Below, piece after piece: positions 1 through 48,270 of a DNA stretch of 48,270 nt (position 1 is the first letter of the stretch; every line of letters begins with the position of its first letter). Source of the stretch: Saccoglossus kowalevskii (Eukaryota; Hemichordata; Enteropneusta; Harrimaniidae). Made by a program: the position numbers and the translations under genes. Location: NCBI RefSeq assembly GCF_000003605.2, contig NW_003135334.1, positions 545,219-593,488 on the forward strand, written 5' to 3'. The notes beneath the pieces are model-generated. The model ran no database searches. It was given only the letters and a program-made list of their open reading frames with translations, and was not told where the DNA came from.

Positions 1-3000
1 AACAGGTCATGTCTTTCATTAACCAATCAAAATGATGTGTCGTAATGATGAAATTTTTCGATTATTGACGATGATTTTTTAACGCAATGCGGAAGTGAAT
101 TACCGCAATGTTAAAATGCGATCTGTAGCACTGATTGCAACGAAGAAACGATGATTTTTTCCCTAAAAACTGGCGATTCGCAATTTCCGAAATATAAATG
201 ACAGTTAATAGTGACCGTGGGTAAACTGAGTGTGGAGGAAGAATTTAAACACCTTTCTCGGTCGCCAACATGTCACATCGTTCAAACCCTAGGCCTTTCA
301 TGATAGTCTCAAAGTAAACCATGCCCAATAACCAGGTACACGACTTAACGATCACATTTTTGGCTTTTCGAAAGCTACTACTCAAAGAAATAGGGATTAC
401 CGGTACTCCAGAATTGCAACATCGAGGTTCATCCTTAGTAAATGACAGAATAGAAAGCATGCGAACCACGTTGTGTACGTTCGCCATGCACTCTGAAATT
501 AATGCGAGTTTTCTCATAAAACTAAAAGCATGAACCAAACTACCATGCCAATCACGATTATTATGAAATGAAACACACCTTTTACACGCATATTATAATT
601 GTGAATGCTCTCAACTCGATAAATACCAAGTAAAAATATAGGAATGGGCTTCATACTCGAGAGGGACTTACGATCGAGGGGAAGTATGGTACTTTAACGC
701 AATTGGGCTTTCATCACTCTCAGAATACTGTGGTTCAAACGCATAAACAACCCAAGTTTTAAAAAGCACATTGTGCATATAAAAGTTGAGTTTATACTAG
801 TAGTACACAATGCTTGGCAGCATGAACGGCTATGTGCAATGGCGTATACGAATGCGATCAGATACTAAAACGTCATAGCTTTGAAAAGTACCCGGATGTT
901 AAATATGTTCGTTCGTTATTTATTCCCCTCCATGAATGGCCTTCATGGTGTTTAATTGCATGCACTTCAAATGCCTATCCAAGCTACAGTTATAATTAAA
1001 ACAAAATTAAACTACTGCAATATTATTTCGAATACAGTTTAGAATATACACAACTATAAATTAAGGCCGCATTTAGGTTCGCTTTAATACGCCATTCAAT
1101 ATTTACCGTACTTATCCGGGTAAGAGTCATAACAGTCAGCAAGTCTATAAAAATAAATATTAAAGCAGAAACGGTAGTTCTCTTATTGAAATATGTCGAC
1201 TCGTGGCCGGCCGTTTAGTGTGTGCTTCCTTAGAAACGATTCAAGCAAATTGTATAAGGAAAGCCGCTAAGCATGTGACGCACTCGTTTGGCTTTAGCGT
1301 CGTCGACAATGAAAATATATTGTAGCAACCCGTACCTGGGAGAATTGGTTGAAGTCACGTTATTTTGGCTTTATAAATATTTTGTAGCAGCTTGCGAATC
1401 CATAACTGGGGCCAACAATTTTGCAATGTCACGCCGAAGACTGCCAACTTTTTTACCATCTTTTATCACCGCTATTGCATTTCTGTCATGAAAACTATTC
1501 TTCTGTCGTTGAATAAAAAAAAAACTTCCTATTTCAAGTTCGCCGCGATATCCATATAGTGAAACATTCCAACCGCCGGAACTTGCTGAGTGATAACTTT
1601 CACCGTGATTAATAAGTGTTGACTCGAGTCTGATAAAAAAGCAATGTCACGATTTGACCTTCATGATGAAATACTAGTAGTGATGTCATTCTTAGCCAAT
1701 CGGTAAAGCAGATGCATAAAGGTCAAAGATGATTGCTAGACTGTAAACAAAAACATCCTGCAAGTCGTTTGCCGCGGCCCAATTTTTCTTGTCTCTTTAT
1801 TCTGATTAGACGTGAATTAAACGTGCCAAGCTGACAGACTGCTAAGTCCAAATTGTGTGGGACGATATCGACGAACTTCAGGAATAAGTTGTAGGGATTT
1901 TGTTCAACGGCTACAGTGACGCCGACTTGGACATTTGAGGGTTTTGAGTTTGACGAAGATGGCAATGAACGTACAAATAAAGATCTGAGAAGTTTTTTCA
2001 AACAGCTATGAATTTTCACTGTGTAAATTTGTAAATTATTATTGATCTTGTATGCCGGTTGATTCGTAATTTGTCAAGACCGGAAATCATTTTACGCAGT
2101 TTAACCCCTGACATTTTAATTCATCGTTTTTTTTATGGTTTATTTGCCACATTATAAGCAATAAATTATTTTTGTTTACTTCTAATGTTGCATATTGTTC
2201 ATTTATTTCCGTTGCATGTTTTCATTTGCCCGCAGTGATAGAGGGACTGTGATTTGCCGTTCTATTCCCTGCCGCAGTTCGATCTGCGTGTTGTCAATTT
2301 TCGCGAATTTTCGTGTTTTTTTGCCGGGGATCTCCTGGCAAACGCCCACCACTTCTTTTTAGCAATTTTCCATGTTCAAGACCTGGGCTTATACCCGGAT
2401 TATTACGGTATATGAATTATCTGAACAGACAATGAAATTATCTTTCCTATCTTATCTGTTACCATCCAAATTAACAAGTCAAACTACACTATCAAAGGTT
2501 GAGAAAGCTTCCATGTGTCTGTTATCAGTTTGCAGATAAACAGTATATCCTTTATAATGTAAATAAAACTAAGTGCATTTACTTTCTTGAGTTGTCTCAT
2601 ACTGAACCATATTCCTGTCAGTCAGGAGAATTTATTAATCAATTTACCTATCTACCGATCTATTTACCAGTGACATGAAAAATGACATTACATTGAAAAC
2701 CAAACGCATTTGTTCTGCATCACTTTGAAAAAATGTTCAAACAAAACTTAATATTCAAAACTTTCTGCTATAATGTTTTTTCTCTCAATTGTGATGCTTT
2801 TTTCAACACTAAATGCTTTAAGACTATTCTACAACAACTTTTTTCGCAGATTTTTTGGGTATGCTTATGAATAAAATATTAGGACATGGTTGAGTAAAGG
2901 TTTGTTGTTATAATACTTTAGTGAACTTTGATGTCATTTGGAATTCTGGCCTGTAGCAGCAATGTATTCAGCAATCATATTGACTTCATTTTGTTTTGAG

Positions 3001-3297
3001 CATTAATAATGTTTATTATCCTATATTTGTTATCCTTCATTGATTTTTTTACGTCATTTAACTTTCACTCCTGTAATTTCACATAATAATGATCCAACGA
3101 ATATTAATTGTCAGGTTATTAATTGCTAAATTCCTTAAAAACAATAAGCAGGCTTTAAAACCTTGAAAACATGAATCAGTCACAGGAGTTCTACAAATAA
3201 ATTACTTGACATTTTCCTTGCTCAGTTAGTCACAATCATAATTTCTATATTCACATTGTGGAACATTTCACCGCTCCAATAACCACAAAGTACAAAC
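1..3297. other. Sequence 3' of cyclin J exon 2; intron or intergenic, no recognised exon
   Basis: This lies downstream of the second cyclin J exon on the minus strand, where the next exon (start of the second cyclin fold) should follow after the GT donor at 3297-3296. I read it for that exon and did not find it, so the intron is longer than 3.3 kb or the copy is truncated. Two minus-strand open stretches, 245-538 and 1723-2019, have protein-like composition but match no family I recognise and have no convincing splice signals. A 13-bp direct repeat ending in a T run recurs near 67 and 147. Otherwise nothing is seen. Confidence 0.5.
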
Positions 3298-3582
3298 CTT
3301 GCAAAGAGATTTCCAAGAAATAATGAGCATATTTTTCCATGTAAATTTTGGCTTTCCAAGGACATCGGAGCGGCTGTCCGGCATGAATATCATTCTCACT
3401 GATGCATTCCTGGATATAATATTCAATGTAATGTGAAGCTGTCGGCTGACAAACATTCCAGGAAAAGAAATTCAACAAAAGGAGTTCCATCTGGAGAAAA
3501 TCTTGCCATTTGTAGGAATTGTCCACATATTTATTCAGTCTGCTTATCTCTGGTATTTTGATGTCTCTCTCTTCAAATTTGG
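3298..3582 (-). CDS. CCNJ: Cyclin J, coding exon 2 (partial gene)
   Basis: This is the second coding exon of a cyclin J-like protein. The acceptor is TTCTAG at 3588-3583 and the donor is G|GTTTGT at 3298/3297. The exon is 285 bp and both of its junctions are phase 1. It completes the first cyclin box: the split codon gives Ala, followed by KFEE, which holds the invariant Lys of the cyclin fold. Then come MELLLLNFFSWNVCQPTA and KIYMEKYAHYFLEISLQ, both closely similar to vertebrate cyclin J. Compared with the vertebrate protein, the loop before MELLLL is a few residues shorter. Cyclin J is an atypical cyclin, best studied in Drosophila oogenesis; that role is family knowledge and is not shown here. 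The frame stays open into the intron for a short distance only. Confidence 0.9.
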
Positions 3583-4413
3583 CTAGAATTTAAAACATGT
3601 ATTCATCAGCTGTTATTGCTATTCACCCATATATGTATAAACCAAGTGTGTTTGGGCATGGTTGCTAGGGGCTGAAACCATTTTTTGAGGCTTAATTAGT
3701 ACACTGCCAAAATAGTACAACACCAATTCTATATGTGGTTGCTATGGACAAGCCCATATAATTTGATAAAATCAGATTTACATTCCAAAAGCGCATGTAC
3801 CATGTTTGAATAGGTTGCTATGGGCACAGTTATGGTTACTAGGGTAATAAGTAGCCATTTATACTCAATATATTGTCAACCAGGTTGACATTGAATGTGT
3901 TAAAAAAGTTAGCATCAATGATTTGGGATTGAGTCAAGCAATTGGAACTCAACAAAACTAGATTTGATGGATTGTTATCTTTAAAATGGCTTCCATTCAG
4001 CCATCTTGAATTGAATCATGACACAAGTACTGATGTATATGCCTGGCATGGCACAACATCTAAGGTATGTGTGAAGTTTGATTTTGAGCGGTCCAATCAT
4101 GTCAAAAATATGGATCTGAAACTGCATTCTTTAATGCAAAATATAACAACAAGATTCAATTGTGTTTAATGTATGTACAAACTTTAAACAAAATTTTCGG
4201 CAAATATGAATGATTGATCATCGCACAGACTAGCTAACTGATGGACATACAATTGCACACAATGAGTCAACCAGGGATTTTTGACCACAGGACATCTAAG
4301 TATCATATAATAAGAAATTAGTGAGGATGCGTGGACAGACAAACTCTTAGCTCTTGGTAATCACATAAATGGCAGCCAATGTAATGAAAGTTTTGCAGTA
4401 GCTATTTACTCAC
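3583..4413 (-). other. Cyclin J intron 1 with short GGTTGCTA-type repeats
   Basis: This is an 831-bp intron with donor GTGAGT at 4413-4408 and acceptor TTCTAG at 3588-3583. On the plus strand it holds four spaced variants of one motif: GGTTGCTAGGGG near 3659, GGTTGCTATGGAC near 3737, GGTTGCTATGGGC near 3813 and GGTTACTAGGG near 3834. They are about 20-80 bp apart. The motif resembles half of an RFX X-box, but it could equally be a degenerate dispersed repeat. The 75-codon open frame at 3942-4169 matches nothing I recognise. Confidence 0.75.
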
Positions 4414-4699
4414 CAGCAATCATGAGACATGTCAATGCAACCAAATGCAGCTGATTCTCTTCAATATCAAACTTGTCCATAAAGCGATCCAACAGACTGA
4501 CAGCCAGATGCAATGCTGTGCTACATAAGTGTAAATTGCCACTGTCTGATATGACTGCTAACCAATCCACTAAATACCTGCGTAGATGAAGCTGTGGAGA
4601 CTGTGCATGGTATTTTGGAAGTTGCCTCTCTCTTGCCCTAAGTGTATTATGAATGTCTTTAGCCATACGAGTCTTCCACCATTCTTCTATGGTTTCCAT
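4414..4699 (-). CDS. CCNJ: Cyclin J, coding exon 1 with start codon
   Basis: This is the first coding exon of a cyclin J-like protein. The ATG is at 4699-4697 with A at -3 and G at +4. It aligns with the vertebrate start: METIEEWW here corresponds to the MEL...WW amino terminus of the family. Next come MAKDIHNTLRARE, the signature SPQLHLRRYLVDW, HLAVSLLDRFMDKFDI and LHLVALTCLMIA, which are helices 1-3 of the cyclin box. The exon ends GCT G|GTGAGT, and joining to exon 2 gives ALA-ALA-KFEE in frame. The two exons together give about 190 residues; vertebrate cyclin J is roughly twice that, so the second fold and tail are missing from the window. No CDK-partner residues beyond the conserved Lys can be assessed. 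Confidence 0.92.
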
Positions 4700-5477
4700 G
4701 ATGACAACAGAAAAACTGAAACCCGTGTTCAGTTGTTCTCCATGCCCTACTTGCTACACATGTATATTCTACAGGTGGAAGTACATTGAAATAGAAATTT
4801 GTACGTATCATCAATATCAATATTGTACATTTTGGGTTTGACATTACAAAAGACACAAATGTGTAAGCTATTTTCTCTGTGAATACTGATAAACTATTTG
4901 TTATGGTCTTCATGAATATGGATCAACCAACTACTATAGCAATTGAATTTGTATATTTGTCATATTACCTTAATTATTTCAGCCTTATTGAATACATTAA
5001 AAACCTTATTATGATGGCTGAAGGTACAGTAAAGTGAATCATGCCACCGATGACATTAGATGAAAGCCATTAAGGTACTAAGAAATCTACAACTGACTGA
5101 CATACTAGAACTATTACAGCAGTTCTGAGAATTATTCAGACAGTCAGTTAACAAGATGGTTTGCAACTTAGTGAAGCATTTTGGAGTTTACTTTGGTAGT
5201 CTTGATGGCGCCATTTGATTGACACGCTGTCTTGAATTTACCATTTCATAGGGGTCGTCAACATGATATATAGTGCATTACATTCAACTATATTTCTTTC
5301 TACACTGTAAATATCTCAAGTAATATTAAAACCTGTAAATTACAGTGAGTGATGTTGATAAAAGTTGAAGGAAAATGTGCGTCTTACTCATTTTAGTCAG
5401 TAGTATACTTGGCAGAAAATGTAGACTGATTTTAATCATAGGATCTGTTCTTAACTGGTTCTCGGTAAACCATGATA
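4700..5477. other. 5' flank of cyclin J
   Basis: This is non-coding sequence upstream of the cyclin J start. A possible 5' UTR acceptor (CCTGTAG on the minus strand near 4770) would allow an upstream non-coding exon, but no clear TATA box, CpG-rich stretch or initiator is visible. The region around 5090-5145 contains the loosely inverted words AACTGACTG and CAGTCAGTT. Nothing else is supported. Confidence 0.4.
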
Positions 5478-5484
5478 CATATAC

Positions 5485-5517
5485 CATGGAAGGTACTAAT
5501 GGAAGGAGCCACGACGC
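5485..5517 (+). repeat. Left terminal inverted repeat of the 1.03-kb element
   Basis: This 33-bp repeat begins CATGGAAGGTACTAA, continues GGAAGGA and CCAC, and ends CGC. It matches the reverse complement of 6483-6515 at 30 of 33 positions. It is preceded by the target duplication CATATAC at 5478-5484. Confidence 0.88.
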
Positions 5518-5549
5518 TATTGTTTTAGCTTTACCTCATGATCGTTTGT

Positions 5550-5571
5550 CAATGTTTGTTCACAAACATTG
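5550..5571. repeat. 22-bp perfect palindrome with opposed forkhead-like words
   Basis: The arms CAATGTTTGT and ACAAACATTG are perfect inverted repeats around a 2-nt centre (TC). Each arm contains TGTTTGT/ACAAACA, which is forkhead-like. It lies 65 bp inside the left end of the P-like element. There is no direct repeat around it, so it is not itself a footprint. It could be a subterminal transposase site or chance. Confidence 0.6.
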
Positions 5572-5762
5572 GTTCTCGTTAGCGCTTAACACCTTCGTAC
5601 AATGGGTTACGCGAATCTTGAGCATTCGGTAATATTCAGGGCATGTTGGGAATGGCGTCTAGTTTGAATGCTGTTGTTTCCGGAGATCTTGGCGAACTTT
5701 AATGAAAAATTGGCAGATATAACATCGATTGAAGAAGAACCGATGAACTATAGTGAATCTTT

Positions 5763-5920
5763 GGGCTAATCTGCACTGGCTCGGAAGGTTGTAAATGATT
5801 AGCTAGTTTGAATTTCTAATTTGCATAACATTACTGAGAATGAACGTGCATTCAACGCCACAAGTCTTTTGTTTTTTTAGCCAATCAGAATTCATCTTCC
5901 GAGCCAGTGCAGATCAGCAG
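5763..5920. mobile_element. Small TIR element (MITE) with 8-bp target duplication, nested
   Basis: This 158-bp element has inverted ends. ATCTGCACTGGCTCGGAAG at 5769-5787 is perfectly mirrored at 5896-5914, and the match extends to about 23 bp with one mismatch (5765-5787 and 5896-5918). The flanks carry the same 8 bp, GAATCTTT (5755-5762 and 5921-5928). An 8-bp duplication is typical of hAT elements, but the outermost bases of the two ends do not match cleanly, so the superfamily is uncertain. It has no coding capacity. It lies inside the 5485-6515 transposon and so is younger than it. Confidence 0.75.
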
Positions 5921-6482
5921 GAATCTTTTTGTATTTGTAATGGTGATGAGACTTAATCAATAATTGCCTGTGACAATAACCATTGCATTATTCAATGGTA
6001 CCATTGTCAGTGCGTGGGTTTGACGCCCAAAACTATTGAAATTTGTAACCACCCGGCATTGGCGAACACCACCAGAAAAGATAGTATCGAAAGAAGGGCA
6101 TGCCTAGACACTTTCTCTGTGACAATATTTTTTAGGAGTGTTGTAGACACTCAAAATCTTGTTCTTGTTACAGTTGCTAATAATTAAAACATGTGAAATA
6201 CGTGAAGTCAGACGTTCATCTGTTGAATTTCCGGCTGTGAAATATGTATTTTGACCTTTCACACCTAAACAAACTGAGTAGTTTCTTAATGCGCATACAT
6301 TTTATGGTCACATTTAAAAATCGGCAAGGTTATGTCATATTCTGCTAACTCGTTACTTGTGTAAACAATCGCAAACTATCAGCGACATCAAAGATGAGCT
6401 AGACAATGTCCTCATCAGAATTCACTTGGGTTGAAACAAAAGGAAATAAGCTTGTAAAGAAGCTTAAGTGGCCACCTGAGAG

Positions 6483-6515
6483 GCGTTGTGGTTCCTTCCG
6501 TTAGTACCTTCCATG
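6483..6515 (-). repeat. Right terminal inverted repeat of the 1.03-kb element
   Basis: Read on the minus strand from 6515, it begins CATGGAAGGTACTAA and mirrors 5485-5517 at 30 of 33 positions. It is followed by the second copy of the target duplication, CATATAC, at 6516-6522. Confidence 0.88.
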
Positions 6516-6522
6516 CATATAC

Positions 6523-7480
6523 TGAACTGACAGTGTAAAAGTAAGTGTTAAACATTCAGCTTGTCAATTGCTCTTGGTACAAAAAAACATTACCACGTTT
6601 TTCTTCAATATCATCATATATTTTGTTCATGTATGTATATATTAAATAAACACATATTATTCTGAAAAGGCATTTCCTTTGTCTAGTTTGTTAATGAATT
6701 GATTTACATTATAGACCATCAATGGAATGGTTCCATCTGCAAGTCTAGTTTGAGTGAAAAACTAAAGTGTTATGCAAAATTGCAAGCTATCTTGCTTACT
6801 GACTGACTGACTCAGTAAAATTATTTAGGCTAGTAATAAATGTGTTAATTAAGAACAAAACAAGAATACACATACATCATAATGTAATTTTCATCTTTAG
6901 TAAATTTTGAAAACAATTCTCAATACACTTACTTAATGAGAAAACAGAGTAGTTCTATGCAGATATAAAATATCATGTGATGATCTGATCACTTTATGGC
7001 ATCTGAAAGAGCATGGATTACCAAAAGTCTAATGGAATGATCTAATTTAGCATTCAATGTGTAGCCCCAGCTAGTCTATTCCAGGAATTTTTGGACTGAA
7101 CGAATTAATAAAAAAAATACTAATAATTGCAACTCATCTCATTGATTATGCAATACCATGACATTTTAGTTTGTGACGTTATCATACAGGCATGCCACAT
7201 CAAACTTTTGATTTTCCCCCAAAGGGGCAACTATCTGATTCTACAAATCAGAAGACATTATTTGGTTAAAAATATCTCCCAATAAGGACACTTTTACCCG
7301 ATATTGTCTTGGTACTCGGACTCATAATGGGAGTAAAATTTGTTGACTTTCAGAATCATATTGTCAATATCTTCGGACTGACTCCCTATCAAGTATCCCG
7401 ATCGACAGAAATCGCCCGATTGGAGCAAATCCTCCATTTCAGGCAAATAGCTAGCTGATTGGTTGAAAATACTCGTTCAC
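6523..7480. other. Intergenic sequence, no feature seen
   Basis: This is AT-rich unique sequence. I see no coding exon, RNA gene, tandem repeat or inverted pair. A weak 15-bp inverted word lies at the ATGGAATGGTTCCAT near 6720. Confidence 0.5.
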
Positions 7481-7645
7481 CTGGGCATAATACAACTCAG
7501 AAAGACAGACGTTTTTACTCGCTATATGTACCCCCTCCGATTCATTTAGCTCAATCTTATCAGCAAGGTGAACAGGCATTTGCGTTTGCACTAGCTCTGG
7601 GGAGTGCTCGAGAGGGTTCGGCGATTCACGATAAGAAATCATCAG
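7481..7645 (-). CDS. Candidate internal exon of an unrecognised gene
   Basis: This minus-strand stretch is open for 55 codons between a possible acceptor (CCCAG at 7650-7646) and a possible donor (CCCAG|GTGAAC at 7481/7480). Both junctions are phase 0, which would join it in frame to the candidate first exon 7758-7802 across a 112-bp intron. It contains SPNPLEHSPELV, PVHLADKIELNES and NVCLSELYYAQ. I recognise no family. The acceptor has a poor pyrimidine tract, and the frame stays open past both splice sites, which weakens the case. Confidence 0.28.
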
Positions 7646-7757
7646 CTGGGTTCCCCCATTGTATGATACAACACAGCACGAACAAATCGCCAATTTTCAA
7701 TCATTGCAGCATGCAACACACATATTTTCTATTAAACGACAAAATCGAACGACTTAC

Positions 7758-7802
7758 CTTCTCCCGGGTGAAAAATGAAGGGCTCCCCGTTAATGAAAAC
7801 AT
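7758..7802 (-). CDS. Candidate first coding exon of an unrecognised gene
   Basis: On the minus strand an ATG at 7802-7800 opens 15 codons (MFSLTGSPSFFTREK) and ends exactly at a strong donor, AAG|GTAAGT (7758/7757). Upstream in the direction of transcription lies a small promoter-like cluster (7860-7920). This arrangement fits a short first exon, and 7481-7645 is a possible second exon. I do not recognise the protein. There is no homology support, so this rests on the start codon, the consensus donor and the context. Confidence 0.35.
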
Positions 7803-7859
7803 GGTATTTGGTGTAAAAACTTCACACGCTCGTCAAATCCAAAAAAAATGCATGGTGCT

Positions 7860-7920
7860 GGAAGTGAGATGTCAGGGGGCGCACTTTCCACCAATCACTT
7901 GATCGTTAGCATGTCACGTG
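7860..7920 (-). promoter_or_regulatory. Promoter-like cluster: ETS, CCAAT and E-box words
   Basis: Within 60 bp are GGAAGTG (ETS-like, 7860-7866), CCAATCA (NF-Y-like, from 7891) and CACGTG (E-box, 7915-7920). They sit 60-120 bp upstream of the candidate minus-strand start at 7802. The words are seen; promoter function is inferred. Confidence 0.35.
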
Positions 7921-8261
7921 CGTGAAATATAGCGAGAATATAGTTTTGCAACCTCTACTAATTTGTACGTAATATAAAATTGTGATTTTACTACGGAACA
8001 ATTTTAGTTGATGGCGTTATATTAAATGAATTAGCTATGCATTCCGATAATCTAAAGTTCAAGGAGAGAAATACTAGTAAGGGCATAGAGGGCGCCCTCG
8101 GAGTTGCCACCGTCCAAGATGTAGCCGCTGTACATTTTTGCTCATACAACTAAAGTAGCAGTCTAAGATATTTAGATTACTCCGGATATAATATAACAAT
8201 ATGTGACTTTAACATTGTAAATCTGTGGAGGGCACCATGTACATTACCAACTGGGTATGTG

Positions 8262-8293
8262 CCCCCCCCCCCCCCCCCCGAGGGGGGGGGGGG
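8262..8293. repeat. Homopolymer C18/G12 hairpin
   Basis: A run of 18 C (8262-8279) is separated by GA from a run of 12 G (8282-8293). It can fold as a perfect hairpin, or as a quadruplex on either strand. Run lengths here are likely to be imprecise in any assembly. Confidence 0.85.
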
Positions 8294-8469
8294 TCACTAG
8301 TAGAAACTTACCAACGAGTATGTGATGTACCCAAGGACCTACACATTATGTTTCAAATGGGCGAGGGGGTCCCTTTTTGACATTTTAAAGAACCAAATGG
8401 GTATGTATTTTTGCTGTGAGGATGACTGTGGTTAATGGCAATGATGGGTACATTTTTCAACGATTTTTA

Positions 8470-8580
8470 ACGATTGTATATGTAATAAGGGGTGGGATTT
8501 TCCTGTAAATGTGTTAAGGGGTAGGTTTTTCTTAAAAAAATTGTTTCAAGGGGTGGGTTTTCGAGAGATTCGGTCTCTCG
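8470..8580 (+). repeat. Degenerate GGGGTGGGATTTTC repeats ending in a hairpin
   Basis: Three diverged copies of AAGGGGTRGGWTTTTC are spaced about 35-40 bp apart. The last runs into a hairpin with arms CGAGAGA (8562-8568) and TCTCTCG (8574-8580) around TTCGG. The motif resembles the core of the 30-bp minisatellite at 10321. Confidence 0.55.
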
Positions 8581-9454
8581 GACCGTGATGTTCAACAAAA
8601 ATTGGTGCCTCGCATACCTGTATATTATTATTAACTAATATTAATATGTGTTGATTAAATAGGTCACGTGGTTTAGGTATAATTATAATGGCTTGTATTT
8701 ATTTTTTATGCATCAACCCGTCACAATGTGTACATCAAGTTCTGTATCGTGGTTTTGCACCAGTCATTTAACTACATAGTTAATGATTAAATTCTTGATT
8801 TTTTAAAACCTAAAAAAATGTTTCTTGTCAACGCGCTCATCACCAAACAAATGCGAGTCGATCCTTTTCCACTGATTTCGGCACTGCACAATCAATGCCT
8901 TCTGTCGAACACATGCAACATTTGTATGCGGTCAAAATAAATGATCTCAGCATTTCATTTTTGTAAAATCCATGTGTATCTATTATCTACATTCGATTCA
9001 GCCTATTCCTCATATAATAATACGATTTTATTTTTATTTTTAGAATAATCATTTATTAACAATTTGACAATGTCACAGACATAACATTAAATACAATATC
9101 TCTGGTGAGTTGGTCTGCAAAGTATGGCGTCCTACATTGTTATGAAATTACGATTACAACTTAATTAATACAAAATTTACAACACAATATCTGTATGTCA
9201 CTTATATCTACAGTATTAAATATATAGTACATTTAAAAATTACATTAAAATCACTTAAGTCCATCTGAAATATGCATTTGTCCATTCTCAGCTACAGCGA
9301 TGGCTTCGTTGATACCCAGGTGTTGTTGTTGTTGAATTATTTATACCATACGACATAACGCTCTTTGTAACGTACCGCCTTTTAAGTAAATTTGAGAGAC
9401 GATAACATTAAAATAGTCTAGATTAGATAAAGAATATTGTTAGGTATATTTCTA
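8581..9454. other. AT-rich intergenic sequence
   Basis: I see no coding exon or RNA gene. The stretch has short A/T runs and one GTCACGTGG E-box word near 8663. Nothing else is supported. Confidence 0.5.
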
Positions 9455-9610
9455 TTATGACAATGAACTGAGAGGTATTTTCATGCTTGAAAGTGTGCCA
9501 GGGTGTATTTTCGATATGGCAATAAACTAAGTGGTAAGTTTAGGTTTCCCATTGACTTAAGGAGTATTTTCAGGTAGTTGCAAGATAGGGGTATTGTGAG
9601 CGTGAACTTT
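9455..9610 (+). repeat. Decayed copies of the 30-bp minisatellite
   Basis: Four irregular copies of GAGAGGTATTTTCATGC / GGTGTATTTTCG / AAGTGGTAAGTTTAGG / AAGGAGTATTTTCAGG are preceded by words such as CAATGAACT and CAATAAACT. These are recognisable relatives of the homogeneous array that begins at 10321. Confidence 0.6.
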
Positions 9611-10320
9611 GCCCCATATTCAGTCATAGATTTAGAACACAGCCTAAGATTTTGACCACAACCATTTACATCACATTATATGAAATGAAAATATAAAATT
9701 AACATCATCATTATAGGTCTCACACAATAACAATCGCAACGAAGTAAATAAATGGCAAAATTGTATTTCTAATTTTTATTTTTTGATATACATTGGAGTC
9801 AACAAAGCCATGTAGGTTCGACATTATTTATAACGCTAAATATTTTAAAACTCAAACGGCCTTTACACGTTGAATGGTGTCTTTTAGTGACGTCATAAAA
9901 TTGCGCCAACTTAGCCAATCTAATTGTCTCGACTTGAATAAAGACTGATTTCACATACAAACAGCTGAATATATAATTAATTATAGGTATAATCATGGAT
10001 TTGTTGACTTCACTGTACAATTTTAACACAGTGAATTGAGAGCTGAAAATTCAGAAAAATAGACCCGCACTATTTACTTGTCTCTGACTCTTTATTCTCT
10101 GCAAATATACAAGGCAGAATTGGATACGTTAAAAAAAAATGTCAACCTGATTGGTCTGAATGTTCAGTTTTTGCAGCGTGTTAGGAATGGGCCGCCAATC
10201 ACATTCTTGTAAGTAGGTTCGCATTGACTCCTAATATCAAACTGAGTAATATGGCAATTTGATATATGAATCTGGGTTCGAATATGAGACGGAACCGAAG
10301 CTTACTTCACGCTTGTATAA
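9611..10320. other. Intergenic sequence
   Basis: I recognise no gene. A perfect CRE word TGACGTCA lies at 9888-9895. The 76-codon minus-strand frame at 9799-10029 shows no family resemblance. Confidence 0.45.
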
Positions 10321-10723
10321 CAATGAGTTGAGGGGTGTTTTCAGGCATATTGGTCAGTTAAGGGGAATATAAGGCATACCAGTGAGTTGAGGGGTATTTT
10401 CAGGCATACTGGTGAGTTAAGAGGTATTTTCAGGCATACTGGCGAGTTAAGAGGTATTTTCAGGCATACTGGCGAGTTAAGGGGTATTTTCAGGCATACT
10501 GGTGAGTTGAGAGGTATTTTCAGGTATACTGGTGAGTTAAGGGGTATTTTCAGGCATACTGGTGAGTTCAGAGGTATTTTCAGGCATACTGGTGAGTTCA
10601 GAGGTATTTTCAGGCATACTGGTGAGTTAAGGGGTATTTTCAAGCATACTGGTGAGTTAAGGGGTATTATCAGGCATACTGGTGAGTTAAGGGGTATTTT
10701 CAAGCATACTGGTGAGTTAAGGG
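10321..10723 (+). repeat. 30-bp minisatellite, about 13 visible copies, cut by a gap
   Basis: The unit is 30 bp with core GGGGTATTTTCAGGCATACT followed by GGTGAGTTAA. The first two copies are diverged and the rest differ by one or a few bases. Because 30 is divisible by three, both strands stay open as 10-residue cycles, but there is no start context, splice site or flanking coding sequence. The array runs into the gap, so its true copy number is unknown. Confidence 0.95.
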
Positions 10724-10773
10724 NNNNNNNNNNNNNNNNNNNNNNNNNNNNNNNNNNNNNNNNNNNNNNNNNN
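10724..10773. other. Assembly gap of 50 N at the end of the 30-bp array
   Basis: Fifty N follow directly on a repeat unit. The size is probably nominal, and the array was not traversed. The sequence on the far side is unrelated. Confidence 0.95.
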
Positions 10774-12703
10774 TGTTATCTCACAGACATGGGTCGATGT
10801 ACTATAAATTGATGATATTCGATGACACGTAAAGGTGGTATGAAAAAGTGGACACCAAAATGAGTCTTAGCTTATGTAATGGACTTAGTATCTATGGCAA
10901 CCATATCGTTTTAGTGATTGCGTTTGTCTGTTTATTAATCACGTGTTATATCACCATTCTAACAACGCAGCATTTTTTAGTCTAGAAAATCGCCGTTTTA
11001 GATATGAACAAAAGTTATCTACGTGTCATCTTTTTTTTCTTCTTTTAAAATATTGTAACCATTTCTACAGAACACTAACGTGTTTTGAATAGGTAAACAG
11101 ACACTAACGTTTGTTTGAATGCAAAATATTAACTCAACTGTTTACCTGGGTGAGTGTGGCACTGATAGCCCGTAATGCCTCGTTATGTGCGGAAGCTCGT
11201 TACTGTAACTTTCTTTTAAACAAGATATTCAATTTGTTGTCAACTCGAAAGGATTTCCAAAAACATCATCCAGCATGTGGTTAACACGTATACCTCGTAG
11301 TAAGGAATTACACCATTAGGCATGCGGCTCAGAGAACTAATGAGAACGTGCATATTGTGATACCCCCTTCAAATACTAAGATTATTCAGAATAGTGATAA
11401 CCAACTAATCGCCCTCATTTGGCCTAATTCCTGGAAATATGAAGGGGTTCCAAATCTTGAGTCTAATTTTTTTGAAATCATATAACATTGTAAAAGAATT
11501 AAAATGAAAAATAAAAACCAAACAAAGTACAAAATTTTAACAAAAATACGAAGTAAGCACTATAAACTATATCGACAAATTGTGGCGTAGCTGCAATAAT
11601 ATTTACTTTCAATAAATGTTGGAAGTGCGGTGTGAACGCTAATATTTTCGTCAAAAGGACCATAAACAAACGGCTCATTTAACCCATATTAAATGTTGAA
11701 TGTAAATCAATACGTTTTTCTCGTACACATCACTGTATTGATTGAATCACTAAGTAAACGAGTTTCTTAAGTCTTCTGTAAGTGAATGTGTCAAGTATTC
11801 TAATTCTCTAGAAACACTCATCCATACTTGACCTAAATCATGTTATATCACTACTATTGCAGAAACATTACACATTCTATAACGTGACTCCCGAAACACC
11901 GTGTCAGCTCAGAAAATTGAAACGAATAGACAAAAAAGGCCATTTGATAAATATGGCCTAGAAAGCTTAGATTTGTATGTTTCTATGGTTACATCTTACT
12001 GACACGTACGGACAACCCGTGGAGATCGTCAACTATCTTCTCTTTACTGTTTGATATTCCCTCCATAAAAATTGGCATTTAAATCGCACCCCAATCAAAT
12101 TTGAGAGGATGTTTACCACAGAAACACATATTTTCTGCTTTCATCACCGACTCACAGCGGGTAATAAAGAAATAAGTGTTTCATCTTATGGTAACCAACC
12201 GACAAAGTACTATGATACCCTCAATAGGGCTACGTCTAATGTGCGAACACCTGCAGAGATTCCTCTTGTATGTATGCAAATACACCAATAACATTTGTTC
12301 TGATATGATTTTTAATGTTTTCAGTCAAAAGCATGATAAAAGTACACTTGCATGTCACATCTTTCGTGATAGAGGCTAAAATACGGTAACATGTTGACAA
12401 CAAATCTCATTGCAGGAAGCCAGAGGACAAAACGCACGGCATTGATATTATTATCAGTTCTTACTGCTGTGAAGTCTGTAATATACTATATGGCATTATT
12501 CATATTTCGACCAAGTGACATTTTTATTGTTATTTATTGTCAAAGAATTACATATGAAAAAAAGTATGTTGTTGTAGGCTAAGTTTTAAATCATCAAATT
12601 TAGCAACCACAACAATAAATTTACTGTATAACACTTTACTGCGACTTTTCCATGAGAAGAACGTGTTTAAAATACATAAATATTAAATACATAAATATTA
12701 TTT
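10774..12703. other. Intergenic sequence, no feature seen
   Basis: This is unique AT-rich sequence. Short open frames at 12109-12582 have no family resemblance and no splice support. I see no inverted or tandem structure of note. Confidence 0.5.
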
Positions 12704-12771
12704 ATTTAGTTAGATCGTTAGTTAGTTAGTGTTAGTTAGTTATTTAGTTCGTTAGTTAGTTAGTTAGTTAT
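12704..12771 (+). repeat. GTTA/TTAG microsatellite
   Basis: This is an imperfect tetranucleotide run of TTAG/GTTA with interruptions. It is preceded by two direct copies of AAATACATAAATATT (about 12669-12700). Confidence 0.85.
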
Positions 12772-13282
12772 TGAGATTTACATAAACAGGTTCCCATCTT
12801 ACGCCGGATACATACATGCAATTAAATGAATATGGTATATGCGTCACGTGACAAAGTAATTTTACATTCCGCTAGGTGATTATCTACATCAAAGTAGGGT
12901 CATCCTTGAGACTTAAAGGGATTAACCTCCTAAGTACTTAAGTCTTTATTCAAACAATTACTCAGGTGACATTCATGAAATTAACGATATTTACGTGAGG
13001 GAATAACTAGTGATTATCGTTAAGATATTTTTTGGAGCAAGGTACGTATTGTCTCTTCGAATGTGATGCAGTGTCACAGCTTTGTTAAGTAGGTATTATT
13101 TAAAAGTAGGTTTACACACTCAAAATAACATAAATCAAGTTGTGGATCAAAAATAAAAACAAAACAAATATACTATTAAAATTTGACAAATATTAGTAAA
13201 ATCAAACTAAAAATGTACATAGCAAACCAGGAAACATAGAACAACAATGGAGACAACGACAAATAGTAATCAAAGTAGATAT
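12772..13282. other. Unique sequence before the 25-bp array
   Basis: No gene is seen. The perfect palindrome GTCACGTGAC occurs at 12843-12852. Confidence 0.5.
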
Positions 13283-14812
13283 ATAGGACACCGATCAGAA
13301 GAGAGATTTAGAACACCAACCAGAATAGTGATTTAGAACACCAATCAGAATAGAGATTTAGAACACCAATCAGAATAGAGATTTAGAACACCAATCAGAA
13401 TAGAGATTTAGAACACCAATCAGAATAGAGATTTAGAACACCAATCAGAATAGAGATTTAGAACACCAATCAGAATAGAGATTTAGAACACCAATCAGAA
13501 TAGAGATTTAGAACACCAATCAGAATAGAGATTTAGAACACCAACCAGAAGAGAGACAAAAAACACCAACCAGAAGAGAGATTTAGAACACCAATCAGAA
13601 TAGAGATTTAGAACACCAATCAGAATAGAGATTTAGAACACCAATCAGAATAGAGATTTAGAACACCAATCAGAATAGAGATTTAGAACACCAATCAGAA
13701 TAGAGATTTAGAACACCAATCAGAATAGAGACAAAAAACACCAACCAGAAGAGAGATTTAGAACACCAATCAGAATAGAGATTTAGAACACCAACCAGAA
13801 TAGAGATTTAGAACACCAATCATAATGGAGACAAAAAACACCAACCAGAAGAGAGATTTAGAGCACCAATCAGAATAGTGATTTAGAACACCAATCAGAA
13901 TATAGACAGAGAACACCAATCAGAATAGAGATTTAGAACACCAATCAGAATAGAGATTTAGAACACCAATCAGAATAGAGATTTAGAACACCAACCAGAA
14001 GAGAGATTTAGAGCACCAATCAGAATAGAGATTTAGAACACCAACCAGAATAGAGATTTAGAACACCAACCAGAATAGAGATTTAGAGCACCAATCAGAA
14101 GAGAGATTTAGAACACCAACCAGAAGAGAGATTTAGAACACCAATCAGAGTAGAGATTTAGAACACCAACCAGAATAGAGATTTAGAACACCAATCAGAA
14201 TAGAGATTTAGAACACCAATCAGAATAGAGATTTAGAACACCAATCAGAATAGAGACAAAAACACCAACCAGAAGAGAGATTTAGAACACCAATCAGAAT
14301 AGAGACAAAAAACACCAACCAGAAGAGAGATTTAGAACACCAATCAGAATAGAAATTTAGAACACCAATCAGAATAGAGATTTAGAACACCAATCAGAAT
14401 AGAGATTTAGAACACCAATCAGAATAGAGATTTAGAACACCAATCAGAATAGAGATTTAGAACACCAATCAGAATAGAGACAAAAAACACCAATCAGAAT
14501 AGAGATTTAGAACACCAATCAGAATAGAGATTTAGAACACCAATCATAATGGAGACAAAAAACACCAACCAGAAGAGAGATTTAGAGCACCAATTAGAAT
14601 TGTGATTTAGAACACCAATCAGAATAGAGACAGAGAACACCAATCAGAATATAGATATAGAACACTAATCAAAAAAGAAATATAGAACACCAATCAGAAT
14701 AAAGATTGAGAACGCCAATGAGAAAAGAGATAAAGAACACCAATCAGAATAAAGATTGAGAACACCAATCAGAATGGAGACCAAGAACACCGATCAGAAT
14801 GGAGATACAGAG
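13283..14812 (+). repeat. 25-bp minisatellite, about 61 copies, each with a CCAAT-type core
   Basis: The unit is 25 bp with core ACACCAATCAGAATAG followed by AGATTTAGA. Most copies read CCAATCA; a minority read CCAACCA together with GAAGAGAG. A recurrent variant replaces ATTTAGA with ACAAAAA and is usually followed by the CCAACCA form, which shows that blocks of several units were duplicated together. Both edges decay gradually (13283-13330 and 14640-14812). There is no unique spacer between copies, so this is a satellite and not a CRISPR array. Confidence 0.97.
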
Positions 14813-15913
14813 TATATGTGATATGCACACACTGAACAAATATTACTAACAAACACGTGTTATGCAACAAATGACGCCAGCAAACTCAAATGTTCGGATA
14901 GAATACATAAATTAGAACAAATAACCGATCTTTGTAAATATACACACTGTATTTAAAAAAACAAAAACAATAATCACGCGACACAACTAAATTGGCAAAC
15001 TTTTTATTCCAGCTTTATACTGTACATTGATAACAAGACAGATTTTAATGTCTAGTGTCACGTGTGCAGAGGTGCTTAATCGTCGGCAACTGCAATAAAA
15101 CATATACTATTTCTGTGATTAAGAAATGATTTATTGATGCAAGCAAATATTGCTTCCATTCTCAGGGCAAATTAGTACCTGTCGGAATTGCCAACACTCA
15201 CGGCGTAGACGTTAACTGTGATGATATAGGTAAGCGAGACGAACGAGAAACTCATCTCAACAGCCTAGCGTAAAATTATATATAGCGATAAAGTGCGGGG
15301 AATGAATTATTTGAAGCACGACTCTTATATTGAGTATGCAAGCTTCTAATAAAAAGCTTGTACTTGTTTAATTGGTTTGGGTACACCCCGCCACGCTGTG
15401 TGATTACAAACCAGTGCTAACATAATCAATTGAAACGCCAAACTTGCATAATCTCACGGATGATCTCACCAATTTGCCATATATCGCTGACGACTGCGTG
15501 ACGTGACTGTCTATGCCAGCACTGTATACCTAGCTCGTAATCATGCAAACACACACAGGCAACTCTAAGTCGTAATCAGTAATGTGACCGCGAGTCTTAG
15601 ATAAGTACATAATTGAATTAATAAATCAGATCAGTTTTCACAAGCTCCGAAAAGAAAGAGAAGCCATGTGTGGTATTTTTGTTTAAATCAAATCATCAAG
15701 ATAGTAAATGTTGGAGAGATAAACACTTATGAATGATTTCTAAAATGTAAGAATTAGTCATATTGAAAGTAAAATATATTTACAACTGTTGTAGTACCCA
15801 TTGTTCTGGCCGTTTATGACTGTGCATATATGTAGAACATTTGAAATACAGTATAAATATTTGTCGCTATACATAAGTTTATCTTTACATTGCTGGTAGG
15901 TATAGCATGTAAT
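14813..15913. other. Intergenic sequence between two arrays
   Basis: No gene is recognised. A small inverted word (CAAGCTT ... AAGCTTG) lies near 15337-15362. Nothing else is supported. Confidence 0.5.
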
Positions 15914-16750
15914 CTCACTGCTATGCCACGTTGGGATCACTGCTATGTTACGCTGGAGTCACTGCTATGTCACGTTATGGTCACTGCTATGTCACGTTAT
16001 GGTCACTGCTATGTCACTTTGGGGGTCACTGCTATGTCACTTTGGGGGTCACTGCTATGTCACTTTGGGGGTCACTGCTAAGTCACGTTGTGGTCACCGC
16101 TATGTCACTTTGGGGGTCACTGCTAAGTCACGTTGTGGTCACCGCTATGTCACTTTGGGGATCACTGCTATGTTATGTTGTGGTCACCGCTATGTCACTT
16201 TGGGGTCACTGATATGTCATGTTGCGGTCACTGCTATGTTACGTTGGGGTCATTGCTAAGTCACGTTGTGGTCACCACTATGTCACGTTGGGGTCACTGC
16301 TATGTCACGTTGGGGTCACCGCTATGTCACATTAGAATCACTGCTAAGTAATGTTGTGGTCACCGCTATGTCACGTTGGAGTCACTGCTATGTCACTTTG
16401 GGGGTCACTGCTATGTCACGTTGGAGTCACTGCGAAGTAACGTTGTGGTCACCGCTATGTCACGTTGGGGTCACCGCTATGTCACGTTGGGGTCACCGCT
16501 ATGTCACGTTGAGGTCACCGCTATGTCACTTTGGGGGTCACCGCTATGTCACGTTGGGGTCACCGCTATGTCACGTTGTGGTCACCGCTATGTCACGTTG
16601 GGGTCACTGCTATGTCACGTTGTGGTCACCGCTATGTCACGTTGTGGTCACCGCTATGTCACGTTGGGGTCACTGCTATGTTACGTTGGGGTCATTGTTA
16701 TGTCACATTGGGGTCATTCTTATGTTACATCGGGGTTACTGATATACCGC
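15914..16750 (+). repeat. 22-23-bp minisatellite, about 38 copies
   Basis: The unit is TCACYGCTATGTCACGTT plus GGGG or TGG (22 bp), with a 23-bp variant that has TTTGGGGG. Because 22 is not a multiple of three, one repeat frame passes through all three reading frames and returns after 66 bp. All three forward frames therefore stay open with the same cycling peptide, and none of these is a gene. Copies at both ends are more diverged than those in the middle. Confidence 0.96.
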
Positions 16751-18590
16751 TTTGAAATATATAGGAAAATGCAGGAATACAGTAATAATTGGGCAATGTA
16801 CAAACTAAGTCATAAACACACACATAAATAAGATAAGGCATAGTGATGAATCTACTAGTTACTAACAACTACACGAACATATACATTGGCGCTTTTATCC
16901 GACTGTTTACTGGCGTTCCTGACGCCATGCATGATTGTCTGCGTCACCACAATTATATTCACTATTTTGCATATGTATGTAAGAGCTAAAAATAAAATAA
17001 AATATGATAAATTGGCTTGAATGACACGAATGTCTCACAACCACGTGCGGCGTTACAGTGTGATTAGACGTATTGTCGTCACATATAGGGCGTGACGTTT
17101 TATGTCGAACATACATAAAGCGGGAGAGACGTCACCTGCGCTTGCGTCAGTCCCTCAACAGGACTGTGGATGGCCATAGCGTGTCATTGTTTACAAACAA
17201 GCGTCTACCCATGAGCCTTTGCGTTTTTAGCGTGTGTTGTTATCATCGCTTGAGACTCAATTCCCGTGCGTGCGCAGGTGACGACCACCCCGCTTTAAAT
17301 GTAAAGCGCCTTGTGAGGGCATTGACGTCATTAATTACGGTTATAATCCGCGTAGAGTGGTAGGCAAAATTACATTCTGTATTCTTGTGCATGTAAAAAT
17401 ATTTTACAATACCCAGCACACAGTGATGGATCTCACTTCCGGTCTGAATAATTAGAACCATGAGTTCTAAAGAAAGTCATGATATTGTGATATATATTCC
17501 AAGTTATGACAATCTATTATTGTGGCGTTGTCCGACCCAGGGTGGGATGGGTTAGAGGTGGCGTGGCGTTTAATAATTTTGGAATATTCGGAACCAATTT
17601 AATATTATATTGTTTACCTGATAGCATTTCTTATTCTGGTCTTATAATCGCAAATCGTAGCGTAACAGTCGAGATGAGGAAGGGGTGGGACGGTGGGAGT
17701 TATATATCACCTTTGACTGGTGTGGGATATATAGGGTGATACGTAGAACGTAATGATACCCAGTGAAATATCATTTCAACTAGTTTATTAAATAAGGCAG
17801 AATTAAAATAATATACGGGGAAAAAATCCTTCCGGCTTTAATACTTAGCACAGTTCTTCTACGCCCTCCCAGAGTTTTTAATGGCCCACTCTAACAACAA
17901 GGTTATATGCCTGTGGGAACTTTTATTTTATTATGGCTTGTCCTGCTGTCAATCAGTCTGAAATTGGGGAATTCCTAGCGGACTTCTTGATTTGCAATAG
18001 TGAGTTAGGGATTCAAAGTTATCAGTTCTCTCCTCCCCATTTTTATCAACGGATACAACCTGGGTTACGAGAGGTTAAATGGATTCGCGTAGAGAGCTAG
18101 TCTTTTTGTGCAATACACAAACTCCGTCATTTTTCCAAAGCACTATAGAATAGAAAGAAGGGAAATGTACAATTATGTTAAGTTGAGTTCCAATGGAACC
18201 TAAGGGTAGAAAATCATCATATCACATACCAAATAGCTGACTTTGCAAACTTTGCGAATTGTCAGAAAGCCAACAAACGCGGAGAATACTAAATTATTTA
18301 AATTCGTTATATGGTGTACTATGTATGAAGTCATGGTCACATACTATGCCATACAACGTTATTAAACTGCACTAAGCAGAGTTTAGTTTCTCATACTACG
18401 GCATATGCAATCCTTTTTTTAGAGGGCAAAGTTTAACACGTGTTTGAACTGGGTGTAGTTTAGTTTTTAAACATAAACTGAACTGATCGCCTTGAACTGT
18501 CCGGCTGACTGCGAAAACTAGTTTTATTTGATGGTTCCTGCTGAAGATTTGCGTTGGTAGAACACAATTAGAAAATAATAATAATAATCC
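16751..18590. other. Intergenic sequence
   Basis: No gene is recognised. The 17040-17360 part is less AT-rich, with a CCACGTGCGG word near 17041, overlapping forkhead-like words TTGTTTACAAACAA near 17189 and a perfect TGACGTCA at 17323-17330. The open frames 17073-17363 and 17506-17739 resemble nothing known. Confidence 0.45.
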
Positions 18591-18902
18591 CTAGATTTCG
18601 GCACCATATTTTACAACAAACATAATCATACTTTCACATAGCTTGAAATGCCCTGTGTAGAGTAAAACTACTAATGTTTTGATCACACCAAATATTCTAC
18701 CAACTGCCTTCCTAATTTGATCTGCGAGTGTACCAACCGCTTCGCTCCATATGTTTCTACTCAATATGATATGAACGAGATAATTGAATTGAAGATGTTC
18801 TCCCTTGGAAAAACAAAACACTTTCCAGATTTTGTTCATTCCCTCCGTTTGAATACAATGTGATTTACTCATGTTAACTGACAATTTCACGGTGAACAAC
18901 AT
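18591..18902 (-). pseudogene. LINE reverse transcriptase fragment (palm end and thumb)
   Basis: This is a 103-codon minus-strand fragment of a non-LTR retrotransposon ORF2. It begins in the KLSVNMSKSHCI block, which corresponds to the W-x-L-x-V-N-x-x-K-T-K region just after the catalytic YADD box. It passes through HIILSRNIWSEAVGTLADQ, a diverged form of the YLG block, and ends with KLCESMIMFVVKYGAEI, the diverged F-D-S-M-x-x-P-x-L-x-Y-G-x-E-I-W motif. The catalytic box and the amino-terminal and carboxy-terminal parts are absent. The order of blocks and the spacing support the call despite the low sequence match. The fragment has no visible element ends and is old. Confidence 0.7.
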
Positions 18903-20093
18903 GTCTCTTGCGGTGAAAGTAACCTTTGCAATTCAACTGTATTGTTACGAGCATAGACATAACGTAGGCATATGAAAGCGCAAACAAGTCCTACATGTCA
19001 GGTTATACAAACTAATTAACTAAACATTTTTCATCATACCCTGCTAACTGAAGTTAATTAAGGGTTTTACACTGTTCACTTGTTTGCATGATTGCTTCGA
19101 AGTTTGTAGACTTGATTTACGACGATCAAATTTATATTCCAATGCAATTCTCTGCAATTATCCAACGCAATTCACACATTATGTAGTACGCAACTGTGTT
19201 TACTGTCTCGGTGAACACTAGAGATTTATGTTTTCAGGAGTCACTTTACCATGTAAACTTCACAACTGACTTCCCACTTGATGAATGTTTATAAATCCAA
19301 CATGGCAGTCTAAGCAGTTCCAAAAGACAGCGTGCATGAACTCAGTGTAGAATTTACGGATTACAAATGTAAGGCAAGTTTTGCAAAGTAGGCACGTTAT
19401 CGAAAGGAAACCACCCGTAAATTGATACATAAGTAATGTTAACAAATGCGGTCTCTTGTGACGTCATACTCACTTGTCATACTCGCAATACAGTTCTTTC
19501 TTTCAACATACACTCCACTTGGATAAGGTTCCTCCTTAGTGATGATATCATACCTGAGAAACTGCTAAAAAAATCAATGTTAAAACCAGCGAAGTATTCA
19601 ATAATGTCTGACTAAGAGACGCTTTTTACAAACTGGACACAGTGACCTTTGTGATTAATGCTGATTCAAGTTAGTGAGTTCTTGCCATATCCATTCTAAT
19701 CACTGTGGTCATTGAGCTTGCCTTTGGCCTACGTCGTATTAACCTTGTTATATGACCGTGGCACTCTTTGTACGGTTATCTAATGTTATCACATTCATTT
19801 TCAACTCTTGAACATTCTGTGTTCTTGAACATTCAACTGACAGACTTGGACTGATAACTCGTGCAATTAAATACTCACTATAGATACATTTTAGATAGAA
19901 ACAGAACCGTCAGTAAAAACACTGACCAGTTTCATCAGACCCATCAGAAATATCAAATCAACTGTGTTTTGGTCTCTATTTGATTCATGGCTTGATCTTT
20001 GTTTCAACTTTATACTCACCCATTTTTTTGCAGCTTTTACTATCTTATTGTCATTGTTTTACTTGTGACATAATCTAAAAAGTGTCTGTCTTA
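18903..20093. other. Intergenic sequence
   Basis: No gene or repeat is recognised. A perfect TGACGTCA is present at 19459-19466. The open frame at 19260-19445 (minus) has no recognisable motif. Confidence 0.45.
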
Positions 20094-20287
20094 TGTAATT
20101 TCAATAATGTACTGGATTGGTATGTCTGGTGTAATTTCAATTAATGTAATTTCAATAAATGTACTAGATTGGTATGTCTGGTGTAATTTCAATTAATGTG
20201 ATTTCAATAAATGAACTAGATTGGTATGTCTGGTGTAATTTCAATTAATGTGATTTCAATAAATGAACTAGATTGGTAAGTCTGGTT
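20094..20287 (+). repeat. 52-bp tandem repeat, about 3.7 copies
   Basis: The unit is 52 bp and contains ACTAGATTGGTATGTCTGG and two internal copies of GTAATTTCAAT-like sequence. Successive units differ by one to three bases. The last copy ends in AAGTCTGGTTC and degrades. Confidence 0.9.
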
Positions 20288-21235
20288 CAAACTGGTGCAA
20301 ATATACCTTCTATAGGTCCATGATGATTAATGCTTCACACCAGAATCCAATCCAACACTGGACATTGCCCACCTTCCGGTCATATCCGAGTTTGTTTTGC
20401 ACTTGAGACTTCTAAAATAACTTGAAGCACACGTCAATATACATTGGCTATAGTTTTTTCGGACTGAAATATAAACCACACATCCAAGGCAGTACATGCT
20501 TTCTGTACGAACATTTGACAATATGGTGAATACCTATGTTGTTTGCAGTTATTCATAAAAAACTAATGTAGAGGCAAATACACCTTCCTGTATGTATAAT
20601 CACATTATATTAAGCAAAGGTCAATTCATCTGCTCCTACAGTTTTTTCAGAATTGAGCATAGACTCCATAGACGAGAGATAAGACACATGCAAAGTACAC
20701 AAGAATGTTTAGTGTACCTGCTAGGTTAGATTTATAATTGGTTTACCTTAGGTTACGGTATCAATACAGTCTTGGTTTCACATTCTTCAAACACCCTGTA
20801 CCTCAAGGTGCCCAAAAACAGATTCGCATAATTTGCAAGGCTCTACGTGAATAATGAAAAGTATTATTTGGTTGTACAACGTTCTGTCAGAATGTTTTTG
20901 CTGAAGGACTATGCACCAAACGTCACCATATTCCCCATCTTGACATATTAAAAAAAATGTTTTGTTTTGTATATTTCCGATTTGTCAGCTCAAAGATTAG
21001 TTTAACAAATGATTAAAAACCTAATGGAATACAGATTCTGTAACAGAATATAGCCAACTAACTGAATTGCACAAAACTGACGTGCGATTCTACAATTCCA
21101 AAATAGGTTATAATAGTCTTCACACTATGCACATAATGGTGACTCAATGAGATTCTGAAAACAGAAGTTACATTAGATGATGAAAATTTCATAGAGGGTT
21201 TGTACTGCAAATTCTTTACCTTCAGATCATTGATG
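20288..21235. other. Intergenic sequence
   Basis: No gene is recognised. The minus-strand frames 20327-20521 and 21058-21300 carry no known motif, and the second overlaps the start of the large inverted repeat. Confidence 0.45.
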
Positions 21236-22109
21236 ATTCTGTAAGGGAATATGTGTAAGGCTTTCTTATCGCAATTGAGAGGGCCAGCCACAGAACTCAC
21301 ACTGGACAGGGGGTTCTTTCACTGCTAGTATGGGGTAGACAAGACAATAGTACTGGAAATGAAATACACGTACACCAAAATATCAAGTTAAAGCTCTTGG
21401 CTTTAATACCTCTCAAAATAATTACAAGAAATAAAGCACAGAAAAATACAATGAATAAAATCACTAAAATAGGGGATTGCTTATGGAAGTGTGCATTGGT
21501 GGTAACTCACAGTTCAAGGATGTATTAATGGGCGACAGTCAATGGCTTCTGCAACACAACAACGAAGATGTCCAGGAGCTCGCAGAGGAACGCTGGTATT
21601 CTGGAGGGCACCGCTGAAAGCAGGAGATCGCAGAGCAGTTCATACAAGTCTCTCAGAATGGTGGTTTTAGCCTGTAATATCGTATCGTAGCAGAAAACAA
21701 GTTGAAGTGACGGACATCAAGTTGAAATGATCCACCAAACTGTCCTGAGTCTGTCCAATTTATAGGCAGTGACACCACCTGGGTTTCCACATAAGCCAAT
21801 CAGAATGTGATCTTGCTAGCAGCTATGTCACGCAACTCAGTAGATCATAAACATCCTTTGTTATTCAAATAACAGCACACCTGGTAGATTCCAATTCTCC
21901 TTCCAAAGTTGTAAACACCCTTTGTTATGTAAATTACAAGCACACCTGGTAGAACCCACTGTCCTTTCAGAGTTGAAACAAGTATGACCTGTCAATCACC
22001 TTTATGACAGTTATCACAATACACACCATTTCTTCCCATGATTCCATGCACACTTCTATTTGCAGGGTTTGAGGTAATATGACAAAACATGAAATAAAGA
22101 ATGCTGACA
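21236..22109 (+). repeat. Left arm of a 3.4-kb imperfect inverted repeat
   Basis: This 874-bp arm matches the reverse complement of 22938-24673 in collinear order. The blocks around 21278-21420 pair with 24510-24650, the stretch around 21580-21620 pairs with 24306-24345, and 21775-22109 pairs with 22938-23230. The arms have many substitutions and small indels, so the duplication is old. This arm has a private tandem duplication of about 65 bp (two copies of the CACACCTGGTAGA stretch, near 21876 and 21941). It encodes nothing recognisable. It could be the long terminal repeat of a foldback element, or one of two opposed copies of a dispersed repeat. Confidence 0.85.
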
Positions 22110-22937
22110 AATATATATAAAGTTTCCCCATGGCTGATTTTAATTGAAAAGTAAAAAATATACTAAATATACACATCATCATGTTGTATAGCACACTATT
22201 CGTAGGTTCATGCATTTTATACTTAACCTGCATTCATGCTGTACGAACTTGTTTTAAAACTAGAATACAAAAAGTCAATTATTGTACGGTGCTGTTTTGC
22301 AATGTTATATACATGGACCATGGAAAAATCAAAATTTACTGATTGAATGTTATAAAATCTATTACAAAAGAAATCATTCAATCACCATATAAACCTGGGA
22401 ATCTAAGCAGCTTTAAAAGAATCGTGGAATGCCCTCGAATTAGTTAAGCCGAGGATGTCATTATCATGCGTGATGTAAACTGCGTTTCTTTGTGACCCAA
22501 TCACGTTTACTTCCCAAAAAAATGAAAACGTCAAGCTTTCATACATTTAAAAGAAATGCCCATTGGATGAGGAGAGTGTCTTAAAAAGATGTACAAACTG
22601 AGCAATAACGAATGATTTGACTATAATAATTTTTACCATACAACGTTAGAAAAAACAGTAATTCAATTTTGTATCTTAATCAAATCGTACAACAGAAGCA
22701 ATAGAAACACGGTTTCTACGTTTCATCCATGTATAACATGGTTTTCATGAAGTGATTGTTATACCGCCCTCTGGTAACTCTATGGGTTATAGGTCTTGTG
22801 TACACGCAGGTAGATATTCCCAAGGAGATACATGTTATCTCTTTTTAATTGTACTGTATGTACGTCATTTTTTAACCTGAATGTAAACAGATTCAATGCC
22901 AGGAGGGAGGTTTTCTTCCATGTTCCTTTAAGCAGAG
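22110..22937. other. Spacer (loop) of the large inverted repeat
   Basis: This 828-bp unique sequence lies between the arms, with no recognised gene. It holds the small inverted pair GATTGAATG/CATTCAATC (near 22342 and 22375) and a 15-bp palindrome at 22727-22741. Confidence 0.6.
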
Positions 22938-24673
22938 TGTCAGCATCCTTTATTCTATGTTTTGTTTTTATATTACCCCAAACCTTGCAAATAGAAGTAT
23001 GCATGGAATAATGGGAAGAATCGATGTGCATTACCGTGTGATAACTGTCATAAAGGTGATTGACAAGTCATGTGTCACGTGTTTACCACTTTGGAAGGAC
23101 AATTTGAATCTACCAGGTGTGCTTGTGATTTACATAATAAAGGATGTTTATGATCAACTGACTTGCCTATGTGCGACAGCTGCTACTAAGATCACATTCT
23201 GATTGGCTCATGTGGAAACCCAGGTGTTGTCCATGAATTCGAGCTATTTATGTCTATAAATTGCACAGACTGAGGATTTTTAGGTCCATCATTTCTACTG
23301 TGTACCCTGNNNNNNNNNNNNNNNNNNNNNNNNNNNNNNNNNNNNNNNNNNNNNNNNNNNNNNNNNNNNNNNNNNNNNNNNNNNNNNNNNNNNNNNNNNN
23401 NNNNNNNNNNNNNNNNNNNNNNNNNNNNNNNNNNNNNNNNNNNNNNNNNNNNNNNNNNNNNNNNNNNNNNNNNNNNNNNNNNNNNNNNNNNNNNNNNNNN
23501 NNNNNNNNNNNNNNNNNNNNNNNNNNNNNNNNNNNNNNNNNNNNNNNNNNNNNNNNNNNNNNNNNNNNNNNNNNNNNNNNNNNNNNNNNNNNNNNNNNNN
23601 NNNNNNNNNNNNNNNNNNNNNNNNNNNNNNNNNNNNNNNNNNNNNNNNNNNNNNNNNNNNNNNNNNNNNNNNNNNNNNNNNNNNNNNNNNNNNNNNNNNN
23701 NNNNNNNNNNNNNNNNNNNNNNNNNNNNNNNNNNNNNNNNNNNNNNNNNNNNNNNNNNNNNNNNNNNNNNNNNNNNNNNNNNNNNNNNNNNNNNNNNNNN
23801 NNNNNNNNNNNNNNNNNNNNNNNNNNNNNNNNNNNNNNNNNNNNNNNNNNNNNNNNNNNNNNNNNNNNNNNNNNNNNNNNNNNNNNNNNNNNNNNNNNNN
23901 NNNNNNNNNNNNNNNNNNNNNNNNNNNNNNNNNNNNNNNNNNNNNNNNNNNNNNNNNNNNNNNNNNNNNNNNNNNNNNNNNNNNNNNNNNNNNNNNNNNN
24001 NNNNNNNNNNNNNNNNNNNNNNNNNNNNNNNNNNNNNNNNNNNNNNNNNNNNNNNNNNNNNNNNNNNNNNNNNNNNNNNNNNNNNNNNNNNNNNNNNNNN
24101 NNNNNNNNNNNNNNNNNNNNNNNNNNNNNNNNNNNNNNNNNNNNNNNNNNNNNNNNNNNNNNNNNNNNNNNNNNNNNNNNNNNNNNNNNNNNNNNNNNNN
24201 NNNNNNNNNNNNNNNNNNNNNNNNNNNNNNNNNNNNNNNNNNNNNNNNNNNNNNNNNNNNNNNNNNNNNNNNNNNNNNNNNNNNNNNNNNNNNNNNNNNN
24301 NNNNNGCTTTCAGTGGTGCCTTTCAGAACAACAGCGTTCCTCTGCAAGCAAGACTCTTATATTTCTTCATCATTGTGTAGCAACTGTCTGTCATCAATTT
24401 CCACACCCAGGGAACTGTGAGTTATTTCCGATGCACATCTCCTCCCTATTTTAGAGAATTTATGCATTGGATCATTCTGTGCTTTGTTCTTTTATTAATG
24501 TGAGAAGTATTAAAGCCAGGAGCTTTAACTTGATATTTTGGTGTATATGTATTTTATTTCCAGTACTATTGTCTTGTCTACCACATTCTAGCAGTGAAAG
24601 AACCCCCTGTCCAGTGTGTGTTCTGTGGGTATCCCTCTCAATTGCAATAAGCAAGCCTTACTTTGTGACAGAG
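22938..24673 (-). repeat. Right arm of the 3.4-kb inverted repeat, interrupted by a gap
   Basis: It is the reverse complement of 21236-22109 in collinear order, with about 740 known bases on either side of the gap 23310-24305. By comparison with the left arm, only roughly 70-130 bp of arm should be missing at the gap, yet the assembly shows 996 N. The outer boundary is near 24673, opposite 21236. Confidence 0.85.
23310..24305. other. Assembly gap of 996 N inside the right inverted-repeat arm
   Basis: The run of N is of a non-round length, as expected from mate-pair sizing. Open frames that appear to cross it are artefacts. Confidence 0.98.
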
Positions 24674-25219
24674 TCAAGGTTACAAAGCAGGTATTTCTAA
24701 ATTATTTAGCTAGATATTTTAATGAGTTAATAGTGAAAATATTGTAATGATTTCAATTTAAATTCGTATTTATTTTAATATTTTAGAAACTTGTGTATTA
24801 TTGTAAATGTTGGGTCTGTTTTATCATTGTATTTAGTTATATATCATGTTATTTTTATTATTTGTTTGCTTTTATCACATTTGTAAGTGGTAGCCAATGA
24901 ACTGTTAATAAATGCGCTGACATATTATAGTGCCTATATTGTGGTATAGGATAGAAGGAATACTTCTTCACCTGTCAATTCCAAATGTGGCATCTTTATA
25001 TGGAAATGCTTTATTGGCAAATACGCATTATTATAATAATTTACAAATTGCTGGTTAAGTAGGTATAATTGTGAAGATCATATCATTTACATATTGTTAA
25101 ATTGTAATTACAATTCGTTCTGTGATTCTAATTTTCTCACAATTTCTTATTGTAATCTCCAAAGCTCTACAGTAATAACACAAAAAGATATTTTGATAAT
25201 GGACAGCCTGACCGAACGA
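24674..25219. other. AT-rich intergenic sequence
   Basis: This is strongly AT-rich. It includes the 16-bp perfect palindrome AATTGTAATTACAATT at 25100-25115. No gene is seen. Confidence 0.5.
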
Positions 25220-25623
25220 CTAGATTTTTGTAATATAATGCGTACCCAATTCACAAATGATGGATCCAAACAAATAATTCAATCTGTTATTAATAAGCCT
25301 ATCAAATGCTTTCTCAAACTCGGCGATTAAAATCAGCCCGGGTAAATCTTCTTTCTCGTCAATATCAATAATTTCCAGAATACGACGGATATTATACGCT
25401 ATAAATCGTCTCTGAATAATCCCCGTTTGGTTGGTCTTCATAAATCATATAAGAAATAAATTGTTTGGCTCCCAATGAAAGACAGCAAAGCAAAGTTACT
25501 GTCCGACAGATTTCCAGAAATACTGAAATAGTCTCCACAAGCATCTTGTTTGAGAAGTAATGTTAAGATGCCTTTCCGTTCAGTGCTCACATTCAAACGA
25601 ATGATTAAAACACTCAATGCCAT
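25220..25623 (-). pseudogene. LINE reverse transcriptase fragment (finger and first palm block), frameshifted
   Basis: This minus-strand remnant of non-LTR ORF2 has two pieces in different frames. In 25438-25623 the words GILTLLLKQD and then a diverged NWRPISLLN region occupy the place of the G-x-L-T-L-L-P-K-K-D block. In 25220-25441 the sequence reads NQTGIIQRRFIAYNIRRIL and LILIAEFEKAFD, the Q-x-G-F-I-x-G-R-x-I and D-F-E-K-A-F-D blocks. The first catalytic Asp of that block is replaced by Glu (AEFEKAFD), and the downstream palm is missing, so the copy is dead. The block order identifies it despite one frameshift and stop codons between the pieces. Confidence 0.75.
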
Positions 25624-26224
25624 CTAAGCCGAGAGAATTGCCAGTATAAAATAAATTAATAGCTTCAATCAACTTCTGTTCCATATATTAATAAAAGCCT
25701 CAGTTGTCTACCTGTAAATTACTTAGTATACACATCAGGGAAATAATCAGTGAAGCCATTTTCCGGTGCTATACTTTTCTCTCCATAACCGTAAAGATTT
25801 GAGAAAAATCTACTGTTCATTTAATATATCCCGTGGACACAGTGCCATCATTGTTTTTACAATTTTGTAACATTTCCCCGTGATTAATATATGTAGAAGG
25901 TTTAAAAATATTTATTTTGACGTTTGCCATCAGCAAACCATGAGCCGTATTCGTATGAGACTTACTTCGTGTATGATACTACGTAACAATTCTTTGTGAC
26001 CATATCTTTCTACCACAATGCCATTCATGGTAATTTGATGACAGTGTCAGCCAATCCTGTTCGAGTATGAGCACATGCGCAGATTGACATAAACGGCAGT
26101 AACAGGTACCATGATGAATAGAAAGACATATTTTGTCATAAATGCGTGGACATTTGGGAAAATATATGATTTTCATGTAATCTGTTGACTTTTTCCATTA
26201 ATACAGTGTATTATCAGCATTCGT
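25624..26224. other. Intergenic sequence
   Basis: No gene or repeat is recognised. The 65-codon minus-strand frame at 25979-26176 has no known motif. Confidence 0.45.
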
Positions 26225-26350
26225 ATAATCACTGGCCTGGGCACAACAGTGGCGCTAGCCATGGGTTGTAATAATGGCGTCACCTGAAACATAAACCTGG
26301 TAAACACTGTCACAGGTAAAAAAATAATGGCGCCATCTGAAACCTAAACA
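26225..26350 (+). repeat. Degenerate tandem repeat, left of an inserted LINE
   Basis: Two diverged copies read TAATAATGGCGTCACCTGAAA and ATAATGGCGCCATCTGAAA, each followed by CMTAAAC. The same repeat resumes at 27212 beyond a LINE fragment. Confidence 0.6.
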
Positions 26351-26394
26351 CCTAACTGCAGTTAAAGAGAATAATCTGATTAAGACCTGGCCAT

Positions 26395-27211
26395 GGCTAA
26401 ATAGCATTGAAGTTATAGAAAGAAATATAAAGATAAAAATAAGATAAAAGTCAATTCACTAATCTGTCTGAAAGAAATATTAAAAATATGATTGTAAACA
26501 GTGATGAGATTCAATGGAAACAAAAAAATGCAGAGAAATCAAGTCTCGTTCATTATAGAAAATTTAAAACAAATTTAAAATATTGTGAGAAATATTTAAA
26601 CTCTTTATCCAACTTCAAGGGCACCCAATTAAAATTCAAGGCAAGATCCTGCACTCTTGGTTTGGCATATGAGAAAAGGAAATGGGCAAACTTGGATAAT
26701 AATGATTGTATCTGTCCATGTTGCAAAAAGGAACCTGAAACACTGGAGCATTTCATATTACATTGTGAATGTTTCTCAGCACAGAGAAAAACTCTAATGG
26801 AAGGGATTGAAATGCTCCTATGTAATAAAAATGAAATAAATTTACATAAAGACTTCATAGCAAACAAAGAAGTGCTATGTTTAATCCTGGGTGACAGTAC
26901 AAGGCAGTATAATTCAGTCCTGTGTGACGAAATTGATACTTTTACAAAAACATTCTTAGCTGATGCCATGGAGAGTAGAAAGAAGTATACAGTTAATATT
27001 TAATATTTTTCCAGTGTATTTCTTATATTTTAGTTTTCATATTTTTTTGCTATTTTTAGATGTGTTTGTTGTTGTTATATCTTAGTTCATGTAACTTAGT
27101 TTCTTTTTGCCTATCGAAAGTTTTTTCATTAGTCTTTGAGCATAATGTATTTTTTTAATTGGTGCAGCTCCTAATTTACATAGTATTACAAAAGGGAAGA
27201 AATAAATAACA
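26395..27211 (+). mobile_element. 5'-truncated LINE copy
   Basis: This is the 3' end of a non-LTR retrotransposon: the ORF2 carboxy terminus (26488-27003), a 3' UTR of about 200 bp and a terminal AGAAATAAATAA stretch. Both sides carry TGGCCAT (26388-26394 and 27212-27218), a possible 7-bp target duplication. The element interrupts a 41-bp tandem repeat that continues on both sides. It lacks the endonuclease and reverse transcriptase, as expected for incomplete target-primed reverse transcription. Confidence 0.7.
26488..27003 (+). pseudogene. LINE ORF2 carboxy-terminal domain
   Basis: This 171-codon open frame has the carboxy-terminal domain that follows the thumb of CR1/L2/jockey-type reverse transcriptases. 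SLVHYRKFKTNLKYCEKYL is followed by LKFKARSCTLGL, and then by a Cys-His cluster, CPCCKKEPETLEHFILHC (C-x2-C-x9-H-x4-C), present in these ORF2 proteins. The frame is intact from 26488 to its stop, but the amino-terminal enzymatic part is gone, so it is the tail of a truncated copy and not a host gene. Its intact frame suggests it is younger than the fragments at 18.6 and 25.4 kb. Confidence 0.8.
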
Positions 27212-27345
27212 TGGCCATATGTACCAATGGTGGTGCCACCTGGAACATAATACGGTCATAGGTCACAATAATGTTACCGCCAGAAACGTAAACGATCATA
27301 GGTTGTAATAATGACGTCACCTCAAACATATAATGGTCCTTTGAT
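27212..27345 (+). repeat. Degenerate 41-bp tandem repeat, right of the inserted LINE
   Basis: Three diverged units contain GGTCATAGGTCACAATAATG, GATCATAGGTTGTAATAATG and TGGTGCCACCTGGAACATAA. They match the units at 26225-26350. One unit carries a perfect TGACGTCA (27312-27319). Confidence 0.6.
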
Positions 27346-27944
27346 GAACATTTGGACATGGTAAATAAACAAACACGAGGCGTGGACCAACGACTCTGTG
27401 TGGTAGATTGTGGAAATGCAGTTCGTCTACACTTTACAGGATTATTCTGTCAGCATATGCTGACGGTAAAATCGTGTGTTTCGTAATACTTCCTTATACA
27501 GAGTACAAACATGGCGTAATATGCACTCATCCGTCTCCCTAATGCATCCGTTAAATCATTGCTCGGGGCAAACTGATGCACTAGTCGGAGACAGCATGAC
27601 TTACTTTACGTGCACTGATTTCACGTACTTATCGTACTCGCAGTTATTTCAGTTTCAACGCTCATTGAATCTAAATAACGGCTTATAAAAAACTGAACAG
27701 ATGTGAGTTTCACCGGATGGTAGATGACAGAAAATATTGTACTATTTAATGCTTAATTCAATTCATGAGATTGGAATTACAGGAATTAAAATAATACGAA
27801 ACTACGGAGAGGTGATGCTTAGAAACAGAACAACGTCACCAAGGCAGCTTTCCTGACGCTTTCGTGAGGTAAATAGGAGAACAGACCATTCACCGCGTCT
27901 GTATTGCTTTATCCGTAGTCGTCTTCAATAAAACAGTGTTTTGA
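27346..27944. other. Intergenic sequence
   Basis: No gene is seen. The 70-codon frame at 27476-27688 has no recognised motif. Confidence 0.45.
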
Positions 27945-28310
27945 GAGATGTTGTCATTATTGACATTTTTGTGATGTATATGGTGAAAACATTGTATCTG
28001 ATGTAGTCAGGCACTTAACGCTCAACGTTTAACATAGTGTCAATATTGACATTTCTTGATGTATGTGATGAGAACATTTTATCTGATGCAGTTATGTGTG
28101 AAACGCACACAATAGTGTTAATATTGCCGTTTATTGTGATATATGTGGTTAAAATATTTTATCTGATGCAGACAGGCATTTAACACTTCACGTTAACGCT
28201 ATTGGCATGTCTTGTGATGCAGGTTGTAAGAACAATTTATCTGATGCAGTCTGGCATTTAACGCTCAACGTTAACATAGTGTCAATACAAACACTATGCA
28301 ACGTTGTGTT
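27945..28310 (+). repeat. Diverged tandem repeat of roughly 80-90 bp, about four copies
   Basis: Each copy contains TTATCTGATGCAG (or TATCTGATGTAG), then GGCATTTAACGCTCAACGTT-like sequence and an ATAGTGTCAATATTGAC-like stretch. The order of blocks is kept, but copies differ by substitutions and indels, so the array is old. Confidence 0.75.
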
Positions 28311-28639
28311 ATTCTTTCATCTAACTTCACCTGTTAAATGTTTTAAAATGATTATACACCATGAGCAGATACATTCCTAACGTGCATCGATGTCACAGTT
28401 TTTAACTACACAACTGAAATGTAATTGCAGGGATCTACTATGACAGACTGTTTATCACATTCAGATGGAATATCAGAATTTATAAAGATGTCTAATGGTT
28501 CTCGTATCAGTGTGAAAGCAAGGCAGTAACTCGATACTTTATGTATAGACATTGAGATGCAGATACCGAACTCTATCAATCTAAGCCAATATAGTGTGTT
28601 TTAAAATGAAAATTACTTCTTTTTGTACGACCAGGGATT

Positions 28640-28905
28640 TAATGTGAACGGAGTTTGGCTCTCCATTTTAATTCCTCGTATTTTGACGCGAAGCATGTGG
28701 AGAGGGTGGCATTAGTTACTAGCATGCTAGTTACTATGCTAAGACCTTGTAACATGTTTGTTACATCTAAAATAACTGCTTGTATTACGCGTAGGTCATC
28801 GTACAAGTATATAAACATATTAACACGAGTTAGAGTCCCCTGGGATTGGTGCTTGCGTAGTTTCCCACTGTCTAAATTAACCGCTATTGATCATTTGCGG
28901 GAACA
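28640..28905 (+). repeat. Diverged dispersed repeat, copy 1
   Basis: The order of short matches is shared with 40015-40280 in the same orientation: TTTTAATTCCT, GCAT followed by GGGTGGCATTAGTTAC-like sequence, CTGCTTGTATTAC (13 identical) and TTAACCGCTAT. The identity is low, and the relation is a by-eye alignment. Confidence 0.4.
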
Positions 28906-30618
28906 AACACTGGATATGCTTGTGGTTTAAGAAGGCTTCTATTGAAAACCAAATGTCAGGCTATTCAAGATACAGAAATTAACATAGCTTGTGGAGTAAC
29001 AGAACAAAATCGAAAAGTGTGAATAATCGAAGGATCAATAATTATTTTATCATTGATTGTATTCCGCGCAACAAGAAGTCATTATTATTTTTCTAATATA
29101 ATTAAGTTCTAGTATTGTTACATATTTTGCAAAAATATTATTTAGCGAGTATTTAATGTGATAGTTTTGTGAAATTTATACCACCATCCAGTAAAAGTAT
29201 CATGCCCAGATGATGCAACAGTTGAATTCGTTCCGAGCTTTCTCAACGGTTTACTGTTATCAGCAAAGTGCTTGACTCCATCAAACATCCATCAACAATC
29301 AATCGAATCAACACAGTCATGGTCATACGGAAATGATATTACTCACAAGAGATATACACCCGCACACACACACACACACACTTATGACGTCATAGATTGA
29401 CAGAGTGAATGCATATTCATTAGTACTGTGCTGACGTAAGGTTCAATTCAAGGTTAACTAATCAGCATCACCCAAATCTTCCCATGGCTATTAATTGTAC
29501 TCTATCAGTCATTATTCACTCGCGATCTTTTCCGTGTTTCTTCTAGTTCGAAGCGGAAATACAGTGTCGAGAAAACAAACAGTGTATTGTAATACGTTTG
29601 TGCATCAATATGCTGTGTTGCACTAATTTCACTAACATTAAAACAGTCTACCCCGCGTATGGAATATGGGTTTAGGAGTATGGGACTCTAAACACGTCGT
29701 CTAATGTACTAATACGTGATTGACATATCTTGGCCATCTGCCCGGACAATAGTATTACAAAATAAATGTCTTTACGTAGTTCCTGAAGGTTAGCCTTGAA
29801 TTGAAATAGAATACATTGCCAAATTCACGCATCGTTCTCGTTCAAATTAACACAAGCACGTTTCAATTATTTTTAATGTCAACATTGTCGTCACTTACTT
29901 TAAAATTCGAAAAAAAAATAGATTGAATGTCATACACACGTCACTCACGTTGACGTCATCCAGGTAAAGACGTTCAAGTTTATCAGAAACACGACAATGG
30001 TAAAGTGGATTGGATTGGTGCGGCGGATAATGATTAAAAGTAGGCACGAAGACAGAAAATAATGCTAATAAAACACGTATTTAATTCACAATACTCACTT
30101 GAATTTCAATAATAATATAGCGCCCACTATTTTCACCCACGGGCAAAAACAATATATTGATTGTATTGCAATAATTTGATGTTTCGACTATATCAGTAAT
30201 ACTATTATGTACCATATATCAGTCTGTATTTCATATCGTCCCCTGTATGAATATGAATATTTTCGCCACTGACACATAATAACATGTTAATCTGTTTGAT
30301 TATTCTCCTTCTAAGAGGGGAAAAGTTATCTCTAACGGTTCAATAATTATAATCACAACAATTACAACTTTTGTGAGTTAATATCTCGCTACATTGACGT
30401 ATGACCATAGCACATGTCAGTTCAATCCAAATTGAATCAACAGTTTAATACCGAGTACCTATATTAAAACTGAGTTTCGGTTTATCTGATCGAAAATTAC
30501 ATACTGTATATACCTACCATCACTTATGTGACTTAAAATACCCATGTACAGACGGATTTACACTTGCCAAACGTTTCGCAATAAATGGTTGAAGGAAGGT
30601 CGTTACTGTCATTACTTG
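28906..30618. other. Intergenic sequence with a CA microsatellite
   Basis: No gene is recognised. A (CA)9 run lies at 29363-29380, followed at once by TGACGTCA (29385-29392); a second TGACGTCA is at 29951-29958. Confidence 0.5.
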
Positions 30619-30652
30619 GTGAGAACATGGAGGTATACCGCCATGGTGAGAA
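30619..30652. mobile_element. Palindromic excision footprint, 20 bp, with 7-bp direct repeats
   Basis: The palindrome CATGGAGGTATACCGCCATG (30626-30645; one mismatched pair) is flanked on both sides by GTGAGAA (30619-30625 and 30646-30652). Its first ten bases, CATGGAGGTA, equal the first ten of the 34-bp palindrome at 36691. It looks like two transposon ends of 10 nt joined head to head inside a target duplication. Confidence 0.7.
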
Positions 30653-31054
30653 TAAATAATTAAATATAATTGTGTCTGTTTATTTGTTTGCCTGGTGATT
30701 AATGAATATATCATTAACACGTTTCGAGTTGACGACTTGAACAAATACGGTTCAGTGAGCAAGTTTTTCTTTAGTTTACATAAGATTTGCCTTCCCAGGT
30801 TGGAAATAACAAAGTTATCGAATACCCAATATTTCTTTTGGCATTTGTTTCGTAGATAGGGTAGAAACAGTGAGCCCTAAATTATCTTTGGCAAGACATG
30901 TGTCATAGCTCACAGAAAGCGTATGACACATACAATGCCGAATGATATACAGCCGTAGTTTGCCGTAGTTTGTTCATGGTTAGTTAATGAATGACTACGT
31001 ATTCGCAGTTTACTGCACACGTGTATGTCGCCACGCACGTAATGTTTGTTTGAT
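30653..31054. other. Intergenic sequence
   Basis: Apart from a 10-bp tandem duplication GCCGTAGTTT near 30951-30970, nothing is seen. Confidence 0.45.
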
Positions 31055-31260
31055 AGTAATAATAATAATAGTCTTTATTGAAGTCATATCCTAAAAATGG
31101 ACATAGATCTAAGTACAATAAAGCATGGTTGTCATTCCATGTCAGAAACATTCACTAGATACACTAGTATAAAAAAAACTAAACTAAACACAACTAAAAC
31201 AACAAACTTGCCCGAAAATGGGTTAGAAATGCAAATTAATAAAGTAAATGTTAGGATTAC

Positions 31261-33473
31261 TTATTTAGATATCTGTGAGGCAGCTGTTTTTTTTAATTTG
31301 CTTTCTCTTATGTTGAAACATTCGTATATATATTTTGCTAGACATTTTAGCATGACAATATTCTTTCTGCCTAGTATGTTGATAAAGCTTGTATCAGTGT
31401 TGCCCTAAGAACACTGTCTAATTGTGTTGAGAAGGATCTGTCTTTCACGTTTGTATAACTGACATTTCAACAGAAAGTGCTCTTCATCTTCAATATCATT
31501 TGTATTGCATACAGGACAGCTTCTTTCGTCAATTTTATGGTATCTGCCCATTTCAATTTGTAAAACATGTGCACTTAATCTTAGATTGATGATCTGTGTA
31601 GTGGGTTATTTACTGTCAGCAGATAATTTTCAAGTCCAAATTCAGTTTTTAATTTTCTATAAGTACGTAGTTTATTTCTGTGGTTAATACCTTTATTGTC
31701 ATTGTTTAGAGAATCCCAACTGTTTATTTTGAAGTTTGTTTCAAGTGCTGCAGTAATATTATTTATTAGGTATTTGTTCTCATTAATCTTTACATTTTCC
31801 CACTCATGTTCCATTTTAAGGTCTTTGAGAATTGTTTTAATACAATTGACCCAATCTTGGCTGTCTGAGTTATCCATATTGATCGCTAATCTGTATGCTT
31901 CATTTATGAGGCTGTTTCCAGGCATATTACGCAATCTCAACCAATATTTAAACATCTGTCTGATACAGGTAGTTATTAGGGGGTATCATCCCAATTCTAA
32001 TAAGCAGGTTTGTGGTTCTGCAGTTTACTTTCAGTATGCACTTTAAGTGCATTTTTTCCATTGGTGACAATAAGTGCATCAGATTTTTATTATGTCACAT
32101 ATCCAAATTTCTGCACAATATGTGAGTATTGGTTTGATCATAGTGTCAAACATTTTCAGATAGATTTTGATGGGAACTTGTGTTTCCGAGTAGAGCATCT
32201 GCTTCAGTTTGAAAAATGCCTTAAAAGCCCGGATTTCAAGTCTACTTGTGCTATATCTAGGTTCCCAGTGGTATTTAGTTTTATACCAAGATACATCACC
32301 CTGCCTGATGCCTCTTTGCACAGGAAATGTGTCCGTCAGGCCATTTTTGGTTTTCACACAGCCAACAGAATTTTGGTATATGTCTTTTTTGTATCAGCTG
32401 CCTTCAGATATATTTTTGAGATTAGTAAACAAGCTTCATTAACTGATTCTTGATTTCCACTGAACTCTTTCCTGTTAAAGACATCAATAAATTTACCAAT
32501 ATTTTTGCTACACAAGGCATTGTTAAAATGTACTTTGGATTCATCGTTCCATAAATAACTAAAGTTATTTTGCTGTTTGGCATTGTAATTGTCATCTTTG
32601 GCATCCTGTACTTTGTAGATGCATTAGTTTGAAGGTGAAATGATATCTGACAGTGGCCAGAAAGCGATAAGTTAAGTGGGTGAACATGAAATAAGTTAAA
32701 TTTCTCAAATAGATAGTTATTTGATATGGTATAATCCATTGTACTGCTACCTCTACTTTGGTGGCATGTAAATTTACCACCACTGTCCCCTATACATCTA
32801 CCATTCAGAATGATTAACTCAGTGGCCATACAAAGATCAGGCAGAAGCTCACAGTACTGATTCTAAATGGCCATGTCTTGTGACGCCCTCTTTTTGAACC
32901 TGATGGCTCAATTGGATACTGTATAATCTGTATAGTTATGCATAAGTAATTCTTGTTCATTTTTAGTTTTAGCGTTGAAATCCCCAGTCAGAATTATTGG
33001 CTTTTTTCATATTTGGCAATATCGTTTTCTAGTAGCTGATACAGATTGCACTCTTGCCAAGTGAAAATACTAGACGATAGAGAACTAAATTAAATGTACA
33101 GTGTGCATAAAAATAAGTCCTGGTCTAAATTGAAGAATTTTTTGTCGAGTTGTGCCCAAATAAAGTCATGTGAGCTACTATTAACACGCTTTATACCTTT
33201 TTTGTATATGTTTTTGAAATAGAGGACTACCCCACCCGAGTTTGAGCGTGTTTTTTTTATGTTTTTGGACCGAAATGAGTGGTAATAATTATAATTTGGT
33301 ATATCTATGCACGAGTCTGTGTTTATTTTTGTTTCAGTTAAACTAATAAAATCTAAATTACTAATACTATCTATAACGGTGCTGTCACCTAATTTCTTTT
33401 CTAAGTTACCAAAAATATTCCAAGTAGAAAATGTTAGGGTATGTCTGCTCACTCCAAAATGTGACATACTCAT
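31261..33473 (-). pseudogene. LINE ORF2: endonuclease plus gutted reverse transcriptase
   Basis: The pieces, in order on the minus strand, are as follows. (1) The endonuclease amino terminus has LTFSTWNIFGNLE and ISLTETKINTD, which holds the metal-binding Glu. (2) GDFNAKT lies near 32980. (3) LNGRCIGDS...GKFTCH and GSSTMDYTI are followed by LSLSGHCQISF near 32658, where the catalytic Asp of the usual S-D-H motif is Gly. (4) The reverse transcriptase retains only KTKNGLTDTFPVQRGIRQGD, then jumps directly to the YLG block and AFKAFFKLKQ, KMFDTMIKPILTYCAEIW. The finger blocks and the YADD palm are deleted. (5) The tail has LRTYRKLKTEFGLENYL and the cluster CPVCNTNDIEDEEHFLLKC (C-x2-C-x9-H-x4-C), ending at a stop at 31263-31261. 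Several frameshifts and stops separate these pieces, so it is inactive. Confidence 0.88.
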
Positions 33474-33578
33474 ATAAAAAATGTACAGAAGAATAGAAAA
33501 AAAAGCAACAAATTACTGCTTTAGGATACCTGATCCTAGGTCTGTACATGTTTTAAAACAGTTCAGATACTGTCAAAC

Positions 33579-34851
33579 TTATCTTCCAATACAATTCATT
33601 ATGTTGGTCAACATATCCTCAATGAATTGTTTCTTATTGGTGCCAGAACTGTTCATTCTGTTACGTTGGTGTGTATGTTTGTGGTGATCCATGTGTCTTG
33701 GTGTAGTACTAGCGTTAGGTCGTTGGTTCTTTACATGTGAAACTATTGCTCTATAGGTGTAAATCTTCATGTTATATATCAGAAAGTTTGTACCCTTTTT
33801 ATTGACATGGACTTTGTCTTCAAATAGATATGATTTGATGTTATTTTCCTTATCTATAAGGTTGTGATGGATGTAATAAACATCAGTGGTGGATTTGCAG
33901 GTCTCTTGAATTAAATCATTTAGTCTGGATTGGGTGTGGTTGAATGACGCATTTTCAAGTCTTGGCAAAATGCTTGATACAAACACTTTGCAATTTCGAT
34001 AGGTGTTACGTGTTTCTTTTAAAAGTTCTTCATGTTTTCTATGGCATTCATTGAGTGGTAGTCCTGAATCAATGTCATTAGAGCCTATATGTAACATTAT
34101 GTTTTATGGATTCTTGAAACTTGATTCTTTGATGTATGATTTTGCTGTGTCAATTCCTTTGCCGCGTAGAACCTTCACAAAGGTTTTTCTAGCTGTAGAG
34201 TATTTCTGAGGATCAATATATTTGATTAATGAATCCCCAACAATCACAGTGTTGTGGCTTCCCTTGTTGGAGTATGATACATTATATGCTGTTGCAGTTG
34301 TTTGTTTATGTGGTGTCTTTTTCTTGTTAATTTTGTTTGCTTGTACTCCTGTATTGGTTCCTGGGGTTACGCGAGTTATTAAGTTTGGTTTGTTACATTC
34401 TAAAGTTGATTGTTTCCCATCTCCTTCATTGTCTTCTAGTATGTCGTATTGGTTATGTACAGGAATCATTAGAATATAAGAGTCTGCATTCACATTTAAT
34501 GTAGAAGTGCTGTCGGGATAGTCAGTATTGTTGGTAGTAATGGATGAAATAAAAAGCATGAGTAGAAGTGGTCTGTGAGCTTGCATTATTTCTGTTTTTA
34601 CTCGAGACACCAGTGTTATTCTTTGGTGCGCAGTCAATACCCTTCAGAATATTCAGAATTTGTGCTTGAGTATTTTGCACTTTGTTCACAAGCTTTCTTA
34701 TCCCTGTTACTTCACTGTTGGTTTTATTTAGATCACCTTGAATTCTAGCGAGTGATGTTGCTATCTCGTTTGTAAATAAATCTTGGCAATTTGCAGCCAG
34801 TTTAGTTCGATTATTTACCTGTGTCTGTATATCCAGTTTATCCTGATGCAT
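33579..34851 (-). pseudogene. LINE ORF1: coiled coil plus SGNH/GDSL esterase domain
   Basis: The start is an ATG at 34851-34849 with an in-frame stop four codons upstream. The first 75 or so residues form a heptad-rich segment (LARIQGDLNKTNSEV, IRKLVNKVQNTQ), likely a trimer-forming coiled coil. After a frameshift near 34530-34560 a charged linker leads to the SGNH domain. Block I is VIVGDSLIKYID, with the catalytic Ser in GDS. Block III is LHIGSNDIDSG, with the Asn of GSND. The late part carries DKVHVNKKG, the D-x-x-H position. An in-frame TAA (about 34116-34114) interrupts the domain between blocks. Such ORF1 proteins are known from CR1 and zebrafish L2 elements. The gene is broken by at least one frameshift and one stop. 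Confidence 0.82.
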
Positions 34852-34855
34852 GGAG

Positions 34856-35820
34856 TCCAGTTACACAATTACCCCCAATGAATACATTAGCTATGTAATA
34901 TACGGCACATGAATTGGTCTTTCCAGCACGTCTTCATAATACTATTCCGAGCAAAAACACTGGCAGTAACCTATTATACTGTTCGTTATGAATTTATTCA
35001 TTACATTTGGAATACGACTTTTGTTGTTGATAACCCCATAATGACGCTTACCTTGCAGTAACAAGCATATACTATTAAAATTTGCGCAAACATTAGTTAA
35101 CTTGAATCACGTGACAAAACACTATTTGGTGTGGAATACTATTATATAGGATAATGACGTGATGCTCTGTATGTGGGATATCATTCCAAGGAATTCAATT
35201 AATTCATATACAGTCATTACAGTTGCGATCACTGTAGGGAATTCTGGAACAGATGACAGAGCGGAACGTTTACAAAACAGTGTCACCATCAACGATATTC
35301 TACAAATTAAACGTGAAATGTGTATGTACAAACTGACGCATTCCGTGATGTTCTGAAACGATTTGAGGATAAGATAAGACTAACCAGTACATCGAACTGA
35401 CTGGATAACGGAATGAATTATTGATGTATAGCGCACGCTATGTATTATCGTTAAGAATATATGCAAAGAATGCAGTACATTCATTTTAAAATCACATATA
35501 AGAACAATACATCGTAAACTATGAAATACATGTAATTGCACGGAAGTGTTCAAATAGTGTGACTGTTGATCTGACAGTGAGATACATGATGTAAGTGCTA
35601 GTGAGTAATTACACTCTCTGCTAGCCACGCGATGTACTTTTTGCCATACGGTATAATTGAATACATCGTGTTTCATTTTGTAATATTGAGATGACACATG
35701 TATGTCAACTTGTTAGTTCAATCTCGCCCACGACATTTCTCCACTTAGCTGCAAAGTGGTACGCGTTGTTGTGGACAAACGTTCGAACTCTTTATATTTG
35801 ACACAATCAATTTATGATTA
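34856..35820. other. Intergenic sequence
   Basis: No gene is recognised. TCACGTGA occurs at 35107-35114. Short frames at 35122-35697 show no motif. Confidence 0.45.
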
Positions 35821-36040
35821 TTGCAACTGATAGGTAGGTTAGAAAGGTAGGATAACGAAGATGGTGGTACATATCGGTCGGGTTGAACAGGTAGATAAAG
35901 CGCGAGATTATGATTATAGGTGGTTTAAGGATAAGTTAGAATTTTGAAGGATTAAGAATAAGTTAGGATTTTTGGAGGATTGAATATTAGTTTGATTTTA
36001 TGTGGGCTGGCGGATTAGTTGGAAATGATTCTGTGAAGAC
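35821..36040 (+). repeat. Decayed minisatellite left of the Penelope-like element
   Basis: Irregular copies of GGATAAGTTAGAATTTT, AGAATAAGTTAGGATTTT and similar GGATTA words recall the decayed sequence at 37730-37870 (GGATAAGTTTGAATTT, GGATAACTTGGAAAAT) on the other side of the element. This suggests the element landed in an old array. Confidence 0.5.
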
Positions 36041-36115
36041 AATACTAAGCGCTTTAGTGAATCTATTATATATATACGTGGACAGAGAAATTAAGACACG
36101 ACTACATGAGTAAAG

Positions 36116-36173
36116 TTGACTCTACAGTACTGTTTCGTAAGGTACATGGAGTACCTCACTCATCAAGAGTTAA
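36116..36173 (-). ncRNA. Degenerate type I hammerhead ribozyme of the Penelope-like element
   Basis: Read on the minus strand from 36173, stem I is UUAACUC pairing with GAGUCAA (six of seven pairs). The core UUGAUGA differs from the canonical CUGAUGA only at C3. Stem II is GUGAGGUAC with GUACCUUAC, nine pairs around UCCAU, including the expected G10.1-C11.1 pair. Then comes the invariant GAAA, and stem III ACAG/CUGU with a 2-nt loop. The cleavage triplet GUA places the ancestral cut between 36123 and 36122. Very short stem III and loop are typical of hammerheads reported in Penelope-like elements. The C3-to-U change should abolish or strongly reduce activity. Confidence 0.82.
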
Positions 36174-36234
36174 GACTTTATTAAATAAACCACCGAAACA
36201 GACTACGTTAAGCGCTACAGATTTGCATAACAGT

Positions 36235-36288
36235 GGAGTGGGTTTACGATATTAAAACTAGTTGTTGCATAGCAACGATTTGGCTCTG
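36235..36288 (+). repeat. Inverted repeat, left arm (element tail)
   Basis: This 54-bp segment, from GGAGTGGGTTTACGATAT to GATTTGGCTCTG, matches the reverse complement of 36903-36955 with one single-base indel and no substitutions. It includes the last codons and stop of the GIY-YIG frame. Confidence 0.92.
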
Positions 36289-36683
36289 TGTCTACAGGAA
36301 GAAATAAGTTCATTTTTTAAAATTAAACTACAGTAATGTGGTTGGAAAATTATAATATATTTCTCTCTAATGCATAAGTTGCAACGTTTGCTTGAATTAT
36401 TGTATGGTGCAGCACGCGATAACACTCTCCATTTAATGTCATAATGGATGTTATTGTCTTTTAATGACCAAGCGTATTTACTGAGCTCTGTTGCATTTCT
36501 TAATGATTGGTTGCGTAGCGATGCTGTGTGTCGTCTGTACCGGGTTTTAAATTCATTTCCTGTTAGTCCCACATATGTTTCACACTTGTCTTGCCGTCTG
36601 ATATTAGCTTGGTAAACCAAGGCCGATTGTAAATAATTTCCGTCTAAGGGACATGCAGATTTCTTACGGCAGTTACATAATCT

Positions 36684-36731
36684 GTTAATCCATGGAGGTA
36701 AAAAGAGATCTTTTTACCTCCATGGTTAATC
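36684..36731. mobile_element. Palindromic excision footprint, 34 bp, with 7-bp direct repeats
   Basis: The 34-bp palindrome at 36691-36724 has 16-nt perfect arms CATGGAGGTAAAAAGA around a 2-nt centre (GA). It is flanked by GTTAATC on both sides (36684-36690 and 36725-36731). It interrupts the conserved Cys-rich linker of the Penelope-like protein, so it is an insertion. Thirty-four equals two times 17, the number of terminal bases that P-element transposase leaves on each side of a donor site. Confidence 0.8.
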
Positions 36732-36808
36732 TAAATTTAAATAGTAAGTTGGTTTTTTTTTTTGATTGCAGATTATTTGTTTTATGTTATTCGTACAACT
36801 ATAGGTTA

Positions 36809-36836
36809 ATTTGATCATGGAGCTCCATGATTTGAT
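36809..36836. mobile_element. Palindromic excision footprint, 14 bp, with 7-bp direct repeats
   Basis: The perfect palindrome CATGGAGCTCCATG (36816-36829) is flanked by ATTTGAT on both sides (36809-36815 and 36830-36836). Palindrome plus one repeat is 21 bp and adds exactly seven residues between NTIK and LTYSC of the Penelope-like frame, a segment that is continuous in related proteins. Confidence 0.8.
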
Positions 36837-36902
36837 GGTGTTACGGCTGAAAATTTTCCTGAGTTTGTTTCCCTGTTGGAACCAGGGCGAAGAATCTTCT
36901 CC

Positions 36903-36955
36903 CAGAGCCAAATCGTTGCTATGCAACAACTAGTTTTATATCGTAAACCCACTCC
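36903..36955 (+). repeat. Inverted repeat, right arm (opposed tail of a second copy)
   Basis: On the plus strand this reads AGAGCCAAATCG, then CTATGCAACAACTAG and GTAAACCCACTCC: the last codons, stop and start of the 3' region of the same element. A second, almost completely 5'-truncated copy therefore points the other way and continues into the gap at 36961. Confidence 0.9.
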
Positions 36956-36960
36956 TGATG

Positions 36961-37573
36961 NNNNNNNNNNNNNNNNNNNNNNNNNNNNNNNNNNNNNNNN
37001 NNNNNNNNNNNNNNNNNNNNNNNNNNNNNNNNNNNNNNNNNNNNNNNNNNNNNNNNNNNNNNNNNNNNNNNNNNNNNNNNNNNNNNNNNNNNNNNNNNNN
37101 NNNNNNNNNNNNNNNNNNNNNNNNNNNNNNNNNNNNNNNNNNNNNNNNNNNNNNNNNNNNNNNNNNNNNNNNNNNNNNNNNNNNNNNNNNNNNNNNNNNN
37201 NNNNNNNNNNNNNNNNNNNNNNNNNNNNNNNNNNNNNNNNNNNNNNNNNNNNNNNNNNNNNNNNNNNNNNNNNNNNNNNNNNNNNNNNNNNNNNNNNNNN
37301 NNNNNNNNNNNNNNNNNNNNNNNNNNNNNNNNNNNNNNNNNNNNNNNNNNNNNNNNNNNNNNNNNNNNNNNNNNNNNNNNNNNNNNNNNNNNNNNNNNNN
37401 NNNNNNNNNNNNNNNNNNNNNNNNNNNNNNNNNNNNNNNNNNNNNNNNNNNNNNNNNNNNNNNNNNNNNNNNNNNNNNNNNNNNNNNNNNNNNNNNNNNN
37501 NNNNNNNNNNNNNNNNNNNNNNNNNNNNNNNNNNNNNNNNNNNNNNNNNNNNNNNNNNNNNNNNNNNNNNNNN
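36961..37573. other. Assembly gap of 613 N
   Basis: The gap begins right after the inverted tail copy of the Penelope-like element and hides the other end of that copy. Open frames crossing it are artefacts. Confidence 0.98.
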
Positions 37574-37876
37574 TACAAAGTATACAGTGCAATAATAATA
37601 ATCATTTGAGAATACGGTTTGGCAGGCAGACATACCGGTAGGTAGCAAGCAAGTATATGCAATATATAGGTAGGTTGGCATGTATGCGGGTAGGTAAGTA
37701 GACTAGTTAGTTGGTGTAAGGCAGGGATAGAATGGGGTGATTTAGAATAGATTGGTCTATTACGGATAAGTTTGAATTTGAGTATGAATTGGAATATAGG
37801 TCAGTTGAGGATAACTTGGAAAATAGTGGGGGTTTGAAATATGGAATATGGTGGAGTATAGATGAGAATATGGGGA
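37574..37876 (+). repeat. Decayed left flank of the 27-bp minisatellite
   Basis: Irregular TAGGTAGGT words (37636-37700) are followed by GAATTGGAATATAGGTCAG, GATAACTTGGAAAATAG and GAATATGGTGGAGTATAGA-like units. These approach the sequence of the homogeneous array. Confidence 0.6.
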
Positions 37877-39360
37877 GTTTAGTATAAACTGGTATAAAGG
37901 TGGGTCAAGTATAAACTGGTATAAAGGTGGGTTGAGTATAAACTGGTATAAAGGTGGGTCAAGTATAAACTGGTATAAAGGTAGGTTGAGTATAAACTGG
38001 TATAAAGGTGGGTCAAGTATAAACTGGTATAAAAGTGGGATGAGTATAAACTGGTATAAAGGTGGGTCGAGTATAAACTGGTATAAAGGTGGGTCGAGGA
38101 TAAACTGGTATAAAGGTGGGTCGAGTATAAACTGGTATAAAGGTGGGTCGAGTATAAACTGGTATAAAGGTGGGTCGTGTATAAACTGGTTTAAAGGTGG
38201 GTTGAGTATAAACTGGTATAAAGGTGGGTCGAGTATAAACTGGTATAAGGGTGGGTCGAGTATAAACTGGTATAAAGGTGGGTCGAGTATAAACTGGTAT
38301 AAAGGTGGGTCGAGTATAAACTGATATAAAGGTGGATTGAGTATAAACTGGTATAAAGGTGGGTTGGGTATAAGCTGGTATAAAGGTGGGTTGAGTATAA
38401 ACTGGTATAAAGGTGGGTCGTGTATAAACTGGTATAAAGGTGGGTCGTGTATAAACTGGTATAAATGTGGGTTGAGTATAAACTGGTATAAAGATGGGTT
38501 GAGTATAAACTGGTATAAAGGTGGGTCAAGTATAAACTGGTATAAAGGTGGGTTGAGTATAAACTGGTATAAAGGTGGGTCAAGTATAAACTAGTATAAA
38601 GGTGGGTTGAGTATAAACTGGTATAAAGGTGGGTTGAGTATAAACTGGTATAAAGGTGGGTCAAGTATAAACTGGTATAAAGGTGGGTCAAGTATAAACT
38701 GGTATAAAGGTGAGTAAAGTATAAACTGGTTTAAAGGTTGGTCAAGTATAAACTGGTATAAAGGTGGGTTGAGTATAAACTGGTATATAGGTGGGTTGAG
38801 TATAAACTGGTATAAAGGTGGGTTGAGTATAAACTGGTATAAAGGTGGGCTGAGTATAAACTGGTATAAAGGTGGGTTGAATATAAACTGGTATAAAGGT
38901 GGGTCAAGTATAAACTGGTATATAGGTGGGTTGAGTATAAACTGGTATAAAGGTGGGTTGGGTATAACCTGGTATAAAGGTGGGTTGAGTATAAACTGAT
39001 ATAAAGGTGGGTTGAGTATAAACTGGTATAAAGGTGGGTTGAGTATAAACTGGTATAAAGGTGGGTTGAATATAAACTGGTATAAAAGTGGGTCAAGTAT
39101 AAACTGGTATATAGGTGGGTTGAGTATAAACTGGTATCAAGGTGGGTTGGGTATAAACTGGTATAAAGGTGGGTTGAGTATAAACTGGTATAAAGGTGGG
39201 TTGAATATAAACTGGTATAAAGGTGGGTCAAGTATAAACTGGTATATAGGTGGGTTGAGTATAAACTGGTATAAAGGTGGGTTGGGTATAAACTGGTATA
39301 AAGGTGGGTTGAATATAAACTGGTATAAGGGGGTTGTGTATAAACTGATATAAAGGTGGG
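37877..39360 (+). repeat. 27-bp minisatellite, about 55 copies, with higher-order structure
   Basis: The unit is 27 bp: AGTATAAACTGGTATAAAGG followed by TGGGTTG or TGGGTCA/G. Because 27 is a multiple of three, both strands stay open as nine-residue cycles (INWYKGG- on the plus strand), broken by occasional point changes to stops at 38322, 38591 and 38997. In the right half, variants (TATATAGG, TTGGGTATA, TTGAATATA) recur in a fixed order every five to seven units, which shows duplication of 135-189-bp blocks. There is no coding evidence. Confidence 0.97.
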
Positions 39361-39600
39361 TTGAAAATACGTTGGGATATAGGAGTGTTGAGGACAAGCT
39401 GAAATATAAGTGGCTTGAGAAAAGTAGGTGTGTTTATGACGAGTCGGAATATAGATGGGTTGAGTATAAGTTGGGATACTTGCGGATTAAGGATGAATTG
39501 GAATATAAGTGGGGTGAGGTTTAAATGGAATATGGGTAGATCGAGGATAAGTTGGAATATGGTTGGGTTAAGTTGTAAGGGTTGAGAATTTGAGCGGGCT
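39361..39600 (+). repeat. Decayed right flank of the 27-bp minisatellite
   Basis: Copies such as TTGGGATATAGGAGTGTTGA, TTGAGTATAAGTTGGGATA and GAATTGGAATATAAGTGGGG become progressively less like the array consensus. Confidence 0.6.
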
Positions 39601-40014
39601 GTGAATAAGTCTAAATTTGGTCGGTTTTAGTCGCGATAGCAAGGAACCACTCTTTATTCGCGACAATTGTATATGGCGACGTATATTCTGAGCATATCAA
39701 GTCGAGGCTTCATTTGACATTAGATGTATCATATCATGTAAGAAGCTTACTTATTGATTTAAGTATATAGAAAAAGATGGATTATATTGATCTAGGGAGA
39801 ATCGAAGAATGAATATAATCTTTTATCTCTATAATTGTAATCATATAATGTTATCTGATTCCGTTGTTTCCGTTGTAAGGCACTTCATGGGTAATCTAAC
39901 GCTGATATATATCAAACGAATCCCACGTATTAGCAAGTATAATTAATGAAATACATTTTGACAGCGTAATATAGCGTGGCGACAAGGATTACTTCGCATA
40001 GTCCTCATTAACTG

Positions 40015-40280
40015 GTTTTATTCCTAGATTATACATTATATAGAGCATTAGTGGCGATGTAAGTGGGTGCCAGTCACGTCTCCTTTTACTGTATATGCTA
40101 TAATTGCTAACATTTCTGCTTGTATTACTACACGTACTGCATCCCGGTACTTGATTGGCATCATTTGTACTTGGACGTGGAATTATATTACCGCTATATC
40201 GGATGTAATTTTAAAAAGCATGCATACCTTTATTTTGCCTAAGGCCTTTATGGCGCGTAGTTGTGTTCGCAAACGAGATA
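40015..40280 (+). repeat. Diverged dispersed repeat, copy 2
   Basis: It is collinear with 28640-28905 by short matches (TTTTATTCCT, GCATTAGTGG, CTGCTTGTATTAC, ATTACCGCTAT). The open frame 40067-40306 lies over it but has no recognised motif. Confidence 0.4.
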
Positions 40281-43200
40281 AACTTTTAAACTTATACCTC
40301 AAGTAGTGGAATAATCCTGCATTCAATGGCCTCGTTGACATGATTCCTGTGTTCTGCATAATTGATCTAGTATGTCACAATGGATTAGTACTAGTATTAT
40401 GAGAGGCAAGTGTCATAACGTTCGACTGAGCTAAGCTGAGATATTACTAATTCACACCGTGATCACTATCACTGCGACAGTAAGAACAGCACCGTCCGCG
40501 ACGTTGCCGTGAACGCGTGCTACATAATTAACTGCACTGAGTGTATCGTGATTTTACAATAATAGCGATATATAATTGGCCAATGTCAATTGAATCCAAT
40601 ATTCATTATGACGAATTACGCCAGTGCATATTATCATACGTATTATTTTACTGAATGCAATCACGCTGATGAAAGTCTACATCCGGGCAACGAGTGTGTC
40701 GCGTGGTAGTCCGATGATAGAAGCAATAACACCAACCATTTATAATTATTTCCTTAGACTAAATACACCCTTCTAGTGCATGACGTCATACGGGGCATAT
40801 AATTCCTTGTACAACAAATACCTTACACATAGCCAAAATATCAAAAATGGTTTATAAACTGCGAAATTTGAGTTCCGGCGACAGTTCTTCATTCGAACTC
40901 CACTCACACTCCTGGGGTAATGGAATAGAAACTGGTCATGACTTTCACTGCGATAAGTATTTATTTGAAACTTGAAACATAATTATTTATGCACTGTTTT
41001 TAATTTTATTGGTAGACCAATTTTGTATTGCTAGCACAGATTATACAGCTCTGCCGCCTTTAATCGGATTAGCCTGATTACCTTGCAAGACAGACTTCCT
41101 GCTGTAGTAAAGAAAAGGGAGTGCGTGAGTAATGTTGTGTCATTTGTAGAATTGCAATTCACTAGGAGACGACGGTTGGTGTTTACAAAGTGCCTATAAC
41201 GACATCCTTATTCATCAGCTATCTTCATACCTATAATAGCAGTGCCACAGAAGTCGACGGAAACTTCAGATAAATCTGTATCATTTGCTCTATTCATATG
41301 AATGTGTTTCTTTACCTATAATCCACGGCCACTATATCGATTTGTTGAAACATACTACTAATGTTATAAATGAAGGTCATATCACGTGACACGCCTTATC
41401 AATCGCGTACTTTATAATATTTCCATTAACAGCAACGTTTGAATCACCAAAAGATAGTAAGATATCACATCCGGGCAATGAACCCCGTATTGAAAGACCG
41501 CCAATTTAAATTACAGGCGCATCGGGTAATTGAAAACAAAACAGCAGTATACAAGAATGTGAGAGGACATATCCGCTATAGTGATGCTAATTGGTCGTGT
41601 ATGAGAATTTGGAAATTGGACATTACAGATGAGTGACCTTCGACAATTTCCGCATATGATGTCCGAATGCCGGGAATGGGTGTTTCCTGTAGTTTAACAA
41701 AGCGTCAATAAACGTGTTCAAATCGAAAATGCTTTCTTTGATCTTATTAAATATTCATTTACATGTCACTCTTATACAATGTATATTTCAGGTCACGTGG
41801 TCCACTGCAGTCAACTACACTCAACTAACTACCACCTCACTTCACACCATTTCTCACAAATACTTACAGTCGATGTCAGCAATGGTGTTGTTCAATGGTA
41901 TCTTATGTTTGCTGGTACGCAAGAATCGCCATTGACAAATACCAAAGCAAACGTGTGCGTGATGGCTAGTATTTGTCACAACTCTAGCATTGTGACAATT
42001 TCTTTAATCATCGCCGAAAAATATGAATAACAACGTACTGGGCATAACATGCTTATCACGTGACTACGTGTAGGTAATTATTCGATCGATGTTGGATGTC
42101 AAGCATCGAACTTGAAGACATATCAATGCCACCGCCTGCATTTTGCACTATTCGATATGTTTTATGCAAAATAACACATCTGCAGTAAGGAAATAGGGGA
42201 AGTCAAGGTCGTCAATTTGTAAGGTCGGCATTTGCGTATAGCTGCATGTCTGGTTTCAGTTTCTATTCATTTAAACACGAATGTATACCTGAACACCAAT
42301 TTGGCAAGGCATTGCGGGGTTACACTCAAAATATCGTTTCGCCATCCGTTATAAGAGAAGTGATTCTTTTCAATATTCGAATCCATCACTTGTTATTGAA
42401 CCTGAGGGAGGTATTTGCCCAATCTCTTAACAGTGATGAGTTGTCCCTACAGGCGTGTTCACGACTCACTGATTGTCACTGACGTTTGCATTTACCTTCG
42501 TTCGAACCTAATTTTAACCTTGACCACAAAATAAAACACATTTTTTATTAATCCGCATATTCCGACATGTCAAGAATGAATAGTATTGTTCGAATCGTAT
42601 TCAGCATTCGTGTATATTAAAAAGGGATAACGTTATTTGATAACGATCAAACTACATAACCTTGGTAAGGATGGCCAGTGCCTTGTTTACACGAAATACA
42701 AATAACACGATCATGTTCAATAATTGAATTAATTATTTCATACAGTTTTATTCGTTTACCTTGTTTGTATATGTGTCATTTGATTATAATACAGGCACAG
42801 CTCTGCAGCGATGGTTGAGTGCACATCTATTACTGGAGTACATCTGATTACTTACGTGCAGTTAGTTTCATATCATACCTGAATAAACAAAACGACGAAT
42901 CACTGAATTTGACAAATGAAATGCTCCACAAATACCGTGATCCCCACCCGCCCAATCAATGGGAATTTCCATTATGCTCACACAAGCAATCTTTTTATTC
43001 TCTAAAAAAAAGAAATCGGAGATATGGCGTCAGTAAGTCTGGGCGTACCGGGAACACCTTTTATGTGCAAAGGTCTGATTAAAAAAAGAATACGCTTAAT
43101 GCTTCAGCTACTTGGTGAAGCTTTATTTTGGCGATTTAAATTGCAAGTCATTAATTCGTATCACTGCTTTTGATAGTAATCGTGACGGGGAACAAAACTA

Positions 43201-45174
43201 TTGGTAGCTATGCCAGGAGACATGTTGTCATTGAACTTTATACTTTTCAGATTACACTCAAACAAAATGTGTTTTTGGTATGTCTCCGTAGTCGCCTAAT
43301 CTCATTTATTTATACGATTGTTGCGGGTATTACATTGTATTGTTTATTCGCTTACTCACGCACCCCATTGTATGTGAAAAGCTTTACATTTCACTATCAC
43401 TATAGATTCTATCTTGGGGTGATCAATTTTAATCAATTCGATCAGATAAAAATGTTCCAATTCATGTGTGTCAGCCGTTACTTAGGGAATTGCTGGTTTA
43501 TTCAAGTCACAACTGTGTACTTCAAATCAATACAGACAGTTACATTTCACTCCGTTCTTTCTCCCTCAAGTAAGCACTGACTTTCTGGCAAAATAGGTTT
43601 TGCACACAAGAACGTGCGAAATTATTTATGCGCATGCGTGGAATTTTTCATTTGAGTAGAACGATTCATTGTTATCTTGTAAATTGCGATTCCGTGCCTT
43701 TTATCACCTCTGATCTCAAATTAGCAGGTTCCATAGATGCAGTCAGCGTATAATCACTTGAAGACTCTTATGAGTAAGAGAAACCAATCTAAGGAACTTT
43801 GAAGAAGTCTTGTCAAGTAGTGAACGTAGGAAGAGTACGCTGCTCCACACAAGCTACAGTTAATGCTATATTCATGATAGGAAAACAAATATCATTGAAA
43901 TCCAGTTACTGAGTTTGTGTGACTAGCCAGTTATAGTTGAACTTATTTTGGATGTAGCCTTATCTATAGACGTTTATCGTGATAATACAGAATACCCAAC
44001 GGCCATTGCCTGAAAGACAAGATTATCATTTAATTATCTGATATGTTTTGAAAATGAACTTTGAGATTTTTATACTACAATGTTATTTACAACTTGAACT
44101 TCAAGGCAAAATAGTTAATCGCTGGCTGTCGTCTGTGATTGGAAATATAAAGTATATACTAATCTCTGAACTGAACTCTGTCTTGAACAGACTCGTATAT
44201 GTTGGTTTTGGTGAAATCATCTACAATTCGTGAGCGTGTTTTTATCTGTGTGTTGATACGTATAGCAAGACTGGCTTACAATCAATTTACACACTCAGCT
44301 TTTTAATATTTAACGACATGGGAAGAGGGTTTTCAATATAACAATTGTATTCTTTTGATATAGCAAATGCCTACTTATATAAAATTTATAGCACTGTGAT
44401 AGTAAGAACAATTAATATTTTCAAAATTGTCAATATTAGTGAAAATAGAAATATTAGGAAAGGAAATTTTTAATATTTAAGCAATTATCCAATACAAATA
44501 GTAACAGCGGAAATAATAAATTGTCTTAACTCGAATTGCAGTGCAAGACTACATATTTCGTACAATTCTCTTAGCGACAAAGTTACAAAAACATCATACA
44601 GCCAGGAACGGGGTGTTCTGTTCAAGATCAAGATCTGATCGGGTGTTCAGTCGTACTACATTACTGGAACTGTCATAGTTGCTTTGCAAGATAATTGGTT
44701 ACAAAACGACATGTCTTAGATGTCATTATTGCTAAGTAATTGAATGCACCATTACAATATGCGAGAAAACAGATCACACCGTGAACACAAATAAGTTATT
44801 TGTCGGTTCGCAAATAATTACAAACATATGTCATACCCATTATTATTTGCAAACAGATACAGCCTATTATATATCTTGAACATCAACTACAGATTCCATG
44901 CCCATAACTATTTACACATATATGCATTCTACTCTGCCTCTTTTCAGACACATGCAATACCTCAACTTTTCACAAACATACCTAATACCTTTTATTTATT
45001 TATTCACAAACGGGAAACACCAAATTTAAACAGATGCTATACCTATAACTTCACAAACGTATAATATACTAATATCTATAATGCACCCGATCGTCTCACA
45101 AACACAAACATTGGAGGCGGAATGTTAATTCATAACGCTTCTATCACTGTATATCGCAGTCAAAATAGAAATAC
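40281..45174. other. Long intergenic stretch, no gene recognised
   Basis: I read both strands for exons, transposon motifs, RNA genes and arrays and found none I can support. Regulatory-type words are frequent: TGACGTCA at 40781-40788, TCACGTGA at 41382-41389 and 42056-42063, and GTCACGTGG near 41793. Open frames such as 43170-43580 have no recognised motif and no splice context. Confidence 0.5.
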
Positions 45175-45274
45175 TGTCACTGTGACGCCATAAGTTACAG
45201 CGTGCCGTAACTTTCCGGTATTATACTGGGTATTTTCATCCTACCATATAAGGAAATGCGATTTCCATATATGG
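45175..45274. promoter_or_regulatory. Paired CArG boxes with adjoining palindromes
   Basis: CCATATAAGG (45244-45253) and CCATATATGG (45265-45274) are both perfect CC(A/T)6GG SRF sites, 21 bp centre to centre. Together with the GGAAAT/ATTTCC between them they form a near-perfect hairpin. Just upstream are GTCACTGTGAC (45178-45188) and AAGTTAC/GTAACTT (45191-45212). The words are seen; enhancer or promoter function is inferred. Confidence 0.55.
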
Positions 45275-48094
45275 AATTATTACGCGCGAACGCGTTCTCT
45301 AATAATAAAAACAAACATGGCTGTCACCAGGGTTTGACCGGACTCCACACAAAGAATTTTGCTGATTCTGTTCTACTTTTTTTTGGATTTCGGCATTCCC
45401 TTGATGTATCATTGGGAACAAATAATGTATAATAATAAGTTATTGCGAGGATACCGAAAATTATGCACTCAGACAATACGCGGTAGCTTTACTGTCTTCG
45501 TGCATACTTTTCGTTATTCTCGTAAAAACCTCATATAAGTATATATTATACTTTGGATCAGAGCAGTTCTAATTGTACCGTTAAAATAAATGCTGCAAAA
45601 TTGTGTGTGTATTTTCGGGATTGGCTATGTAAACCTGTATTGTGTGGGTTATACGCTGCATTTCGTAGTTATCAACATTTGTCTATCTTGTGTGTGTTTT
45701 TTGTGTGTTTTAGGGACGTTTAACTCTAAAGCAAATTTCACTACACACCATGTATATTCACCAGTATAGTTTTGAAAGCGGTAAACATTATCGTAGTAAA
45801 CCAATCGATATCAGTATTATCACTTTAAAACAAGTTCCAGCAATGGCCCCATTAGACAATATATAACTGCCTTAATCAATAGTTTTTTAGTAAAATAACA
45901 TTTGTCTAAACGTTCGACATCCATGGATTAGTTTATATTTAGATTTCTTCATATTCATGGTGGCTATGTTGTGCGATCATTTGAAGAATTGTGATATACA
46001 TACAGTCAATGACCGATGTGTTGCAGCCTAATGCCTGCAGATATATGGGCAGCTGCTTGCGAATGGGCTAACGATACAATATGCTGAGACTAGATGTTAC
46101 CCTCGAAATGGCTACAAGTTGCCACCAACGACTTGCACCACGAGAAACTGACGTTAAGTAAAATGCCGCAGCTCCTTCACCTCATTGATGTTAGTGGCAC
46201 ATTTGCATATTAAGGATGATTTTAAAAGCCTTGAACGGGATCAATGAAATATAGTGGATGCAAAAATCCTCGCGAAAAATCGAAACATGGATAACTAACC
46301 AATTTACATAAAAACAGACGCGCCGATATTATAATTTATATGGAAATGAACTCCCATATAAGATGGTAATTATGAAAGCAAATTTGGTTGAAACATCTGA
46401 CAATATGTTTTGATTTATTTGAGAATATGATTTATTTCCTTGTCGTCAGTGAAAACATGTTGGGAAACCCGAAGACCCAATTTAAAATAAAAACACCATA
46501 ACCATGTTATTACCCTAGCCTTATATCATCGAGGGAGCTGTAAGTCTTTGAAAGTGAAGAAAACCGCAAGTTAATGTTTCCTCTAGTACGCTGCATGTCT
46601 CAGGGCATATGTTTAACGTTTTGGACAAAATGGCAATGTTGGCCCCAAGCATTTAAGCTATTAAAATGAGATGTACATCTATGAAATGAAATGGACGTGT
46701 ATGGTCATATTTCAGAGCGGTGATAAATGTTGCGTCAAAGGGAAAATATCAACGATACCTAACAGCTTTACAACGTTTACCTTGCTCTACGCAGTTGGAC
46801 TGTCACACTTCAAAGGCAACGCCGCAAAGTCACGTGAGTGGTTATCGGATTTCCTGCCAAGACAGCTGCTTCGGAAAACGCAGATGATTAAAACATCTGC
46901 ACGATAAGCATAATTTTAGATTTATTTAGGGACTGCGTGGGATGTGTTATTAAGGTGAATGTGTTCTACTATAATATGCCAGCGCAACCTTCAAATTCAT
47001 GGCCCTGCAAATATCCATAGAAGAGCGAAATGCTGTAAGCTAACTATAAGTACGAACCAAGCTGTAAATTTCAAACAACATATCTTAACGAACTGCATTA
47101 TGGGAGTTGGAAATTCGTAATACACATAAAGCACATAGTTTCGTGCCAATTAGCACGATGTATTTGCTAAGATATGCAGATTTCCGGGCGACTAGATCTA
47201 TTATATCGTATTGTATTGTGATTTTCTATTCAAAAATCGGTTTATAATAAATCTTGTTGTTTTTCGAGAAGATTAAAAAAGACTAAATCTGTTAGTACAT
47301 GCATTCAAATGAAGATGGTGTATCTAAACGTACTATAATGCAACAATCATATTAATAATTACTTTCATTAATTGCAATACTTTCCGAACAACGCATATAT
47401 TTTATGTCACAGATACAGTACAGTGAAGAGTATTGGGCTACACCTTTTCTCCTTTTTTACATATATTTAATCCATGTAATACTGAGGCAGAATTAAAAAA
47501 GAACTCACATTGAATAAAATGTTGATATGTATAGTCAAACAACACCTAGACTGTTGGAAAATAAAATTTTGCTCGGACAACATAAATATATGCTGTGTTA
47601 CGTAATATATCATAACGTGTTTACCTAATTGATGCCACGAAGGTAATTGTGACATCTAGTACATGGATCAAAATATATGGAAAGACTGAAAAAATTAAAA
47701 TGCTTCAACGAGTTGCAGAATTGTTAAATATATTTACGACACACAGTTAAAATATGTAGACACACTTTTAGAGGTTAACGGGTAGTTTTGTTACGGTGTT
47801 TATTTAAAAGTATATATTTATTGAAACATTTCGTTGCTTGTAGTGAAGAAACAAACACCGGGAGAAAGTGACAACGTTTACGAAAACCATTCATATTGTC
47901 AGTGTCCAATTACGGAATTCCCCGTATGTAGTTAATTTCAGGAAGAACACTGTTTAACATGAACATGGCCTTCAAATTGGGTGTGTCTCATCTTACGCCC
48001 GAATGCAGACTAATATTTATTTGTATATGTCCAATGCCATGTATTTCCCTTGCTGATATGTATACGTGTATTATTTTACATAGTCCGATTACGC
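45275..48094. other. Intergenic sequence
   Basis: No gene is recognised. An ATG in good context at 45317 closes after six codons. A second region near 46336-46355 (TATATGG and CCATATA) resembles a weak CArG pair, and TCACGTGA is at 46830-46837. Confidence 0.45.
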
Positions 48095-48250
48095 CGTACA
48101 GGATGTTCTTTAACGACTCACAGCCTCTCTGTCAGTTCCAGTACAGGAAGGGATTTGACAGTAGTCTAATAAGTCAGTGCATTGACCCCATATTCGCTGA
48201 AAACAGAGACACGGCCTGTACGTTGAAGCAAAGCACTTTACCACTAAGGC
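48095..48250 (-). mobile_element. Probable tRNA-derived SINE
   Basis: Read on the minus strand from about 48250, GCCTTAGTGGTAAAGTGCTT resembles a tRNA-type A box region. A body with CCTGTACTGGAACTGACAG follows, and then GTGAGTCGTTAAAGAACATC, a tail of the kind seen in many invertebrate SINEs. A clear B box (GGTTCGAAT) is lacking, and the copy number cannot be judged from one window. Confidence 0.42.
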
Positions 48251-48270
48251 TTGATTGGATTATCTTTGAG

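Follow-up and report, generated by a model that had tools for sequence, protein, structure and literature searches.

A palindrome that is very likely a natural excision footprint of a P-superfamily transposon with 7-bp target duplications, in the genome of Saccoglossus kowalevskii

Introduction

The closest described counterpart of the scars reported here is provided by the P element of Drosophila, which has 8-bp target duplications and whose cleavage has a 17-nt stagger, the other strand being cut at the element border (excerpted text of PMC7776569). The junctions that excision of this element leaves behind include blunt joins that keep both tails in full (17+17), joins at TA or AT, and templated insertions (PMC2895639 in its available parts, including its Table 1). 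No study of genome-wide P-superfamily excision footprints was found in the open-licence literature, available in part, which is weak evidence of absence; in the available text, the word 'footprint' is absent from the paper on Galileo (PMC4168063), which has 'excision' once, and likewise from the paper on Anopheles MITEs (PMC1562414).

The palindrome in the window and its empty sites

The window, i.e., the whole stretch of 48,270 nucleotides that was analysed, is part of contig C2715 of the 572-Mb assembly. It contains a 34-bp palindrome at 36691-36724 (window letters), composed of perfect 16-nt arms (CATGGAGGTAAAAAGA / TCTTTTTACCTCCATG) and the centre GA, with perfect copies of GTTAATC on both sides (36684-36690 and 36725-36731, window letters), and the description given in the initial annotation holds here letter for letter. 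The site is read as follows:

36684..36690, + strand: left 7-bp target-site duplication GTTAATC, read directly; it resembles the palindromic target motif of sister sites, TTnGTTNAACnAA
36691..36708, + strand: left transposon end remnant, 18 nt, CATGGAGGTAAAAAGAGA; AGGAG comes next in full elements
36709..36724, - strand: right transposon end remnant, 16 nt, the left-end sequence inverted and 2 nt shorter
36725..36731, + strand: right 7-bp target-site duplication GTTAATC, read directly
36732..36743, + strand: 12 nt, TAAATTTAAATA, in place of ~30 other nt in paralogues; an extra change beyond the footprint alone
36258..36713, - strand: open frame of the interrupted host repeat, its first residues encoded by the palindrome; no Pfam match

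With high confidence, we regard this palindrome as the footprint of an excised cut-and-paste transposon, nonautonomous and belonging to the P superfamily, namely a member of a family of ~940 bp ('family A') with ends CATGGAGGTAAAAAGAGAAGGAG.... The length of 34 bp had been taken for 2 x 17; since the retained end is 18 nt and the window copy is best read as 18+16, this match is coincidental. Exact copies of the 16-nt arm occur in the 572-Mb assembly at 84 forward and 83 reverse places, as against 0 for the same pattern read backwards, which rules out a chance palindrome.

The interrupted host repeat is one that we tentatively take to be Penelope-like, based on the CxC / GIY-YIG-like look of frame 36258-36713(-). 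Of the initial proposal of a Penelope-like host, the interrupted coding frame stands, while support from Pfam was not obtained, the search with this frame giving no match at E values up to 0.1. The palindrome is absent from all 11 window paralogues that were fetched, so that the outcome named beforehand as adverse to a footprint, i.e., all Penelope-like paralogues carrying the palindrome, did not occur. The two paralogues that were translated (L114 and L119) are open across the site, whereas the window has stops inside the palindrome, which therefore breaks a formerly continuous frame. In the paralogue alignment the left boundary of the palindrome falls directly after GTTAATC or a variant thereof. 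To the right of the second GTTAATC, however, the window has 12 nt where the paralogues have ~30 nt, and because of this replacement the anticipated difference of exactly 41 bp was not recovered, the palindrome itself being absent as anticipated.

A clean empty site was identified for another footprint, L148, in which the palindrome CATGGAGGTAACCTCCATG lies between copies of ACCAGAC: 71 of its 73 joined bases align gap-free, at 91.5%, to L008:1715-1785, which has a single ACCAGAC and lacks the palindrome. An empty homologous site with one target copy, as expected of a P-type excision footprint, is thus present (L148 versus L008).

Elsewhere in the window, positions 37760-39486 and 16260-16831 hold long tandem arrays in which several frames are open (LYQFILDPP-like and SRWGHRYVTL-like repeats). 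The mitochondrial COX1 belonging to this genome is an open frame when TGA is translated as Trp.

A genome-wide set of probable scars

Further copies of the palindrome, for which the initial annotation had suggested a search, were sought with two patterns. The first, CATGGAGGTA-N(2-32)-TACCTCCATG, returned 187 genome places and the shorter, CATGGAGG-N(0-6)-CCTCCATG, returned 48, the reversed control giving 0 in either case; as six palindromes fit both, the two patterns together yield 229. For 88 distinct palindromes the flanks were compared, these being the 50 places listed for the longer pattern, 9 from the exact-arm search, 8 from a further search, 20 of the 48 from the short pattern (including all 14 of its commonest product) and the window itself; the sample follows contig order and closeness to the queries and is non-random, and L133 (mutated right arm, 7/7 duplication) was left out of it.

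The flanking duplication is perfect (7/7) in 61 of these 88 palindromes, 6/7 in 17, 5/7 in five, 4/7 in two and 0-1/7 in three. When left and right flanks were paired at random, 0.8% of the pairs reached 7/7 and 1.6% reached 6/7 or better, and when the duplication frame was moved by 1-5 nt, the count was 0 of 59 at each step. As in a P-type footprint, the remnants of two ends, neither exceeding the stagger in length, face each other head to head between target duplications. The 61 footprints with a perfect duplication share a 13-bp palindromic target preference, TTnGTTNAACnAA, centred on the duplication. One footprint of family D, L077 (C560:146475-146512), is of the 19+19 type and is located ~130 bp from a THAP match (C560:146643-146915).

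Full-length elements with the same ends

Among the matches listed for the exact 16-nt end (100 of 167), ten inverted pairs were found, 732-1879 bp apart, and perfect 7-bp duplications surround all ten. The first 16 nt of these pairs are identical by selection; beyond them, the pairs agree in the repeat CATGGAGGTAAAAAGAGAAGGAG and over as many as 33 nt, with small end differences in L034, L037, L038, L040 and L043. Their interiors represent one family of ~940 bp, i.e., family A, aligned pieces of more than 300 nt being 78-97% identical. A search with one family A copy returned at least 99 matching pieces, and since 40 of 58 candidates were scored, copy numbers of this family are lower bounds. 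Nested within the 1879-bp family A element L038 is an insertion of ~1 kb, which a repeat of GGACCGCACC borders.

Perfect duplications were likewise observed around L006, which has one substitution in an end, and around all four additional pairs whose ends are related (a substitution being present in one end), while L158, a family B element with a degenerate right end, has a 6/7 duplication as judged from its printed flanks. In total, 15 of the 16 nonautonomous pairs checked (0.7-1.9 kb) have a perfect 7-bp duplication and one has 6/7, a count that is separate from other pairs seen in the genome searches, among them family D pairs. The terminal repeats of the elements measure 23-33 bp. Target duplications combined with terminal inverted repeats, as characteristic of the P superfamily (7-8 bp), are present in the nonautonomous pairs and were not seen at the transposase-bearing locus L032. 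The footprint reading had been declared vulnerable to there being no longer element with these ends anywhere in the genome, and such elements, with 7-bp duplications, were found.

A 64-aa open frame of family A (e.g., C695:100606-100797(-)) is matched at 43 genome places with 53-100% identity, mostly free of internal stops; the majority of these are known family A places, while the matches on C451 and C3220 are absent from both of our place lists. No longer element was seen among these 43 matches. The open frames of family A were considered as pieces of a transposase and rejected, there being no Pfam match above cut-off.

Link to P transposases

The P-type RNase H domain (PF21787) matches 13 places in the genome, and twelve regions of ~10 kb covering these were examined. 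The pattern CATGGAGCTAAAAAAAGAAGGAG, with up to three mismatches, occurs at 129 genome places (reversed control 1), two of which are inside the twelve regions, where ~0.03 would be expected from 129 in 572 Mb. At L027 the match is exact and lies ~2.1 kb upstream of the transposase domain, and at L024 it has one substitution and lies on the far side. When all 2264 candidate starts in the twelve regions were scored against eight ends of the nonautonomous families, six ends stood out in five regions, i.e., L024, L025, L027, L029 and both sides of L032. Their scores are 18-43, compared to 16 for the next independent place; the highest score among shuffled stretches was 18, obtained for L027, which itself scores 30, and every end scored above all of its own 2000 shuffles. 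All six point inward to the transposase match. The remaining seven regions, including that of the best match, L022, contain no such end.

The likeness extends past the repeat, as a family C end aligns with L024 over 58 nt (88%, E 1e-14), L155 with L032 over 70 nt (76%) and L157 with L027 over 86 nt (74%). As to protein domains, L024 has RNaseH_N (3.5e-19), RNaseH_C (4.4e-6) and GBD (0.0022, below its cut-off), while the P HTH domain was matched at L032 (7.5e-5) and L027 (8.2e-6). The split RNase H with a GTP-binding insertion domain that marks P transposases, for which GTP serves as cofactor, was accordingly found at loci with same-kind ends and not within family A. L022, without such ends, has RNaseH_N (1.1e-27), RNaseH_C (1.2e-6) and GBD (6.7e-5, just below cut-off), together with one weak match to a solved P transposase (E 0.0048). 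Its 610-codon open frame, L022:4064-5893(+) on C1630, carries the best of the 13 P-type RNase H matches.

None of the twelve 10-kb regions contains a transposase flanked by a convincing pair of ends with 7- or 8-bp duplications that match. The ends of L032 are 4.6 kb apart and both present, with no duplication around them; the missing other ends of L024 and L027 were searched for and not found, and no clear termini emerged when three transposase regions were searched for inverted repeats. Weak end pairs at L027, L030 and L032 (10 of 14 end bases alike) were taken for chance, and C1630:18250 was rejected as a separate family F copy. An autonomous partner of family A was not found in the genome matches to the family A element and its 64-aa frame. 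Since no complete autonomous copy was found, the assignment of family A to the P superfamily rests on its ends rather than on an intact element; judged from these sequences, that assignment is strongly indicated, and the P-superfamily origin of the scar is very likely.

The initial annotation had pointed to a THAP-domain P transposase as the enzyme to look for, an expectation that was not borne out: not one of the 70 THAP matches listed shares a contig with any of the 13 RNaseH_N matches at a distance of 100 kb or less. As exons can escape the THAP search and the contigs are in part short, this absence limits P membership only in part. The one transposase N-terminus that was read, L024:5586-6419(-), carries a ZAD-like CRLC...CLPC zinc finger and has no THAP match; weak matches that do not reach the cut-off are to zf-AD (0.0032) and RAG1_imp_bd (0.014). 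On the other strand, a second gene converges on the transposase at three loci (L024:389-2113(+); L032:5610-6680(-) plus, at the right end, 7201-7315(-); L022:8039-9091(-)). It has a PHD finger near its far end (PF00628 at 1.7e-6 in L024, by eye in L032), and its frames, for which there is no Pfam match, share the motif VLRYVAGFVPHKL / ALRCFAGYVPFKLL.

The same-kind ends in five of the twelve P-transposase regions, six of six pointing inward and with homology past the repeat, speak against an excision footprint of a different superfamily that shares CA...TG ends, 7-bp duplications and an 18-nt stagger. Such an origin is unlikely, even if the paired full elements are nonautonomous, with open frames that have no Pfam match above cut-off, and no intact autonomous partner was found. 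Other superfamilies are set aside by their duplication length. The P elements of Drosophila, Anopheles and zebrafish do have 8-bp duplications (excerpts of PMC7776569, PMC10983969, PMC1562414), yet Galileo, which belongs to the P superfamily, has mostly 7-bp duplications and the palindromic target GTATTAC (PMC4168063, in the part available), and a long stagger is counted among the features that distinguish P in the available text of PMC7776569.

Probable position of the inner cut

The arms of the footprints were compared with the repeat of their own family (A, B, D or F), resulting in 60 arms of at least 15 nt. Thirty-seven of these end exactly before the conserved AGGAG and 22 end 1-4 nt short of it, while a single arm runs 1 nt beyond this border and none further, although palindromes as long as 52 nt would have fitted the pattern. 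In a sample of 50 family A arms of at least 16 nt, which overlaps the former and in which each site contributes two arms, one per strand, 34 end at 18 nt, 13 at 16-17 nt, three fit 19 nt and none 20 nt. Families A, B and F reach 18 nt, and the family D repeat CATGGAGGTAGAAAAGAGAAGGAG, which is one base longer, reaches 19 nt in six of eight arms (~5 sites). Because family D, with its extra base, leaves 19 nt instead of 18, it is suggested that the inner cut is tied to AGGAG and not to a set distance from the end. Judging from where the scars stop, the stagger would be 18 nt, or 19 nt in family D.

In flies, P excision is frequently followed by repair synthesis that stays incomplete and is concluded by end joining (available parts of PMC2895639), and the palindromes might by analogy be internally deleted elements from interrupted gap repair instead of joined cut ends. 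This is very unlikely, as interrupted repair predicts breakpoints anywhere, whereas none of the 60 long arms passes the AGGAG wall by 2 nt or more.

The P-type cleavage position has been measured in Drosophila, and the present scars suggest, without experiment, the stagger of an unstudied branch, the dependence of which on an internal motif can be tested.

Proposed course of excision and repair

For the palindrome as a footprint of joined cut ends, the following course is proposed. A family A element inserted into the host repeat and duplicated GTTAATC, as is evident from the structure. Its transposase would then have excised it by cutting one strand at the element border, as is presumed by analogy with P, and the other 18 nt inside, before AGGAG, a position suggested by where the scars stop. 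The donor gap would have been left with two identical, non-complementary 18-nt 3' tails, and host end joining would have closed it, with 18 nt of the left end and 16 nt of the right end kept; the 18+16 join can be read in the window, while the repair pathway is a probable one.

As the two tails would be identical, they could pair only at self-complementary spots. The short-product pattern was searched because a TA-joined product was expected, and its commonest product, CATGGAGGTACCTCCATG, which accounts for 14 of the 48 places, is the one expected when two identical tails pair at the self-complementary TA. The duplications at these 14 copies are 7/7 in seven, 6/7 in five, 5/7 in one and 4/7 in one. 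Other joins are of the types 18+18, 18+16 and 18+17 or have an added T or TA, and L045 has a second partial end copy as filler. Over two hundred similar scars reflect this process, and their joins are blunt, of the microhomology type or provided with filler. They represent a natural sample of germline joining of identical, non-complementary 3' tails.

The many centres, unequal arms and fillers also bear on the idea that the palindromes are tiny mobile elements, transposed as units of 18-50 bp: a transposed unit would keep its centre, and Drosophila P is said to require end segments of 138 and 216 bp (as cited in the available text of PMC1562414), so that this idea is highly improbable, notwithstanding the target duplications, the presence at over two hundred places and the recurrence of some centres (GA/TC, GATC, TA). 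Foldback can make long perfect palindromes, but the chance of an assembly or foldback artefact or of a chance palindrome is negligible given the 0 matches of the reversed patterns, the clean empty site and the duplication of at least 6/7 outside the palindrome at 78 of 88 sites, the last of which also bears out the initial view that the structure is not simply a foldback.

Reading the palindrome as an excision footprint of a P-like transposon with 7-bp duplications, as first put forward in the initial annotation, is hence supported by the longer elements, the 229 palindromes and the ends in P-transposase regions. Palindromes of this kind are open to being mistaken for regulatory sites or foldbacks, and full-length repeat models used in annotation may overlook them.

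Comparison with known systems

This type of footprint is already known, and what is new are the 18/19-nt offset, the 7-bp duplications and the large natural numbers. A bolder reading, which we offer tentatively and at less than even confidence, is that the scars form a natural excision catalogue of a P branch that has a ZAD-like rather than a THAP N-terminus, a second, convergent PHD gene and an inner cut anchored on AGGAG. The convergent gene layout at the P-transposase loci recalls that of the RAG1L/RAG2L transposons (PMC7204232, as excerpted).

With zebrafish Pdre2 / THAP9 the present system shares a P-type transposase with internally deleted relatives, whereas Pdre2 / THAP9 differ in their 13-bp terminal repeats, 8-bp duplications and THAP domain (PMC10983969 and PMC7776569, in the parts available). 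The P transposase of Drosophila is able to excise Pdre2 as well (PMC10983969). The P-derived MITEs of Anopheles gambiae are similar in that nonautonomous families share their ends (<100 bp) with a P element, while they differ in having 8-bp duplications and known P proteins with a THAP domain (available text of PMC1562414). Galileo resembles the elements described here in its mostly 7-bp duplications and in a palindromic target that reaches past the duplication, although this target is GTATTAC as opposed to GTTNAAC here, and some of its duplications are 8 bp (excerpts of PMC4168063); its terminal repeats are long compared to 23-33 bp here. The junctions of Drosophila P are like the present scars in that target duplications enclose two inverted end remnants, with the same junction classes (PMC2895639, in its available parts); they have 17-nt tails and 8-bp duplications, in contrast to 18 nt (19 nt in family D) and 7 bp here, and they were induced in the laboratory (same source), whereas the scars of S. 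kowalevskii constitute a natural genome record.
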